Assembly (NCBI RefSeq): GCF_030685535.1
Contig: NZ_CP131601.1
Location: 930,001 to 994,000 of the forward strand
DNA: 64,000 nucleotides
From: Photobacterium leiognathi
GTDB taxonomy: Bacteria; Pseudomonadota; Gammaproteobacteria; Enterobacterales; Vibrionaceae
Reading direction: 5' to 3'
Shown piece by piece: positions 1 through 64,000 of the stretch (the stretch's first letter is position 1; the number at the start of each line of letters is the position of its first letter). The position numbers and the translations under genes are program-made. The notes under the pieces were generated by a model that was not told the origin of the DNA, did no database searches, and worked only from the letters and a program-made list of their open reading frames with translations.

Positions 1-654
1 ACCAACAATAATTAAGCTCGCATCATGAATCGGCATAACCAAGCTTTCACTTTGATTATCGGTTGAATTTGAAATACCGTCGCTTGGTGTTGGTACAAAA
101 AAGACCGTAACCTTACCTTGTGGTGTATCCATGATCATATGCAAAGAAGGTTTGCCATCAAAGCCGCAGTAATTGACGTAATAAACATGCCCAGGTAGGT
201 TTTTAATTTCTGAACCTAAAGGCTGTAATTTAGCGTTAACTTGCTGCAAGGTTGCATTTTCATTTAAGTTTCTAACAAACTTTTCTTCATAATTAACGTG
301 TTCAATAGCAATATCAGCCAAGTTGGTGGCTGTTGGTGGTAATTGGGTCGGATTGAAATTAGCTTGACCAAAGTACATACCAATAGCGAAAGCAACAGAA
401 GCGGCAAGGCCATAAGACCAGACGTTTTTAAATCGCTTCGGTGGCATTTCTTCCCCTGATTGATGAAATAAAATCCTATCAGCTAAATCGTCAGGCACGT
501 CAACTTTGAGTGCTTTCTCTAACTGCATATCTAGCTGTAATAATTCATCAGCAAACTTTTTATTGGCTACTGATTCTAATTTGCATGCAATGACTTGGGG
601 ATCATTATCATGCGGATCGGCTAGCAACCTCCGTCTAAATTCTAATTCATCCAT
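1..654 (-). CDS. DUF3379-family protein, likely partner of the adjacent sigma factor (3' part missing)
   Basis: The frame is open from an ATG at 654 down to the window edge, giving 218 codons and no stop, so the C-terminus lies outside. The protein starts MDELEFRRRL, has an acidic/charged cytoplasmic part of about 90 residues, then one hydrophobic segment (about 97-115, WSYGLAASVAFAIGMYFG), then a probably periplasmic domain. This layout matches the DUF3379 proteins that follow ECF-type sigma factors in Vibrionaceae. Its start codon lies inside the end of the sigma gene (8-bp overlap), which implies translational coupling. An anti-sigma role is an inference from position and topology, not shown by sequence. 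Confidence 0.75.
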   Translation of the reverse strand, partial: MDELEFRRRLLADPHDNDPQVIACKLESVANKKFADELLQLDMQLEKALKVDVPDDLADRILFHQSGEEMPPKRFKNVWSYGLAASVAFAIGMYFGQANFNPTQLPPTATNLADIAIEHVNYEEKFVRNLNENATLQQVNAKLQPLGSEIKNLPGHVYYVNYCGFDGKPSLHMIMDTPQGKVTVFFVPTPSDGISNSTDNQSESLVMPIHDASLIIVG

Positions 655-1210
655 TTCGATTCCCTCTCTGTTGAGATTGGTTCTCTAGTTGTTCTTTTAA
701 CTGGTTGCGAGCACGGAAGAGTCGCGTCATTACCGTATTACGGTTAAGTTCTAAAATTTGTGCTATTTCATCGCCATTAAACCCAGCCATAACTTGCAGA
801 ATAAGCGGTTCTCTATATTCAGGTGCAAGATTCATAATTAAACGTTGAAGTAGGTGCTGATCAGCATTATTTTCAACGCTTGACGTTGCATCGGCAATAG
901 CATGGTCGTCAATATCAACAAGGTCGAGTTGTTTTCTTTCAAACCGTCGTGCATTTTCGCGCCTAAGAATGGTAATTAACCATGCTTTTGCGGCTTTATC
1001 ATCCTGTAGGCTATCTAAGGAACGCCATGCGCGTAAACATGTCTCTTGTACCAAATCCTCAGCAATGTGAGCATCATGGCAAAGCCAATATGCGTAGCGA
1101 TAGAGATCCCGATGCCAAGCCCTAACGAGGGCCTCGTATCTTCTTTGTTTGTCCATATCTAAAGAGACCGAGGGATCTTGTTTTTTATTACCAAAAAAAT
1201 TTCTGAACAT
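647..1210 (-). CDS. ECF-type sigma-70 family RNA polymerase sigma factor
   Basis: This 187-residue protein has the two-domain architecture of group 4 sigma factors. Region 2 lies around residues 28-95 (YRYAYWLCHDAHIAEDLVQE, then the AWL-TILRRE segment). Region 4 lies around 125-175, with a helix-turn-helix ending in ELNRNTVMTRLFRARNQL. It would direct RNA polymerase to a small regulon. The downstream gene overlaps it by 8 bp and encodes a membrane protein, the usual arrangement for a sigma/anti-sigma pair. I cannot name the regulon. The start at 1210 is followed by a basic N-terminus (MFRNFFGNKKQ); no better start is visible. Confidence 0.88.
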   Translation of the reverse strand: MFRNFFGNKKQDPSVSLDMDKQRRYEALVRAWHRDLYRYAYWLCHDAHIAEDLVQETCLRAWRSLDSLQDDKAAKAWLITILRRENARRFERKQLDLVDIDDHAIADATSSVENNADQHLLQRLIMNLAPEYREPLILQVMAGFNGDEIAQILELNRNTVMTRLFRARNQLKEQLENQSQQRGNRNG

Positions 1211-1454
1211 GGCAATTTCCGCCGTTTTTCCATGTGAAAGCAGATGAACAGATGCATTTATAAGATATTTGATCTTATTTTTTCTCTTTTAGTGGGGAAT
1301 CAGCACTAAAATTGATCTGGTTCAAAATCTCAATTTAAGAGAGCGTTATAGTTGTCCTCGTCATCTGATAGCGAGATGGTGGGTGTCAAAATCGGCTATT
1401 GTTAAGCTATCTGTTGAGCAAGATGACAACTTCCTTTTGAAGGCTGACTTTACT

Positions 1455-1571
1455 TTCTCCTATCAGGTTTTCCTGATTTGCAATTGGCTTTATGTTGATT
1501 GACTTATTCATTACGCAGATTGCTTTCCGCGTGAATTATGACCATACCTCGTTAGGTATGGTTTTTTTTTG
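1455..1571 (+). ncRNA. Candidate small RNA upstream of fadI
   Basis: This stretch of the 595-base gap between the sigma gene and fadI holds three consecutive hairpins on the + strand. They are ATCAGG-TTTT-CCTGAT at 1462-1477, a looser ACGC/GCGT stem at 1512-1532, and a strong terminator at 1541-1570. No credible coding gene on the + strand precedes the terminator, so it must end a separate transcript. The 5' end is not determined and the family is not recognised. Confidence 0.4.
1541..1570 (+). terminator. Rho-independent terminator
   Basis: An 8-bp stem ACCATACC/GGTATGGT with loop TCGTTA is followed by nine T residues. It lies 235 bases before fadI and ends transcription from an unannotated + strand unit. 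Confidence 0.8.
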
Positions 1572-1703
1572 CCTGCCATTTTACTTTTTTGTTATTTCCT
1601 CAGTACTTTTTAATTATCTCCATTATTACACGTTAACTCGTTTTAAAACTGAGAGAATTGATCACAATCTTTGACATCAATATCGCAAAATTCAAACACC
1701 TGA

Positions 1704-1731
1704 TTGAATTTAATAACATTTAGATTACAAT
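1704..1731 (+). promoter_or_regulatory. Putative sigma-70 promoter of fadIJ
   Basis: TTGAAT (1704-1709) and TACAAT (1726-1731) are separated by 16 bp, close to the sigma-70 consensus. The presumed start site falls on the FadR-like operator that follows. Confidence 0.55.
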
Positions 1732-1733
1732 TG

Positions 1734-1750
1734 TTGAGGTCTGACCTCTA
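1734..1750 (+). promoter_or_regulatory. FadR-type operator of fadIJ
   Basis: A perfect 13-bp palindrome GAGGTC-T-GACCTC (1736-1748) contains GGTCTGACC, which fits the core GGTCNGACC of known FadR sites. It sits immediately downstream of the predicted -10 box, where bound FadR would block fadIJ until long-chain acyl-CoA is present. Confidence 0.65.
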
Positions 1751-1805
1751 GTGCACAGGTGTGCCTACAGGCTTTATTTAAGCCAAATAATGAAAAGGAG
1801 TTGCG

Positions 1806-3116
1806 ATGACACGTCTCCAGAATCTTACGACTCGTCAAGGGGAGCGGATTGCTGTTATTAGTGGATTACGTACCCCATTTGCTCGTCAAGCTACCGCTTT
1901 CGATGGGGTTCCCGCGTTAGATCTCGGCAAGCTTGTTGTAAATGATATGCTGCAAAAACTCGATTTTGATCCGGCATTAATTGAACAAGTGGTATTTGGG
2001 CAGGTAGTACAAATGCCTGAAGCACCGAATATTGCCCGTGAGATTGTGTTAGGTACAGGAATGAACATTCATACCGATGCGTACAGTGTGACTCGCGCCT
2101 GTGCAACGAGCTTTCAAGCGGCAGCCAATGTAGCTGAAAGCATTATTTCTGGCACGATTGATATTGGCATCGCAGGGGGGGCTGATTCTTCTTCAGTGCT
2201 ACCTATTGGTGTCAGTAAAAAGATGGCGGCAACCTTATTAGCCTTGAGTAAGGCGAAAACCATGCCTCAACGTTTAAAGTTATTAAGCTCATTGAGCATG
2301 AAAGATTTAATGCCTGTTCCGCCAGCTGTTGCTGAGTATTCAACTGGATTAAGTATGGGGCAAACAGCTGAGCAAATGGCAAAAACACACGGTATTAGCC
2401 GTGAAGCGCAAGATGCGTTTGCTCATCGTTCTCATACTTTAGCAGCGCAAGCATGGCGAGATGGGTTAGTTCGTGATGAGGTGATGACGGCATTTCCTGA
2501 GCCATATCGGCAATGGATTGATAAAGATAACAATATCCGAGAAGACTCAACGTTAGAATCTTACGCCAAATTACGTCCAGCTTTTGATCGTAAATATGGT
2601 TCAGTAACCGCAGCTAATGCAACGCCACTGACAGATGGCGCTGCCGCTATTTTAATGATGCGAGAAGGGCGAGCGAAAGAGCTTGGATTAACACCATTAG
2701 GCTATATCCGATCTTATGCGTTCTCAGCGATTGGTGTTGAAACCGATATGCTAATGGGACCTTCTTATGCCACACCGCTGGCACTGGATCGCGCCGGGTT
2801 AAACCTTTCTGATCTTACTTTAATTGATATGCATGAAGCCTTTGCAGCTCAGACATTAGCGAATGTAAAAATGTTCGCATCAACCAAGTTTGCTCGAGAG
2901 AAATTAGGGCGTATTGATGCCATTGGCGAAATTGATATGGATAAATTTAACGTGCTAGGTGGCTCGCTAGCGTATGGTCATCCATTTGCAGCAACGGGCG
3001 CACGTATGATCACTCAAACGTTAAATGAGTTAAAACGTCGTGGTGGTGGTTTTGCATTAAATACTGCCTGTGCTGCTGGTGGTTTAGGTGCGGCAATGAT
3101 TTTGGAGGCTGAATAA
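1806..3116 (+). CDS. fadI: Acetyl-CoA C-acyltransferase FadI (3-ketoacyl-CoA thiolase)
   Basis: FadI performs the thiolytic last step of fatty-acid beta-oxidation, releasing acetyl-CoA from 3-ketoacyl-CoA. It works in a complex with FadJ. The 436-residue length is that of E. coli FadI. The acyl-accepting cysteine is C99 in TRACATSFQ. The C-terminal thiolase signatures [16 protein letters not shown] and [14 protein letters not shown] carry the catalytic histidine and second cysteine. A good ribosome site (AAGGAG) precedes ATG 1806. The stop TAA shares its last base with the fadJ start, so the two genes are translationally coupled. Control by FadR is suggested by the palindrome at 1736-1748. 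Confidence 0.97.
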
Positions 3117-5236
3117 TGACACAATCTGCATTTAGTTTATCGTACAGTGATAATGGTGTTGCTTGGCTTAAAATCGATGTGCCTAATGAGAAAATGAACA
3201 CCTTACAAGCGGAGTTTTCAACCCAAATCGGAGCCGTTTTTGAAGAGTTAGCACAACGTTCCGATGTAAAAGGTATGGTGGTTTATTCAGGTAAACCCGA
3301 TAATTTTGTCGCAGGCGCTGATATCAATATGCTGGCTGCTTGTGAAACGGCAGAGCAAGCGCAAGAATTAGCACAAACTGACCAGCAGCTATTTTCACAG
3401 CTAGAACAATTGCCATTTCATGTTGTTGCTGCCATTCATGGTCCGTGTTTAGGTGGTGGTTTAGAGCTTGCTTTAGCCTGTCATACCCGAGTATGCAGTG
3501 ATGATGATAAAACTCGTTTAGGTTTGCCTGAAGTTCAACTTGGTTTGTTGCCCGGCTCTGGTGGTACACAGCGATTACCTCGTTTAATTGGAGTTGCTAA
3601 TGCATTAGATATGATTTTATCAGGCAAGCAACTACGTGCGAAAAAAGCGAAAAAATTAGGTGTTGTTGATCAAATGGTACCTGAAAGCATTTTGCTTAAT
3701 GTGGCTGAAAAATTGGCGTTATCGTCTAAACCGCACCGTAAATCATCAATGCAAAACTGGGCACTAGGCGGCAACCCGCTTGGTCGCTCGGTGGTGTTTG
3801 ATCAAGCAGCGAAAAAAGCCCATGAGAAAACCCGTGGTAATTATCCTGCCGTTGATGCCATTTTAGAAGTTGTGAAATATGGCTTACAAAATGGAATAGA
3901 AAAAGGATTAGAGCAAGAAGCTAAAGTGTTTGGTGAGCTTGTGTTATCGCCTGAATCAGCAGCATTACGCAGTATCTTTTTTGCAACCACAGCCATGAAA
4001 AAAGAAACAGGCTCTGGTGCTGAGCCTAATACGATAAAGCGTATTGCTGTATTAGGTGGCGGCTTAATGGGTGGCGGTATTAGCCATGTTTCAGCTGTGA
4101 AGGCAGGGTATCCTGTTAAAATAAAAGACATCAGCAATGATGGCATTTTAAATGCGCTTTCATATAACTATAAAATTTTAGAGAAGCAGCGAAAACGTAA
4201 AATCATCTCAAAAGCACAGTTACAAAAACACATGTTGAGTTTGAGTGGTGGTATTGATTTTACGGGTTTTGACAAAGCTGATGTGGTTGTTGAAGCGGTA
4301 TTTGAAGATTTATCATTGAAACACCAAATGGTTAAAGATGTTGAAGCTAACGCAAAATCAACCACTATCTTTGCCACCAATACTTCTTCACTGCCTATCC
4401 ATCAAATCGCACAAGCCGCAGAGCGTCCTGAAAATGTGGTGGGTCTACACTATTTTAGTCCTGTTGAAAAAATGCCATTGGTTGAGGTGATCCCACACCA
4501 AGGGACAGAAACAGGATCGAGAACATCAGAAGAAACAATCGCTACTGTTGTAGCGCTGGCTAAAAAACAAGGTAAAACACCAATCGTAGTCGGTGATAAA
4601 GCAGGATTCTACGTTAACCGTATTTTGGCACCGTATATGAATGAGGCGGCAAGAGTACTGTTAAGTGGCGAGCCAATCGAACACATTGATGAAGCTTTAC
4701 TTAATTTTGGTTTCCCTGTTGGACCTATTACTTTACTTGATGAAGTTGGTGTTGATATTGGTGCTAAAATCAGTCCGATTTTATTGGCTGAATTAGGCGA
4801 GCGTTTTGAAGCGCCTGATGTGTTCGGTTTACTGTTGAAAGATAACCGTAAAGGACGTAAAAGCGGAAAAGGCTTTTATCGTTATGATACGAAGAAAAAA
4901 GAAGTGGATAAATCGGTCTATCAGCTACTTGGTATTGAACCGAAAGTTAAAGAGTCTGAAGTGGAAATTGCAGTGCGCTGTAGTTTAATGATGTTAAATG
5001 AAGCGGCACGTTGTTTAGATGAAGGGGTGATCCGTTCTGCTCGTGATGGCGATATTGGTGCGATTTTCGGTATCGGTTTCCCACCATTCTTGGGTGGACC
5101 ATTCCGCTACATGGATCATATTGGTATCACACGTATTGTCGATATGCTTAACGAGTACAGTGATAAATACGGTGATCGTTTCAAACCTTGTGAGCGATTG
5201 TTAGCAATGTCAAAAGAAGAACAAACCTTTTACTGA
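3116..5236 (+). CDS. fadJ: Multifunctional fatty acid oxidation alpha subunit FadJ
   Basis: FadJ combines enoyl-CoA hydratase and 3-hydroxyacyl-CoA dehydrogenase activities. Residues about 1-190 form the crotonase domain (oxyanion-hole segment [15 protein letters not shown] and the [11 protein letters not shown] motif). From about residue 305 comes the NAD-binding Rossmann fold ([14 protein letters not shown]), then the dehydrogenase C-terminal domains with [14 protein letters not shown]. The length of 706 residues is normal. The gene overlaps fadI by one base and is followed by a terminator, so fadIJ is a two-gene operon. In Vibrionaceae and E. coli the FadIJ complex acts beside FadBA. No defect is visible. 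Confidence 0.97.
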
Positions 5237-5263
5237 TTAGCGTATCTACGAATAAACAATAAA

Positions 5264-5290
5264 AACCGATGCTGGTAATAGGCATCGGTT
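5264..5290. terminator. Bidirectional terminator between fadJ and the zinc-ribbon gene
   Basis: The stem AACCGATGC/GCATCGGTT has A-rich 5' and T-rich 3' flanks. It can serve fadIJ on the + strand and the convergent gene ending at 5296. Confidence 0.8.
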
Positions 5291-5295
5291 TTTTA

Positions 5296-5577
5296 TTATT
5301 CGCTAACGTGCTTTATACGAAATCTTGGCTCAAAAAAATGCGGACGAAGCAAACGATAGCCTACCAAAGCAATAGCGATGGCAATAAAGCTGTTTACGTT
5401 AAAAAGTGCAATGAGCGGCACGGTTATCGCAACGATAAACACAATTGCGTAAATAAAAATATCTTTTTCATTGTGCATTAATGCTATACCGCAATGTGGG
5501 CAATCAAAATGCTCGTCGTAGGCTGACATCGCTGGTACATCAAGTGCTTTTTGACAATGAGGACAATATTTTTTCAC
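5296..5577 (-). CDS. Small zinc-ribbon membrane protein
   Basis: The frame is open from 5700, but the likely start is GTG 5577 (VKKYCPHCQKALDVP), preceded by AAGAG at 8-bp spacing; this gives 93 residues. Two CPHC knuckles (CPHCQ and CPHCG, about 24 residues apart) form a rubredoxin/zinc-ribbon-like metal site. They are followed by two hydrophobic segments (IYAIVFIVAITVPLIALF and FIAIAIALVGYRLL), so it is a small inner-membrane protein. Function is unknown; such proteins are common as hypothetical genes in Vibrionaceae. It converges with fadJ across a shared terminator. Confidence 0.7.
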   Translation of the reverse strand: MKKYCPHCQKALDVPAMSAYDEHFDCPHCGIALMHNEKDIFIYAIVFIVAITVPLIALFNVNSFIAIAIALVGYRLLRPHFFEPRFRIKHVSE

Positions 5578-5793
5578 GGTTAATACTCTTAATAAATGCT
5601 TAGCAATCAAGTGCATAGCAATGGTATTTGCTTGGGTGATGAATGAAGTATGGGGGATAGGTAGGGTAAATTGCCAATAAAAAGTTGTTAAAAGAGCCAC
5701 ATTTTACCTTTATTTGTAAAAGTGGCTCTTTATTTATACAAGCGTCTTAAAAATTAGACGCGTTATTACAGTTGGTTATATAACTATCAGCCT

Positions 5794-7599
5794 TTAGTAA
5801 GCCTTATTTTGAAAATCAGTCACGGATTCAATTGGCTGACCGATATCTAGTGATTCAGAATCACTATGCGCATTGCCTTTATAGTACATCACTAAGCGGT
5901 TTGCTGTGCGTGGTTTGATGGTATCAACGATGAATTTGATCATATCAACTCGATCAAGTTTTTCTAGCGCATCAACCACACGTTGGCGTTGATTAAAGCT
6001 TTCATCTTTATTACCAATACTTACCCAGAAGCGCTGTGCGCGAGCTCTGAGGTTAGTGTCAGGCTCAGAAATTTGTGCAATCAAACCTTGCTTGCTGGCT
6101 TGCCATTGTGCTTCGTTAAGTTCTAATAAAACCAGAGCAAAGGCATTGGTGAAGTCATCAATAGCTTCAAGTAAGTAACCCGGATCGGCAACAGGAGATT
6201 GAATGTATAAGATCAGCCCTGGATGGCGATTTAGCGGTAAATTCGCGGTACCGACCATATAACCTAATTGCTGTTTAGTGCGCAGTTCATGGAAAAATGT
6301 AGTCGACATTAAGTGATTCGCTAAGGTGTAAATAGCAATCTGCTCTGGCGTTGTTTCCTGAGATTGGTAATACATCAAGATTGCTGAATCTTCATGGTTA
6401 CAATCAAGTTCGTAAGTGAGCGTACCAGAGTTTTCTAAACGTACTAGTGGACGTTGTGATTCACCATAGAGTTGATCGGTGACACGGAATGCATCTTTTA
6501 GTGTTTCAGCTAACGCTAATGCATCTTTTTTCAGCCAGTTACCATAGACAAACGTATCAATGTGAAGCTCGGCAAACATCTCTTCAACAAAGCTTGGAAG
6601 CTCATCTAATTCAATTGATTCTAGTGCTTCAATTAATACCGGATACGGTGGGTTGTTTGGTTGCAATAACCCTGTTAACTGATTGAAAAGCTGAGAAATC
6701 GGCTTGTCTTCAGCCGCATTTCGCCAGTTACGTAGCATTTGCGCCTTAATATTGGTAAAGCGATCTTTATCAAAACTACGACCAGCAAAACGCTCTAGAA
6801 TAAGCTTCATTAATAATGGCTGCTTTTCGCTAAAGCCAGATAATTGCAGTGTTACGCCACCTTGATGGGCATACAGGTTGTAAGACATTCCTGCAATTTC
6901 TGCTGGGTAGGCTGTCTCGTTGATGGCTTCTAACAGCATTTCCACGCAAAGGCGTGTTTTAACGATATTACGCGGCGAGCTAACCGCATGTGGGCTATCA
7001 ATCGCAACATAGACAATGCCTTTAGGTACACGGAAATCATGCTCTTGCTTATACCATAAACGGAATCCTGGTAGATCTTGGATCAACTGTGGCGGTAACT
7101 CAGATCCTGCTTCAAGCGGCAGAGGATCAAAATTATCACACAAGTAGATATTAGGATCTGGTAATGCCAATTCAGGATCAAGCGCAACGTTTTTCCATAA
7201 AGTCTTTTGCTCATCAGTAAACGGTGTTACGGAATAAGGCGTGTCATACCATTGCGCAGTGCGATCATAGTGTCCACCTTGGGCAACCAGCGTCAGGCGC
7301 ATATTACTTGGCTCTAAGTAATCAAGCAGTTGCTCGATCAGTGGTTGATCATATTGCTCCATCATATAGTCGCCGTAGATGATATCTTCTGGCTTATAGT
7401 GCAATAGGTTCAACACTAAATAGCTTACGGTATCAAGCGGGCGACTTTTCTCTTGATAGCGGAATGCCATTTCTAACACCGCTTTCTTTTCTTGCTGGCG
7501 CCATTCAGCTAAACCGTGTTGTTGGATCAGCTTGAGGTATTGGAAAACACTGGTGACGATGTCATCAATATGATCTTGTCCTTTAGGAGTAAGATTCAA
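5794..7599 (-). pseudogene. M16 insulinase-family protease, C-terminal part after a frameshift
   Basis: This 601-codon frame carries the middle and C-terminal M16 domains of an insulinase/pitrilysin-like protease (for example TKQQLGYMVGTANLPLNRHPGLILYIQSP, split here as the conserved TKQQLGYMV then the substrate-groove segment). It has no zinc site of its own. Homology in this frame begins upstream of its first ATG, at about 7643. There the frame codes for GGGINGSNFREFTVGLNLTPKG, which belongs directly after the end of the upstream piece. Removing one base near 7643-7648 would give a normal ~921-residue protein. It is either a real pseudogene or a base-call error. Confidence 0.8.
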
Positions 7600-7621
7600 G
7601 CCAACCGTGAATTCTCTAAAG

Positions 7622-8560
7622 TTACTGCCATTGATCCCACCACCGCACGGTTAAGGTGTTGATCAATCCACGCTTTTTAAGCACGGACATCAAACTACCT
7701 TGACCTTCATTCCCTAATAAGTGGGCGATATAGGATAACGGCTTCTTGGTATAGAACTCATCGACGCAAGGCAGCGAAAACGACAGTGTTAACTTACGTA
7801 ATTCTTTAATTGGCTCAATCTGAATAAATTGTTGCTTTTCGTTTTCAGTCACAAATGGTGTCGCCAGTGGCGTTTTTACCACTTCTGTTTTAGGAATATG
7901 ACTAAAGAATGCATTGGTAAATTGTTCTAGTTCATCTAATGACTGAGGACCAAGCAGTACCAATCCCATTACATCAGCTGAGTAGTGCTGGTGGTAGAAA
8001 GCCAGTAGATCTTCACGGACAGATTTACCGTCACGATCTTCTAAAGTAGTTAAATCACCGACCGAGAATTTAGAAAATGGGTGCGCTGGATTAATCGTTT
8101 CTTTTTGTACTTGATAGAGGCGGCGAACGTCATCTTTGATTTTTAGTTTGTATTCAGAATCAACAGCTTGTCGCTCTTTATCGACGGCTTCTTCATTAAA
8201 TAGTGGTGCGGTGAAAAATTGACCGAAACGATCTAATCCTTCTTCAAACGCATGCGGGCTAACTTCAAAGAAAAACGTGGTGTTTTCAGTGCCTGTCCAT
8301 GCGTTATTACTGCCACCGCTACGATTAATAAAGGTTTGAAACTCCCCAACACGAGGAAATTTTTCTGTGCCTAGAAATAGCATGTGTTCAAGAAAATGCG
8401 CCATGCCTTGACGATCGATGGGATCATCAAAGTGACCGATTTCAACGGACAATGCTGCGGCAGAGCGAGGCGCTTCAGCATCATGAACTAGCAACACGCG
8501 TAGCTCATTCGCTAAAGTGAGATAGCGATACTGCTTGTGATCATTTGGGCTTATATGCAC
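7622..8560 (-). pseudogene. M16 insulinase-family protease, N-terminal catalytic part before a frameshift
   Basis: The 312-codon frame starts at ATG 8560 and contains the inverted zinc motif HFLEH (HXXEH) followed by MLFLGTEKFPRVGEF and NAWTGTENTTFFFEV, typical of pitrilysin/insulysin peptidases that degrade peptides. It ends abnormally: after NTLTV the frame reads RWWDQWQ and stops, whereas the expected family sequence is a glycine-rich TxGGG turn that continues in the next frame. Together with 5794-7599 it makes one family-length gene broken by a single extra base. If translated as is, the product would have the catalytic half only. Confidence 0.8.
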
Positions 8561-8597
8561 GGGAAGAGCCTATTTTTAAAGGAGAATTGAATCAATT

Positions 8598-8777
8598 ATG
8601 ACCTCCAATGCAGATACTAGCAAACTGATAGTTAAGTTTATTTACATCTGTAATAAAGTGAACACGAAAAATGTTACGTCAAGGAGGAATTACATTTATG
8701 GTGAAGATTTAGACAGGTTGGCTAACTTTGTCACGGTTCCGTTATTAAAATGGTTGAAGGATTATGTGATGCGATAG
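8598..8777 (+). CDS. Possible 59-residue hypothetical protein
   Basis: An ATG at 8598 opens 59 codons ending LDRLANFVTVPLLKWLKDYVMR, an amphipathic-looking tail. An AAAGGAG lies 13 bases upstream, which is long for a ribosome site. It fills the 340-base gap between the divergent protease gene and sixA. I recognise no family, and the rest of the gap shows nothing else clear. It may be noncoding. Confidence 0.28.
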   Translation: MTSNADTSKLIVKFIYICNKVNTKNVTSRRNYIYGEDLDRLANFVTVPLLKWLKDYVMR

Positions 8778-8900
8778 GGAGTTGCTAGCATGGAAAGAGA
8801 TAAGTTGAAAAGAATGCATTAGCATACCAATTAGTAATAAAATAGATGTCATATTAGTGCTGATGAGCGATGCTGTTTTAACAAAGAGAAACGGAAACTT

Positions 8901-9371
8901 ATGCGAATTTATATTATGCGCCACGGTGAAGCAGAAAACTTTGCAGCCAGTGATGCTGAGCGCCCGTTGACAGAGCGCGGTTCACGCCAATCAAAACAAA
9001 TGGCTGAGATGCTATCCCAACAATTGGTGCAGCCATTAGATATGGTATTAGTGAGTCCATATTTACGAGCACAACAAACATGGCAATGTATGGAACCTTC
9101 ATTGGCAGATGCCATTGATGTGCAAGTGTCAGATGAAATTACGCCATATGGTGATGCTGAAACGGTGGTTGATTATCTAAAAGCGATGATCTGTGTTAAA
9201 AAGCCGCAATCGGTACTGATTGTGTCGCATCTGCCTTTAGTGGGCTACTTAACTGCGGAGTTAGTTACTGGCTTACAGCCACTGATGTTTACAACTTCAG
9301 CCATTGCAGCCATTGATTATGATCCTGCCAGCGATGTTGCAGAGCTTGCTTGGCAACAGGTTCCTCAATAA
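8901..9371 (+). CDS. sixA: Phosphohistidine phosphatase SixA
   Basis: SixA belongs to the histidine phosphatase (phosphoglycerate mutase) superfamily. It removes phosphate from histidine of phosphotransfer proteins: ArcB in early E. coli work and the nitrogen-related PTS protein NPr in later work. The 156-residue protein begins MRIYIMRHGEAEN, with catalytic H8 in RHGEA. A second conserved histidine lies in VLIVSHLPLVGYL. The position between fadIJ and smrB/prmB is the same as in E. coli. The start at 8901 fits the family exactly, although the ribosome site is weak. Confidence 0.93.
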   Translation: MRIYIMRHGEAENFAASDAERPLTERGSRQSKQMAEMLSQQLVQPLDMVLVSPYLRAQQTWQCMEPSLADAIDVQVSDEITPYGDAETVVDYLKAMICVKKPQSVLIVSHLPLVGYLTAELVTGLQPLMFTTSAIAAIDYDPASDVAELAWQQVPQ

Positions 9372-9404
9372 TTTTATTTCAGTGAAGATAGGTAAGTATT
9401 GACC

Positions 9405-9764
9405 ATGATTAGAAATGCAATGATCACTTTGTTTGCATCGCTGTTGCTGATGGGGTGTACCACAGCAGAGCCTGTGCGTATTTCTGCTAACGGGATGATT
9501 AAGTGGTCAGATGGCAAGCGAGAGGGCATGCACGTTTCTAGTACTGGAAGCACGCTGACATTTGCAAACTATTCTAATTCGATCAGCGAAGGGCCCGTCA
9601 TGATTTTTGCGCGTATTGATAGTGCGCGTAATGATGATTGTGAATATTTTTACGATGAAACGGTGATTAAACGTCGATTAAAAATTTGCGCGACAGGCGA
9701 AGTGACGATGTTTAATGGCGGCAAAGTGGTGAAAGTAGGCCATATGGTTAAGCCTGCTTACTAA
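9405..9764 (+). CDS. Putative small lipoprotein
   Basis: The product of about 119 residues starts MIRNAMITLFASLLLMGCTTAEP. This is a signal peptide with a lipobox (LLMGC), so the mature protein would be a lipid-anchored envelope protein. The mature part is rich in beta-type sequence with two cysteines (DDCEYF and KICATG) that could form a disulfide. An alternative TTG start at 9399 has better spacing from AGG at 9390-9392; the ATG at 9405 is chosen because it begins the canonical signal peptide. No family is recognised. It follows sixA by about 33 bp and may be cotranscribed. Confidence 0.65.
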   Translation: MIRNAMITLFASLLLMGCTTAEPVRISANGMIKWSDGKREGMHVSSTGSTLTFANYSNSISEGPVMIFARIDSARNDDCEYFYDETVIKRRLKICATGEVTMFNGGKVVKVGHMVKPAY

Positions 9765-9786
9765 CGGTAAAACAGGCGAGTAAGAA

Positions 9787-10054
9787 TATACCCAAGTAAC
9801 TTCAAGATGGAGTGTTCAGCGAGATGACCTTAGTTCTCAGGCGCGGCAACGATTCGAAGATATAGTGGTTCTACATTGAGAATCGTTAACAAAGTCTGAG
9901 AGCTAAGGACGCTCGCCCTTTGGGATCGTGCCACTGAGCCGACTTCTTGCGTCAGGCAACTTGGAAAGAGCTCGCTATTCCGCTTCGTTGTCTTCCTTGA
10001 ATTCAACTCAGTGACCTCGCTCTGAATCAGGCATCTTGAAGTCGCTTGGGTATA
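9787..10054. repeat. MITE-like palindromic intergenic repeat (~268 bp)
   Basis: The ends are imperfect inverted repeats: TATACCCAAGTAACTTCAAG at the left matches the complement of the right end (TATACCCAAGCGACTTCAAG), and similarity continues for about 45 bases. Inside are nested inverted repeats CCTTAG-TCTCAG/CTGAGAGCTAAGG and an exact AACGATTC/GAATCGTT hairpin. It has no coding capacity and fills the 321-base gap between the lipoprotein gene and smrB. Similar elements are, to my recollection, scattered in Vibrionaceae genomes. Confidence 0.75.
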
Positions 10055-10085
10055 AACGTATTTTTATGTCTTACTCGCTGTTGGG

Positions 10086-10616
10086 TTAACGCTCAGGCAC
10101 TTCAATTAATACCAGTAGCGCACCATTACCACCGAATTCTAGTGGGGCTTGATGAAAGGCTAATACATCAGGATGTTGCGCCAACCACATCGGTGCTTTC
10201 TGTTTTAAAATGTGTTTGCCAATACCGTGCATAACGCAAGCACAAGACACATTTTCTTTAATACATGCGGCAATCATTGCAGCTAATTCTCTTTTGGCTT
10301 CTTGCTGCGTCATACCATGCATATCTAAGTAAATGTCAGGCACATAAACGCCACGACGTAATTTTTTTACTTCATATTTAGACACACCATCACGGGCGTA
10401 TTGTACAGGGCCATTCTCACTCAGATGTGGTTCAAACTCATCTGAGAAATAAAATTCATGGTTTTGGGTTTCTTTACCCATGACTTTTGTTTTATCGGCT
10501 TTTGAAGTCTGTTTGCGTGGCGTGATTATGGTATCATGCGACAACTTTTTTACGCCTTTTATCGCATCCTTGAAGAGAGCCATCTCTTCATCAACGTTTG
10601 GATCTTTTTTACTCAT
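10086..10616 (-). CDS. smrB: Ribosome rescue factor / endonuclease SmrB
   Basis: SmrB recognises collided ribosomes and cleaves the mRNA between them, starting rescue of stalled translation. The 176-residue protein has an N-terminal charged extension and a C-terminal Smr domain (about 95-175). That domain has the signature DMHG in DIYLDMHGMTQQEAKREL and the HGIGKHIL loop (HGxG type). It ends with the beta strands GGNGALLVLIE. The family's usual DLHG is DMHG here, a conservative change. It is divergent from prmB with about 50 bp between starts, the same neighbour as in E. coli (yfcN-prmB). Confidence 0.93.
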   Translation of the reverse strand: MSKKDPNVDEEMALFKDAIKGVKKLSHDTIITPRKQTSKADKTKVMGKETQNHEFYFSDEFEPHLSENGPVQYARDGVSKYEVKKLRRGVYVPDIYLDMHGMTQQEAKRELAAMIAACIKENVSCACVMHGIGKHILKQKAPMWLAQHPDVLAFHQAPLEFGGNGALLVLIEVPER

Positions 10617-10669
10617 AATGAAATTCCAACAACTATATAGCGGTAATGTCGCGTTTTTCGGAGGCTATT

Positions 10670-11602
10670 TTGGATAAGATTTTTGTCGACGAAGCTGTCA
10701 ACGAACTTCACACATTGCAAGACATGTTACGTTGGACGGTAAGCCGTTTCAATGCCGCAGGTCTTTTTTATGGTCATGGTACAGATAATGCGTGGGACGA
10801 AGCTGTTCAGCTTGTGCTGCCAACGCTTTACTTACCTTTAGATGTACCGCCTGAAGTACGTGATTCTCGTTTAACGAGCAGCGAACGTCATCGTATTGTT
10901 GAGCGTGTTATTCGTCGTATTAACGAGCGTACACCAGTGTCATACCTAACAAATATTGCATATTTCTGTGGTATGGAGTTCTTTGTTGATGAGCGTGTAT
11001 TAATTCCACGTTCGCCAATTGGTGAGCTAATCGAAAACCGTTTCGAACCATTCTTAAGCCAAGAGCCTACACGTATTATGGACTTATGTACGGGTAGTGG
11101 CTGTATTGGTATTGCTTGTGCGCACATGTTCCCTGAAGCGGAAGTCGATATCGTTGATATCTCAGCAGATGCGTTAGCCGTGGCTGAGCAGAATATCGCT
11201 GATCATGGTTTAGAGCAACAAGTGATCCCACTTCGCTCAGATCTGCTTCGTGATGTACCAAAAGATAAGTACGATCTATTGGTAACGAATCCACCGTATG
11301 TGGATCAAGAAGATATGGACAGCTTACCGGATGAATTCCGACATGAGCCAGAGCTTGGTTTAGCGGCGGGCTCTGACGGCTTGAAGTTGGTTCGTCGTAT
11401 TCTTGCTAATGCACCAGATTACCTAAAAGAAGACGGTATTCTGATCTGTGAAGTGGGCAACTCAATGATCCACATGGAAGAGCAATACCCGCATATTCCA
11501 TTCACATGGCTTGAGTTTGACAATGGCGGCCACGGCGTGTTCATGTTAACTCGCCAGCAGCTAGTGGATTGTGCAGAAGATTTCGCACTTTACCGCGATT
11601 AA
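10670..11602 (+). CDS. prmB: 50S ribosomal protein L3 N5-glutamine methyltransferase PrmB
   Basis: PrmB methylates a glutamine of ribosomal protein L3 using S-adenosylmethionine. The SAM-binding motif is [14 protein letters not shown] and the amide-methyltransferase motif is NPPY in [10 protein letters not shown]. The ATG at 10646 is not the likely start. The TTG at 10670 gives (M)[19 protein letters not shown], which aligns with the E. coli N-terminus, and GGAGG at 10660-10664 sits five bases before it. The 310-residue length then equals E. coli PrmB. A long-loop terminator follows. Confidence 0.94.
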
Positions 11603-11641
11603 TGACTGATCAGTGTCTTATTCTAGGGCGCTGATTAAACA

Positions 11642-11702
11642 AAAACGGCATGAGGTTACGGATAGATCTTAATAAAGATGCAGTAATATCATGCCGTTTT
11701 TT
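11642..11702. terminator. Bidirectional terminator between prmB and queC
   Basis: The inverted repeat AAAACGGCATGA/TCATGCCGTTTT has a ~35-base loop and T/A runs on both sides. It serves the convergent prmB and queC. Confidence 0.7.
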
Positions 11703-11726
11703 GTCTTTTATTGATAAGCTTAGAGC

Positions 11727-12425
11727 TTATGCTTGATGCTTCGCTTGTTTTTCTTTAAGCGCATTCATTACCGTCTCTTTATGATCTAAGTAATCATATA
11801 AGCCAGCACGACGTAAATCACACGATGGGCAATCGCCACAACCATCGCCGATAACACCGTTATAGCATGTCAGTGTTTTCTCACGTACGTAATCAAGTTT
11901 GCCGTATTGATCGGCTAGTGCCCATGTTTCAGCTTTGTTTAGCCACATTAATGGGGTATCGATTTTAAGTTGGCGATCCATACCGAGCACAAGTGATCGG
12001 TTCAGTGATTTTACAAATTCATCACGGCAATCAGGGTAGCCAGAAAAATCGGTTTCACACACCCCTGTGATCACGGTTTCTGCACCAATTTGGTAGGCGT
12101 AAATACCGGCGAGGGTTAAGAATAAAATATTACGGCCTGGTACAAATGAGTTAGGTAAGCCGTTCGCTTGAAGCTCATGAGAAACTGCGATGTTGTCACG
12201 AGTCAGTGAACTGATCGCAAGTTCGTTTAATAAACCTACATCCATCACTTTATGGGCTGTTACACCAAGATCTTTTGCAATTGCTTCAGCAACTTCAATT
12301 TCAAGCTTATGGCGTTGACCATAATCGAAAGTAATACAATGCACTTCATCGTAATGAGCAAGGGCTTGGATAAGGCAAGTCGTCGAATCTTGACCGCCAC
12401 TGAAGACAACAACAGCTTTTGACAT
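11727..12425 (-). CDS. queC: 7-cyano-7-deazaguanine synthase QueC
   Basis: QueC converts 7-carboxy-7-deazaguanine to preQ0 using ATP and ammonia, a step in queuosine tRNA modification. The 232-residue protein opens with the PP-loop ATP pyrophosphatase motif [10 protein letters not shown]. Near the C-terminus it has the zinc-binding cysteine cluster [19 protein letters not shown]. The start ATG 12425 has AAGGATCACC upstream. The leader contains a minus-strand terminator-like hairpin at 12587-12613, so attenuation or a separate small transcript is possible. No preQ1 riboswitch consensus is recognisable. Confidence 0.95.
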
Positions 12426-12586
12426 TGAGGTGATCCTTTATTGAATATTACCGAGAAACAGTCGGTAGAAAGACATTCAGTTGAACGTGGCTCTTATGCT
12501 AACTCAGCTGCTGAGTTGTGCAAAGTTTTTGATCTGGTTGTTACCACTCTAAACGAGTAAAGCGATTAATGTGTCGAATAACAGGT

Positions 12587-12613
12587 AAAAAAAAGCCGCA
12601 CATAAAGTACGGC
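12587..12613 (-). terminator. Terminator or attenuator upstream of queC
   Basis: On the minus strand, GCCGTAC/GTGCGGC (one wobble pair) with a 5-base loop is followed by eight T residues. It lies 160 bases before queC and about 85 bases beyond a first terminator. It therefore ends a short minus-strand transcript or regulates queC. The remainder of 12426-12766 shows only small hairpins (CTCAG/CTGAG, ACCGA/TCGGT). Confidence 0.6.
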
Positions 12614-12695
12614 GAAATGCGAATCACTGTAACGAAAAGTCAAGCTAAGGCAGTGCTTGTATTTTCTAAGTTCAACGCAACACAGACACAAATTT

Positions 12696-12730
12696 AAAAA
12701 GGAGGGGGAGGCGCTGTGGCTAACCTCCCC
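12696..12730 (-). terminator. Terminator of the cysteine-synthase-family gene
   Basis: On the minus strand a GC-rich stem GGGGAGG/CCTCCCC is followed by CTCCTTTTT. It lies 37 bases after the stop of the gene ending at 12767. Confidence 0.7.
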
Positions 12731-12766
12731 AAGGGGCTGTTCTTTAAGTGTTTGGTTAAATGGTGC

Positions 12767-13837
12767 TTACCATTGACCTGAATGTTCTAGTTGTTCGAGT
12801 TTCTCAGTATAAGCGGATAAATCACCGATGTTTTCTTCAATCCATTCTGCGTTGTAGTAAGTATCAAGGTAACGTTCACCGCTATCACACAGTAGCGTTA
12901 CGATTGAACCTGTTTCACCACGGGCTTTCATTTCAGCTGCAATTTGCAATACACCAAAGAGGTTAGTCCCTGTTGATGCGCCTGCTTTACGACCGATAAT
13001 GCGTTCTAACCAATGCACTGTGGCAACACTGGCAGCATCTGGGATTTTGCGCATTTCGTCGATCACATCAGGAATAAAGCTTGGCTCTACACGTGGACGA
13101 CCAATACCTTCAATACGACTGCCTGTATTACCTGTGATTGTGTTGTCACGTTGCATAAAGTAGTCATGGAACACAGAATTTTCAGGATCAACCACACATA
13201 ATTGTGTCGGTTGCATTTGGTAACGAATATAGCGACCGATTGTGGCTGATGTACCGCCTGTACCTGGGCTCATTACAATCCAGCTTGGTACGGGGAAGCG
13301 TTCTAACTTCATTTGATCAAAAATACTGTTAGCAATGTTGTTATTACCGCGCCAGTCAGTGGCACGTTCAGCATAGGTAAATTGATCCATGTAGTGACCA
13401 TTTAACTCTTTGGCTAAACGGCGAGATTCGTCATAAATAGCTGCTGGTGAATCTACAAAGTGGGCTTTACCACCGTAAAATTCGATTTGTTCAATTTTCT
13501 TACGTGCAGTTTTACGTGGCACAACAGCAATAAAAGGCAAGCCCAATAAACGTGCAAAGTAGGCTTCAGAAACGGCTGTACTACCTGATGATGATTCGAT
13601 GATCGTTGTGCCTTCTTTGATCCAGCCATTACATAATGCATAGAGGAACAAAGAACGTGCTAGACGGTGCTTTAAACTTCCAGTTGGGTGAGTGCTTTCA
13701 TCTTTTAGGTAAATATCGATGCCGTCTAAGCTTGGTAATTCTAATTTAATTAAGTGGGTATCTGCTGAGCGTTGGTAATCCGCATCAATTTTACGGATCG
13801 CGTTGTTTACCCATTGGTTGTTGTCTTTTTGTGTCAT
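12767..13837 (-). CDS. PLP-dependent cysteine synthase-family protein (probable cysteine desulfhydrase)
   Basis: This 356-residue type II PLP enzyme is related to cysteine synthase/cystathionine beta-synthase. The PLP lysine is in HPTGSLKHRLARSLF, and the substrate/phosphate loops are ESSSGSTAVSEA and SPGTGGTSATIGRY. The sequence diverges from CysK/CysM and resembles the stand-alone group that includes L-cysteine desulfhydrases. It is divergent from a gene closely resembling DecR, the Lrp-type regulator of cysteine detoxification in E. coli. I therefore infer breakdown of excess cysteine rather than biosynthesis; the exact reaction is not proven by sequence. Confidence 0.85.
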   Translation of the reverse strand: MTQKDNNQWVNNAIRKIDADYQRSADTHLIKLELPSLDGIDIYLKDESTHPTGSLKHRLARSLFLYALCNGWIKEGTTIIESSSGSTAVSEAYFARLLGLPFIAVVPRKTARKKIEQIEFYGGKAHFVDSPAAIYDESRRLAKELNGHYMDQFTYAERATDWRGNNNIANSIFDQMKLERFPVPSWIVMSPGTGGTSATIGRYIRYQMQPTQLCVVDPENSVFHDYFMQRDNTITGNTGSRIEGIGRPRVEPSFIPDVIDEMRKIPDAASVATVHWLERIIGRKAGASTGTNLFGVLQIAAEMKARGETGSIVTLLCDSGERYLDTYYNAEWIEENIGDLSAYTEKLEQLEHSGQW

Positions 13838-13998
13838 GCTAATAACCTTACTTGTCTTATTTATTATTGTTGTTGTTTTTATGTGTTTTGCTTAACAATT
13901 ATATTACCAATATCAAAGGAAAAATCTTTGCTTTGTTTTGCAGAAAAACGATAAAATTTAGAAAATTTTTCTACTTTATGATTTAAGGGTGGTAAAGA

Positions 13999-14460
13999 AT
14001 GTCAACTTTAGATAGTGTTGATAGAACATTACTGCGATTGCTTCAAAAAGATGCAACCTTGGCCTTATCGGAATTGGCTGATGCGGTAAATTTAACCACA
14101 ACACCATGTTGGAAGCGCTTAAAGCGATTAGAAGAAGAAGGTATTTTACGCCAGCGTGTGGCGTTATTAGATGCGGCAAAGCTAGGTTTGTCTTTTACCG
14201 CTTTTGTTCAGATCAAAACCAGTAACCATTCTAAAGAGTGGTACAACACATTTGTGAATACGGTATCAGATTTTCCTGAAGTGATGGAGTTCTACCGTAT
14301 GGCGGGTGATTACGACTACATGATGAAAGTGCAAGTGGCCGATATGCAGGCATTCGATCTGTTCTACAAAAAGCTAGTTAACAGTATTGAAGGGTTAACC
14401 AATGTAACTTCTACTTTTGCGATGGAGCCATTGAAGTACACTACTGCATTACCTGTATAG
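13999..14460 (+). CDS. decR: Lrp/AsnC-family regulator DecR (cysteine-responsive)
   Basis: The 153-residue protein has an N-terminal helix-turn-helix ([28 protein letters not shown]) and a C-terminal RAM/Lrp ligand domain. It is very similar along its length to E. coli YbaO/DecR, including [30 protein letters not shown] and the end [13 protein letters not shown]. DecR senses L-cysteine and activates a desulfhydrase operon in E. coli. Here it is divergent from a PLP-dependent cysteine-family enzyme, the likely target, with the 161-bp intergenic region holding both promoters. AAGGGTGG precedes the start. A bidirectional terminator separates it from tesB. Confidence 0.9.
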
Positions 14461-14492
14461 CCGTTACTAGGTACAGATAGAAAGGTTCAAAT

Positions 14493-14521
14493 AAAAAAGG
14501 CAGCGTTGATTCGCTGCCTTT
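14493..14521. terminator. Bidirectional terminator between decR and tesB
   Basis: The perfect 10-bp stem AAAGGCAGCG/CGCTGCCTTT has a TTGATT loop and A/T runs on both sides. Confidence 0.8.
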
Positions 14522-14546
14522 GTCGTTACAATGAGTGATTACAAGC

Positions 14547-15404
14547 TTAGCGCTGACGGATCAAACCTTCTTGTACTGCTGATGCAACCAATTCACCTTT
14601 TTGGTTATAGATCTCACCACGGACAATACCACGAGAACCACTGGCTGATGGGCTATCAATGGCATAAAGCAACCATTCATCCATCTTAAATGGGCGGTGG
14701 AACCACATTGAATGGTCAATAGTTGCCACTTGCATTTTCGGGCTAAACAGGGTCACACCATGTGGTTGTAGTGCTGTTACAAGGAAGCCCCAATCCGATG
14801 CATAGGCCAACATATAGTGATGGATACTTAAATCATCAGGCATTGTGCCATTAGCTTTAATCCATAAATATTGTTTTGGCTCCGTGGCTGTTGGCATTAA
14901 AGGGTTTACTACGTTTACTGGACGAACCTCAACAGGGCGTTTTTTGCCAAAGGTTTCAACAATTTTTGGCGGAAGGTATTGTGCAATAGAATCAACCAAT
15001 TGAGTTTCAGAAGCTAATCCTTCAGGTCCCGCTACATTAGGCATGGTGGATTGATGATCAAATCCTGCTTCATTTGCCTGATAAGAGGCGGTTAAGAAGA
15101 AAATCGGTTCACCATTTTGAATTGCTTTAACACGACGGGTGCTGAAGCTTTTACCGTCGCGCAATTTTTCCACATCATAAATGATCGGTTTTTCAGGGTT
15201 ACCTGGACGCAGAAAATAGCTATGGAATGAATGTAAAAAACGTTCTTTCTCAACAGTTTGTTTAGCAGCAGATAAAGACTGATCAATAACCTGACCACCA
15301 TAAACTTGAGGTAGCCCAAGGTTTTCACTTTGACCTCTGAAAAGATCAAGCTCAAGTTGTTCTAATTGTAAAAGATTGAGAAGTTCGTTCAGCTCTTTAC
15401 TCAT
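14547..15404 (-). CDS. tesB: Acyl-CoA thioesterase II TesB
   Basis: TesB hydrolyses medium- and long-chain acyl-CoA to free acid and CoA. The 285-residue protein has a double hot-dog fold. The N-terminal repeat shows [19 protein letters not shown], and the C-terminal repeat shows [13 protein letters not shown], where the aspartate matches the catalytic Asp of E. coli Tes[23 protein letters not shown] and the terminal QEGLIR supply the partner residues. Length is one residue shorter than E. coli (286). It is divergent from ybaY, as in E. coli, so the pairing is conserved. Confidence 0.95.
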
Positions 15405-15527
15405 CTAAGCACCATTAATTATGTTACTATCAGTACGATTTGGGAAATCAAGTTCAAATAGATTGGATTGGTTTTATTAATATTTGAGCTTTATAGCAAT
15501 ATAGATTAGGGATTAATAGAGAAGAAT

Positions 15528-15947
15528 ATGAAAAATTCTTTTGCATGGTTTGGCCTTCTTCTTGCTGTTTTGGCGATCACCGCGTGTACTAACCTTTTAC
15601 CCACTGATAGTGATGTCGGAACGTTAAAGGGAACAGTTAGTTATCGTGAACGCATCGTTTTACCTAATAATGCACGTATTGTGGTGTCATTGGTGGAAAC
15701 AAATGCACAAGATAACAATAGTTCAAAAGTGATCAGCCAACATTCGTTCCTTGCTGAAGGTGCTCAGCCTCCTGTTGAATTCACATTGAACTACGTAAAA
15801 AGCAAATTAAAGCCTGATACCTTGTATCGAGTGATTGCAACCATAGAGGTGGATGACAAGTTACTATTTAGTAACCAGTCGACCAAAGCATTGAATATCG
15901 ATCCTTTGACAACAACGCGAGTTGATATTCCATTAGTAAAAGCCTAA
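15528..15947 (+). CDS. ybaY: YbaY-family lipoprotein
   Basis: The 139-residue protein has a signal peptide and lipobox (LLAVLAITACTN), so it is a predicted lipoprotein. The mature part is a beta-sandwich of the YbaY type: GTVSYRERIVLPNNARIVVSLVE, then FTLNYVKSKLKPDTLYRVIATI and a VDIPLVKA end. The function of YbaY is not known. Position next to tesB and ybaZ follows the E. coli order tesB-ybaY-ybaZ-ffs. A terminator lies 26 bases after the stop, just before an insertion sequence. Confidence 0.88.
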   Translation: MKNSFAWFGLLLAVLAITACTNLLPTDSDVGTLKGTVSYRERIVLPNNARIVVSLVETNAQDNNSSKVISQHSFLAEGAQPPVEFTLNYVKSKLKPDTLYRVIATIEVDDKLLFSNQSTKALNIDPLTTTRVDIPLVKA

Positions 15948-15972
15948 TTTGCTGCTAACGTATTAAAATACC

Positions 15973-16005
15973 AAGCCCGATGAACACTGTTTATCGGGCT
16001 TTTTC
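15973..16005 (+). terminator. Terminator of ybaY
   Basis: The stem AAGCCCGAT/ATCGGGCTT is followed by TTTTCTT; it ends 26 bp before the insertion sequence. Confidence 0.75.
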
Positions 16006-16020
16006 TTATTCAGAAAAACC

Positions 16021-16031
16021 ATCCCAGCGGT
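16021..16031 (+). repeat. Left target-site duplication of IS copy 1
   Basis: The 11-bp ATCCCAGCGGT is repeated exactly at 17463-17473, flanking the element. It consists of former 3' codons of ybaZ. Confidence 0.9.
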
Positions 16032-16040
16032 TAACACCTA

Positions 16041-17372
16041 TCACTTAAGGTGTTTGGAACGAACTGGATAACGAGTTTTATTGATACGAACGGCTCTCTG
16101 CTTGGGCCGTTTTTTTCTTTCAGGTAATATGTAACGCTTTACTTGTTTTCTCATTGCTCTCAGTTTTTGAGGAATTGAACCTGGCGAAGCGATGGCACAC
16201 CACATTAATTCATCTTGAATATCTCTTAACGCCATCATAAAACTTATCCGTAATGGTGAAACATTCGCTTCTGCCGCTATTCTACTTATTTCTAAGCGAA
16301 CAAGATTATAAGCTATCAATATTCCCCATATTTCTTGCTCAATACCTTCTACTGATTGACTACGCAATAATATTTCATCTTCAAGCATGTCATGTTTTAT
16401 TTCACCATAACTGTTTTCTATCTCCCAACGTTCGAAATAAACATCAAGCAAAGCTTGATAGCTATAATGCTCACCAACTAAGGAAGTAAGAAGCCCTTGG
16501 ATATGATATTTTTGAGTTTTTTCTGGATAAAGCACTAATCGAGCTTGCCATTTTTCAGGAAGGCTTGGGTCTTTAGCTCTTGCATATTTGGATACATCCA
16601 TTTCTACAATCAAATCTCGTCCTGCTTCATCAAGCTGCTTAATGACGGTATATCGCGTATTTGATTTAATTGGAGTCATCCAATGACTCGAATCATGCTG
16701 ACGTTGCCAATTAATCATCAACTCGGCGCCAAGATAACATCGGTCAAAAATAGTTAAAGAATCTGGCGTTATTGAGGATATAAGCTGTTTAGCATAGTTC
16801 TCTTCACCAATATTGCTGGGACCAAATGCTACGTTGTGTATTAATCGACTACGAAGGGAGCATAAAGCACATAACCTGACGATAGGGTATTCTGTATGCT
16901 GTATCTTACCGTGTTTGACATACTGAAAGTGACTCGCTAATTCTGGAGTATCATGACTTCTAAATTGAGTTCCATCGACAGAGAAAAGGCGTAAGCCTTT
17001 CCATGTGTCTCCGCTATCTTCGGCTTTCGTCCAATATTTGGCAGTGAGTGAGAAAAGTGCTTTTAGAGGCTGTGCTGTCAATCGTTTTCGCGCCTGAGGG
17101 ATAGCACTTGGTGCAATAGAATCACCTTGTGATCGCGATAATTGCAAATCAAGTTTATTCAAGACATCGGTTATCGATCTATTACGATATAGGCCAATTC
17201 CAACGATTAACCAAACAACCAATTCCGCAGGTAATTTTCGTCTGCGTATACTGGCCTTATTGGTTTCATCTAATGCTTGTTGAATCCACTCAAGAGGTAA
17301 GTCTCTTTGAAATAATGAGAGTGATTCTGGTGCTGCAAACGCATCTACATCAATGAGCCAATGTGACAACAT
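16041..17372 (-). CDS. IS4-family transposase (copy 1)
   Basis: The product of 443 residues begins MLSHWLIDVDAFAAPESLSL. The frame is open to 17441, but the upstream 23 codons are read from a hairpin, so the start at 17372 is preferred. DDE residues of the RNase H fold are visible in FSVDGTQF, IFDRCYLGAEL and the IS4 signature Y-2-R-3-E-6-K (YFERWEIENSYGEIK). It cuts and pastes the element. A GGGGG that could act as ribosome site lies inside the hairpin at 17375-17410, which would limit expression. Amino-acid sequence equals that of the second copy. Confidence 0.93.
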   Translation of the reverse strand: MLSHWLIDVDAFAAPESLSLFQRDLPLEWIQQALDETNKASIRRRKLPAELVVWLIVGIGLYRNRSITDVLNKLDLQLSRSQGDSIAPSAIPQARKRLTAQPLKALFSLTAKYWTKAEDSGDTWKGLRLFSVDGTQFRSHDTPELASHFQYVKHGKIQHTEYPIVRLCALCSLRSRLIHNVAFGPSNIGEENYAKQLISSITPDSLTIFDRCYLGAELMINWQRQHDSSHWMTPIKSNTRYTVIKQLDEAGRDLIVEMDVSKYARAKDPSLPEKWQARLVLYPEKTQKYHIQGLLTSLVGEHYSYQALLDVYFERWEIENSYGEIKHDMLEDEILLRSQSVEGIEQEIWGILIAYNLVRLEISRIAAEANVSPLRISFMMALRDIQDELMWCAIASPGSIPQKLRAMRKQVKRYILPERKKRPKQRAVRINKTRYPVRSKHLK

Positions 17373-17374
17373 AA

Positions 17375-17410
17375 AAAATACCCCCAGTTTTGCAAAACTG
17401 AGGGTATTTT
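17375..17410 (-). terminator. Hairpin ahead of the transposase start (copy 1)
   Basis: Two 18-base arms (AAAATACCCTCAGTTTTG and its near-complement, one mismatch) meet with no spacer. The minus-strand 3' arm runs into TATTTTTTATG, where ATG is the transposase start. It resembles a terminator that also buries the ribosome site, protecting the element from read-through activation. Confidence 0.65.
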
Positions 17411-17459
17411 TAACTATCTGAAAGATCGTGCAACCAATCAATTTCTTAAGTGATAGGTG

Positions 17460-17759
17460 TTAATCCCAGCGGTAGTGTTTTAAGTTAATTTTTCCTTGCT
17501 CTGAAATCAAAATACCTTCATTACGAAGAGCTTCCATTTGCCTTGCTTTTCCATCGTCTACTAACGAGATTTTACCTTGGCTATTGATCACTCTATGCCA
17601 GGGTAACCTTGAATCTTGTGGAAGGTTAGACAGCAATCGACCAACTTGTCGAGCATAACCAGGAAAGCCTGCAAATTTTGCAATATCACCATAAGTTGAT
17701 ATTTTTCCAACGGGTATTTGATGCACTTGGCTATAGATTTGGTGACAAAAATCGTCCAT
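17460..17759 (-). CDS. ybaZ: Alkyltransferase-like protein (ATL/YbaZ), 3' end altered by IS insertion
   Basis: ATL proteins bind O6-alkylguanine in DNA without repairing it and hand it to nucleotide-excision repair. The 99-residue protein starts at ATG 17759 (MDDFCHQIYSQVHQIPVGKISTYGDIA) with AGG upstream. It has the DNA-recognition helix YARQVGRLLSNLP and PWHRVI, where tryptophan replaces the acceptor cysteine of true alkyltransferases (PCHRVI). The stop codon TAA is the end of the adjacent insertion sequence. Reading across the empty site restores HYRWDGFSE and then a stop, so four residues were lost. E. coli YbaZ ends RYRWNY, so the fold is probably intact. Confidence 0.9.
   Translation of the reverse strand: MDDFCHQIYSQVHQIPVGKISTYGDIAKFAGFPGYARQVGRLLSNLPQDSRLPWHRVINSQGKISLVDDGKARQMEALRNEGILISEQGKINLKHYRWD
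17463..17473 (+). repeat. Right target-site duplication of IS copy 1
   Basis: ATCCCAGCGGT, identical to 16021-16031, within the last codons of ybaZ. Confidence 0.9.
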
Positions 17760-17827
17760 ATTTGTACCTAGAGATGGAAAAAGCCCATCTTTGATTAAAC
17801 AGCAGGATAACGCAAGGAGGTGTTGCC

Positions 17828-18562
17828 ATGTTGTATAAAACAATGCTGATTGCCATAACACTTTTACTTACAGTGCTGGGCGTGAATGCTCTAGCACATA
17901 GCCAAGGTGAATTACCTATTCTGGCTTTAGCTATCCCAGCCTTATGGTTATTACCACAAGGTGGTGTTGCAGCATGGTTATTGCTCATAGGGTTAGGGCT
18001 GTTTGGCTATGCGTTACCAGAGCAACCTGTCGCACTTTCTGTCAGCCTCTTTATGATGTTGCCTATTTTGATCATTTGTACTTCACCTAAAGGGTGTTGG
18101 CAATTAGGCTCTCTGATGATCTCGATTGTCTTAGCCATGAATGCAGGGCTAATGGCATTACAAGGGGAAGGTAAACTTCCAGGTTCGATCACTGCCACGT
18201 TATTACAAATTATAGCCATTGCTATTATTTGGTTTGCGGCACGTAGCTGGCGACCAGTGGAAGGTAATACATGGTGGCCTATTATTCTGGTGATCCCATT
18301 ATGGGTTGGTGGCATGGAGCATGCAGCATTGCTCGCTTTATGTGTTACGGGGATCATTGCAGCACTGCAATCATTGAGTAAAGTGCATCTTGATGAGTGG
18401 ATCCCTAAATTAGCTTGTGTATTGCCAGCAGTTGGTTTTGCTACATTGGTGATCATGCCGCAGTTTGACGTTGCCAACCCTATTTTAGTGTCATGGTTAT
18501 TGGTGCTGGGCGGAGGGTTACTAGGTGAGTCGCTACTAGAAGATCCTGAAGAAGAGGAATAA
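17828..18562 (+). CDS. Multi-pass inner membrane protein, unknown function
   Basis: The 244-residue protein is almost entirely hydrophobic, with about eight membrane segments separated by short loops (for example LALAIPALWLLPQGGVAAWLLLIGLGLFGYAL and PILVSWLLVLGGGLLGESLL). It ends in an acidic tail EDPEEEE. It has a strong ribosome site (AAGGAGGTG). It is divergent from ybaZ with 68 bp between starts and precedes ffs. I recognise it only as a conserved Vibrionaceae-type hypothetical protein with no named domain. Confidence 0.8.
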   Translation: MLYKTMLIAITLLLTVLGVNALAHSQGELPILALAIPALWLLPQGGVAAWLLLIGLGLFGYALPEQPVALSVSLFMMLPILIICTSPKGCWQLGSLMISIVLAMNAGLMALQGEGKLPGSITATLLQIIAIAIIWFAARSWRPVEGNTWWPIILVIPLWVGGMEHAALLALCVTGIIAALQSLSKVHLDEWIPKLACVLPAVGFATLVIMPQFDVANPILVSWLLVLGGGLLGESLLEDPEEEE

Positions 18563-18653
18563 ACGCTTTGATTACAAAGTGATGGTTTTATTTCCAATCT
18601 ATTCGCTATTGGATGAAAAGTGCGCGTTCAAGACGAGGTGGCAAGATAACGGC

Positions 18654-18682
18654 TTGCATTATTTGTTAGCTTACTACATAAT
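18654..18682 (+). promoter_or_regulatory. ffs promoter
   Basis: TTGCAT (18654-18659), 17-bp spacer, CATAAT (18677-18682). Transcription would begin around 18690, giving a short 5' leader trimmed to the mature SRP RNA. Confidence 0.6.
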
Positions 18683-18715
18683 CCATCTCGTTCTCGCAAG
18701 AGACAAAGAATCTAT

Positions 18716-18829
18716 GGAGGCCCCATTGGTCCTCCCGCAACACTAACTTGTGAACTCGGCCAGGCCCGGAAGGGAGCAACCGCAGCAGGCGATGTGTGTG
18801 CCGGGATGTGGCTGGTGGGGCTTCCACCC
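18716..18829 (+). ncRNA. ffs: 4.5S signal recognition particle RNA
   Basis: The 114-nt sequence matches E. coli 4.5S RNA in length and layout. The termini pair (GGAGGCCCC with GGGGCTTCC), and the Ffh-binding region has the conserved TCAGG-like internal loop AGGCCCGGAAGGGAGCA with the GGAA tetraloop and the GCCGGGATG return strand. With Ffh it targets nascent membrane proteins to FtsY. Its 3' end is the attachment site of the Tn7-like remnant starting 12 bases later. Confidence 0.95.
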
Positions 18830-18841
18830 ATCTGAAATTCC

Positions 18842-18912
18842 TGTTGTTTGCACCATACCTCTGCATAATTCTACTTCCTTACTGCATAACTTGTACCATA
18901 CCTCTGCATAAA
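18842..18912 (+). repeat. Left end with TnsB-type binding repeats
   Basis: The terminal site TTGCACCATACCTCTGCATA starts at 18848, a partial copy CTGCATAA lies at about 18882, and a second full site TTGTACCATACCTCTGCATA lies at 18891-18910. Confidence 0.8.
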
Positions 18913-18918
18913 CTATTT

Positions 18919-18938
18919 TTGTTGTAGTTTAACAACAA
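18919..18938 (+). promoter_or_regulatory. Palindrome ahead of tnsA
   Basis: TTGTTGT and ACAACAA arms are separated by six bases, ending 13 bases before the tnsA start; AACAAC/GTTGTT repeats overlap the ribosome-site region. This looks like an operator, but no regulator gene is present in the remnant. Confidence 0.4.
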
Positions 18939-18951
18939 AAAGAGCGTTGTT

Positions 18952-19587
18952 ATGTATAGGCGAAATCTAAGACATTCCCGCGTTAAAAATATCTTCAAAT
19001 TTGTTAGCTCTAAGATGAATAAGGTATTAACTGTAGAATCAAGATTAGAGTTTGATACTTGTTTCCATCTTGAATATTCGCCAGATATTTCTTTTATAGA
19101 GGCGCAGCCAGAAGGTTTTATTTATCCTTTCCAAGATAAACATCTTCCATACACACCAGATTTCTTGATTATCGATAAGGGTGAAAGAAAACTGATTGAA
19201 GTGAAACCTTTTAAAAAAACGCAGTCGCCAGAATTTCAACAACGTTTCTCTGCAAAGAAAGCACAAGCAGATAACTTTGATATTCCGCTGATATTAGTGA
19301 CGGAAAAACAAATTCGAGTGAATCCGATTCTGAATAATCTAAAACTACTGCATCGCTATTCTGGATTTCAAAGTTTTACTCCTCTTCATCTGTCCTTCCT
19401 CAAACTTGTTAAACGTTACAAACAAATAAAAGTAAAAGACTTTATAACGTCTTGTCATGTTGAACAAAATGTCGCCGTAAAAACAGCTTTGGCGCTTATA
19501 TCATCTGGGATGCTACACACAAACTTATCGGCACAAGAAATTAGCTTAGATTCTATTGTGTGGTGTAGTGGTCATGAAGAATTATGA
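18952..19587 (+). CDS. tnsA: Tn7-like transposase subunit TnsA (endonuclease)
   Basis: TnsA makes the 5'-strand cuts at transposon ends together with TnsB, allowing cut-and-paste transposition. The 211-residue protein has the restriction-enzyme-type nuclease core: E29/E33 in VESRLEFD, D70 in YTPDFLII and E83-x-K85 in LIEVKPF, matching the catalytic E/D/Q-x-K pattern of E. coli TnsA. The C-terminal part (about 130-211, HLSFLKLVKRYKQIKVKDF) fits the winged-helix TnsC-contact domain. The reading frame is undamaged. It overlaps tnsB by 14 bp. Without tnsC and full tnsB it cannot transpose alone. Confidence 0.88.
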   Translation: MYRRNLRHSRVKNIFKFVSSKMNKVLTVESRLEFDTCFHLEYSPDISFIEAQPEGFIYPFQDKHLPYTPDFLIIDKGERKLIEVKPFKKTQSPEFQQRFSAKKAQADNFDIPLILVTEKQIRVNPILNNLKLLHRYSGFQSFTPLHLSFLKLVKRYKQIKVKDFITSCHVEQNVAVKTALALISSGMLHTNLSAQEISLDSIVWCSGHEEL

Positions 19588-20209
19588 TAAACCTAGTCTC
19601 TTCAGTGACGAGTTTGAGTTCGAGAATCAAATTGAAGAAATTGAACTAGCCTCAAATGCTGAAGATGATGTTTCCAGAGATCTTGCTTCTTATCCAGATG
19701 CGATTCAGAAAGAGGTGATGCGTAGATACTACTTTATAGAGTGGATGCGTAAAGAATTAGCAGGAGGATGGACGCAGAAAAACCTCGATCCTCTGCTCAA
19801 TAGGGCGGCTAGAGAACTCCAGCTAAAAGCACCTAAATGGAGAGCTTTAGCTAATTGGTGGAAAATATATTCGCAATCAGGATTTCAACTTACTTCTTTA
19901 ATACCAAGGCAAACAGCAGGAAATAGGAACCTAAAAGTTAAGAATGAAATGGTATTTTTTGATAAGGCTCTTGAGCGTTATTTAGTACCTGAAAGGCCAT
20001 CTATTGCGGCGGTATATCAGTATTATTCAGATTTAATACGCATTGAAAATCTGAATATTGTTGAGAATAAGATTGAAGCACTATCCTACAAAGGTTTTTA
20101 CAACAGGATTAAGAAACTATCGGCTTATGATGTGAAAGTCGCCCGTTATGGAAAGTATTCCGCTGATATGGAGTTCAATAGCATTGATGCACACTATCCG
20201 ATCAAATGA
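19574..20209 (+). pseudogene. tnsB: TnsB transposase, N-terminal fragment only
   Basis: From ATG 19574, inside the end of tnsA, 211 codons encode the N-terminal part of a Mu/Tn7-type transposase. There is an acidic leader, then helix-turn-helix-rich DNA-binding segments (YYFIEWMRKELAGGWTQKNLDPLLNRAARELQL and RPSIAAVYQYYSDLIRIENL). It stops at MEFNSIDAHYPIK, just where family members continue into the PLERVEIDHT start of the DDE catalytic domain. The fragment could still bind the transposon ends but has no catalytic residues. It meets a truncated cargo gene tail to tail, marking a deletion junction at about 20195-20210. Confidence 0.82.
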
Positions 20210-20526
20210 TCGTAAATAGCTTGATGATCTAGAGGCTTAAAAGATTGATTAGTGCATTCAAGACATTTTATTTTAGGCTTTAGGCAAACACCTTGTTGCC
20301 ACTCATTATTACAAGCAATGGCATATCCTGAGCGACCTTCTTTGTTTTGCCACCTGATGGCGTAACATTGGGTATTGCCTTTGAAGTAATCAGAAAAAAT
20401 ATTAATTTTCTCTTCAGGTGTCAGTATTGGTTTTAATGATAGTAGTTGATTACGCTTAGTTTCTAGTTGATGAAGCTGAGCTTTGAGTTGCTCAATCTGC
20501 TGTTCTAAGATACTGAGTTCATCCAT
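20194..20526 (-). pseudogene. TOTE conflict-system primase protein, N-terminal fragment
   Basis: The 110-codon frame starts with a coiled coil (about 1-35, LEQQIEQLKAQLHQLETKR) and continues into the start of an archaeo-eukaryotic primase domain of the TOTE type. The conserved run is IFSDYFKGNTQCYAIRWQN, then GRSGYAIACNNEW, GVCLKPKIKCLEC and PLDHQAIYDHLIG. Full proteins continue with the primase active site and a helicase, several hundred residues more. Here a stop follows the HL-G motif immediately. This is the 5' end of a lost cargo gene reading inward from the right end, fused by deletion to tnsB. TOTE systems are proposed defence systems. Confidence 0.8.
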
Positions 20527-20667
20527 CTTTACCTATGGTAGCAACAGAGTAAATACTTCAAAGATTATAGGACACAAGATGCATTTGAGAGAATTTTTGC
20601 ACGGTATGATGTAAAGGAAGAAATTTTCTTTCATGTAAAGCCAATATTTGAGCATTTACTTAAATTT

Positions 20668-20760
20668 TATGCAGAGATATGGTGCAAAACTATGCAGAGA
20701 TATGGTTCAGATTTAAAGGTAAGATATTGATTGTTATGCAGAGGTATGATGCAAGCGACA
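20668..20760 (-). repeat. Right end with TnsB-type binding repeats
   Basis: Three sites lie in the opposite orientation to the left end: TATGCAGAGATATGGTGCAA (20668-20687), TATGCAGAGATATGGTTCAG (20691-20710) and TATGCAGAGGTATGATGCAA (20735-20754), then the terminal GCGACA. A weaker match TTGCACGGTATGATG is near 20597. The first two are nearly contiguous, as in Tn7 right ends. Confidence 0.8.
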
Positions 20761-21448
20761 AGTGTTTCTAATTTCGTCATATTATCGAAAATTATCCTTT
20801 TTAGACTTATCTTTATCGTTAATTAAAACACAGTAATTATTTTTTATCTTGTAATCGATAAATTAGATGATTTGATGTCGTATTGAGCGTATATTTTACT
20901 GATAATATTACTTATTTTTAAAAGTAATATATTGATAAATATACTCAAAAAATAGAGATTTTATCGTTTTATATATAAAGTAAAATCTTCACTTTTCTAC
21001 TAATTAGTATTGAAATCAACGTCATAAAAGCTCTGGGGTTTTAATAGGAAACTATCATTTAAATTAGAATACAATCGTTCTTTAATATTATTTTTCTTTC
21101 TATTTTTAAATTAAAGTTCTGAAATGTAAATATATTTCATGGGGGAGTTAATATAAATCATATACAAACTTATGCTGAATTTCTCAAAAATTAGCCCATG
21201 AATGAGTTTTGTTGTTTTACCATGGGTGTTTATTTAAAATAAATAACTAAATAATCATTTATTTACAATTAACTTGTTGTATTTAAAATGCAAATATTCG
21301 TTTTTTTATTTTTATCAATAGGTTCAGTTTTAACACGTTAATATTGTTTAAATTTGATTTAAATATGTATTTTTTTAAAAGATAATACACTTGTTTTTTT
21401 AATATGTACTATAATTTAAAAACATTTATCTTTTGCGAGATATCAGTC
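20761..21448. other. AT-rich region without recognisable gene
   Basis: These 688 bases between the transposon remnant and the sphingomyelinase gene are strikingly AT-rich, with long runs of T and A and no convincing open frame, repeat pair or RNA. They probably contain the promoter of the sphingomyelinase operon and are a candidate H-NS-silenced region. Confidence 0.5.
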
Positions 21449-22780
21449 ATGTACATTAAATGCTTTTTGTTCTCTTTAACCATAATTTTGTCGAGTTATT
21501 GTTATGCTGATACGTATATATATTTGACTAACAACTCATCTGAAATACTCGATATTCGCGTAAATCATACGGGTTACAGTGGCGATACAATGCAAAAGAG
21601 GGAGGAATGGAATCAAAATGCTTACACAGTAAAACCTTGGGAAACCAAGAAAGTTTTAACTTTTAATAGAAATGTTGGAGTAAAAAATAATAAGTCATAT
21701 AAATTTTCAACTGAAGTCACTTCAGAAAGCGGCTCGAAAGTGTATTTAGAACAAATGTTACGAGGAAGTTTTTGGGGTTCATCTATAAAATATAAACTCA
21801 GTGCTTCCGGTGTTACTAGTTATTATAAAAACAATTACTCAATACACAGATTTACTTCTAAAAAATATAGTGATAGCCCTACTGAACTGGCGTTTCGTTC
21901 CAAACAAACAGACGGTTTTGATGATATCTATTATACAATAACACCATCTCAAAATTCCAAATCATCAACTACGGTAAGTTCTACACTAAAGATGCTGACT
22001 TATAACATATGGGCACTTACACCATTAGCAAGCCACGTTAATCAAAGATTAAATGAATTACCTAAATTTCTTTCTAATTACGATGTGATTGCTTTGCAAG
22101 AAGTATTTTATTCAGATAAAAGACGATCTTTTTTACAAAAGTTAGCGAAGGAATATCCTTACCAAACAAAAGTATTAAAAGCGCCTAGTTTCTATGGCTT
22201 AAATGTTTACGATGGCGGAGTGATTATTGTTAGTAAATACCCAATTGTATCAAAAGATTATCATGTTTTCTCTCGATGTAGTGGCTCAGACTGTCTAGCC
22301 GATAAAGGTGTTGTTTATGCAGAAGTAGTTAAAGGTGGCAAGTCATACCATGTTTTTGCAACTCATGCAGCATCAACAGATTCTTATTCGGCTCGAGTAG
22401 ATCGCATTTACCAATTTTGGGATATCAATAAGTTCGCTAAGAGGCAAAATATACCAAAGAATGAAGTTGTTATCTTTAGTGGAGATTTTAACGTAAATAA
22501 GAATAAATACTTTAATCATGATTACAAGTGGATGCAGAGTTTACTAAATGCAAATGAACCTAAGTATTCTGGTCATACTGCAGCAACTTATGATAAAAGT
22601 TTAAATAGTTTTGTAAAATCAAATTCGGAATATTTGGATTACGTATTTGTGAGTAATGTTTATGGTAAAGTAAAATCAAACGTAAACAGGGTGTTTATTC
22701 CTAGAACAACATCTAATAGCTTATGGTATCACTGGGACTTATCCGATCATTTTCCAGTAGAGGCAATCATTAAACAATGA
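21449..22780 (+). CDS. Secreted sphingomyelinase C-type phosphodiesterase (probable hemolysin)
   Basis: The start at 21449 gives a signal peptide (MYIKCFLFSLTIILSSYCYA, cut before DTY) and 443 residues. Residues about 21-170 are a beta-rich N-terminal domain of unknown role. From about 183 the DNase I-like fold of bacterial neutral sphingomyelinases follows, with N186 in LTYNIW, E218 in LQEVFY, H306 in FATHAAS, D346/N348 in SGDFNVN and D433/H434 in LSDHFP. DGGVIIVSKYPI, the spacing and LDYVF match Bacillus sphingomyelinase and staphylococcal beta-toxin. It would split host sphingomyelin to ceramide and phosphocholine. An upstream in-frame ATG (21404) lacks a ribosome site. A 4-bp overlap joins it to the next gene. 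Confidence 0.88.
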   Translation: MYIKCFLFSLTIILSSYCYADTYIYLTNNSSEILDIRVNHTGYSGDTMQKREEWNQNAYTVKPWETKKVLTFNRNVGVKNNKSYKFSTEVTSESGSKVYLEQMLRGSFWGSSIKYKLSASGVTSYYKNNYSIHRFTSKKYSDSPTELAFRSKQTDGFDDIYYTITPSQNSKSSTTVSSTLKMLTYNIWALTPLASHVNQRLNELPKFLSNYDVIALQEVFYSDKRRSFLQKLAKEYPYQTKVLKAPSFYGLNVYDGGVIIVSKYPIVSKDYHVFSRCSGSDCLADKGVVYAEVVKGGKSYHVFATHAASTDSYSARVDRIYQFWDINKFAKRQNIPKNEVVIFSGDFNVNKNKYFNHDYKWMQSLLNANEPKYSGHTAATYDKSLNSFVKSNSEYLDYVFVSNVYGKVKSNVNRVFIPRTTSNSLWYHWDLSDHFPVEAIIKQ

Positions 22781-23742
22781 TGAGGTATGTTTTCTTTCTA
22801 TTTGTTTTTTTAGTTGGCACCATTTATTGGGTGTCAACTAAATATAATAGGTTTGAAGAGAGAAAACCTATTAATTCGGGTAATGAAGTTAAAAATCATG
22901 TTCGCTTGATAAGAGAAAAAGAAACTCGAGTTATTGATGAAAGTTTTATTGAATATAAGAAAGCGGACGATAATTATAATGAAAGCATACTGCGCATTCA
23001 TTCCTTGAGCGATGAATTGAGAATACTAGAGGGGAAAGAATTATTTAATAAACTTGAGGGTTTTTGGTTAAGTTGTAAGGTCAATCATACTTGTGATTAC
23101 CAACTTGATGAATTAAAAGAACAACTACCTGATTCATTATTTAACTTATTATCTTCCTTTGAAGTTTTAAGGGACGAGTGGTTGATATCCTCCCAAGGTA
23201 TTTCTAAAGATATTCATTTTTTAGAGAAAATTGAGCAAGTTAGGCAACAATATGAAAATGTATGGGGAGAGTATACAGAACTATTATTTGAAGATGAATT
23301 TCAATACTACAATTTCCGAGCTGAAAGTATATCTTTGCAGCAAGTAACCCCCTCCGAATATATTGAACAGATAGATATATTGTTTAATCAGTTTGAAGAA
23401 AAGAAATTAGACTCTTATGTTAAATCAAACAGTGCCAAATTTGATTATGCTATAGATAATATGCCTGACAGTTTTAGTAACGAAGAGCGTGAATCACTTG
23501 TAAAAGATCTTTCGCTGATTTATTTAACAGAGCAAGAAAGAGCTGACTTTAATAAACGAGAGATGCAAATTAAAACACAAAATCATGAGGTCGAAACATA
23601 TCAACACCAACTATCAGAATTAAAAGCAAGGTTAGATAGTCTACGTATAACAGAATACAGTGAATTATCGGATAAAGCCTGGCAGGATGAATATCAGCGT
23701 CGTATAGAAGAGTTTCGTATTGAGTTCTTTGATTATCAATAA
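22777..23742 (+). CDS. Lipase-foldase-like (Lif/LimK-type) membrane-anchored protein
   Basis: The 321-residue protein has one N-terminal membrane anchor (YVFFLFVFLVGTIYWVS) and then a highly charged, alpha-helical periplasmic domain. The pattern recalls steric lipase chaperones (Pfam Lipase_chap): LFNKLEGFW with QLDELKEQLPDSLFNLLSSFEVLRDEW, then VRQQYENVWGEYTELLFEDEFQYYNF, and a long C-terminal coiled coil. The exact RxxFDY(F/C)LSALGE signature is not seen, so the match is remote. ATG 22777 overlaps the sphingomyelinase stop (ATGA), which implies coupled synthesis. I infer a dedicated folding helper for the upstream enzyme. Confidence 0.65.
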   Translation: MMRYVFFLFVFLVGTIYWVSTKYNRFEERKPINSGNEVKNHVRLIREKETRVIDESFIEYKKADDNYNESILRIHSLSDELRILEGKELFNKLEGFWLSCKVNHTCDYQLDELKEQLPDSLFNLLSSFEVLRDEWLISSQGISKDIHFLEKIEQVRQQYENVWGEYTELLFEDEFQYYNFRAESISLQQVTPSEYIEQIDILFNQFEEKKLDSYVKSNSAKFDYAIDNMPDSFSNEERESLVKDLSLIYLTEQERADFNKREMQIKTQNHEVETYQHQLSELKARLDSLRITEYSELSDKAWQDEYQRRIEEFRIEFFDYQ

Positions 23743-24107
23743 GTTAATTTTATGCTGATAATTGGGATGGATGATGTCTGACATTTGATTGTTTTTTGTC
23801 CTTAAATAGTGATGGCAAGCTCACGAAATAGTCTCGTAAATATATTTTATTATAATTATTAATAGTAAATAGTCGGAAGAATGCGATAATAGTGCGAACT
23901 TTTTGTGGCGAGACAATTAGTTAATATGGTGCGGTTAAAAAATGCACAGTTTATGCTTTATTTTTGTCAGCGAAAGCGGCAAAATGGCTACACATTTGAG
24001 CTCGGTCACTCTATTTGAATTAAATGTTCATAAAACACATTGTTGTTTGCCGAGTTGGTGATAATGTCTCGCCGCATTCCGAATTCTTAAAGTAAAAGGT
24101 TACAAAT
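23743..24107. other. Structured gap with long-range inverted repeat
   Basis: GTGGCGAGACA (23905-23915) pairs with TGTCTCGCCGC (24065-24075), and flanking bases extend the match (ATAAT/ATTA). The 149 bases between them carry further short repeats (GAGCTCGG and GCCGAGTT). It may be a folded 5' leader of the gene at 24108 or the relic of a small mobile element. No coding frame is seen. Confidence 0.5.
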
Positions 24108-24596
24108 ATGTCTGATGTACCAGAGTCTGTTGCAAATATTGCTGCTGTAGCTCAGCAGGTTGCTGAGTCTTCAGGTTCAGTTTGGGGTTATGTAGCAGGT
24201 GGCGTGGTTCTGTTAATCATTGCCGGTATTTATGGTTATAAGAAAATTAACCAACCTGCATTCGTGATTAAGCAGGTGCGTAAGAAAAACCTGAAAGAAA
24301 TGAAAAAGCAGGGTATTGAAAGCTCTGAGTTTATGGTTGATATGGACAAGTTGCTAAATTCAATCGAAGCTTACATGACTGAAAACAAGATGAAAGGTTC
24401 AGACGTAGTAACGTTACTGAAGCCTTTAAACGACAAAGATCGTGTGAAAACGCCGAAAGATATGTACAACTCTATGATCTACATTGCTAATGAAATTAAA
24501 GATGTAGCATTAGCAAAAGAGTTTAAAAACAAATCTAAGCAAGTGAAGTCAAGCTCTGCGCTAATGGCTGGTTTGCTAAAGCGTGCTGGTATCTAA
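24108..24596 (+). CDS. Hypothetical membrane-anchored protein
   Basis: The 162-residue protein has a short alanine/serine-rich N-terminus, one membrane segment (about 27-45, YVAGGVVLLIIAGIYGY) and a lysine-rich, helical cytoplasmic domain with KKNLKEMKKQGIESSEFMVDMDKLLNSIEAYM. The codon pattern is that of core genes rather than the AT-rich stretch before it. AAAAGG lies upstream of the start. No family is recognised. It has its own terminator and is probably a single-gene unit with a long leader. Confidence 0.75.
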   Translation: MSDVPESVANIAAVAQQVAESSGSVWGYVAGGVVLLIIAGIYGYKKINQPAFVIKQVRKKNLKEMKKQGIESSEFMVDMDKLLNSIEAYMTENKMKGSDVVTLLKPLNDKDRVKTPKDMYNSMIYIANEIKDVALAKEFKNKSKQVKSSSALMAGLLKRAGI

Positions 24597-24611
24597 TACC
24601 GAATTGTAAAG

Positions 24612-24642
24612 AAAAGGGGCTGATTGGTATCAGCCCCTTTTT
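24612..24642 (+). terminator. Terminator of the 24108 gene
   Basis: The stem AAAAGGGGCTGAT/ATCAGCCCCTTTT with a TGGT loop is followed by T residues. Confidence 0.85.
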
Positions 24643-24706
24643 GTATTTATGATTTTTCTATGTCGGTAAGTTAAGCCATTTTCGCTAAACCTAGCTCGGA
24701 TATAGG

Positions 24707-26254
24707 TTAAATATCAAGTGCAGGGCCGTGATACTTCAACGCAGAATAGCACTGTTGTTTTTTCTTATTCGCAACCAACATTTTCTGTTCGTGTTGGTAT
24801 TTATATTCCTCAAATGCTTCTCGGTTAATAGGCGTACTGAAATAGAAACCTTGGGTATAGTCGACATCTAACGATTTCAATTTATTTAATTGTGTTTCTG
24901 TTTCAACACCTTCTGCGATAAGACAGCATTTTAGCTCTTTACCAAGTAGGGCAATGTTATTCAAGATTGAGCTAGTGACAGCATCGGTGTCTGCTGAGTT
25001 AACAAACAGACGATCAATTTTAATGATGTCGAAATTAAGCTCTTTTAGGCTCGATAAACTTGAATAGCCCGTTCCAAAATCATCAAGCGCCCAACGCACG
25101 CCGAGTTCACGAAATCGCTGCATGATTTTATCTAATTTGATGATCGCATTAGCAGTGTTTTCACGCTCTGTCATTTCAAACACTAATCCACGTTGCAGTG
25201 ATGGTGATTGCTTTATTAAGCACATCACATCATTAACGAACACAGGATCGCTCAGCATTGATAAAGTGAAGTTTACCGAAACATAAAAATCAGGATTATT
25301 ACCAGCAATGATCGGTTTATCTACAGCTAATTGCTTGAGTAGTTGTAATGTGATCGGCTTAATCTGTCCATTGAGCTCAACTTTGGTAATAAATTGATTC
25401 GGTGCAACTAGCTTTTTGTGACGATATAGCCAACGACAAAGCAGCTCCGAGCCAACAATGTGATGTGTTTTATTACACACAATCGGCTGATAATAAGCAA
25501 TGAACTCTTTGTTTTTAATAGCAATATCAATATCTTTCCTGAATGAAAAATTCTTGGTGTGGATATGATTGGCAATTAAGCCAATGATCATACAGAGAAT
25601 AATGATGAAAGCGGTAAGTGAGCAGATACCAAGTAATACTTGTGATGTTTTTGCTCCGACAATTACAGTAAAGGGAAATTGTACTGAACGGTAAGACTTA
25701 TAAAATAGAAAGTCTTGCTTCTTATTAATGATCGCGCTGCCATCCGGTGATACAACATAACCACGCAAGTACTCATCCGCGTTAGTTATCCAATCATCCA
25801 TATAGCGTGCATTCATAAACAACTGATAAAATCCACTCTTGCCTTTAACGACGAGGTGAACTTCTTCAATTTTATTTAATGTGCTGCACTTGCGGTATAA
25901 CAAAGGTAAAGGTTCTGTTTTTAAACGTGCTTTAAGGCTTGAAGAGATACTGCCATTTAGTGATGCATCACGATCAGAATATAGATAGTGATCATTTTTG
26001 AAATACGCGACGCTACGTAAAGATCGTGATGATAATACTAGCGTGACTAAATCATTCATGCTTTTGGCATCTGTTTGATTTTCTGGTAGTTCCAGTACTG
26101 CAGTTGAAAGTGACGTGAGATTGCGATTAAGTGCAAGTGCGATGTCTTTACTTAAGTTATCACATCGAATATTCAAGTACGTCAATGTGATAGGGGTTGC
26201 AAGTAGTAAAGCCAATAAGGCTAACTGAAGCATTTTTTTTACGGTAAAAGACAT
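24707..26254 (-). CDS. CSS-motif/EAL-domain cyclic-di-GMP phosphodiesterase
   Basis: Start ATG 26254 (MSFTVKKMLQLALLALLL) gives 515 residues; the frame is open 35 codons further up but without signals. A periplasmic sensor with CSS-type cysteines (IRCDNLSKD and YRKCSTLN) lies between two membrane segments (about 8-26 and 205-230). The EAL domain follows. The signature glutamate is in SELLCRW (ELL rather than EAL). DDFGTGYSSLSSL, IIKIDRLF, AEGVET and QGFYFSTP are intact, so phosphodiesterase activity is plausible. CSS-EAL proteins respond to redox through the cysteines. No ribosome site is obvious. Confidence 0.88.
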   Translation of the reverse strand: MSFTVKKMLQLALLALLLATPITLTYLNIRCDNLSKDIALALNRNLTSLSTAVLELPENQTDAKSMNDLVTLVLSSRSLRSVAYFKNDHYLYSDRDASLNGSISSSLKARLKTEPLPLLYRKCSTLNKIEEVHLVVKGKSGFYQLFMNARYMDDWITNADEYLRGYVVSPDGSAIINKKQDFLFYKSYRSVQFPFTVIVGAKTSQVLLGICSLTAFIIILCMIIGLIANHIHTKNFSFRKDIDIAIKNKEFIAYYQPIVCNKTHHIVGSELLCRWLYRHKKLVAPNQFITKVELNGQIKPITLQLLKQLAVDKPIIAGNNPDFYVSVNFTLSMLSDPVFVNDVMCLIKQSPSLQRGLVFEMTERENTANAIIKLDKIMQRFRELGVRWALDDFGTGYSSLSSLKELNFDIIKIDRLFVNSADTDAVTSSILNNIALLGKELKCCLIAEGVETETQLNKLKSLDVDYTQGFYFSTPINREAFEEYKYQHEQKMLVANKKKQQCYSALKYHGPALDI

Positions 26255-26420
26255 AATATTTTTAGTGTTGCACTTTCTATAACGGCTAAAAAAGAAACGG
26301 GGCGCTATAGTATCGCATTCCAAAAAGGAATATTTAGGAATATTGATAAAAAATACCAATCCTTACGATAGGTATTTTTTATCATAAAAGAGGTGCTAGC
26401 GAAGAGATATAGGGAGAATC

Positions 26421-26591
26421 TTAGTTAGCTGTGGTAAGTTTTCTTTCGTAGTCTTTACGCACAATGTCTAATGCAGCAATAGCAGTGTTAGGTTCAATAT
26501 CATTACTTTCTAGTAGATAAATTAAATCAACGGCTAGTTTGATTTCTGCTGGTGCGTTTTCAAGCGCATTCGGTGTTTTGTTATCAGACAT
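26421..26591 (-). CDS. ybaM: YbaM-family small protein (DUF2496)
   Basis: The best start is ATG 26591 ([20 protein letters not shown]), preceded by GAGAAACAAG, giving 56 residues. The core [23 protein letters not shown], then [13 protein letters not shown], matches E. coli YbaM closely. Its function is unknown. It lies near priC as in E. coli, here separated by the HDAC-like gene, whose stop is 13 bases upstream; all are on one strand and probably one transcript. Confidence 0.88.
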
Positions 26592-26604
26592 CTTGTTTCT
26601 CATA

Positions 26605-27513
26605 CTATTCATTATTTGTAGACAATGCTGCATAGATTAGCTGCATATGAAGATCGACTAACTCTTGGTGCTGCGCTTTGTAACCTCCGCCAATGACGGC
26701 TGCCACAGGAATATTTCTCTCTTTACACAAAGAAAGCACCGCATGATCTCTTTGGTAAAGCCCTGACGTTGAAACGTTAAAATATCCCAACTCATCGTGC
26801 TGGTGAATATCTACACCTGCATCATAAATCACTAAATCAGGCTGGTATTGTGCTAAAGCAAGGGGCAGTAAGCCAGTAAACGCATCGAGATAGTCTTCGG
26901 TTGAAGTTTCTCTTGGTAATGCGAGATCAATGGTTGAGTCAGGCTTTCGAGCAGGGAAGTTTTTATCACAATGAACGGAGAAGGTAATGATATTAGGATC
27001 ATCAGCCAGTAATGTCGCGGTACCATCACCGTGGTGAACATCACAATCAATGATCATGACCTTATCGATATGGGTGTAACTAAGAGCATGTTTCGCAGCA
27101 AAGGCTAAATCGTTAAATAAACAAAAACCACTGCCGAAATCATGATGAGCATGGTGATAGCCGCCACTTAAATGAATAGCGATGCCGTGCTCTAATGCCA
27201 AATCGACGGTGAGTTGGGTACCGCCTGTTGAAAATAAGGTGCGCTCGATTAAAGCCTCACTCCATGGAAAACCAATTCGACGCATTTTAGCAGCTGGTAA
27301 TTGATTGTTGCACAATGCATCAACGTATTCAGGCGCATGTAATGCTTTTACTTTGTTGATGTCAGCTTTATTCGGTTGGTGAACACTAACTTTATTTGCA
27401 TGAGCCGAGTCTATAATCGCTTCATATAAAAGGCGATACTTGTTGATAGGATAGCGGTGCTTTTCTGGCAGTGATAACGCCGAATAGATCGGGTGGTAAA
27501 CAAGAGGAAGCAT
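26605..27513 (-). CDS. Histone deacetylase-family hydrolase
   Basis: The 302-residue protein belongs to the arginase/deacetylase fold. The zinc and active-site residues are visible: [19 protein letters not shown] (tandem histidines), [11 protein letters not shown], and [14 protein letters not shown] with the second metal aspartate. Bacterial members deacetylate small acetyl compounds such as polyamines, or acetylated proteins; substrate cannot be read from the sequence. It sits between priC and ybaM with 5- and 13-bp gaps, so it is likely part of that operon. Confidence 0.93.
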
Positions 27514-27518
27514 AAACC

Positions 27519-28070
27519 TTAGCCTTTTTTCTCTCTGTTACTGATTTCCGTTTCGATTTTCACTAAAGCGGCTTGGCAACGGCTAATACGCCCCTCTAAC
27601 GCTAAAATCTCTTTTTGTAATTGCTGTTGTTCAAATTGAGAGCCACAGCGACTGATCAATAGTTCTTTATCGCGTAGCATGGCTTTTAGGCGACGTTCCC
27701 AATCTTTGTGCTGATTTAAATCTTGATAGATCTCATTGATAGGTCTGCGCCATGCAGCTTTATTCTTTGGCTCTTTTTTACGAATATTCAGCGTTGCTAG
27801 CTCACGTTGAATGGCTTGGATTTGACTGACAATGCGTTCGCAAAGGTGCTGAGTCCTGGCTGGCAGTAAACGTCCCGCTTGCTGCTCACGCTGTAGTAGT
27901 TGCAGTTCATTGTGAACTTCATTAACACAGGGTGTGAGCAATTTACTTCTTGTTTTAAAAAGCTTTTCATCAAACAGTGGTTTAAAAGATTCACCACGTT
28001 TGCGATCAACCTCTGCTGCTTGTTGTTTTAATTGCTCAATTAATGAAATGAGACGAGATAAATCAATCAT
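27519..28070 (-). CDS. priC: Primosomal replication protein PriC
   Basis: PriC helps restart collapsed replication forks by loading DnaB at forks with single-stranded gaps, independently of PriA-PriB. The 183-residue protein is helical and basic, with LISLIEQLKQQAAEVDRKR and the family pattern FDEKLFKTRSKLLTPCVNEV near the N-terminus, then the R-rich DLNQHKDWERRLKAMLRDKE region. The neighbourhood with ybaM, ybaN and apt is that of E. coli. The start at 28070 gives a normal N-terminus. Confidence 0.85.
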   Translation of the reverse strand: MIDLSRLISLIEQLKQQAAEVDRKRGESFKPLFDEKLFKTRSKLLTPCVNEVHNELQLLQREQQAGRLLPARTQHLCERIVSQIQAIQRELATLNIRKKEPKNKAAWRRPINEIYQDLNQHKDWERRLKAMLRDKELLISRCGSQFEQQQLQKEILALEGRISRCQAALVKIETEISNREKKG

Positions 28071-28092
28071 AAATACCTATTACAGCATGAAG

Positions 28093-28866
28093 TTAGAACC
28101 AAGCTTGCCAAGCCAGTTTAATTGCAAGGAGCAAAACGACAGTGACAAATACGGGGCGAATAAATTTAGCACCAAAGCGGATCGCAGAATGTGCCCCAAT
28201 GTAGGCACCTAACATTAAGCAGACGCCCATTGTTAACCCTAGCGCAAAATTGACTTGGCCTAAAATGATGAAAGTAAGTAATGAGGTGATGTTACTGGTG
28301 AAATTCATCGCTTTTGCAAGACCACAAGCACGAAGCATATCTAGCCGATATAAAATCATGCTCGAAACCGTCCAAAATGCACCAGTACCGGGACCTGCAA
28401 TGCCATCGTAAAAACCAATACTGGTGCCTTGTAGCCATTGTTTACCCTTAAATTTTGGCGTCACAGCAGGTAATGTTTGGTGCTCGTCTTTAGGCTGAGG
28501 GTGCCAAATGGTGTAAATGGCGACAGCAAAAATCACCAGTGGTAAGGCTTTTTCGAGTCCATCACTACTGATCAGATTAACGATGAGTGTACCAGTGATC
28601 GCACCAATCAAGGTTGCGATAAAAGAGGCAATCCAAAAGCGTGGTGAAAATAGGTTCTTCTTGTAGTAAGCCCATGCTGCCGTTGCAGAGGCAAAGCTGG
28701 CAGCAAGCTTATTGGTACCAAGTGCAATGTGAGGTGGTAAGCCTAGTGACAATAAAGCAGGAACAGTCAGCATGCCACCGCCACCAGCAACAGCGTCAAT
28801 AAAACCAGCGGCTAGGGCAACGGCGCCAAGTATCAATAAGGTACTTGGCTCTATCATCTCAATCAT
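28093..28866 (-). CDS. yfcA: TSUP-family transporter (TauE/SafE, YfcA-like)
   Basis: The 257-residue membrane protein has about eight membrane segments and the two repeated signatures of the TauE/SafE family: GFIDAVAGGGGMLTVPALL near the N-terminus and GFYDGIAGPGTGAFW in the second half. Members export sulfite, sulfonates or organic acids; the substrate of YfcA is unknown. It lies 22 bp before priC on the same strand, so it may head that operon. The length is close to E. coli YfcA. Confidence 0.9.
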   Translation of the reverse strand: MIEMIEPSTLLILGAVALAAGFIDAVAGGGGMLTVPALLSLGLPPHIALGTNKLAASFASATAAWAYYKKNLFSPRFWIASFIATLIGAITGTLIVNLISSDGLEKALPLVIFAVAIYTIWHPQPKDEHQTLPAVTPKFKGKQWLQGTSIGFYDGIAGPGTGAFWTVSSMILYRLDMLRACGLAKAMNFTSNITSLLTFIILGQVNFALGLTMGVCLMLGAYIGAHSAIRFGAKFIRPVFVTVVLLLAIKLAWQAWF

Positions 28867-28889
28867 GGGTTATTCTTTTTGTTATACGT

Positions 28890-30968
28890 TTAGTTATATT
28901 CAATAACCCGTTTAAATGGGGGTAGTGAGTCTAACAGTGCTTTGCCATATCGGCGGGTGATGATTCGACGATCAAGGATCACCACTCTACCAGAGTCTTG
29001 TTCTTTTCGCAGTAATCGCCCCGCAGATTGAATCAGCTTTTTACTCGCTTCTGGAACAGAAATTTGTAAGAAGGGGTTACCACCTCGGCTTTCAATATAT
29101 TCTGCGTGTGCTTCTTCAACAGGTGAGGTCGGTACAGCAAATGGGATCTTAGTGATGATCAGGTTTGTGAGTAAATCACCCGGTAAATCAAGCCCTTCAG
29201 AAAAGCTGCCCGTACCAAACAAAATGCTTGGTTTACCTTTTTCACAGTTTTCTTTATGTTTTTTTAGGGTTTCATTACGTGACTCTTCACCCTGAACCAA
29301 GAGTTCCCACTTATTTTTCTTTGCTAGCGGTCGTAGGGCATCTGCCACTTTGTTCATCTGCCAGTATGATGAAAACAGCACTAGGCTTGCGGTTTCACCT
29401 TCAAGGTATTCTGGCAGTATGTCGATAAGTAAGTCAGTAAATGCTTCGGCTTGAGGTTCCATTTTTACAGCAGGAATAACCAAACGTGCATTATTTTGAT
29501 AATCAAATGGTGAAGCCAATGCTAAAAAGCGTGTGCCATCAGATTCTGAAATACCCGCTTGGCGACAGAAGAAGCTAAATTGATTTAAAGCGCGTAATGT
29601 TGCTGAAACTAAAATTGAACCCGCAGCACGGCTCCAAAGTAGTTGATCGAGTCGATAACCGACTTCTAATGGTGATACTTCAATAATATAGTCATTCTCA
29701 CGCTCAGGGCTTTTTTCTATCCAACGTGCTAATGGGGCACCTTTTTTGTTATTCGGTTGCGCCATTAAGGTCCAAACTTTTTCAAGGTTTTCGACACGTT
29801 GTAAGTAAAAGCCAACTTCAGTAAGTGCTTGCTCACCAATTCGAGGGATAATTTCATTTTCTTTCGTACGTTCTGAAATTAAATCTTGGATTTTCCCTAA
29901 TGATTGCATGACTTTCTTACTAGCTTCTTTACAGCCTTTAGCTTCCTCTTCTAGCCATTGCGGTAATTCACCGTGTTCAAAACGATAGACCCCATCTTTA
30001 TTGAAGATAGCGGGATCAATATTGTTAGCGATCTGGCTTAGGGTTGGGATCAAATGCTGGATGTTATCCTGTATTGCGTTTTGGAAGCGATTCGCTTTCT
30101 GATAATCCGCTAATTCAGCGTATTTGCTGACGTTTTGATTCAGTTTTTCTAGCCAGTTAGCAGCGCCTTTTAAACTAGCGGCTGCGGATGAGAAATCCCG
30201 TGCCACTTGCGGTAAGTGGTGAGCTTCGTCAATCACATAAATAGTTTGCTCTGGCTCGGGTAAAATAACGCCACCGCCTAGCTCAATATCAGCCATTAAT
30301 AAGGCGTGGTTAGCCACAATCACATCGGCTTTATCTAGATGTTCACGGGCTTTTGCGAATGGACAAGTGCGGTGTTTTGGCATACCGGCATGACAGCTAT
30401 GTTTATCCGCCATGATTTGCATCCAAACACGATCAGGAATCGTGGTTGACCAACTGTCACGATCGCCATCCCACTTGTTTTGCTCAGATGCTTTAAGCAT
30501 GCGCTTAAGAAGCTCAAGATCAGACTTCTTCGGTTTTTCTTCCCACATAGCAAGTTGTGGATCACCTTCTGGCGAACAACAAGCCTCAAGCTTGTGGTTA
30601 CAACAATAGCGCTGACGTCCTTTAGCCAGAATAAAGCTAAATTCCTTTGGGAAAATTTGATTAAACAGCGGTAAATCTTTGTTAATCAACTGCTCTTGTA
30701 GCGCAACAGTCGCCGTTGAGATCAATAATTTTTTATTGTTAAACAGAGCGAAGGGGATCCCACCAAGTAAATAAGATAAAGACTTACCAATCCCAGTGCC
30801 TGCTTCTGCAACGAGCATTCTATTTTTCTTGTGGTATTCCCCTGCCAATGTTTTCGCAATTTCTGATACCAAATAGTTTTGTGCGCGACGAGGGATGAAG
30901 TTGTCTAGTTGTTTTCCTAGGTTCTCATAACATTGCTTGATATCGGTTTTTACTTGGCTGTGTAGCAT
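28890..30968 (-). CDS. dinG: ATP-dependent DNA helicase DinG
   Basis: DinG is an XPD-like 5'-to-3' helicase with an iron-sulfur cluster that unwinds R-loops and repair intermediates. Start ATG 30968 (MLHSQVKTDIKQCYENLGKQL) matches the E. coli N-terminus; the frame is open to 31058. Walker A is AEAGTGIGKSLSYL. The four-cysteine cluster is spread over RYCCNHKLEACCSPEG and SCHAGMPKHRTCPFAKA. The DEAH box is VIDEAHHL, and the C-terminal helicase motif is SAGRLLRKEQDSGRVVILD. It is 692 residues. SOS control is known in E. coli, but I see no clear LexA box here. Confidence 0.93.
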   Translation of the reverse strand: MLHSQVKTDIKQCYENLGKQLDNFIPRRAQNYLVSEIAKTLAGEYHKKNRMLVAEAGTGIGKSLSYLLGGIPFALFNNKKLLISTATVALQEQLINKDLPLFNQIFPKEFSFILAKGRQRYCCNHKLEACCSPEGDPQLAMWEEKPKKSDLELLKRMLKASEQNKWDGDRDSWSTTIPDRVWMQIMADKHSCHAGMPKHRTCPFAKAREHLDKADVIVANHALLMADIELGGGVILPEPEQTIYVIDEAHHLPQVARDFSSAAASLKGAANWLEKLNQNVSKYAELADYQKANRFQNAIQDNIQHLIPTLSQIANNIDPAIFNKDGVYRFEHGELPQWLEEEAKGCKEASKKVMQSLGKIQDLISERTKENEIIPRIGEQALTEVGFYLQRVENLEKVWTLMAQPNNKKGAPLARWIEKSPERENDYIIEVSPLEVGYRLDQLLWSRAAGSILVSATLRALNQFSFFCRQAGISESDGTRFLALASPFDYQNNARLVIPAVKMEPQAEAFTDLLIDILPEYLEGETASLVLFSSYWQMNKVADALRPLAKKNKWELLVQGEESRNETLKKHKENCEKGKPSILFGTGSFSEGLDLPGDLLTNLIITKIPFAVPTSPVEEAHAEYIESRGGNPFLQISVPEASKKLIQSAGRLLRKEQDSGRVVILDRRIITRRYGKALLDSLPPFKRVIEYN

Positions 30969-31654
30969 GGTTGAAACTTCATAATGGCAGGGACGGGCAT
31001 TGTAGCACGAAGTAGTAGAGTGCAAAGGGAATAACATTATCGAGTGTTGAGTTGGCAATTAATGATATGTGTTTTGTTTACTACTTTCTTTTTTCCGTGC
31101 TTTTAAGGTTAGACCCTATGCCAGTAGAAAATAATACTGCCTTGAAGTTGATTATAGTGAGGATGTTTAAGTGTTCAGAGAGAATAACCGAGCATAAATG
31201 TGTGAGTTATTGTGGAACTGATCACGATTCTGAATACAGGTATGCAATGTTAAATACCAGAAATGTCGGTTGACAATGATCGTTCGAACAAGATGTTTTT
31301 TTAAGTTGAATGTGCTTATTTGCTTTTATTAATTGGGTGTTTGAGGTTTTTTATTCTATTTATTTACACTTTTTAATAACTTAAATAACGCAGAATATAC
31401 CATTTAAGAGTGTTTGTTATTTGTGATTTAAGTTGGTAACTGGTTGAAAAGTAATGTTGTTTTATGTTTTTTTATGTTTAATTTAGAAAATTTGACATAA
31501 AGAATGAACTTCTGTCAGGATGTGTACCACAAACACTAACTCCTTGTTATTTTAGTTTTTTATTTTTAGAACTGGTGTGTAACAAGGAGAATATAAACAG
31601 GAGTGCCGGGAATGGTTCTCCATAAATAAGATAAAGAAAGGCAGTGGATTTATC
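30969..31654. other. Long promoter region between dinG and the porin gene
   Basis: This gap of about 690 bases is AT-rich. A TTGACA at 31492 with a weak -10 (CAGGAT, 31516) could be the porin promoter, leaving a leader of about 130 nt. The leader contains GGAGA/TCTCC repeats near 31587-31620 that could fold. The open frame 31052-31273 shows no protein-like features. Confidence 0.45.
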
Positions 31655-32644
31655 ATGAAAAAAACTCTTCTAGCTCTTGCTGTAGTTGCAGCAGGTTCAG
31701 CAAACGCAGGCATCAACCTATACGACGCAAACGGTGTTAAAGTAGACCTATCTGGTGCTGCTGAAGTTCAATACCGTGAAGATTACAACCCATTCAACGA
31801 TGCAGAGCTACGTATTGATGACGCAGACCTAGCAATCAACACTTCTGTTGCTATTTCTGATCAGCTAAGTGCTGTTGCTGGTACAGCATTCGAATACGAA
31901 GATGGTGATGTTCGTAACGATGAACTATGGGCTGGTTTCTCTAGTGATTTCGGTACACTAACATTCGGTCGTCAATACATGATTTCTGATGACTCAGGTG
32001 TTGGTAAAGACTATGAGTTAGGTTCAGAGAGCATTGATTTTGTTCAAACTAACGGTAATGAAGTAGTTAAATACGTTTACGATAACGGTACATTCTACTT
32101 TGGCGCATCTCACGATATTAAAGATAGCGGTGTTATCGTTGATAAAAATGGTGTGACTCACCAAGATCGTGACACATCAATCACTGACGCACGTATCGGT
32201 TACCGTGTAGCGGGTCTTGATGCACGTGTTTACTACTACAACGGTGACAATGTAGCTGGAACTTCTTTCTTCAACGGTGTTGTTGATGTTGAAGGTTATA
32301 ACGTAGAAGCTGAGTACGGTTTCGGTGCCGTAGGTCTAGCTGCATCTTTCGGTCAAGTTGAATACAAAAACTCATTTGGTGCAGATAAATTACGTGCAAA
32401 CGTATACCAAGTTGCTGCTGATTACACCATTGACAAGACAACTTTTGCAATTGGTTACAACAACTATGACCGTCGTGACGAGTCTGGTGATAACTACGCT
32501 GTTTACGCTAACGTAACGCAACAGCTTCACAGCAACGTTAAAGTGTACGCAGAAATTGGCGACACAGACGTTAAATTCTCTGATGGTAAAAATGTACGTA
32601 GTGCAGATTTCGGTTACGTAGCAGGTATGGAAGTTAAGTTCTAA
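31655..32644 (+). CDS. Outer membrane general porin (OmpL/OmpU-like)
   Basis: The 329-residue protein has a signal peptide cut after SANA (MKKTLLALAVVAAGSANA). The mature barrel starts GINLYDANGVKVDLSGAAEVQY. Alternating beta strands, acidic loops, the FGTLTFGRQY segment and a terminal aromatic (GYVAGMEVKF) are typical of trimeric Gram-negative porins. The codons are strongly biased (AAC, CTA, GGT), the mark of a highly expressed gene. It resembles Vibrionaceae OmpU and Photobacterium OmpL types; I do not assign a symbol. ToxR, encoded downstream in this window, is a known regulator of such porins. A strong terminator follows. Confidence 0.93.
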   Translation: MKKTLLALAVVAAGSANAGINLYDANGVKVDLSGAAEVQYREDYNPFNDAELRIDDADLAINTSVAISDQLSAVAGTAFEYEDGDVRNDELWAGFSSDFGTLTFGRQYMISDDSGVGKDYELGSESIDFVQTNGNEVVKYVYDNGTFYFGASHDIKDSGVIVDKNGVTHQDRDTSITDARIGYRVAGLDARVYYYNGDNVAGTSFFNGVVDVEGYNVEAEYGFGAVGLAASFGQVEYKNSFGADKLRANVYQVAADYTIDKTTFAIGYNNYDRRDESGDNYAVYANVTQQLHSNVKVYAEIGDTDVKFSDGKNVRSADFGYVAGMEVKF

Positions 32645-32664
32645 TTGTAGAATTAACTGTTAAG

Positions 32665-32692
32665 AAGCCGCCGCTTTTGGCGGCTTTTTTTA
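32665..32692 (+). terminator. Porin terminator
   Basis: AAGCCGCC/GGCGGCTT stem, GCTTTT loop, followed by TTTTTT. Confidence 0.85.
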
Positions 32693-32775
32693 TTATTTAA
32701 TTAAGTCGTTTCTATAACGATTATGGTTTGTGATCATTATCGACATGGCTTAATGCGTATTAGTAGGGATATAGA

Positions 32776-33411
32776 ATGAAAAAAATATTATTGTTAGTCG
32801 CATTATTTTCTGGTGCTGTTAATGCGGCAACACTATCGGTAGGGAATAATCTTGAGCTGTTGGTTGTTGATGGTAAGGAAGTAAAATCAGGTCGTTTTTC
32901 TCATGCTGAAAGCGTTGAATTATCTGAAGGTAAACACCAAGTCGTTGTTCGCTTTGATGGTGAAGTAAAGCGTGGCTCAAAGAAAGTCATTTATACAACG
33001 CGCCCATATCTTTTTGATGTCAATATGACCTCGCAAGATGCAGAAATCACCTTGCCACGTTTAACATCAGAATCACAAGCGAAAGCATATTTTGCGCGTG
33101 ACCCTCAGTGGACACTTGAAACTGCGACAGGCGCAACAACATTATCTGCGGTTGAATTGATTGGTGATGGTTTAGGTGCCTACAGTGATATTCCTGCACT
33201 TGTGGCTGAATACAATAAAGAAAATGGCATTATTATTGAAAATGGCAAACCGATTGATTTACAGAAAACCGTGGTTGAAGTTGATGATAAAACAGGAAAA
33301 GTTCAAATTACGGGCGATGCGTTAACACAATTAAAACTGTGGTATAGCAAGGCATCACAGGAAGAGAAAAAAACATTTAAAATTTGGATGGCTGAGCACG
33401 ACTTTAGTTAA
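32776..33411 (+). CDS. YccT/CsgI-family protein (DUF2057)
   Basis: The 211-residue protein has a signal peptide ([17 protein letters not shown]), so it is periplasmic. The mature sequence has the DUF2057 features: [17 protein letters not shown], a strand-rich core with [18 protein letters not shown] and [11 protein letters not shown], and a C-terminal domain (QTV-like [13 protein letters not shown]). The E. coli relative YccT (CsgI) is reported to inhibit curli polymerisation. Whether this homologue does so is unknown. It is a single-gene unit with a bidirectional terminator after it. Confidence 0.85.
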
Positions 33412-33431
33412 GCTTTAGTTATCTCAATAAA

Positions 33432-33466
33432 AAACAAAGGGCAGCAATATTCGCTGCCCTTTGTTT
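33432..33466. terminator. Bidirectional terminator
   Basis: AAACAAAGGGCAGC/GCTGCCCTTTGTTT, a 14-bp stem between convergent genes. Confidence 0.85.
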
Positions 33467-33480
33467 ATATTATTTGGCAA

Positions 33481-33837
33481 CTAATTATGGTGATAACGAC
33501 TGTGTTCGCGGCAGGCTTTACAACGTGGTTGTGCAGGATCTTGTTCTAAATCACCAAATTCGATCTCTTCTTCACAGTCTGTACATAAGCCATACATGCC
33601 AAGTTTAAAAGAACACACTGCGGCATCCACTTTCTCTAGGCGCATTGCTGTATCAAACAGTGCAGGAATGAATGATGCTTTTACCATGGCAATAAGATCA
33701 TTGAGCTCAGCGTTTTGAATTTTTTCTGGATCGGTAACGAGGCTATTGAGCAGAATTTTATTTTTTAATTCTTCCGCTAGGGTTGAAAACTCTGTGTTTA
33801 GCGGGCTCTGTAATTGTTGATAATTCATGTCTACCAT
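33481..33837 (-). CDS. TraR/DksA-family zinc-finger protein
   Basis: The 118-residue protein is shorter than DksA (151). It has a helical N-terminal region (about 1-75) followed by a four-cysteine zinc knuckle: YGLCTDCEEEI and PRCKACREHSR. The family binds the RNA polymerase secondary channel and alters initiation. The coiled-coil tip residues of DksA (DxxDxA) are not clearly present; the stretch AMRLEKVDAAVCSFKLG is the nearest equivalent. The start is either 33837 or the ATG at 33828. It is alone and convergent with the YccT-like gene. Confidence 0.85.
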   Translation of the reverse strand: MVDMNYQQLQSPLNTEFSTLAEELKNKILLNSLVTDPEKIQNAELNDLIAMVKASFIPALFDTAMRLEKVDAAVCSFKLGMYGLCTDCEEEIEFGDLEQDPAQPRCKACREHSRYHHN

Positions 33838-34155
33838 TGCCGTAATGATTGGTTCAATAGGGGAAATTAAACATCACTGTCATTTTTATGGGGTTCAATA
33901 CAGAACTAGACATAAGCGAAAAAATCCAAATATCAGCTTAGCTTTCTAGTCTTTTTTAAGTTTAGGCGATATTCATTTTAGGGTTGTGATTTGAATCAAG
34001 TCTTTGTGTAAATATGACTAAATACCCTTATTTTATTTCGTTTTTTGCCAGAAAAATTATCAGCTAAAATAGCTTAGTAACAAAACTGTATGAAATTTAA
34101 CAATTCGCTCGTTCGGTAAAGAGTACTGTCAATTATCTTAAATAAGGAAGTAGAG
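33838..34155. other. Intergenic region, divergent promoters
   Basis: Apart from the FNR-like site at 33986-33999 I see no gene or repeat in these 318 AT-rich bases. They must hold promoters for the zinc-finger gene and the 38-codon gene. Confidence 0.4.
33986..33999 (+). promoter_or_regulatory. FNR-like site
   Basis: GTGAT-TTGA-ATCAA matches TTGAT-N4-ATCAA at nine of ten positions. It lies about 155 bases before the 38-codon gene. Functional role unproven. Confidence 0.35.
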
Positions 34156-34272
34156 ATGGATCATGAATTTAAAGACCCGTACAGCGCAAAATATTTCTTC
34201 TGTTTACTGGCTGTTTTACTACTGCCAACCTTACCTGCAATACTGACCTCACTGGAGCTTTTTGTCGGTTAA
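34156..34272 (+). CDS. Small single-pass membrane protein (38 aa)
   Basis: An ATG at 34156 with a good ribosome site (AAGGAAG, about nine bases upstream) opens 38 codons, MDHEFKDPYSAKYFFCLLAV and on to LTSLELFVG. After a polar, charged N-terminus comes one membrane segment (about 13-30, YFFCLLAVLLLPTLPAIL). It is below usual gene-size limits but has all the marks of a real small protein. Its role is unknown. An FNR-like site upstream raises the possibility of oxygen control. It precedes ybaN by about 107 bp. Confidence 0.6.
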   Translation: MDHEFKDPYSAKYFFCLLAVLLLPTLPAILTSLELFVG

Positions 34273-34378
34273 TATAGATAAGCCATGTTATTAACGATAT
34301 GTATATCCATTATTTTGATTTATAAGGCTTAATCAGCTCTATACTAAAGTTGTGTCTTGCTTCAATATGGAGGTTGCA

Positions 34379-34837
34379 ATGAATACAAGGAATAGCGTCA
34401 TAATGCGACAGCACGTTGATTTCAAAACCAGAATTGTTTCCTCTTTATATGTTTCAGTAGGGGCGATTAGTGTGGTTCTTGGTGTTTTAGGGATTTTTTT
34501 ACCCTTGTTACCGACCACCCCATTTTTATTGTTAGCCAGTGCTTGTTTTATGCGTGGATCGCCACGGTTAAATCGCTGGCTACATCAACATCCTACCTTT
34601 GGACCAATATTAAATAATTGGCATCAACACCGTGCAGTTTCTTCTACTGTTAAACGTCGTGGTAATATTATGATTGTTTGCAGTTTTTTATTTTCTATCG
34701 TGATCGTTCCATTATGGTGGCATAAAGCTATGTTGCTTGTGATGGCTGCGGTTCTGCTTTTCTTTTTTAATCGCTTAACGGTTATTGATAAACCAAGCGA
34801 GAGCACGTTTGTTGCTGAGGCAAAAGAAAAACAATAA
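34379..34837 (+). CDS. ybaN: YbaN-family inner membrane protein (DUF454)
   Basis: ATG 34379 has GGAGG at five bases, so it is preferred over 34352; the product has 152 residues. The DUF454 signature GVLGIFLPLLPTTPFLLLASACFMRGSPRLNRWL is split across the first membrane segment and loop, and two more membrane segments follow (IMIVCSFLFSIVIVPLW, AMLLVMAAVLLFFF). The function is unknown. Its position just before apt is the same as in E. coli. Confidence 0.9.
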   Translation: MNTRNSVIMRQHVDFKTRIVSSLYVSVGAISVVLGVLGIFLPLLPTTPFLLLASACFMRGSPRLNRWLHQHPTFGPILNNWHQHRAVSSTVKRRGNIMIVCSFLFSIVIVPLWWHKAMLLVMAAVLLFFFNRLTVIDKPSESTFVAEAKEKQ

Positions 34838-34967
34838 ACTGCATCAATTACTCATGGCGGGTCATATTTCGTTCTCTCCGTCTGAGTTAATGACTGCGCT
34901 TAACTGTAAAGGCGTTGTATTTCTATCATGTGATACTTATTAGTATTGTGAAGGCACGGAAACGATT

Positions 34968-35513
34968 ATGAACCAAGATACAATCAACTTGATCTCAAAC
35001 AGCATTAAATCAATTCAAGATTACCCTAAACCAGGGATCTTATTCCGTGATGTGACGAGCTTGATGGAACAACCTGAAGCATACCGTGCAACCATTGATG
35101 TTTTAGTTGAAAAGTATAAAGATCAAGGTATTACAAAAATCATTGGTACAGAAGCACGTGGCTTTCTTTTTGGTGCGCCACTGGCATTGGCATTAGGTGT
35201 AGGTTTTGTGCCTGTCCGTAAGCCAGGCAAATTACCTCGTGAAGTGATTGCTGAAAGCTATGAGCTTGAATACGGTAAAGATACCTTAGAAATTCATAAA
35301 GATGCGATTTCTGAAGGCGATCGTGTACTATTGGTTGATGATTTGCTAGCAACAGGCGGTACGATTGAAGCGACAACTAACTTAGTGCGTCGTCTTGGCG
35401 GTACTGTTGAAGATGCGGCATTTGTTATTAACCTGCCTGATATCGGTGGCGAAGCGCGTCTACAAGGTCTTGGTCTGAACGTATTTTCTATTTGTGACTT
35501 CCCTGGTCACTAA
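34968..35513 (+). CDS. apt: Adenine phosphoribosyltransferase
   Basis: Apt makes AMP from adenine and PRPP in purine salvage. The 181-residue protein has the N-terminal [11 protein letters not shown] segment, the flexible loop [13 protein letters not shown] and the PRPP-binding motif [13 protein letters not shown]. Length and order (apt-dnaX-ybaB-recR) match E. coli. The 280 bases between apt and dnaX contain no obvious terminator, so partial read-through is possible. Confidence 0.96.
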
Positions 35514-35793
35514 TCACGTAAATTGAGTTCAATTAGCAGTGAGTAAGTATTTGGCTTACTTGCTGTTAATTTGCTTAATCATTACTCGCTCAATAATCTC
35601 TTCTCTCGCTCAAAAATCCGCAATATGCTAGCATTAACACGTATTTCAGTGTCAGCATGCAATGCCTTGCTATTTCGTTTATTTTCTTAGAATACCTTTA
35701 TTTTTTATCTGCAAATAATTGGCTAAGTGAATAAAAGAAATAGAGGCGAGTGGTGTTATAAGACGCTGTCTAGATAGAGTAAGGTAGTTATTA

Positions 35794-37194
35794 ATGAGTT
35801 ATCAGGTTCTGGCCCGAAAATGGCGTCCATCTCAGTTTTCTGATGTGGTCGGTCAGTCACATGTGTTGACAGCCTTAGGCAATGCGTTAACGCAAAATCG
35901 CCTTCATCATGCGTATTTATTTAGTGGAACTCGCGGTGTGGGTAAGACCACTATCGCGCGTATTTTCGCTAAAGGATTAAACTGTGAAGAAGGGATCACA
36001 GCAACACCATGTGGTAAGTGTGCAACCTGTCGTGAAATCGATGAAGGTCGCTTTGTTGACTTATTAGAGATCGATGCAGCTTCTCGTACCAAGGTAGAAG
36101 ATACCCGCGAATTGCTTGATAACGTTCAGTACAAACCTGCACGTGGGCGTTTTAAAGTGTACCTTATTGATGAGGTGCACATGTTATCTCGTCATAGTTT
36201 CAATGCCTTACTAAAAACATTAGAAGAGCCGCCTGAGTACGTTAAATTTATTTTAGCAACAACGGATCCACAGAAACTACCAGTTACTATTCTATCTCGC
36301 TGTTTACAGTTTCATTTAAAGCATTTAGATCACCAACAGATCCAAGAGCAACTAGCAAAAGTATTGACGGAAGAAAAAGTTGAATATGAAGCAAAAGCAT
36401 TGGGTTTATTAGCACGTGCCGCCGAAGGCAGTATGCGTGATGCCTTAAGTTTAACGGATCAGGCGATTGCATTAGGTAATGGTCAAGTTGGTGCTGACAA
36501 TGTCGCTGCGATGCTGGGTACATTAAATACTGACCAAGCGTTATTTTTGCTTGAAGCAGTGGCGAAATCCGATGCAAATATTGCGATGGATACGTTACAA
36601 CAGTTAGCGAATGTGGGTGTTGAATGGGATAGTTTATTGCGTGAGTTGGCGAGCCAATTACACCGTGTGGCAATGTATCAAGCTTTGCCAGCAAGCCTTG
36701 ATGAAGCACTACCTGATGCTGAACGCGTAAGCTTGTTAAGCCAAGTGATGACACCACAAGATGTTCAATTGTGTTATCAAATTGCGCTGCAAGGCCGTCA
36801 AGATTTAGGTTATGCACCGGATGGTCGAACTGGTCTTGAAATGGTTTTACTGCGTATGCTGGCATTTCGACCTGTAGCATCAACAGGCATTCAGCCTCAA
36901 GCGATTACTGTACCCAGTGTGCAGCCGACAACGCCAGCTCCTGCCGTAAACTCAGCAGGGCAAGGTGTATCTCGAGTACAAGCTCTAAAAGCACAAATGC
37001 AAGTGAGTCATACTGAATCGGCACCTCAAGTTGCCCCTATTGCTCAGCCAACGGTACAACAACAGGTTCCTCCAATGCAGCCAAGTGCACCAGCAGCATC
37101 ACCAATGCAAGAGATGCCGCCAGTCGCGCCAAGCCATGACGTTTCAATGACACCTGGCTGCATCAATGAATACGCCTGCGCCACAAACTACTGA
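35794..37194 (+). CDS. dnaX: DNA polymerase III subunits gamma/tau, N-terminal part (frame interrupted)
   Basis: This 466-codon frame encodes the clamp-loader motor. It has Walker A FSGTRGVGKTTIARIFAKG, the zinc site CGKCATCREIDEG (with the upstream cysteine of LNCEE), DEVHML as Walker B, SRC-type LSRCLQFHL, and the collar domain to about residue 370. A proline/glutamine-rich linker follows and the frame leaves the family sequence after VSMTP, reading GCINEYACATNY and stopping. One extra G at 37156-37157 explains this; without it the frame would run MTPAASMNTPAPQ into the next piece. As written, only a gamma-like product is made. Confidence 0.9.
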   Translation: MSYQVLARKWRPSQFSDVVGQSHVLTALGNALTQNRLHHAYLFSGTRGVGKTTIARIFAKGLNCEEGITATPCGKCATCREIDEGRFVDLLEIDAASRTKVEDTRELLDNVQYKPARGRFKVYLIDEVHMLSRHSFNALLKTLEEPPEYVKFILATTDPQKLPVTILSRCLQFHLKHLDHQQIQEQLAKVLTEEKVEYEAKALGLLARAAEGSMRDALSLTDQAIALGNGQVGADNVAAMLGTLNTDQALFLLEAVAKSDANIAMDTLQQLANVGVEWDSLLRELASQLHRVAMYQALPASLDEALPDAERVSLLSQVMTPQDVQLCYQIALQGRQDLGYAPDGRTGLEMVLLRMLAFRPVASTGIQPQAITVPSVQPTTPAPAVNSAGQGVSRVQALKAQMQVSHTESAPQVAPIAQPTVQQQVPPMQPSAPAASPMQEMPPVAPSHDVSMTPGCINEYACATNY

Positions 37195-37954
37195 GGCTCC
37201 CGCTCGTGGTGCATCAGCCGCAAGTGGCTTATTAGCGGCAAGAAATCGACTACGCAGTCAAAAACGTGGTCAAGAAGAGATGCCGGGTCAAACAGTAAAA
37301 AAGGCCCCAACGACGTTAGCTAAAAAAGTCACATCGTCAGTGTTAGATCGCGTTGCCAGCAAGCAAAAAGCGATGCCTGTAAGTGCTCAACATGTGATGC
37401 CGACGTCGAATGTAGCTACTCAACAACAGGTAGCAGAAGATCAAGAATACCGTTGGAAACCAACGGCAAAGCCAGAACATGAACAGCTGAAAAAGGTTGA
37501 TGTTGCACCACGCGTTTTAAAGAAAGCACTGGAGCACGAAAAAACACCTGAAATGACAAAAATACTTGTCAATGAAGCAGCAAATCAGGATAGTTGGGCA
37601 AACTTAGTGACACAGCTAGATGTGGGTAAATTGATCCAACAGCTAGCATTGAACTCTTCTTTTGAGCAGCAAGGTGAGCAGATCACCTTACATCTTCGTG
37701 CCGCACAACAGCATTTAAATGGTGAGCGTGCCAAAGAGCAATTAAGTAGTGCATTAAGTAGCGTATTAGGACATCCAGTAGCGTTGAATATCGTACTGGG
37801 TGAAGAAGGAATAACACCGTTAGAATTACGTGAAGAGCTGTATCAACAGAAGTTGCTACATGCCAAGCAAAGCTTAGATAACGATCCGAATGTGATGTTT
37901 ATCTGCCAGCGTTTTGCAGCACAACTTGATGAAGACAGTGTTCGACCAATTTAA
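37166..37954 (+). CDS. dnaX: DNA polymerase III subunit tau, C-terminal part (separated by a frame disruption)
   Basis: This 262-codon frame, +1 relative to the upstream part, encodes tau domains IV-V: a basic stretch (LLAARNRLRSQKRG) and the C-terminal domain that binds the polymerase alpha subunit (DSWANLVTQLDVGKLIQQLALNSSFEQ and the end VMFICQRFAAQLDEDSVRPI). It has no ribosome site of its own at 37166. It is the missing tail of dnaX, not an independent gene. It contains the slippery site at 37297-37303. Confidence 0.85.
   Translation: MNTPAPQTTEAPARGASAASGLLAARNRLRSQKRGQEEMPGQTVKKAPTTLAKKVTSSVLDRVASKQKAMPVSAQHVMPTSNVATQQQVAEDQEYRWKPTAKPEHEQLKKVDVAPRVLKKALEHEKTPEMTKILVNEAANQDSWANLVTQLDVGKLIQQLALNSSFEQQGEQITLHLRAAQQHLNGERAKEQLSSALSSVLGHPVALNIVLGEEGITPLELREELYQQKLLHAKQSLDNDPNVMFICQRFAAQLDEDSVRPI
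37297..37323 (+). promoter_or_regulatory. Programmed -1 frameshift site of dnaX
   Basis: In the tau frame the codons GTA AAA AAG contain the heptamer A-AAA-AAG used for gamma production in E. coli. After a -1 slip the ribosome would read GPNDVS and stop at TAA 37321-37323, giving gamma. Confidence 0.7.
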
Positions 37955-37991
37955 AGGTTTTTAACCAGACCAAGATAGAGAGAGAAGAGAT

Positions 37992-38321
37992 ATGTTTGGT
38001 AAAGGTGGCATGGGTAACATGATGAAGCAGGCGCAACAAATGCAAGAGCGCATGCAGAAGATGCAAGAAGAAATTGCAAACATGGAAGTAACAGGTGAGT
38101 CTGGTGCTGGCCTTGTTAAAGTAACTATCACTGGTAGCCACAGCGTACGTCGTGTTGATATTGATGAAAGTCTAATGGAAGACGACAAAGACATGCTAGA
38201 AGATCTAATCGCTGCTGCATTTAACGATGCTGCACGTCGTATCGAAGAAGCACAAAAAGAGAAAATGGCAGCAGTAACTGGCGGTATGAACCTACCTGCT
38301 GGTTTTAAAATGCCATTCTAA
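37992..38321 (+). CDS. ybaB: YbaB/EbfC-family nucleoid-associated protein
   Basis: The 109-residue protein has the family's long methionine/glutamine-rich first helix ([20 protein letters not shown]), the central strands [21 protein letters not shown] and a C-terminal helix. It forms dimers that bind DNA. It sits 37 bases after dnaX and directly before recR, the conserved dnaX-ybaB-recR order. The ribosome site is AGAGAGAAGAG. Confidence 0.95.
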
Positions 38322-38324
38322 TTA

Positions 38325-38924
38325 ATGCGTACCAGTCATTTACTGGAGCATTTAATGGAAGCCTTACGTTGTCTACCTGGGGTTGGTCCTAAGTCAGCAC
38401 AGCGTATGGCTTTTAGTTTGCTGCAGCGTAATCGCCAAGGCGGTTTACAACTTGCTGATGCCTTAAGTCAAGCAATGACTGAAATTGGTCATTGTCGAGA
38501 TTGTCGAACCTTTACTGAAGATGATGTGTGCGCAATCTGCGATAACCCTCGTCGTCAGGAAAATGGTTTGATCTGTGTGGTGGAAAGCCCAGCAGATATT
38601 GTTGCTGTAGAAGCAACAGGGCAGTTTTCAGGTCGTTATTTTGTATTGATGGGACACCTATCACCACTTGATGGGATTGGTCCTTCAGATATCGGTTTAG
38701 ATCGGTTAGAAGAGCGACTACAGCAAGAAACGATCAGTGAATTAATTCTAGCGACTAATCCAACGGTAGAGGGGGAAGCAACAGCACATTACATTGCTGA
38801 GCTTTGCCATGAGTATGGTGTTCCTGCAAGCCGTATCGCTCACGGTGTGCCTGTTGGTGGTGAGTTAGAGCTTGTTGATGGTACAACGTTATCGCACTCG
38901 TTAGCGGGACGACAGCGTTTATAA
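38325..38924 (+). CDS. recR: Recombination protein RecR
   Basis: RecR with RecF and RecO loads RecA at gaps. The 199-residue protein has an N-terminal helix-hairpin-helix ([20 protein letters not shown]), the zinc finger [21 protein letters not shown] (four cysteines) and a Toprim domain with [12 protein letters not shown] and the conserved LSPLDGIGP. The start is three bases after the ybaB stop, so both are cotranslated or coupled. Length is close to E. coli RecR (201). Confidence 0.96.
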
Positions 38925-38942
38925 TTGACAAATAAGATAAAG

Positions 38943-38972
38943 AAAAACCGCGCTGTTGAGCGCGGTTTTTTT
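38943..38972 (+). terminator. Terminator of the dnaX-ybaB-recR unit
   Basis: AAAAACCGCGCT/AGCGCGGTTTTTT; A run on the 5' side may also serve toxRS. Confidence 0.85.
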
Positions 38973-39000
38973 ATGTCTACGTTATCTCTTACATAAACAA

Positions 39001-39546
39001 TTAGAGCGAATAAAGAATATTTGAGCCGTAGGTTAAACTGGTTAATAGTAGCGAATTTTTGTTAATTACATCGATACGTCGGCTTTCTTGCGCATTCATT
39101 CTAAAAATGTCTTTAACAACATTCAGTTGCTTGTTGTCAAAATCCATGTTTGTTCCTGAAGTCACATCTTTAAATTCAGTTGGCTCAGTGAGTAGATAGC
39201 CACCGCTGACATCCCAGCGACCAGATTCAGAAATATGAATCGTTAATGGTTTCGGGTTTTCACTGTAAAGCTCTAACATCGTAATGCGTGAGTAAGTATG
39301 GTTGGGTAAATACACCATATTACTGCTTTGTTTGACTTTACGTAGCGTTCCTAAACTCTCAAGCTGGGTTGGTTCAATACGGCTAAAGGTTGTACTTTGC
39401 CATTCACGTGACATTAGCAATTGTTCTTGCTTGTAATCGGTTGAAAAATAAACCCAACTACAAATAGCAATTGATAATGCCAGAACACCAAAGGGCCAGT
39501 ATTTACGAATTACTTGCGGCAGTGTTAAGGATGTATTTACTGACAT
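39001..39546 (-). CDS. toxS: ToxR-stabilising membrane protein ToxS
   Basis: The 181-residue protein has one N-terminal membrane segment (about 17-31, FGVLALSIAICSWVYF) and a periplasmic domain that in Vibrio ToxS binds and protects the ToxR periplasmic part and helps sense bile. The family features SREWQSTTF, GRWDVSGGYLLTEPTEFKDVTSGTN and the C-terminal NSLLLTSLTYGSNILYSL are in place. Its start overlaps the end of toxR by 10 bp, as in Vibrio. Length is near V. cholerae ToxS (173). Confidence 0.9.
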   Translation of the reverse strand: MSVNTSLTLPQVIRKYWPFGVLALSIAICSWVYFSTDYKQEQLLMSREWQSTTFSRIEPTQLESLGTLRKVKQSSNMVYLPNHTYSRITMLELYSENPKPLTIHISESGRWDVSGGYLLTEPTEFKDVTSGTNMDFDNKQLNVVKDIFRMNAQESRRIDVINKNSLLLTSLTYGSNILYSL

Positions 39547-40409
39547 AGTTTCGTATTATCCTCATGGCTGGTAAGTAAACGTAAGGTGATATTTTCCATA
39601 GGTACTGTACTGCTATGTAAATAGTTCAAGTACAGTTGATTGTTCTGTCCACCTGTTACGATAACTTCAGTCGGTTTCCCTTCATTCTTATGATTTCGTA
39701 AGTAGCTAGAGACGCAGCCACTGATCATATCATTCCAATCTTTAACCACAGGATTACTGATCGGTGTGTAGACGGTAATACCCTCTACTTGGAGTAACGG
39801 ACGAAATGCTGCTGATTTTGGCGGCATACTGATGTTTACAGCCACCGGTAGAATTAATGCGATAATTAACGCAACCCAACCTAACCAGCTTAACTGTGTT
39901 TTTGATCTTTCAGCTATTTTGTCAGATGGTGCTTCTTCAGTTTCTTCTAGCGTATCAACCGTATGTTCAGAATCACCCGTCATAGCAGGGTTGTCGATGG
40001 TGTTCTCGACATCTACAGAAGGTGTTGTGCTAAGTGACTCAGTAACTTCATCTTTTTCTTCGCCCAAATAAGGCTCAACCGTCGCAATGACTTGATAACC
40101 ACGCTTAGGCACAGTTTTTACAAAAGCAGGGGATTTTGTTGAGTCTTTTAATGCTTTACGTAAAGTTGAAATTGCCTGAGTTAAGCTAGAGTCATCAACT
40201 TCAAAGCCTTGCTCTCGCCATACATAATCATGAATACGCTGACGGGTAATAATGACACTTGGATCTTCAATAAGCAGACTTAGCGCACGGCTTTCGTTAC
40301 TACCCAAACGGATTAATTCATTATTTTCCAGTTTATCAATCAAACTATTATCGTTTGGATCAAAGATAAATCGTTTACCGATTAAAAACTTTTTTGCATG
40401 TGTAAGCAT
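39537..40409 (-). CDS. toxR: Membrane-bound transcriptional activator ToxR
   Basis: ToxR is an inner-membrane regulator with a cytoplasmic OmpR-type winged helix. Residues about 10-110 form the DNA-binding domain, with RHDYVWREQGFEV-like recognition region (IHDYVWREQGFEVDDSSLTQ) and TVPKRGYQVIA wing. An acidic linker follows, then one membrane segment at about 174-193. The periplasmic domain holds two cysteines (SGCVSSYL and the final KLCQ) that match the ToxR disulfide pair. It controls porin switching; a porin gene lies 7 kb away. It is divergent from htpG, as in Vibrio. Confidence 0.95.
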   Translation of the reverse strand: MLTHAKKFLIGKRFIFDPNDNSLIDKLENNELIRLGSNESRALSLLIEDPSVIITRQRIHDYVWREQGFEVDDSSLTQAISTLRKALKDSTKSPAFVKTVPKRGYQVIATVEPYLGEEKDEVTESLSTTPSVDVENTIDNPAMTGDSEHTVDTLEETEEAPSDKIAERSKTQLSWLGWVALIIALILPVAVNISMPPKSAAFRPLLQVEGITVYTPISNPVVKDWNDMISGCVSSYLRNHKNEGKPTEVIVTGGQNNQLYLNYLHSSTVPMENITLRLLTSHEDNTKLCQ

Positions 40410-40534
40410 TTACTTAACCTTAGCAATGGTACTCAGATATTCATTGTTCTATAAGTTTGCTGAATATTTTCTGAATCTAAAAAATATAAAACCGAATATG
40501 AAAAAATCTAAAAAGTAAAAAACGTGTTATTTTA

Positions 40535-40564
40535 GGTTGAAATTATACCGTTTGACCATATTTA
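40535..40564 (+). promoter_or_regulatory. Heat-shock (sigma-32) promoter of htpG
   Basis: GGTTGAAA (40535-40542) and CCATATTT (40556-40563), 13 bases apart, resemble the sigma-32 consensus CTTGAAA and CCCCATnT and the known E. coli htpG promoter. Confidence 0.65.
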
Positions 40565-40603
40565 TCTTAAAAATAACCACTAACAAATTTTTGGGGTGTT
40601 AAG

Positions 40604-42505
40604 ATGAGCGAGCAAGTAGTTGATAAAAATAAGGAAACTCGTGGTTTTCAGTCAGAAGTAAAACAGTTACTTCATCTGATGATCCATTCACTTTACTCAA
40701 ATAAAGAGATTTTCTTACGTGAATTGATCTCAAATGCTTCGGATGCAGCAGATAAGTTACGTTTTAAAGCATTGTCTCAATCTGATTTGTACGGTGACGA
40801 TTCAAATTTATGTGTGAAGCTGTCTGTTAATGAGCAAACAGGTACCTTAACTATTAGTGATAATGGTATCGGTATGACACGTGAACAAGTGATTGAGCAT
40901 CTAGGTACTATTGCAAAATCGGGCACGAAAGAGTTCTTTGCTCAGCTAAAAGAAGATGAGAGTAAAGACTCACAATTGATCGGTCAGTTTGGTGTTGGCT
41001 TCTATTCTGCATTTATTGTGGCTGATTCTGTAACAGTCAATACCCGTGCAGCAGGTGCGGCGGCAGACGAAGCGGTAAGCTGGCAATCAGCGGGTGAAGG
41101 TGACTACAGCATTGAGAACATCACTAAGCCAACTCGTGGTACTGATATTATTCTTCACCTACGTGAAGATGAAAAAGAATTTTTAAATGAGTACCGCTTA
41201 CGTGAAATCGTAGGTAAATATTCTGATCACATTGGTATTCCTGTGTTCATCCAAACAGAAGAAAAGGATGAAGAAGGCAATGTAACAGGGACTAAGTGGG
41301 ATCAAATTAACAAAGCCCAAGCGCTTTGGACCCGCAATAAGTCGGACATCAGCGAAGAAGAATACAAAGAGTTTTACAACCACGTAGCACATGACTACGC
41401 AGAGCCATTAACGTGGGCACACAACCGCGTTGAAGGTAAGCAAGATTACACTAGTCTGTTATACATTCCATCTAAAGCACCGTGGGATTTAAATAACCGT
41501 GATGGCCAGCATGGCTTAAAACTGTATGTACAACGTGTGTTCATTATGGATGACGCGCAACAGTTCATGCCAACCTACCTACGTTTTATTCGCGGCTTAA
41601 TTGACTCAAATGATCTGCCACTGAACGTATCACGTGAAATTCTGCAAGATAACAAAGTGACTCAAGCCCTACGTAAAGCATGTACTAAACGTGTTCTGCA
41701 AATGCTTGAGCGCATGGCGAAGAACGATGCTGAGAAGTACCAAACATTCTGGAAAGAGTTTGGTCAGGTATTAAAAGAAGGTCTAGCGGAAGATTTTGCA
41801 AACCGTGACAAGATCGCTAACTTACTTCGTTTCAGCTCAACAGAAAATGATGCGCAAGAGCAAACGGTATCATTAGCTGATTATGTAAGCCGCATGAAAG
41901 AAGGCCAAGATAAGATTTATTATCTAACGGCGGATAACTTCAATGCTGCAAAACACAGCCCACACCTAGAGCAATTCCGCGCTAAAGGTTTGGAAGTGGT
42001 TCTGATGTACGATCGTATTGATGAATACCTAATGGGTCACTTACCAGAATTTGAAGGTAAGCTGTTCCAAGCGATCACGAAATCAGATCTTGATCTGTCT
42101 AACTTCGATGATGAAGAAGCGAAAGAAAAGCAAAAAGAGACAGAAAAAGAATTTGCTTCAGTGGTTGAGCGTACGAAAGGTTACCTTGGTTCACGTGTGA
42201 AAGATGTACGTGCAACGTTCAAACTTCACGACACACCAGCGGTTGTGGTCACTGATGAACATGAGATGGGTACACAAATGGCGAAGCTGCTAGCAGCGGC
42301 AGGCCATGAAGCACCAGAAGTACAATACATCTTCGAGCTAAACCCAGAGCATGCGTTAGTTAAGAAAATGGCAGATGAAGCGGATGAAGAAGTGTTCAGC
42401 CGCTGGGTGGAATTCTTGCTAGGTGAAGCAATGTTAGCAGAGCGCGGTACGATGGATGACCCATCTCAGTTCCTTGCTGCAATTAACAAGTTGCTGATTA
42501 AATAA
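40604..42505 (+). CDS. htpG: Molecular chaperone HtpG (bacterial Hsp90)
   Basis: The 633-residue ATP-dependent chaperone has the GHKL ATPase motifs [22 protein letters not shown], and [11 protein letters not shown]. The middle domain has [11 protein letters not shown] and [16 protein letters not shown], and the C-terminal dimerisation domain follows. Length is close to E. coli HtpG (624). It is preceded by a sigma-32-type promoter and is divergent from toxR. The ribosome site is GGGGTG. Confidence 0.97.
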
Positions 42506-42513
42506 CCAAATAA

Positions 42514-43290
<777 letters not shown>

Positions 43291-43328
43291 TATTATTGTT
43301 GGCTATATAGATAGTCTATAACAATGAG

Positions 43329-43367
43329 AAAAAACGGGCCTGCCTATTGGTATTGCCCGTTTTTTTT
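43329..43367 (+). terminator. adk terminator
   Basis: AAAAAACGGGC/GCCCGTTTTTT stem with a 15-base loop and eight T residues. Confidence 0.8.
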
Positions 43368-43543
43368 GGTTTTAATAATAGGGCTATATTCGAAGTGTTT
43401 GGGTATAGTCTTAAATAAAGGCTTGGATGAGTCTTTTAAAGTTAGTGTGATCCAATAGCGATGAATGTTCGTTTAGGTTGGGTTACAGAATATCTCCTAT
43501 AGATCTGAATGCTTTGTTTAGGATAGAAAAGAGCGAAAGACCG

Positions 43544-44518
43544 ATGAATAAAGACAACAATAAATACGGTGTATTGTTAGTAAACCTTGGTACGCCTGAT
43601 ACACCAACGGCGGCAGGGGTAAAACAATTTTTATCTCAATTTTTACATGATAAGCGTGTGGTTGATATGACCCGCTGGTTATGGTGCCCAATTTTACATG
43701 GTGTGATTTTGCCTATTCGCTCTCCTAAAGTAGCGAAGTTATATCAGACGGTATGGATGGAAGAGGGATCACCGTTGATGGTGTATTCCAAGCGCCAGCA
43801 ACAAGCCCTACAAGATGCTTTACAAGTACCTGTAGCCTTAGGAATGACTTACGGTAATCCAAGCATTCAATCGGGTTTAGAAGCGTTAAAACAGCAAGGT
43901 TGCGATAAAGTCGTCGTGTTGCCGCTGTATCCTCAATATTCAGGTACGACAACAGCTGCGGTATTTAATCGTTTAGCAAAAGATCTTAAGTCGATGCCTT
44001 ACATTCCTGAGCTGCGCTTTATTAATCATTATTACGATCATCCTGATTACATTTCGGCGTTAGCAGATTCAGCGAAAAAGGTTTGGGCAGAGAAAGGAGA
44101 ACCTGATTATCTATTATGTTCATACCACGGTATTCCAAAGCGTTACGCTGATAATGGTGACCCATACCCTGATCACTGTAACGGCACAACGGAATTATTA
44201 GCGCAAGCACTAGCGATGCCGCGTGAAAAAATGAGCATGAGTTATCAGTCTATTTTCGGCCGTGAAGAGTGGTTAAAGCCTTATACCGAAGGCACCATTA
44301 AAGCGTTAGCTGAAAAAGGGGTTAAACGCCTTGATGTGATGTGTCCGGCTTTCTCGGTGGACTGTTTAGAGACATTAGAAGAGATTGCTGAGCAGTGTAA
44401 AGAAGTGTTCATTGAAGCTGGTGGTGTCGAATTTAATCTGATCCCATGCCTTAATGACGATGAAGCTCACATCGCTATGATGGAAAGCTTGGTGAAACAA
44501 CACGTTCAAGGTTGGTAA
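43544..44518 (+). CDS. hemH: Ferrochelatase
   Basis: HemH inserts iron into protoporphyrin IX, the last step of heme synthesis. ATG 43544 ([21 protein letters not shown]) with GAGCGAAAGA upstream is preferred over the frame's first ATG at 43478; it gives 324 residues, near E. coli (320). Signatures are [13 protein letters not shown], the iron-ligand histidine in [19 protein letters not shown], and the glutamate segment [12 protein letters not shown]. Order adk-hemH-gsk is conserved with E. coli. Confidence 0.96.
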
Positions 44519-44562
44519 TTGTTGATCGGTTTCTGAAAAATTCCTCAGACGATAACGTTTAC

Positions 44563-44613
44563 GCTCTCATTTGTATTGATATATCGCAAAACGAATGAGA
44601 GCTTTTGCTTTTA
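44563..44613 (+). terminator. hemH terminator
   Basis: GCTCTCATT/AATGAGAGC with a 22-base loop, followed by TTTTGCTTTT. Confidence 0.7.
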
Positions 44614-44668
44614 TGTTCTATATTCTGTGATAGAATTCGCAAAATTTACAACTTGATAGCGCATAGAC

Positions 44669-45973
44669 ATGAAATTTCCAGGCCAACGAAAATCTAAGCA
44701 TTACTTCCCTGTACATGCTCGCGATCCACTTTTAAGTCAAACTAAACAAGAAAAACGTTTAGCTCGCACTCACGTTGTCGGTATTGACCAAACACTGGTT
44801 GATATTGAAGCTTATGTGGATGATGAATTCCTGGAACGTTACGAGTTAAGTAAAGGCCATTCATTGGTTATTACTGACGAGAAAGCAGAAGCGTTATATC
44901 AAGAATTAAAAGAAAACAATCTTGTTACCCACGAATTTGCTGGTGGCACGATTGGTAACACCCTGCACAACTACTCTGTGTTAGCGGATGACAAATCTGT
45001 TCTTCTTGGCGTGATGAGTAAAGACATTGAGATCGGTAGCTACGCTTACCGTTACCTATGTAACACATCAAGCCGTATGGACATGAACTACCTACAGCCT
45101 GTTGAGGGTCCTATTGGTCGTTGTTTTGCTCTTATCTCTAAAGACGGTGAACGTACGTTTGCTATCAACGAAGGTAAGATGAACCAACTAGCACCAGAAA
45201 GCATCCCTGAGTGTGTATTTGAAAATGCCTCTGCACTTGTTCTTACTGCTTATTTAGTTCGTTGTAAGCCTGGCGATCCAATGCCTGCTGCAACAATGCG
45301 CGCAATTGAATATGCGAAGAAATACGATGTGCCAGTAGTATTAACTTTGGGTACTAAGTTCGTGATCCAAGACGATCCTCAATGGTGGCGTGACTTCCTT
45401 CGCGATAACGTAACCCTTGTTGCGATGAACGAAGATGAAGGCGAAGCGCTAACAGGTGAATCAGATCCATTATTAGCGGCTGATAAAGCGCTAGAGTGGG
45501 TTGATCTTGTGCTATGTACTGCGGGTCCTGTTGGCCTTTATACGGCAGGTTACACGGAAGAAAATGCGAAGCGCGAAACAAGCCTTCCATTACTTCCAGG
45601 TGAAATTGCAGAATTTAACCGCTACGAATTTAGTCGTCCAATGCTAAAAGATGCGTGTGAAAACCCAATCAAGGTGTACTCACACATCGCACCATACATG
45701 GGCGGTCCTGAGCGCATTAAGAATACGAACGGTGCTGGTGATGGCGCACTATCTGCGTTGCTGCACGATATGTCTGCAAACCGTTACCACAAAGAAAACG
45801 TGCCAAATTCAAGTAAGCATCAATATTCTTTCCTAACTTACTCATCGTTCTCTCAGGTTTGTCTATATTCAAACCGTGTGAGCTATGAAGTATTGGCTCA
45901 ATACTCACCACGTTTATCTCGTGGCTTACCTGAGCGTGAAGATAGCTTGGAAGAAGCATACTGGGAACGTTAA
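44669..45973 (+). CDS. gsk: Inosine/guanosine kinase Gsk
   Basis: Gsk phosphorylates inosine and guanosine in purine salvage; it belongs to the PfkB/ribokinase family. The 434-residue length equals E. coli Gsk. Visible motifs are VVGIDQTLVDIEAYVDDEFL near the N-terminus, the substrate glycines EFAGGTIGNTLHNYSVL, and the catalytic region with the anion hole and base in NTNGAGDGALSALLHDM. The gene is intact to EDSLEEAYWER. Its terminator is split by the IS4-family element that begins 37 bases after the stop. Confidence 0.95.
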   Translation: MKFPGQRKSKHYFPVHARDPLLSQTKQEKRLARTHVVGIDQTLVDIEAYVDDEFLERYELSKGHSLVITDEKAEALYQELKENNLVTHEFAGGTIGNTLHNYSVLADDKSVLLGVMSKDIEIGSYAYRYLCNTSSRMDMNYLQPVEGPIGRCFALISKDGERTFAINEGKMNQLAPESIPECVFENASALVLTAYLVRCKPGDPMPAATMRAIEYAKKYDVPVVLTLGTKFVIQDDPQWWRDFLRDNVTLVAMNEDEGEALTGESDPLLAADKALEWVDLVLCTAGPVGLYTAGYTEENAKRETSLPLLPGEIAEFNRYEFSRPMLKDACENPIKVYSHIAPYMGGPERIKNTNGAGDGALSALLHDMSANRYHKENVPNSSKHQYSFLTYSSFSQVCLYSNRVSYEVLAQYSPRLSRGLPEREDSLEEAYWER

Positions 45974-45997
45974 GTTTCTTATGAATATAAAAAAACC

Positions 45998-46009
45998 GCC
46001 GATGATGGC
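45998..46009 (+). repeat. Left target-site duplication of IS copy 2
   Basis: GCCGATGATGGC, repeated at 47441-47452; it is the central hairpin of the former gsk/asnB terminator. Confidence 0.9.
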
Positions 46010-46018
46010 TAACACCTA

Positions 46019-47350
46019 TCACTTAAGGTGTTTGGAACGAACTGGATAACGAGTTTTATTGATACGAACGGCTCTCTGCTTGGGCCGTTTTTTTCTTTCA
46101 GGTAATATGTAACGCTTTACTTGTTTTCTCATTGCTCTCAGTTTTTGAGGAATTGAACCTGGCGAAGCGATGGCACACCACATTAATTCATCTTGAATAT
46201 CTCTTAACGCCATCATAAAACTTATCCGTAATGGTGAAACATTCGCTTCTGCCGCTATTCTACTTATTTCTAAGCGAACAAGATTATAAGCTATCAATAT
46301 TCCCCATATTTCTTGCTCAATACCTTCTACTGATTGACTACGCAATAATATTTCATCTTCAAGCATGTCATGTTTTATTTCACCATAACTGTTTTCTATC
46401 TCCCAACGTTCGAAATAAACATCAAGCAAAGCTTGATAGCTATAATGCTCACCAACTAAGGAAGTAAGAAGCCCTTGGATATGATATTTTTGAGTTTTTT
46501 CTGGATAAAGCACTAATCGAGCTTGCCATTTTTCAGGAAGGCTTGGGTCTTTAGCTCTTGCATATTTGGATACATCCATTTCTACAATCAAATCTCGTCC
46601 TGCTTCATCAAGCTGCTTAATGACGGTATATCGCGTATTTGATTTAATTGGAGTCATCCAATGACTCGAATCATGCTGACGTTGCCAATTAATCATCAAC
46701 TCGGCGCCAAGATAACATCGGTCAAAAATAGTTAAAGAATCTGGCGTTATTGAGGATATAAGCTGTTTAGCATAGTTCTCTTCACCAATATTGCTGGGAC
46801 CAAATGCTACGTTGTGTATTAATCGACTACGAAGGGAGCATAAAGCACATAACCTGACGATAGGGTATTCTGTATGCTGTATCTTACCGTGTTTGACATA
46901 CTGAAAGTGACTCGCTAATTCTGGAGTATCATGACTTCTAAATTGAGTTCCATCGACAGAGAAAAGGCGTAAGCCTTTCCATGTGTCTCCGCTATCTTCG
47001 GCTTTCGTCCAATATTTGGCAGTGAGTGAGAAAAGTGCTTTTAGAGGCTGTGCTGTCAATCGTTTTCGCGCCTGAGGGATAGCACTTGGTGCAATAGAAT
47101 CACCTTGTGATCGCGATAATTGCAAATCAAGTTTATTCAAGACATCGGTTATCGATCTATTACGATATAGGCCAATTCCAACGATTAACCAAACAACCAA
47201 TTCCGCAGGTAATTTTCGTCTGCGTATACTGGCCTTATTGGTTTCATCTAATGCTTGTTGAATCCACTCAAGAGGTAAGTCTCTTTGAAATAATGAGAGT
47301 GATTCTGGTGCTGCAAACGCATCTACATCAATGAGCCAATGTGACAACAT
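46019..47350 (-). CDS. IS4-family transposase (copy 2)
   Basis: The 443-residue product starting at 47350 (MLSHWLIDVDAF) is identical in amino-acid sequence to that of copy 1. It has the same DDE motifs (FSVDGTQF, IFDRCYLGAEL, YFERWEIENSYGEIK). The open frame runs to 47419 through the hairpin at 47353-47388. The frame is intact, so either copy could mobilise both. Confidence 0.93.
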   Translation of the reverse strand: MLSHWLIDVDAFAAPESLSLFQRDLPLEWIQQALDETNKASIRRRKLPAELVVWLIVGIGLYRNRSITDVLNKLDLQLSRSQGDSIAPSAIPQARKRLTAQPLKALFSLTAKYWTKAEDSGDTWKGLRLFSVDGTQFRSHDTPELASHFQYVKHGKIQHTEYPIVRLCALCSLRSRLIHNVAFGPSNIGEENYAKQLISSITPDSLTIFDRCYLGAELMINWQRQHDSSHWMTPIKSNTRYTVIKQLDEAGRDLIVEMDVSKYARAKDPSLPEKWQARLVLYPEKTQKYHIQGLLTSLVGEHYSYQALLDVYFERWEIENSYGEIKHDMLEDEILLRSQSVEGIEQEIWGILIAYNLVRLEISRIAAEANVSPLRISFMMALRDIQDELMWCAIASPGSIPQKLRAMRKQVKRYILPERKKRPKQRAVRINKTRYPVRSKHLK

Positions 47351-47352
47351 AA

Positions 47353-47388
47353 AAAATACCCCCAGTTTTGCAAAACTGAGGGTATTTT
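47353..47388 (-). terminator. Hairpin ahead of the transposase start (copy 2)
   Basis: Same 18-base-arm hairpin as in copy 1 at the corresponding position. Confidence 0.6.
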
Positions 47389-47440
47389 TAACTATCTGAA
47401 AGATCGTGCAACCAATCAATTTCTTAAGTGATAGGTGTTA

Positions 47441-47452
47441 GCCGATGATGGC
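47441..47452 (+). repeat. Right target-site duplication of IS copy 2
   Basis: GCCGATGATGGC, identical to 45998-46009, followed by GGTTTTTTATT, the other half of the disrupted terminator. Confidence 0.9.
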
Positions 47453-47483
47453 GGTTTTTTATTATCTGCAATTTAGAGCAAGA

Positions 47484-49154
47484 TTATTTTTTGTAAGCTT
47501 CGTTGTGAACTGCAGCCACTGCACGACCTGATGGATCTGCCGCGTTCTTAAAGCTCTCATCCCATTCAATGGCTTTGGCACTTGAACAAGCGATAGATGG
47601 ACCACCCGGTACACATTTTGCCGCACTTTCTAGTGGGAACAACTCTTCAAAGATCTCACGGTATGCGTAACCTTCTTTGGTTGTTGGTGTGTTGTAAGGG
47701 AAGCGATAAGCCGCAGTTTCAAGCTGTTGATCTGTTACTTTTTCTTCTGCCACTTCTTTTAGGGTATCGATCCAGCTGTAACCTACACCATCAGAGAACT
47801 GCTCTTTTTGACGCCATGCGATAGATTCTGGTAGGTAGTGTTCAAAACACTCACGAAGGATGTGTTTCTCCATCTTGCCATTACCACACATCTTATCTTC
47901 TGGGTTTAGGCGCATTGCTACATCGATAAATTCTTTATCTAGGAATGGTACACGACCTTCAACACCCCATGCCGCTAGTGATTTGTTAGCACGTGCACAG
48001 TCAAACATGTTAAGCGCAAGTAGCTTACGTACTGTTTCTTCGTGGAACTCTTTCGCGTTTGGCGCTTTGTGGAAGTATAAGTAGCCACCGAAGATTTCAT
48101 CTGCGCCTTCACCTGAAAGTACCATCTTGATACCCATTGCCTTTATCTTACGACCCATTAGGAACATTGGGGTAGAAGCACGGATTGTCGTTACATCGTA
48201 AGTTTCAATGTGGTAAATCACATCACGAATGGCATCTAGACCTTCTTGAATGGTGTATGTCATTTCGTGGTGAACGGTACCAATTTGATCAGCAACTTCA
48301 CGAGCGGCTTTTAGATCCGGTGCTCCTTCAAGACCCACAGCAAATGAGTGAAGTTGTACGTACCATGCTGCTGATTTTTCATCATCTTCAATACGCATTG
48401 CGGCAAAACGTTTAGCCACTGCAGAGGTGATAGATGAATCTAAACCACCTGATAGTAGTACGCCGTAAGGTACGTCTGTCATTAACTGGCGTTTAACGGC
48501 AGCTTCTAGTGCTTCAGTTAGTTCTTCTTTGCTGGTGGTATTACCTTGAACTGCTGCGTATTCGTTCCAATCACGAATGTAGTAGCGCTGTGGTTCTGCA
48601 TCTGCACTGCCGTAGTAACAACCAGGAGGGAATTCACTTACGGTTTTACAAACAGGTACAAGTGCTTTCATTTCAGAAGCAACATAGAAGTTACCATGTT
48701 CATCGTAACCTTGGTAAAGCGGGATGATACCAATGTGGTCACGACCGATCAGGTAAGTGTCTTTTTCTTCATCGTACAGTACGAATGCGAAAATACCGTT
48801 TAGCTCTTCAAGTAGGGCTTCGCCCATGTCTTGGTATAGGGCTAGGATCACTTCACAGTCTGAATCTGTTTGGAATTCGTATTTGCCTTCGTAGCGAGCA
48901 CGGATTTCTTTGTGGTTGTAGATTTCACCGTTAACCGCAAGAATTAATTTTTTATCTGGGCTATATAGCGGTTGTGCACCACTGTTTAAGCCAACAATCG
49001 CAAGACGCTCATGAGCAAGGATTGCATTATCTGATGAGTAAATACCTGACCAGTCAGGACCACGATGACGAAGCTTTTTCGACATCTCTAATGCGATAGG
49101 GCGCAATGCCGCTGCATCGCTCTTAATGTCTAGGATCCCAAATACTGAACACAT
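47484..49154 (-). CDS. asnB: Asparagine synthetase B (glutamine-hydrolysing)
   Basis: AsnB makes asparagine from aspartate, ATP and glutamine. The catalytic Cys of the glutaminase domain is residue 2 (MCSVFGILDIK). Glutamine-site residues RLAIVGL and VNGEIYNHKE are present. The synthetase domain has the PP-loop VLLSGGLDSSITSAV and SGEGADEIFGGYLYFH. The 556-residue length agrees with E. coli AsnB (554). Codons are those of an expressed gene. It ends 31 bases from the IS; its terminator was probably shared with gsk and is now split. Confidence 0.96.
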   Translation of the reverse strand: MCSVFGILDIKSDAAALRPIALEMSKKLRHRGPDWSGIYSSDNAILAHERLAIVGLNSGAQPLYSPDKKLILAVNGEIYNHKEIRARYEGKYEFQTDSDCEVILALYQDMGEALLEELNGIFAFVLYDEEKDTYLIGRDHIGIIPLYQGYDEHGNFYVASEMKALVPVCKTVSEFPPGCYYGSADAEPQRYYIRDWNEYAAVQGNTTSKEELTEALEAAVKRQLMTDVPYGVLLSGGLDSSITSAVAKRFAAMRIEDDEKSAAWYVQLHSFAVGLEGAPDLKAAREVADQIGTVHHEMTYTIQEGLDAIRDVIYHIETYDVTTIRASTPMFLMGRKIKAMGIKMVLSGEGADEIFGGYLYFHKAPNAKEFHEETVRKLLALNMFDCARANKSLAAWGVEGRVPFLDKEFIDVAMRLNPEDKMCGNGKMEKHILRECFEHYLPESIAWRQKEQFSDGVGYSWIDTLKEVAEEKVTDQQLETAAYRFPYNTPTTKEGYAYREIFEELFPLESAAKCVPGGPSIACSSAKAIEWDESFKNAADPSGRAVAAVHNEAYKK

Positions 49155-49474
49155 AGTAAAATCACTCCAACGTTATATCTTTTTATATCCATAAATGCGG
49201 AAACACGAGTTGTAATTAAAAAGTAGGAATAATGAAAACAAAACTTTTTTAATTTGTGCGTTTCTCTTTGATTGTTAAAATTGCGTATTCTGAGGAGAAT
49301 TGCAATAAAAAATCTTCAATCCATTAAATTAAAACGTATTAGGTGAATAATATTCAGTAAAAGCATTTTTAACTGAATTTTTTCTATTTGGTTTGGCTTT
49401 TTATTTTAAAAAAATAAACAGTAATGGTGGGTACTGTTTATTTTTAGCTGCGAAATAAGGTGATACTGAGGAGC
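49155..49474. other. Intergenic region upstream of asnB
   Basis: The 320 AT-rich bases contain the asnB promoter region and the end of the antiporter unit. I see no small gene, repeat or clear terminator. Confidence 0.4.
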
Positions 49475-51067
49475 TTAAGGTTGCAGTGGCGTGATGTCAG
49501 GCTTTAAGTGATCGCACACATTACGAGCAAAACCACTACCTGCCTCGCTATAAATATTAAATGCGGCATCAATACCTTGTTCATACAACAATTCTTCATC
49601 GTCGTTATACTGAGCAATCGCGGCAATTTTTCCTTTAAAGTCACGTGCTTTGATTTGCTCTAGTGCATAGACGTTAGCTTGGCTATGTGGCATTGCTAGT
49701 AAAATAAGTTTAATGCGTTTTTTACTGATCACACGGGCCCAGAAATCAGGGTCAGTGGCATCGCCTTGAATAACGTTACGGCCTTCTTTACGTTGCTGCT
49801 CTGCTGATTCTTCGCGGGTTTCAACGCCGATGATTTGCTTGCCGTAGCGAGCTTGCAATTCATCGTAAGCCCCTGTACCTATGCGCCCCATACCAAGAAT
49901 CAACACTTTTGATTGACCAAGATCGATCAATTTATCGTCGGCATTTAACTTTTCGGGTTCAAATTCTTTTAGCCACTTCGAAGCTTCAGTATAAAGCTTG
50001 TGGCTCATGCTATTGAGTGGTGCAGCTAGCAAAAATGAGAACGAAACAGCAATAGCAATCGCGACTAAGAAAGTGCCGGGCAGTAGTCCCATTTTATAAG
50101 CGACGCCACCGACAATTAAACCAAACTCACTGTAGTTAAATAGAGTGAGGGTAGCGAGCATAGAAGTACGTACGCGATAGCGACATAAGTGGAAAACGCC
50201 GTAATACAAGATGCCTTTTAGTGGTAACAACAGTAATAAGACAAATGCCATTAATAGACCGTTAATGGTCGGGGTTTCTGAAAGGCCAATGTTTAAGAAG
50301 AAACAAACCAGTAGTAGCTCTTTAAAGTTAAATAATGATTTTGCCATTTCAGATGATTTAGGGTGTCCTGCCATCAACATGCCGACGACCAGTGCGCCCA
50401 AATCGGGTTTCATACCGACCGACTTAAACAACCAAGCACCCAGTACTAACGCAAGGGTAATCGCGTAAAGCACTAAAATTTCACCGTGACAAGCTTTATC
50501 TAAGATTTTGTACAGTAAAGGTCTTAGTAGTGGTAAAGCGAATAAACCAAGGGCATAGATTTCTGGCATTTTGCCACTAGAAATCGTAAGGAAGATAACG
50601 GCAAAGATATCCTGCATAACCAGAATACCGATAGACACAGTACCGTATTTGGCGTTTAGCTCGCCTTTTTCTTGTAATAGCTTGATAGCAAAAACAGTAC
50701 TAGAAAAAGACAGCGCAAAACCAATAAGAATAAGTTGGCTAAAGTCCATGTCGCTAAACATGGTTAAGCCAAGTTGCTTTAATACTAATAAGCAAAGGGT
50801 GAATAAAGAAGTAGAAAGTAGGTTATGTAAGGTTGCACCGCCCCAGACTTCTTTTTTCAGTAGTGATTTAACATCTAATTTAAGGCCGATGGTAAACAGA
50901 AGTAGGGTGACACCTAAATCCGCGAGGGTGTCTAAAGCGGGTGTTGAGTTTAATCCAAAACTATTAAGGCTGAAACCTGCAACAAGAAATCCAACAAGAG
51001 GCGGAAGTTTGCAGCGTAATGCGATAAAACCAATGATAAAAGCCGTAATTATGTAGATAAATTCCAT
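49475..51067 (-). CDS. CPA2-family cation:proton antiporter with TrkA-N domain (KefC/YbaL-like)
   Basis: ATG 51067 (MEFIYIITAFIIGFIALRCKLPPLVGFLVAGF) gives 530 residues; the frame continues to 51145. About 12 membrane segments form a Na+/H+-exchanger fold, including ADLGVTLLLFTIGLKLDVKSLL and KPDLGALVVGMLMAGHPKS. A cytoplasmic NAD-binding TrkA-N domain follows (KVLILGMGRIGTGAYDEL, then VIQGDATDPDFW). Family members are K+ or Na+ antiporters or glutathione-gated efflux systems. Ion specificity is not readable. It lies downstream of nagC, separated by a hairpin. Confidence 0.88.
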   Translation of the reverse strand: MEFIYIITAFIIGFIALRCKLPPLVGFLVAGFSLNSFGLNSTPALDTLADLGVTLLLFTIGLKLDVKSLLKKEVWGGATLHNLLSTSLFTLCLLVLKQLGLTMFSDMDFSQLILIGFALSFSSTVFAIKLLQEKGELNAKYGTVSIGILVMQDIFAVIFLTISSGKMPEIYALGLFALPLLRPLLYKILDKACHGEILVLYAITLALVLGAWLFKSVGMKPDLGALVVGMLMAGHPKSSEMAKSLFNFKELLLVCFFLNIGLSETPTINGLLMAFVLLLLLPLKGILYYGVFHLCRYRVRTSMLATLTLFNYSEFGLIVGGVAYKMGLLPGTFLVAIAIAVSFSFLLAAPLNSMSHKLYTEASKWLKEFEPEKLNADDKLIDLGQSKVLILGMGRIGTGAYDELQARYGKQIIGVETREESAEQQRKEGRNVIQGDATDPDFWARVISKKRIKLILLAMPHSQANVYALEQIKARDFKGKIAAIAQYNDDEELLYEQGIDAAFNIYSEAGSGFARNVCDHLKPDITPLQP

Positions 51068-51122
51068 ATCTTGTACAACATCCTTGCAAGATAGTGTGGT
51101 TGTCAATTGTCTATAGCCAATG

Positions 51123-51160
51123 ACACAAAGGGGTGTATTAAACAATACACCCCTTTGTGT
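51123..51160. terminator. Perfect 17-bp hairpin after nagC
   Basis: ACACAAAGGGGTGTATT and its exact complement are separated by AAAC. It has no strong T run, so it could be a terminator or a stability/processing hairpin between nagC and the antiporter gene. Confidence 0.6.
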
Positions 51161-51182
51161 TGCTATGAACTTAATGTGGTGT

Positions 51183-52397
51183 TTAGTCTTCTAATAATCG
51201 CTGTAATAACACACCGTTAAGCATGGCACGCTTAATCATTGAAAACGCACCAATAGTTGGCTGGTTATAAAGCTCTGATGCCACAATTGGGAGCCCTTGG
51301 TTAAACTTAGATAATGATTGTGTTTCAACACAACGACGGATCGCAGGAAAAACAATGTCTTGCGCTTGAGTAATATTACCCGCCAGAATAATTTTCTGTG
51401 GGTTAAACAAGTTGATCGTCATTGCTAAGGCTTTACCAAGCTGATTACCCACTCTGATAAGTGCTTGAGTTGCCAGTGCATCCCCTTTAACAGCCGCATC
51501 GCAAATAGCTGGCATCGTTAGATCTTCTAACTCTTGTAGTGAGCTAGGGTAGCCTTGGTCAAGTAAGTGCTGTACGTGTTTAACCACTGCAGGATCAGCT
51601 GCGACGGTTTCTAAACAACCAAAGTTACCGCACTGGCATTTATCACCCAGTGGATCGATCTGAATATGACCTATTTCCCCAACGTTACGGTTGTATCCAA
51701 GGAATACTTGACCATTAACGATGATCCCAGCCCCTGTACCGTGATGCACACTGACTAAGATTGAATCTTTACAATCACGACTTGCGCCAAAGTAGTGCTC
51801 AGCCAATGCTAGACCACGAATGTCATTACCGACAAAACAAATAACACCAAACTGTTTGTTAATAATGTCTGCTAATGGGAAATCATGAACATCAATATGT
51901 GGCATATATTCAACAATACCATGCTCAGGGTTAACCAAACCTGGCAGCGCAATACCAAATGCAACTAATTCTTTCATTACATTTTGGTTATTGTTGATAA
52001 AGTTTTGGATATGTTCAATTAATCCATCAGTCAAAGCTTGTTGATCGGAATAAGAGAATGGGTGAGCAGTACCTGTGATATGGGTACCACTTAAATCATA
52101 AAGGGTGATTTCGATATAATTCCGACCAATTCGTACAGCAATAGAGTGGAATGCCGCTGATTCAGTCGTCAACGATATTGCTCGTCGTCCATCGGTTGAT
52201 GCTTGTTGTGCGACTTCTTTGATTAGTCCACGTTCAAGTAACTGGCGGGTGATTTTCGTAACACTCGCAGGTGCAAGCTGACTAACATCTGCGACTTGAA
52301 TACGTGAAATAGGGCCTTGTAAGTCGATCAATCGATATACAGCTGCACTATTGAGCTGTTTTACAAGATCAACATTACCAATTTGTCCGCCTGTCAT
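51183..52397 (-). CDS. nagC: N-acetylglucosamine repressor NagC (ROK family)
   Basis: NagC represses amino-sugar and chitin-use genes and is released by GlcNAc-6-phosphate. The 404-residue protein starts MTGGQIGNVDLVKQLNSAAVYRLI and has the N-terminal helix-turn-helix QLAPASVTKITRQLLERGLI. The ROK domain follows, with VHHGTGAGIIVNGQVFLG and the zinc cluster CQCGNFGCLET. It is very similar to E. coli NagC (406) through the end AIGAFSMIKRAMLNGVLLQRLLE. The likely targets in this window are nagB, nagE and chb. Confidence 0.96.
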   Translation of the reverse strand: MTGGQIGNVDLVKQLNSAAVYRLIDLQGPISRIQVADVSQLAPASVTKITRQLLERGLIKEVAQQASTDGRRAISLTTESAAFHSIAVRIGRNYIEITLYDLSGTHITGTAHPFSYSDQQALTDGLIEHIQNFINNNQNVMKELVAFGIALPGLVNPEHGIVEYMPHIDVHDFPLADIINKQFGVICFVGNDIRGLALAEHYFGASRDCKDSILVSVHHGTGAGIIVNGQVFLGYNRNVGEIGHIQIDPLGDKCQCGNFGCLETVAADPAVVKHVQHLLDQGYPSSLQELEDLTMPAICDAAVKGDALATQALIRVGNQLGKALAMTINLFNPQKIILAGNITQAQDIVFPAIRRCVETQSLSKFNQGLPIVASELYNQPTIGAFSMIKRAMLNGVLLQRLLED

Positions 52398-52829
52398 AAT
52401 TAGTTCTGCTCATTTTCACTGTTAATAATGTCGTTTGAATGAGGCAGTATACATCAGGTTCGTTACTACCTGATGTTCACTGCATTCAATACGTTCCCTA
52501 GTCATCAACACTGTCTCTATTCATTGTTATTAGTGTTGATGGGCTGTGTGTGTCTTTTTATGTATACAACAGCCTTCAAGGTAATATACCTGTGTTGTTG
52601 CAAAAAGAAAGTTATCGAGGATTACGCCTGCTTGAGCTGTGGCATTGGTCACTAAAACTAAGGGATTATGGTGTTAGTAGCGATTGGTCTTATAAATGTT
52701 CGGATTGTCAGTAGTTTTTAGTGCAGTTTATAAAAGAGTGAAGGTGATGGTTATCAAAATGGGCTTTTTTAGATAGAAATAAAAACGCCGTCAATATTGA
52801 CGGCGTAATATTACCACTTTAATGGATGA
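52398..52829. other. Gap between nagC and nagB, possible gene relic
   Basis: A palindromic ATACATCAGG...CCTGATGTTCA lies near 52450-52476. A GTG-initiated frame (about 52548-52715, ending LKLRDYGVSSDWSYKCSDCQ) looks partly protein-like but has no good start, and the 60-codon frame 52473-52655 overlaps it. I cannot support a gene; it may be a decayed one. The nagB terminator closes the gap. Confidence 0.35.
52780..52806 (-). terminator. nagB terminator
   Basis: The perfect palindrome ACGCCGTCAATATTGACGGC then GT runs into TTTTTATTTC on the minus strand. Confidence 0.85.
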
Positions 52830-53630
52830 TTAAAGGTGGTTGATGTTCTCAGCTTCTAGCTCTTGGAAGTACTTAACTGTCTTCACTTTAAGCTCTTGCG
52901 TTGCTGGCTCATCACAAACAATCATTGATTTAGGGTGTAGCTGAAGTGCAGATACAGTCCATAGGTGGTTTACGCTACCTTCAACAGCTGCTTCTAGTGC
53001 TTGCGCTTTGTTGTGGACAGTGATCAGAATCATTACTTCTTCAGAATCAAGTAGTGTACCAACACCGATAGTTAGCGAGTACTTAGGTACTTGGTTGATA
53101 TCGCCATCGAAGAAACGAGAGTTAGCAATACGCGTTTCGTGCGTTAGTGTTTTGATACGTGTACGAGAAGCAAGAGAAGATGCAGGCTCGTTAAATGCGA
53201 TGTGACCGTCGTTACCTACGCCACCCATGAATAGGTTGATTTTACCGTAAGATTTGATCTTATCTTCGTAACGTTGGCACTCAGCAACGTGATCTTCTGC
53301 GTTACCGTCAAGAAGGTTGATGTTCTCTTCTTGGATGTCAACGTGGTTAAAGAAGTTGTTGTACATGAAGTTACGGTATGATTCTGGGTGATCTGCAGGC
53401 ATGCCTACGTACTCATCCATGTTGAAAGTAACAACATGCTTAAAGCTTACTTCGCCAGCTTCGTATAGCTCAATAAGACGCTTGTAAGTTGCAAGTGGTG
53501 TACCACCAGTTGGCAGACCAAGAACGAATGGACGCTCAGCTGTAGGTTCAAACTTATTGATGCGATCTGCAATGTAGCGCGCTGACCATAAACCAACATC
53601 TTTAGCGTTATTAAGCGGGATTAGTCTCAC
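52830..53630 (-). CDS. nagB: Glucosamine-6-phosphate deaminase
   Basis: NagB converts glucosamine-6-phosphate to fructose-6-phosphate and ammonia. The 266-residue length equals E. coli NagB. Seen are [20 protein letters not shown], the active-site [10 protein letters not shown] (with the catalytic aspartate), [21 protein letters not shown] and the allosteric-region [13 protein letters not shown]. The C-terminus ends [13 protein letters not shown]. It is divergent from nagE across a region with CRP- and NagC-type sites. nagA is not in this cluster, unlike E. coli nagBACD. Confidence 0.97.
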
Positions 53631-53751
53631 GTTGATACCTCGTTGAAGAAAGTTAAAACAGGAAAAATCTTAGCGACATAGCGCCTTTGTTTCGAATGAT
53701 AAAATAAGTTTTATGATCGAGCTAGCAAAATCACTCAGTTCTGACCTCCGT

Positions 53752-53769
53752 CGGTGATTGAGATCACAA
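53752..53769 (+). promoter_or_regulatory. CRP site between nagB and nagE
   Basis: GTGA-N6-TCAC (53754-53767, GGTGATTGAGATCACAAA) matches the CRP consensus TGTGA-N6-TCACA well. Confidence 0.65.
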
Positions 53770-53780
53770 ATGGTGAGCTT

Positions 53781-53802
53781 TTAATTTGCGGGGCGAAATT
53801 AA
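53781..53802 (+). promoter_or_regulatory. Putative NagC operator between nagB and nagE
   Basis: TTAATTTGC-GGGG-CGAAATTAA is a near-perfect palindrome of the A/T-rich, CG-flanked type bound by NagC/Mlc. It lies just downstream of the CRP site, fitting dual control by GlcNAc and cAMP. Confidence 0.6.
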
Positions 53803-53887
53803 TTTCTTAAACTGCGAATAACTTAAACGGATAGCCATAAAACAGTTATTCAAATCGCATCTAAGAAAACCATAGGGGGAACTAAGG

Positions 53888-55378
53888 GTGAATATTCTTG
53901 GATATTTTCAAAAAGTAGGTAAGGCATTAATGGTGCCAGTTGCAGTACTTCCTGCAGCGGCAATCTTAATGGGTATCGGTTACTGGATTGACCCGAACGG
54001 CTGGGGTGCAAACTCTGCTCTAGCTGCGTTCTTAATCAAAGCAGGCGCCGCAATTATTGATAACATGTCTGTACTGTTTGCAGTAGGTGTTGCATACGGT
54101 ATGTCTAAAGACAAAGATGGTGCAGCAGCACTTTCTGGTTTCGTTGGTTTCCTTGTGGTAACTACACTACTAGCACCGGGTGCTGTAGCGCAAATCCAAG
54201 GTATTGACCCAAGCGCAGTTCCAGCTGCATTTGGTAAAATCAATAACCAATTCGTAGGTATCCTAGTAGGTATCGTATCAGCTGAGTTGTACAACCGTTT
54301 CTCTAGCGTAGAACTACATAAAGCACTAGCTTTCTTTAGTGGTAAGCGTTTGGTACCAATTCTAACATCTGTTGCTGGTATTGTTATTGCTGGTATCTTG
54401 ATGTTCATTTGGCCATCAATCTACGGCGGTCTAGTACATTTTGGTGAAAGCATCCAAGGTATGGGTTCTGTAGGTGCGGGTATCTACGCATTCTTCAACC
54501 GTCTACTAATTCCTGTGGGTCTACACCACGCACTAAACTCAGTATTCTGGTTTGACGTTGCAGGTATTAACGATATTCCTAACTTCCTAGGCGGTGCGAA
54601 ATCTATTGCTGAAGGTACAGCAACTCCAGGTATCACTGGTATGTACCAAGCTGGTTTCTTCCCAATCATGATGTTTGGTCTACCAGGTGCAGCACTTGCG
54701 ATGTACCACACAGCTAAAGCTAAGAACAAAGAGCGCGTAGCATCTCTACTACTAGCTGCTGGTTTCGCATCATTCTTCACAGGTGTTACTGAGCCGCTAG
54801 AATTCGCATTCATGTTCCTAGCACCAGTACTGTACGTGATTCACGCAGCACTAGCAGGTTTATCTGTATACATCGCAGCATCTATGCAGTGGATTGCAGG
54901 TTTCGGTTTCTCTGCAGGTCTAGTTGATATGTTCTTGTCATCACGCAACCCACTAGCTGTTCAGTGGTACATGCTGATTGTTCAAGGTATTGCATTCTTC
55001 TTCATCTACTACTTCGTATTCCGCTTCGCGATTGTTAAGTTCAACCTTAAAACGCCTGGCCGTGAAGACGACGAAGAAGAGACTTCTGCAGCTGCAGGTT
55101 CAGCAGAAACTGGTGAGCTAGCGAAACAGTACCTAAAAGCACTAGGTGGTCACGGTAACTTAGAAAACATCGATGCATGTATCACGCGCCTACGTTTAAC
55201 GCTAAAAGACAGCAGTCTTGCTAACGAAAAAACGTTGAAAGCGCTAGGTGCAATGGGTGTAGTTAAACTAGGTTCAAATAACCTTCAGGTTATCCTAGGT
55301 CCTCTAGCTGAAATCGTTGCTGGCGAAATGAAGAAAATCCCAGCATCAGAAGACCTATCTTCTGTAAAACTTCCATAA
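53888..55378 (+). CDS. nagE: PTS N-acetylglucosamine transporter, EIICB component
   Basis: The protein transports GlcNAc and phosphorylates it to GlcNAc-6-phosphate. The start is GTG 53888 with GGGGGA upstream. The first ~375 residues are the EIIC domain with about ten membrane segments (MNILGYFQKVGKALMVPVAVLPAAAI start and LLIPVGLHHALNSVFWF signature). The EIIB domain follows, with the phosphorylated cysteine in NIDACITRLRLTL. No EIIA domain is present, unlike E. coli NagE (648 residues), so phosphate must come from a separate EIIA. It is divergent from nagB. Confidence 0.95.
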   Translation: MNILGYFQKVGKALMVPVAVLPAAAILMGIGYWIDPNGWGANSALAAFLIKAGAAIIDNMSVLFAVGVAYGMSKDKDGAAALSGFVGFLVVTTLLAPGAVAQIQGIDPSAVPAAFGKINNQFVGILVGIVSAELYNRFSSVELHKALAFFSGKRLVPILTSVAGIVIAGILMFIWPSIYGGLVHFGESIQGMGSVGAGIYAFFNRLLIPVGLHHALNSVFWFDVAGINDIPNFLGGAKSIAEGTATPGITGMYQAGFFPIMMFGLPGAALAMYHTAKAKNKERVASLLLAAGFASFFTGVTEPLEFAFMFLAPVLYVIHAALAGLSVYIAASMQWIAGFGFSAGLVDMFLSSRNPLAVQWYMLIVQGIAFFFIYYFVFRFAIVKFNLKTPGREDDEEETSAAAGSAETGELAKQYLKALGGHGNLENIDACITRLRLTLKDSSLANEKTLKALGAMGVVKLGSNNLQVILGPLAEIVAGEMKKIPASEDLSSVKLP

Positions 55379-55433
55379 TTACCTGAACCCTCAAGTAATT
55401 AAGTAACACAGTAATACCTTTATAATTTAACCA

Positions 55434-55466
55434 GCCTTATTATTTTCACCAGTGAAAAAATAAGGC
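55434..55466 (+). other. Strong hairpin between nagE and chb
   Basis: GCCTTATTATTTTCAC pairs with GTGAAAAAATAAGGC (one bulge), and a CCCAA/TTGGG stem follows at 55480-55492. There is no T run. It may be a processing site, a stability element or a weak terminator that sets the nagE:chb ratio. Confidence 0.45.
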
Positions 55467-55550
55467 AAGCATTTTGAGTACCCAACGTTTGGGCTCGTAT
55501 TGATTTTCTCTTCACTTTTTAGAAGAGATATCGGGAGAAAGGAATATATC

Positions 55551-58214
55551 ATGACTATTAAACTTACGGCGTTAGCATCTTTTATTGCACTAGCGGTGAC
55601 TGGTTGTGCAACTCAAGGAAATAATGATCAAACTGTTGTTAATAACCTAGCGTCAAACCTAGATGTTAACTACGAAGTGGCTATTCAGCATGGCGCTGAA
55701 GAAGGCTTACAATGTAAAACACTAGGTGCAGAATGGGCATCATGTGACCTAATTAATTTAACGTTGGAAAATAATGGTCCAGCGGTAACAAGCAAAGACT
55801 GGAAAATTTATTTCAGCAGCATTCGCCAGATCCTAGAAGTTCAAAACGATCAATTTAAAATTACTCACGTAACGGGCGATCTTCACACTATTGAACCAAC
55901 GGATAAGTTCGACGGTTTTGCTGAAGGTGAGAAGGTTGTTATCCCTTACATCGGTGAATATTGGACGCTTTTTGAAAACGATTACATGCCACGTGCCTAC
56001 GTAACAGCAGGTAACGCAGAGCCAAAAACAATCGTTAGCACAGACACAGCAAATCCAGCTGATTACCTAACACCATTAAAAGGTGATCAATTCAAGCGTG
56101 TTAAAGCTGACAACAACGTATTAGCAACTGCAGAAACACGTTTTGAGAAAAACAGTGACGTTAACCTAATCGCATCTGAAGAAGTGGCAGGTACAATTCT
56201 ACCGACTCCACTAAGCACTAAGCTAACAGGCGACACGGTTTCGCTAGCGAACGGGATTAAGATCGACAACCTAACACTACCTGCTGACATGATGGCAGCA
56301 GTTGATGCGCGTTTAGCACAACTAGGTGTAAACGCGCAGGGTGAATACCCAGTGATAGTGACGATCCTACCGGGTTCATTTAAGAAAGATCAGCAAGTTG
56401 TTGGTGCTTACAAGCTAGACGTAACGAAGAAAGGCGCAACAGTTACTGGTTTTGATAACCAAGGTGCGTTCTACGGTATGCAGTCTCTTATCTCACTGAT
56501 GTCGACAGGTGCAGAGAACAGCATTCCAACATTAAACGTATTGGATGCACCACGTTTTGATTACCGTGGTGTGATGGTCGATGTGGGTCGTAACTTCCAC
56601 TCAAAAGAAGCGATCCTACGTACGCTAGATCAAATGGCAGCGTACAAGATGAACAAATTCCACTTCCACCTATCTGATGATGAAGGTTGGCGTATCGAAA
56701 TTCCGGGTCTACCAGAATTAACAGAAATCGGTGGTAAGCGTTGTCACGATCTATCAGAAACAAGCTGTCTACTTCCTCAACTAGGTTCAGGCCCAACGTC
56801 TGATAACTTCGGTTCAGGTTTCTACAGCAAGCAAGATTACCTAGATATCTTAAAATATGCGAAAGCACGTGGTATCGAAGTGATCCCTGAAATTGATATG
56901 CCAGCTCACGCACGTGCAGCGGTTGTAGCAATGGAAGCGCGTTACAAGCGTCTTGCAGCTGAAGGTAAGATGGAAGAAGCGAACGAGTACCGCTTGATGG
57001 ATCCACAAGATACATCAAACGTAACAACGGTTCAGTTCTACGACAAGCGTAGCTTCATCAACCCATGTATGGATTCATCAGTTAAGTTCGTTGATAAAGT
57101 GATTTCTGAAATCCAATCAATGCACAAAGAAGCAGGTATGCCGCTAAATACATGGCACTTCGGTGGTGATGAAGCGAAGAACATTAAGCTAAATGCAGGC
57201 TTCCAAGACATCAACGCGGCAGAGCAAACGGCGTGGACGGGTACGATTGATCAATCTAAGCAAGATAAGCCATATGCGAAATCACCAATGTGTCAGAAAG
57301 TGATTGCAGAAGGTAAGGTAAGTGATTTCGACCACCTACCAAGCTACTTTGCTGAGCGTGTAAGTGAAATCGTAAACGGTAAAGGCATTGAAAACTTCCA
57401 AGCATGGCAAGACGGCTTGAAGTACTCGAAAGATGCGAAAGCGTTTGACACTGATAACGTACGTGTAAACTTCTGGGACGTTCTATACTGGGGCGGTGGT
57501 GCATCAGCATACGAGTGGGCTAACAAGGGCTACGATGTTGTTGTTTCAAACCCTGACTACGTATACATGGACATGCCATACGAAGTAGATCCATCAGAGC
57601 GTGGTTACTACTGGGCAACACGTGCAACAGATACCCGTAAGATGTTTGGTTTCGCACCTGAAAACTTACCTCAAAATGCTGAAACATCACTAGATCGTGA
57701 TGGCAATGGTTTTGCGAGTAAAGGTACTGTTGAATCAAAAGGCTTCCATGGTCTATCTGCGCAGCTTTGGAGTGAAACAGTAGGTAACGACGAGCAATAC
57801 GAATACATGGTATTCCCTCGCGTACTAGCAGCTGCTGAGCGTGCATGGCACAAAGGTGAGTGGGAGAACGAGTACAAAGCAGGTGTTGAGTACTCACAAA
57901 AATCAGATCTAGTGAACAAGAAAGCCCTTCACAATGAGTGGGAGCGTTTCGCAAACGTTCTTGGTCAACGTGAATTAGCTAAACTAGATGCTGCTGGCGT
58001 TCAATACCGTGTACCAGTACCTGGTGCGAAAATTGAAAACGGTAAACTTGCAATGAACGTAAGTATGCCTGGCCTAACGCTACAATACTCAACAGATGCT
58101 GGTAAAACGTGGAACACTTACAATGCGAAAGCACAACCAAGTGTTTCGGGTAAAGTTGAAATCCGTGCAGTAAGCGCAGACGGTAAACGTTTCAGCCGTG
58201 TAACATCACTATAA
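55551..58214 (+). CDS. Chitobiase (beta-N-acetylhexosaminidase, GH20)
   Basis: The enzyme cleaves chitobiose and short chito-oligomers to GlcNAc. Start ATG 55551 with GAAAGGA gives 887 residues. The signal peptide has a lipobox (LAVTGCATQ), so it is likely outer-membrane-anchored. In order: an N-terminal CHB domain with DVNYEVAIQHG and DWKIYFSSIRQI (about 30-190), the GH20b domain, the GH20 barrel with FHFHLSDDEGWRIEIPGLPEL and catalytic Asp-Glu in HFGGDEAKN, and a C-terminal beta domain (PGLTLQYSTDAGKTW). It follows nagE and precedes glnS, so it is part of the GlcNAc module. Confidence 0.95.
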   Translation: MTIKLTALASFIALAVTGCATQGNNDQTVVNNLASNLDVNYEVAIQHGAEEGLQCKTLGAEWASCDLINLTLENNGPAVTSKDWKIYFSSIRQILEVQNDQFKITHVTGDLHTIEPTDKFDGFAEGEKVVIPYIGEYWTLFENDYMPRAYVTAGNAEPKTIVSTDTANPADYLTPLKGDQFKRVKADNNVLATAETRFEKNSDVNLIASEEVAGTILPTPLSTKLTGDTVSLANGIKIDNLTLPADMMAAVDARLAQLGVNAQGEYPVIVTILPGSFKKDQQVVGAYKLDVTKKGATVTGFDNQGAFYGMQSLISLMSTGAENSIPTLNVLDAPRFDYRGVMVDVGRNFHSKEAILRTLDQMAAYKMNKFHFHLSDDEGWRIEIPGLPELTEIGGKRCHDLSETSCLLPQLGSGPTSDNFGSGFYSKQDYLDILKYAKARGIEVIPEIDMPAHARAAVVAMEARYKRLAAEGKMEEANEYRLMDPQDTSNVTTVQFYDKRSFINPCMDSSVKFVDKVISEIQSMHKEAGMPLNTWHFGGDEAKNIKLNAGFQDINAAEQTAWTGTIDQSKQDKPYAKSPMCQKVIAEGKVSDFDHLPSYFAERVSEIVNGKGIENFQAWQDGLKYSKDAKAFDTDNVRVNFWDVLYWGGGASAYEWANKGYDVVVSNPDYVYMDMPYEVDPSERGYYWATRATDTRKMFGFAPENLPQNAETSLDRDGNGFASKGTVESKGFHGLSAQLWSETVGNDEQYEYMVFPRVLAAAERAWHKGEWENEYKAGVEYSQKSDLVNKKALHNEWERFANVLGQRELAKLDAAGVQYRVPVPGAKIENGKLAMNVSMPGLTLQYSTDAGKTWNTYNAKAQPSVSGKVEIRAVSADGKRFSRVTSL

Positions 58215-58374
58215 TTAATAGTATGTAATTACACTGTAAGCCTTTAAATATAAGTCGATGAGGGAGAGCCTCATACACTTTTTTCATTATGTTCGACCAA
58301 AATCATGGCTATCTTATTAATGGACATGTTTTTAATGCGCCAAATTAGTGCATTGATGTATAGTGTCGACATAT

Positions 58375-58400
58375 AAACTCTGTGATAGCGGAGTTTTTTT
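58375..58400 (+). terminator. Probable chb terminator
   Basis: AAACTC/GAGTTT stem followed by TTTTTTT, 160 bases after chb and 100 before glnS. Confidence 0.5.
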
Positions 58401-58499
58401 ATCCATATCGACAAACAATGCATACTATTTGTTGAGTCATGAGCCATATTTATGGATCATATACAGTTCTCAATCCTGTAAGCACACGAGGTGTAATTG

Positions 58500-60164
58500 A
58501 TGAGTGAATCTGAAGCTCGTCCAACTAACTTTATCCGCCAAATCATTGATGCGGATTTAGCAAGTGGCAAACATACAAGCGTACATACCCGATTCCCGCC
58601 GGAGCCAAATGGTTACCTGCACATCGGTCATGCGAAATCTATTTGTTTGAACTTCGGTATTGCTCAGGACTATCAGGGCCAATGTAATCTTCGTTTTGAT
58701 GATACAAACCCTGAGAAAGAAGACATCGAATACGTTGAGTCTATTAAGAACGATGTTAACTGGTTGGGCTTTGAGTGGAGCGGTGAGATTTGTTATTCAT
58801 CAAACTACTTCGATAAGCTATACGGGTTCGCAATTGAATTAATTAATAAAGGCTTAGCGTATGTTGATGAGCTAAGTCCAGAGCAGATGCGTGAGTACCG
58901 TGGCACACTAACAGAGCCAGGTAAGCATAGCCCATACCGCGATCGTAGCGTTGAAGAAAACTTAGCCTTATTTGAAAAAATGAAGAATGGCGAAGTTGAA
59001 GAAGGCAAAATGTGTCTTCGTGCGAAGATCGACATGGCATCACCATTTATGGTTATGCGCGATCCAGTGATCTACCGTGTACGTTTTGCTACTCACCACC
59101 AAACAGGTGACAAGTGGTGCATTTACCCAATGTATGACTTCACGCACTGTATTTCTGATGCGTTAGAAGGCATTACGCACTCTATCTGTACACTTGAGTT
59201 CATGGACAACCGTCGTCTATACGATTGGGTTCTTGAAAACATCACTATCGATTGTACACCGCACCAGTACGAGTTTAGCCGTCTAAACCTTGAATACACT
59301 GTGATGTCTAAGCGTAAGCTAAACCAACTTGTAACTGAGAAATTGGTTGATGGTTGGGATGATCCACGTATGCCAACAATTTCTGGTTTACGTCGTCGTG
59401 GCTTTACACCAGCATCTATGCGTGAATTCTGTAAGCGTATCGGTGTGACTAAGCAAGATAACACTATCGAGATCAGCTCACTAGAATCTTGTATTCGTGA
59501 TGATCTAAACGAAAACGCACCACGTGCAATGGCAGTGCTTGATCCTGTTAAAGTTGTGATTGAAAACTTTGACGGTGAGACAGAAATGCTAACTGTTGCA
59601 AATCACCCGAACAAACCAGAAATGGGTTCTCGTGAAGTGCCGTTTAGCCGTGAGCTATACATCGAGCGTGAAGATTTCCGTGAGGAAGGTAACAAGAAGT
59701 ACAAGCGTCTAGTACTTGGTAAAGAAGTACGTCTACGCGGTGCTTACGTGATCAAAGCTGAACGTATCGAAAAAGATGCAGAAGGCAACATCACAACTAT
59801 CTTCTGTACTTACGATAACGAAACGCTAGGTAAGAACCCAGCTGATGGCCGTAAAGTAAAAGGTGTTATCCACTGGGTATCAGCAGAAGCGGGTGTTGCT
59901 GCTGAAATTCGCCTATACGATCGCCTATTTACAGTGCCAAACCCAGGTGCAGCGGATGATTTCGTATCAGTAATCAACCCTGAATCACTAACAGTAGTGA
60001 ACGGTTTTGTTGAGCCATCATTGGTTGCTGCTGAAGCTGAAAAAGCATTCCAGTTTGAGCGTATGGGTTACTTCTGTGCGGATAACAAAGACTCAAGCCC
60101 TGAGCATCTAGTCTTTAACCGTACTGTAGGTCTACGTGATACTTGGGCTAAAATTGGCGAATAA
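58500..60164 (+). CDS. glnS: Glutaminyl-tRNA synthetase
   Basis: GlnS charges tRNA-Gln. The ATG at 58500 ([20 protein letters not shown]) gives 554 residues, equal to E. coli; the TTG three bases earlier is less likely. GAGGTG lies eight bases upstream. Class I signatures are [21 protein letters not shown] (HIGH) and [11 protein letters not shown] (KMSKS type). The tRNA-specific C-terminal barrels are complete, ending [16 protein letters not shown]. It follows the nag genes as in E. coli. Confidence 0.97.
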
Positions 60165-60190
60165 TTATTATTGTTGATTTTATGCTAAGA

Positions 60191-60220
60191 AAAAGCCGCA
60201 TCTTGTGATGCGGCTTTTTT
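60191..60220. terminator. glnS terminator
   Basis: AAAGCCGCATC/GATGCGGCTTT with a TTGT loop and flanking A and T runs; usable by the convergent gene too. Confidence 0.85.
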
Positions 60221-60228
60221 ATTGGTGT

Positions 60229-61293
60229 TTAGTGACTGGTTTCAGTATTAATACTACGACCGGAATCAATGACTTGCTGAGTAATATCTCCCATCAGATC
60301 TGAGCTGCTGATTTTAAAGAAGATCAGCTTATTTGATTGTTGGATCTGTTGAGTGTTGTACTTAAATTGTGTGTACACATCTCCCCACTGGTAGCGGATA
60401 AATGTCTCGCCAGATTGCAGATGGCGATTAACCGAGTATTCCGTTGCATAGCCTGCCATTTTGCCGTTTATAGGGCGGTTAGGGGCATCGTGAGGAATAC
60501 GGAACATCGTAGAGTCTAGTTTCACAATGCCGTTAGTAATGCTGCTTGGTTCTGTTAAATGTTTCGAAAAGTAGGTGGCATGGATAAAGCGATCCTCTGG
60601 GTTGGTATTTCCCCCCGTCCCAAGATTGGTTTGGCTCCATTGCTCTTCTTGCTCACCCCAACCACGCGCAGAGCGTTCAACGTTAGCAAGATGCTGGGCA
60701 TAACCTGGCTGATTGGTCATCACTGTGTATTGTTTACCATGCCAAATTTGTGGCTTACCATCACGCCATTCTAAAATAGCGCTATCACCAGAAGGATCTT
60801 GGAAAGAAATATGTAGGGCTATACGGATTGGGACCCCATCAATTAGCTCTTCATTGGGAGCCATAATCGCAGCCGCTTTTACGACTTCTTCAACCGTTTT
60901 ATATTGAGAAAGTAGGTGGCGAAGGTAGGTAATTGCGCCATCAGTTTGCTTATTATTATCTTTGCCTAAATCCATATCAGCGTCGTATAGCACGTTACCA
61001 GAAAGTCCTTCTGAGTTAACGCCGTCAAGAATGACCCCATAAGCAGTAATACCTGTAACTGCGTACTTAGAGGCGACCATATTTTCGTGGCTTAAGTGCG
61101 TAGAATACTTTGTGCCTTGAGGAAAGCTTGCAAGATAAGGGTTTGTCGATTCAGACCAATCCATGGTGCGAGATACAAACGTACCATGATCTTTTGTTTC
61201 CCAAAGAACACGGGTACATGCATTAGCCGTTGAAATTAGACTTGATAAAGAAAAAGTGGTTATTAGTGCTAATGCGAGAGGTTTTACGTTCAT
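60229..61293 (-). CDS. Choloylglycine hydrolase-family enzyme (linear amide C-N hydrolase, secreted)
   Basis: The 354-residue protein has a signal peptide (MNVKPLALALITTFSLSSLI then STANA) cut just before CTRVLWETK. That cysteine is therefore the N-terminal nucleophile of an Ntn hydrolase (MEROPS C59), the group with penicillin V acylase and bile-salt hydrolase. Conserved residues RTMDW, GVNSEGLSGNVLYDADM and VMTNQPGYAQHL support this. Gram-negative members often cleave N-acyl compounds such as acyl-homoserine lactones or penicillin V. The substrate cannot be read here. It lies between glnS and fur, convergent with glnS. Confidence 0.88.
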   Translation of the reverse strand: MNVKPLALALITTFSLSSLISTANACTRVLWETKDHGTFVSRTMDWSESTNPYLASFPQGTKYSTHLSHENMVASKYAVTGITAYGVILDGVNSEGLSGNVLYDADMDLGKDNNKQTDGAITYLRHLLSQYKTVEEVVKAAAIMAPNEELIDGVPIRIALHISFQDPSGDSAILEWRDGKPQIWHGKQYTVMTNQPGYAQHLANVERSARGWGEQEEQWSQTNLGTGGNTNPEDRFIHATYFSKHLTEPSSITNGIVKLDSTMFRIPHDAPNRPINGKMAGYATEYSVNRHLQSGETFIRYQWGDVYTQFKYNTQQIQQSNKLIFFKISSSDLMGDITQQVIDSGRSINTETSH

Positions 61294-61398
61294 CTATAAC
61301 GTCCATATAAACAATGCGGACTGATAGATATAAGCGGAAAATAACAAAAGGGCTTGTTGTTAATTGTAACAATGTTTGAAAGGTGATTTATGTATCAA

Positions 61399-61425
61399 TA
61401 AAAAAGCCAGTGAACAGTCACTGGC
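61399..61425 (-). terminator. fur terminator
   Basis: On the minus strand GCCAGTGA/TCACTGGC with a four-base loop is followed by TTTTTTATTG. Confidence 0.85.
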
Positions 61426-61438
61426 TTCTTCTAATTAT

Positions 61439-61885
61439 TTATTTTGGATCGTGCAGCGTATCATCGGTATTACAATCGCCTTTCATACAGTGACCATATA
61501 GGTACAGGCTGTGGTTAGTTAGGCGAACATTAAAGCTTGCTGCAATCTGCTTTTGGCGTTCTTCAATGATGTCGTCTGAAAATTCGATCACTTTGCCACA
61601 ATCTAAACAAACAAGGTGATCGTGGTGGTGTTGAGTTGCAAGTTCAAATACAGACTTACCACCTTCAAAGTGATGGCGCGTAACAATGCCAGCATCATCG
61701 AATTGGTTTAATACACGGTAAACTGTCGCAAGGCCAATTTCTTCGCCAATATCGATAAGTTTTTTGTACAAGTCTTCAGCACTGATATGTTGGCAATCAG
61801 GTTCTTGCAGTACTTCCAAAATTTTAAGGCGTGGAAGAGTAACTTTTAGGCCTGCTTGTTTTAGCGCATGATTATTATCTGACAT
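61439..61885 (-). CDS. fur: Ferric uptake regulator Fur
   Basis: Fur represses iron-uptake genes when bound to Fe2+. ATG 61885 (MSDNNHALKQAGLKVTLPRLKILEVLQ) has AGGA at seven bases and gives 148 residues. The winged helix includes LATVYRVLNQFDDAGIV. Metal sites are HHFEGGKSVFELATQHHHDHLVCLDCGKVIEF (the HHHDH motif and CLDC). Two further cysteines lie in YGHCMKGDCNTDD. The position next to fldA is the same as in E. coli. Confidence 0.97.
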   Translation of the reverse strand: MSDNNHALKQAGLKVTLPRLKILEVLQEPDCQHISAEDLYKKLIDIGEEIGLATVYRVLNQFDDAGIVTRHHFEGGKSVFELATQHHHDHLVCLDCGKVIEFSDDIIEERQKQIAASFNVRLTNHSLYLYGHCMKGDCNTDDTLHDPK

Positions 61886-62064
61886 CAAAATTTCCTATTG
61901 GCTATCCGCAAAAAAGTGTTGCAGTAGTCTTTCTCATTTCTATCCATTATAAGTGACGCAAGGATAACAATAAACCTTAAAAGTTCTGGAATCTAGGAGA
62001 TATGTATAATTTCTAGTGTTTGAATATATGTAAAAAATATGTAAGCATAAACTCATCGTACCAG

Positions 62065-62577
62065 ATGGGGGCTTTTACATTGTTTAACGTCTATAAGCCA
62101 AGTGTGGTCAAATATGCACTGAATTTATGGCCGCCGTTTTGGGGGGCTGGAATTAAAATTGTATCTATCAGTGATGATTTCCGAACTGTTAAAGTAAGGT
62201 TAAAATTACGCTGGTGGAATAAGAATGCTAACCGTACTCAATATGGCGGTAGTATCTTCTCGTTAACCGATCCGATGTACTCATTAATGCTAATGGGGAT
62301 TTTAGGTCAGCAATATTTTATTTGGGATAAACAGGCGAGTATTAACTTTATTCAGCCTGGCGATAGCGATTTAACAGCCGACTTTGTGATTTCAGAACAA
62401 TGCATTGAAGCGATTAAGCTGGCGACACAGCATGGCGATAAATATTTTCCTTCATTTACGGTCAATGTACTGAATAACAAAGGGGAGTTGGTATCACAAG
62501 TACAACGAACCTTGTATGTGAGAAAGAAACCAGAATATCGAAATCATCTGGATGTTGAAGAGCAAACAACAGAATAA
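62065..62577 (+). CDS. DUF4442 hot-dog fold protein (thioesterase-like)
   Basis: ATG 62065 (MGAFTLFNVYKPSVVKYALNLWPPFW) gives 170 residues; a TTG 45 bases upstream is also in frame, and neither has a good ribosome site. The conserved stretch RLKLRWWNKNANRTQYGGSIF with SLTDPMYSLMLMGIL is the DUF4442 hallmark, a hot-dog fold related to acyl-CoA thioesterases. Substrate is unknown. It is divergent from fur and convergent with fldA. Confidence 0.88.
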   Translation: MGAFTLFNVYKPSVVKYALNLWPPFWGAGIKIVSISDDFRTVKVRLKLRWWNKNANRTQYGGSIFSLTDPMYSLMLMGILGQQYFIWDKQASINFIQPGDSDLTADFVISEQCIEAIKLATQHGDKYFPSFTVNVLNNKGELVSQVQRTLYVRKKPEYRNHLDVEEQTTE

Positions 62578-62596
62578 TGAGTGTTTATGAGATATA

Positions 62597-62625
62597 AAAA
62601 AACGCGCTAACAAGCGCGTTTTTTT
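62597..62625. terminator. Bidirectional terminator between DUF4442 gene and fldA
   Basis: AACGCGCT/AGCGCGTT with a four-base loop, A run before and T run after. Confidence 0.85.
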
Positions 62626-62638
62626 GATGTATCTATGA

Positions 62639-63166
62639 TTAGTCAGCAAGTTCTGCTAGACACATTTCATCATAAATTTGATCAACCCATTGCTTAACAC
62701 GTTGTGCTGTTAGCTCTGGTTGGCGATCTTCATCAATACATAGACCTACGAAGTGGTTGTCATCAACAAGAGCTTTTGATGCTTCAAACTCAAAACCTTC
62801 TGTTGAGAAGTTACCAACGATAGTTGCACCGCGACCTTCAACGATATCACGTACAGTACCCATCGCATCACAGAAGTATTCTGCGTAATCTTCTTGGTCA
62901 CCACAACCAAAGATAGCCACTAGCTTGGTTGAGAAATCAATTTGCTCAAGCTCTGGGAAGAAGTCATCCCAATCACATTGTGGTTCACCGTAGTACCAAG
63001 TAGGGATACCTAGTAGTAACAGATCAAAATTGTCGATATCTTCTTTGCTGCTTTTTGCGATATCTTTTACTTCAACTAGCTTGTCGCCAAGTTGTTTCTG
63101 GATCATTTTAGCGACAGCTTCGGTATTACCTGTGTCGCTACCAAAGAAGAGTCCAACGCTCGCCAT
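62639..63166 (-). CDS. fldA: Flavodoxin FldA
   Basis: FldA carries electrons to enzymes such as IspG/H, BioB and cobalamin-dependent methionine synthase, using FMN. The 175-residue protein has the phosphate-binding loop FFGSDTGNTEAVAKM, the FMN-stacking loops IPTWYYGEPQCDWDDFF and FGCGDQEDYAEYFCDAMG, and the long-chain-type insertion. Length matches E. coli FldA (176). A Fur-box-like sequence lies about 70 bases upstream, consistent with induction when iron is low. Confidence 0.96.
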   Translation of the reverse strand: MASVGLFFGSDTGNTEAVAKMIQKQLGDKLVEVKDIAKSSKEDIDNFDLLLLGIPTWYYGEPQCDWDDFFPELEQIDFSTKLVAIFGCGDQEDYAEYFCDAMGTVRDIVEGRGATIVGNFSTEGFEFEASKALVDDNHFVGLCIDEDRQPELTAQRVKQWVDQIYDEMCLAELAD

Positions 63167-63234
63167 AGTAGAGATTACCCGTATATAAAATAGTTAACTG
63201 CTGCGTTGCAGTTTACAGAAATCAGTAGAAACGG

Positions 63235-63253
63235 TGCAATGATAATTACTGTT
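63235..63253 (-). promoter_or_regulatory. Fur-box-like site upstream of fldA
   Basis: TGCAATGATAATTACTGTT matches the 19-bp Fur consensus (GATAATGATAATCATTATC) at 12 positions, including the core AATGATAAT. Confidence 0.4.
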
Positions 63254-63359
63254 TACTGACGTTTTGTCTGTTTTTTCGCCTAAACAGTTGCATTGTCCGC
63301 AAGAATCTAGTCTTAGGTGTTGAGATAAACAGCATAAATCACACAAAACTGCTGTGAGA

Positions 63360-63578
63360 TCAAATACCCGTACCTTCCCAACTTAGCTGAATTATTCCTT
63401 TAGCAATAAAGCCAGCACAACCGAGAAATAATACAAGCCAGACAATCTTTTGTCCAAAAGGTGGAACATTACCTTGTTTTAAAACATCTTTTATTGCCAT
63501 GCCAATAAAGAAAAAAATGGCGGCAAAAACAAGGTCTAACCCGATGGACTCAATTAAATCCATGTATTCATAAAGCAT
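63360..63578 (-). CDS. DUF2788-family small membrane protein
   Basis: The 72-residue protein starts MLYEYMDLIESIGLDLVFAA with AAGGA six bases before the ATG. It has two membrane segments (about 14-32, LDLVFAAIFFFIGMAIKDVL, and 43-62, IVWLVLFLGCAGFIAKGI) joined by the loop KQGNVPPFGQK. It matches the DUF2788 pattern and the conserved position between fldA and ybfF in Vibrionaceae. Function is unknown. Confidence 0.85.
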   Translation of the reverse strand: MLYEYMDLIESIGLDLVFAAIFFFIGMAIKDVLKQGNVPPFGQKIVWLVLFLGCAGFIAKGIIQLSWEGTGI

Positions 63579-63705
63579 AACAAATCCTTTGCTATTGAGC
63601 TAAATGAGACTATAGCATAGTCGAAAAAGGGAATTAATAGATCAGAAGGGGAATATCCCATGGTTAGTGAGCAGGCTAACAATGGGATATAACATCGAAA
63701 AAGAG

Positions 63706-64000
63706 TTACTTTTCAAGGAAGTTGGTAATGATACGAGTCACGGCTTCTGGTTTTTCAGCATGCAACCAATGACCTGTATTTGCCACCATATGCGCTTTGG
63801 CTTGAGGGAATTGACGCATTATTTCATCACGGTATTCAGGAACAATATAGTCAGACTCTTGGCCTTTGATGAATAACGTTTTCCCCATAAACGGCTCTGC
63901 TGCTGGTTGCCAGCTCATAATGGTACTGTAGTTTGCAATAATTCCATCAACGTTAAAACGCCATTGATAAGCGTCATCTTGTTTCGCTAAAGACTTGAGT
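63706..64000 (-). CDS. ybfF: Alpha/beta-hydrolase esterase YbfF, C-terminal part (runs off window)
   Basis: The frame is open from the window edge to a stop at 63706, so 97 codons of the C-terminus are visible. AYQWRFNVDGIIANYSTIMSW is typical of YbfF, followed by KTLFIKGQESDYIVPEY (the aspartate loop) and the catalytic histidine in VANTGHWLHAEKPEAV. YbfF hydrolyses short acyl esters. The nucleophile serine lies outside the window. Position beside DUF2788 and fldA agrees with E. coli synteny. Confidence 0.9.
   Translation of the reverse strand, partial: LKSLAKQDDAYQWRFNVDGIIANYSTIMSWQPAAEPFMGKTLFIKGQESDYIVPEYRDEIMRQFPQAKAHMVANTGHWLHAEKPEAVTRIITNFLEK

Follow-up and report, generated by a model that had tools for sequence, protein, structure and literature searches.

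The window, that is the whole 64-kb stretch of DNA analysed, contains a Tn7-like element of 1919 bp, here called the stub, on the forward strand at positions 18842-20760. Its coordinates, length and TGT...ACA termini had been proposed by a sequence-only reading and were confirmed from the sequence: the element starts with TGTTGTTTGC at 18842 and closes with GCGACA at 20760. The tnsA-proximal end (18842-18951, forward strand), which is the right end according to the Tn7 convention as worded in PMC6360697, consists of the terminus, TnsB-type sites at 18848-18868 and 18891-18911, and a degenerate site at 18869-18889. The distal end (20667-20760, reverse strand) holds sites at 20734-20754, 20690-20710 and 20667-20687 besides the terminal ACA, and these three sites are inverse in orientation to the two proximal ones. 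The two full sites and one partial site counted earlier at the left, and the three at the right, correspond to five pattern matches and the degenerate site.

A 21-base site pattern, allowing three mismatches at most, was matched five times in the window against 0.01 expected from shuffled sequences, which rules out a chance origin of the end repeats. With a 20-base pattern and at most two mismatches the same five sites, and none besides, were recovered from the 4.75-Mb genome, the reversed control giving none. The repeats, whose relation to known TnsB sites had been left for checking, match in type those found at the ends of complete ffs elements, and the element has the usual features of Tn7-like ends, namely TGT...ACA and several TnsB sites per end. 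The core CTCTGCATAA is common to both ends and, among the 15 sequence sets scanned, occurs elsewhere only in Photobacterium angustum, Photobacterium sp. GB-56 and one site of genome G018. Sequence and site-pattern searches revealed no second copy of the element in the genome.

The tnsA gene (18952-19587, forward strand) is an open frame of 211 codons, intact as had been claimed, whose product matches PF08722 (2.2e-11) and PseTnsAB (2.1e-44) and falls among TnsA proteins in a tree. Residues E33, D70, E83 and K85, which we take to be the catalytic ones, are invariant in 20 aligned TnsA proteins, and the nearest database TnsA differs at four residues. A simple scan detected no promoter-like site before tnsA (four were found in the region against 7.0 expected). 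By itself this TnsA is presumably idle.

Only a remnant of tnsB is present (19574-20209, forward strand). It encodes residues 1-209 of about 615, followed by two codons and a stop, and is devoid of the DDE catalytic domain and the C terminus, so the stub has no capacity to encode a catalytic TnsB. The fragment matches PseTnsAB (3.6e-43) and the TnsB of Tn6677 (8.4e-09), is 60-62% identical to the nearest Photobacterium ffs elements and, up to the junction, 96% identical (200/209) to a full-length TnsB of Photobacterium leiognathi (P0127). At the break point, just ahead of the catalytic domain, full-length relatives continue with RVLEKVEIDHT. All 20 N-terminal residues that are invariant in 40 aligned TnsB proteins are kept, and for this reason the fragment may still be able to bind the ends. 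Moreover the same truncated protein, with one residue (73) different, is the head of a database cluster of three (P0001) and is encoded on a 1.73-Mb contig distinct from that of the window; the deletion is therefore not private to one strain. This truncated form is shared by more than one strain, which fits descent and function equally. Natural TnsAB fusions of about 800 residues containing both the TnsA and the TnsB domains were also seen among the relatives, in P0136 (Photobacterium damselae) and P0135.

The position of the break, the invariant residues kept, the intact reading frames and the occurrence of the same truncated protein on another contig are what could be expected had the stub been selected as an inhibitor, in which a catalytically dead part of TnsB, with TnsA, would occupy the ends of relatives, or in which the ends would confer target immunity on ffs. 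The P-element derivative KP, which arose by internal deletion, keeps the ends, has a transposase reduced to its DNA-binding part and acts as an inhibitor. The stub has the same plan of ends and a transposase cut to the DNA-binding part; it differs in being single-copy, and inhibition would be attributed to it by analogy only. However, a comparable tnsB remnant in genome G049 is broken by a stop and elements stack at ffs despite resident ends, so we regard selection as an inhibitor as most improbable.

Convergent with tnsAB, on the opposite strand, lies the beginning (110 codons) of a cargo gene for a TOTE-type primase-helicase (20194-20526, reverse strand; PF22548 AEP-TOTE, 8.3e-23). The internal deletion suggested by the sequence-only reading, which missed this antisense fragment, is borne out by the junction between tnsB and TOTE at 20197-20200. 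At the nucleotide level, the similarity to complete tnsB stops at element position 1352-1358 and that to TOTE starts at position 1363 at the earliest. By codons, tnsB reaches 20199/20200 and TOTE begins at 20197, leaving 3-4 bp common to both sides. The junction is observed; its short overlap is probably the mark of one illegitimate deletion. None of the three coding segments, tnsA and the remnants of tnsB and TOTE, contains a stop.

The likely layout before the deletion can be appreciated in the ffs element of genome G027, in which tnsA, tnsB and tnsC are followed by a sulfatase gene, tniQ and csy2, then by a shortened csy3, an exonuclease gene and finally a convergent TOTE gene. The TOTE frame of G027 is complete (784 codons), is convergent as in the stub and lies on the same contig as the tnsA end of that element (L036:186-2537); no Tn7-type end was found in the 194 bases before the contig end. 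Ten Vibrionaceae loci outside the genus likewise showed no such end over 1.33-1.35 kb upstream of the gene. In no other element inspected was TOTE directly beside a distal end, which counts against a parent with TOTE in that position. A match spanning the junction was absent from 328 other genomes of the family (two candidates scored per genome), and the titles and abstract openings of the literature matches listed include none that combines TOTE and Tn7.

The attachment site and its guide

The ffs gene, which encodes the small SRP RNA and serves as the attachment gene, is located at 18724-18820 on the forward strand (Rfam RF00169, 72.3 bits). Between its Rfam end and the element there are 21 bases, and not 12 as read earlier. 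Inside ffs, positions 18762-18793 (forward strand) form a putative protospacer, 48 bases from the element; four relatives with a full gene set each have a last spacer that matches it. In each of them, the P. toruni plasmid and genomes G013, G014 (whose tnsB is frameshifted) and G032, this spacer is the last in an array behind cas6, and it matches 25, 22, 22 and 23 of the 32 bases, respectively. For each of the four spacers this is the best place in the whole window. Shuffled spacers (200 per spacer) gave means of 16.5-16.7 and largest values of 19-20 of 32, and one shuffled target each for G013, G014 and G032 gave 18-19 versus 23, 21 and 23.

Guides of type I-F leave every sixth base unpaired. 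All four spacers have mismatches at positions 6, 7, 12, 24 and 30, near to an every-sixth pattern. The gap from protospacer to element is 48 bases here and 47 in the three relatives measured within their own genomes, which is the geometry that would be expected of RNA-guided insertion. As judged from these relatives, a crRNA of the parent would have guided insertion into the ffs site, 48 bp past the protospacer. In G005, a divergent relative with the full gene set, the best ffs match was 20/32 versus 17, 19 and 22 for three shuffled targets, and we claim no match for it. The array behind cas6 in G005 (L045) has a last spacer that is seemingly shortened and begins with AGGCC, as do the ffs spacers elsewhere among the relatives, an observation to be taken as a lead only.

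No 5-bp target duplication flanks the element, the adjoining bases being ATTCC at the left and AGTGT at the right, and therefore the shared insertion of both ends cannot be proved. Comparison with the empty site of genome G041 showed that the segment from 20761 to 23842 is island DNA, with the conserved core starting again near 23843. Because the right flank is not native to ffs, the duplication may have been lost through later damage. Its absence also argues against the element having inserted recently in its present reduced form. The window also holds two IS4-family transposase frames of 466 residues each that look identical, at 16041-17441 and 46019-47419; compared with P. angustum and GB-56, the first falls within a gap.

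Parent lineage and the second element of the genome

The ffs gene is described as an attachment site of I-F3b elements in PMC11406308. Of the 30 TnsB loci scanned, 28 have it upstream; this count includes the window, as well as L151, where two partial matches were recorded. None of seven loci in the other clade, which contains an I-F3a element of the window's own genome, has it. A tree of 43 TnsA proteins places the stub beside P0007, named P. leiognathi, and L134 of P. toruni, the other Photobacterium ffs elements being more distant; long-branch warnings attach to L010, L031 and L135, whose joins may be false. A branch with 100/100 support separates a set of 36 rows, of which 30 score as located at ffs, from a seven-row clade that includes a second, Tn6677-like (I-F3a) element of the window's own genome; on this tree the ffs label needs four changes and not one, since L152 lies in the set without ffs in its locus and the reference rows are unscored for ffs. 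The TnsA phylogeny had been chosen beforehand as a test by which the proposed origin could fail, and TnsA groups with the ffs elements. A non-ffs Tn7-like lineage is ruled out by this tree together with the counts of ffs loci.

The earlier proposal of an ffs-homing I-F3b CRISPR-transposon as the source is upheld by the TnsA tree, the 96% identity to P0127 and the ffs spacers of the relatives. A pattern for the I-F CRISPR repeat, which returned five matches in the I-F3a stretch of the genome and one in the P. toruni element, gave none in the window, and the statement that no repeat or guide remains holds likewise. In the 21 kb downstream of ffs, tblastn with the P. toruni proteins retrieved TnsA and TnsB only, with no match for tnsC, tniQ, cas8/5, cas7 or cas6. 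The stub is derived, as judged by sequence comparison, from a type I-F3b CAST but is not itself a CAST, because tnsC, tniQ, cas genes and CRISPR were searched for and not found. Of the interpretation as first drawn, the origin and the deletion stand, while working ends and mobilisation in trans are no more than possibilities; the distance to ffs had to be corrected and the antisense TOTE fragment added.

Among the closest known systems is the I-F3b CAST on the P. toruni plasmid NZ_CP101696.1, which shares the tnsA-tnsB order and 71.5% of nucleotides over stub positions 6-1358, and carries an ffs guide in its own last spacer. Unlike the stub, which has none of them, it retains tnsC, tniQ, csy2, csy3, cas6f and a CRISPR array. 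Elements of the Tn6900 (AsCAST) type from Aeromonas have a TnsA about 53% identical to that of the stub, whereas the Aeromonas salmonicida S44 plasmid element compared, presumably Tn6900, has full tnsA, tnsB and tnsC in the part compared. According to PMC12774636, AsCAST uses ffs. Among the titles and abstract openings of the literature matches listed we found no natural deletion derivative of a CAST.

The tnsA-proximal end is 94% identical to the end present in P. angustum and Photobacterium sp. GB-56, and the tnsA fragment with its end is 94-96% identical to the two. In the same comparison, identity is 76-79% for two genes upstream of ffs, 70-71% for a nuclease gene, 90% for one core gene and 100% for ffs. 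This lineage has probably spread between species, because the end and tnsA fragment stand at 94-96% versus 70-90% for the neighbouring protein genes.

The genome also harbours a separate I-F3a (Tn6677-like) CAST of about 22.6 kb (G000:C1:48122-70770; L034, L035, L183) comprising tnsABC, tniQ, cas genes and two short I-F arrays. Its TnsB scores 1085 bits against that of Tn6677, and one of its ends lies at the very end of an open reading frame of 149 residues. All other TnsB, TnsC and TniQ matches in the genome belong to this element, whose ends are of the ACAACCATAAA type, unlike those of the stub, and whose arrays contain no 32-mer above 17/32 against ffs. Help from the strain's own I-F3a element is unlikely, judging from these comparisons. 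The stub is probably stranded in this strain, because TnsB, TnsC and TniQ are otherwise encoded only by a distant I-F3a element, the ends of which differ. Other strains might plausibly provide a helper, given the near-identical full-length TnsB known from P. leiognathi.

Reduced elements at ffs and the fate of the stub

The census of the genus Photobacterium covered 52 genomes, one per species, and 50 ffs loci were scored, two genomes giving no ffs match. With a site model built from sites of the very genomes scanned, and a threshold of 16 picked after the scores were known, a tnsA-proximal end was found beside ffs in 18 of the 50 loci. Six of these 18 have a tnsA match of at least 200 residues and 12 have a truncated tnsA or none; G005 and G031, in which tnsA adjoins ffs without any site exceeding 16, fall outside the 18. 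When both are added, all seven core genes are matched in four of 20 loci (G013, G014, G032 and G005).

Two-ended elements without a complete tnsB number six: that of the window, those of G049, G030, G018 and G043, and the second element of G013. The five others resemble the stub in having both ends at ffs, but they are 3.7-14.8 kb long, with other genes and other deletion points. At the distal terminus, G018 reads ATA and G043 shows a single altered base. Matching 5-bp flanks were observed in two of the six, G049 and G030, with GCGTT on both sides. The nearest in plan is G049, which keeps both ends, a full tnsA and the start of tnsB, interrupted by a stop, together with four larger reading frames. 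Machinery loss is frequent at ffs and the window holds the most reduced two-ended case observed. It is the smallest two-ended I-F3b derivative found in this analysis, a natural mini-CAST whose plan is close to that of laboratory donor constructs.

The ffs array of G013 (G013:C4:195998-220490) begins with a complete I-F3b element bordered on both sides by GCGTG, followed by a 3.7-kb two-ended element and a third end. The 3.7-kb element, in which tnsA is cut at 124 codons, directly adjoins the complete one. In G030 (G030:C1:818196-824386) a 6.2-kb two-ended element has perfect GCGTT flanks and a largest open reading frame of 1019 residues; a truncated tnsA is the only core transposition gene found in it, and no TnsB match was found in the G030 genome.

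Such arrays of ends at ffs, as in G013, G030, G018 and G049, raise the alternative that a deletion across two neighbouring elements fused the tnsA end from one with the distal end from its neighbour, an origin to which the differing 5-bp flanks and the non-native right flank of the stub would also conform. Against it, both ends of the stub share the CTCTGCATAA core, otherwise rare among the 15 sequence sets, and the TOTE gene of G027 is likewise convergent and on one contig with its tnsA end, so that we hold a fusion of two elements to be quite unlikely.

We consider it likely that the stub is a two-ended internal-deletion derivative of an I-F3b CAST that carried TOTE near its distal end, and that it persists as a stranded relic. 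A single illegitimate deletion would have fused tnsB codon 209 to TOTE codon 110, a mechanism proposed for the junction that is observed. The deletion would have removed the catalytic domain of TnsB and, as the relatives suggest, tnsC, tniQ, the cas genes, the CRISPR array and other cargo. What remains cannot move itself, although a close relative entering the cell could still bind its ends and perhaps use them. Two points speak against a stranded relic: the stop-free frames, which are more than an old relic needs, and the presence of the deletion beyond one strain.

The stub might alternatively be mobile though non-autonomous, with complete I-F3b elements of its own lineage, which share its ends, moving it in trans by supplying TnsB, TnsC, TniQ and an ffs-guided effector. 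Both ends are present, a 96% identical full-length TnsB exists in P. leiognathi and the lineage seems to have moved between species, as its 94-96% identity against 70-90% for the neighbours suggests. In addition, the machinery-less two-ended elements of G030 and G049 keep perfect 5-bp duplications; these, however, fit gene loss after insertion equally well. Mobility in trans is made unlikely by the single copy in the genome, the missing target duplication, the lack of an I-F3b helper in this genome and the absence of a junction match in the 328 other family genomes (two candidates each).

It is very unlikely that the stub is a working satellite and brake at once, carried by complete P. leiognathi I-F3b elements while damping the parent or excluding it from ffs. 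If this were true, the stub would be a KP-like natural regulator of RNA-guided transposition. If a helper arrives, it would work like a cargo-less mini-CAST donor. Together with its relatives, the stub illustrates the erosion of RNA-guided transposons after homing. Deletion derivatives can be parasites, brakes or mere relics, and the stub offers a simple test case.

A second copy of the tnsA fragment in P. angustum (G002:C2) was considered as a mobile mini-element and dropped: its 2.2-kb segment is apparently bounded by IS-type sequence and therefore gives no evidence for Tn7-type movement. At this locus (L047, about 8.3-10.5 kb) the tnsA fragment is accompanied by an open reading frame of 465 residues and is 84% identical to the ffs copy of the same genome.
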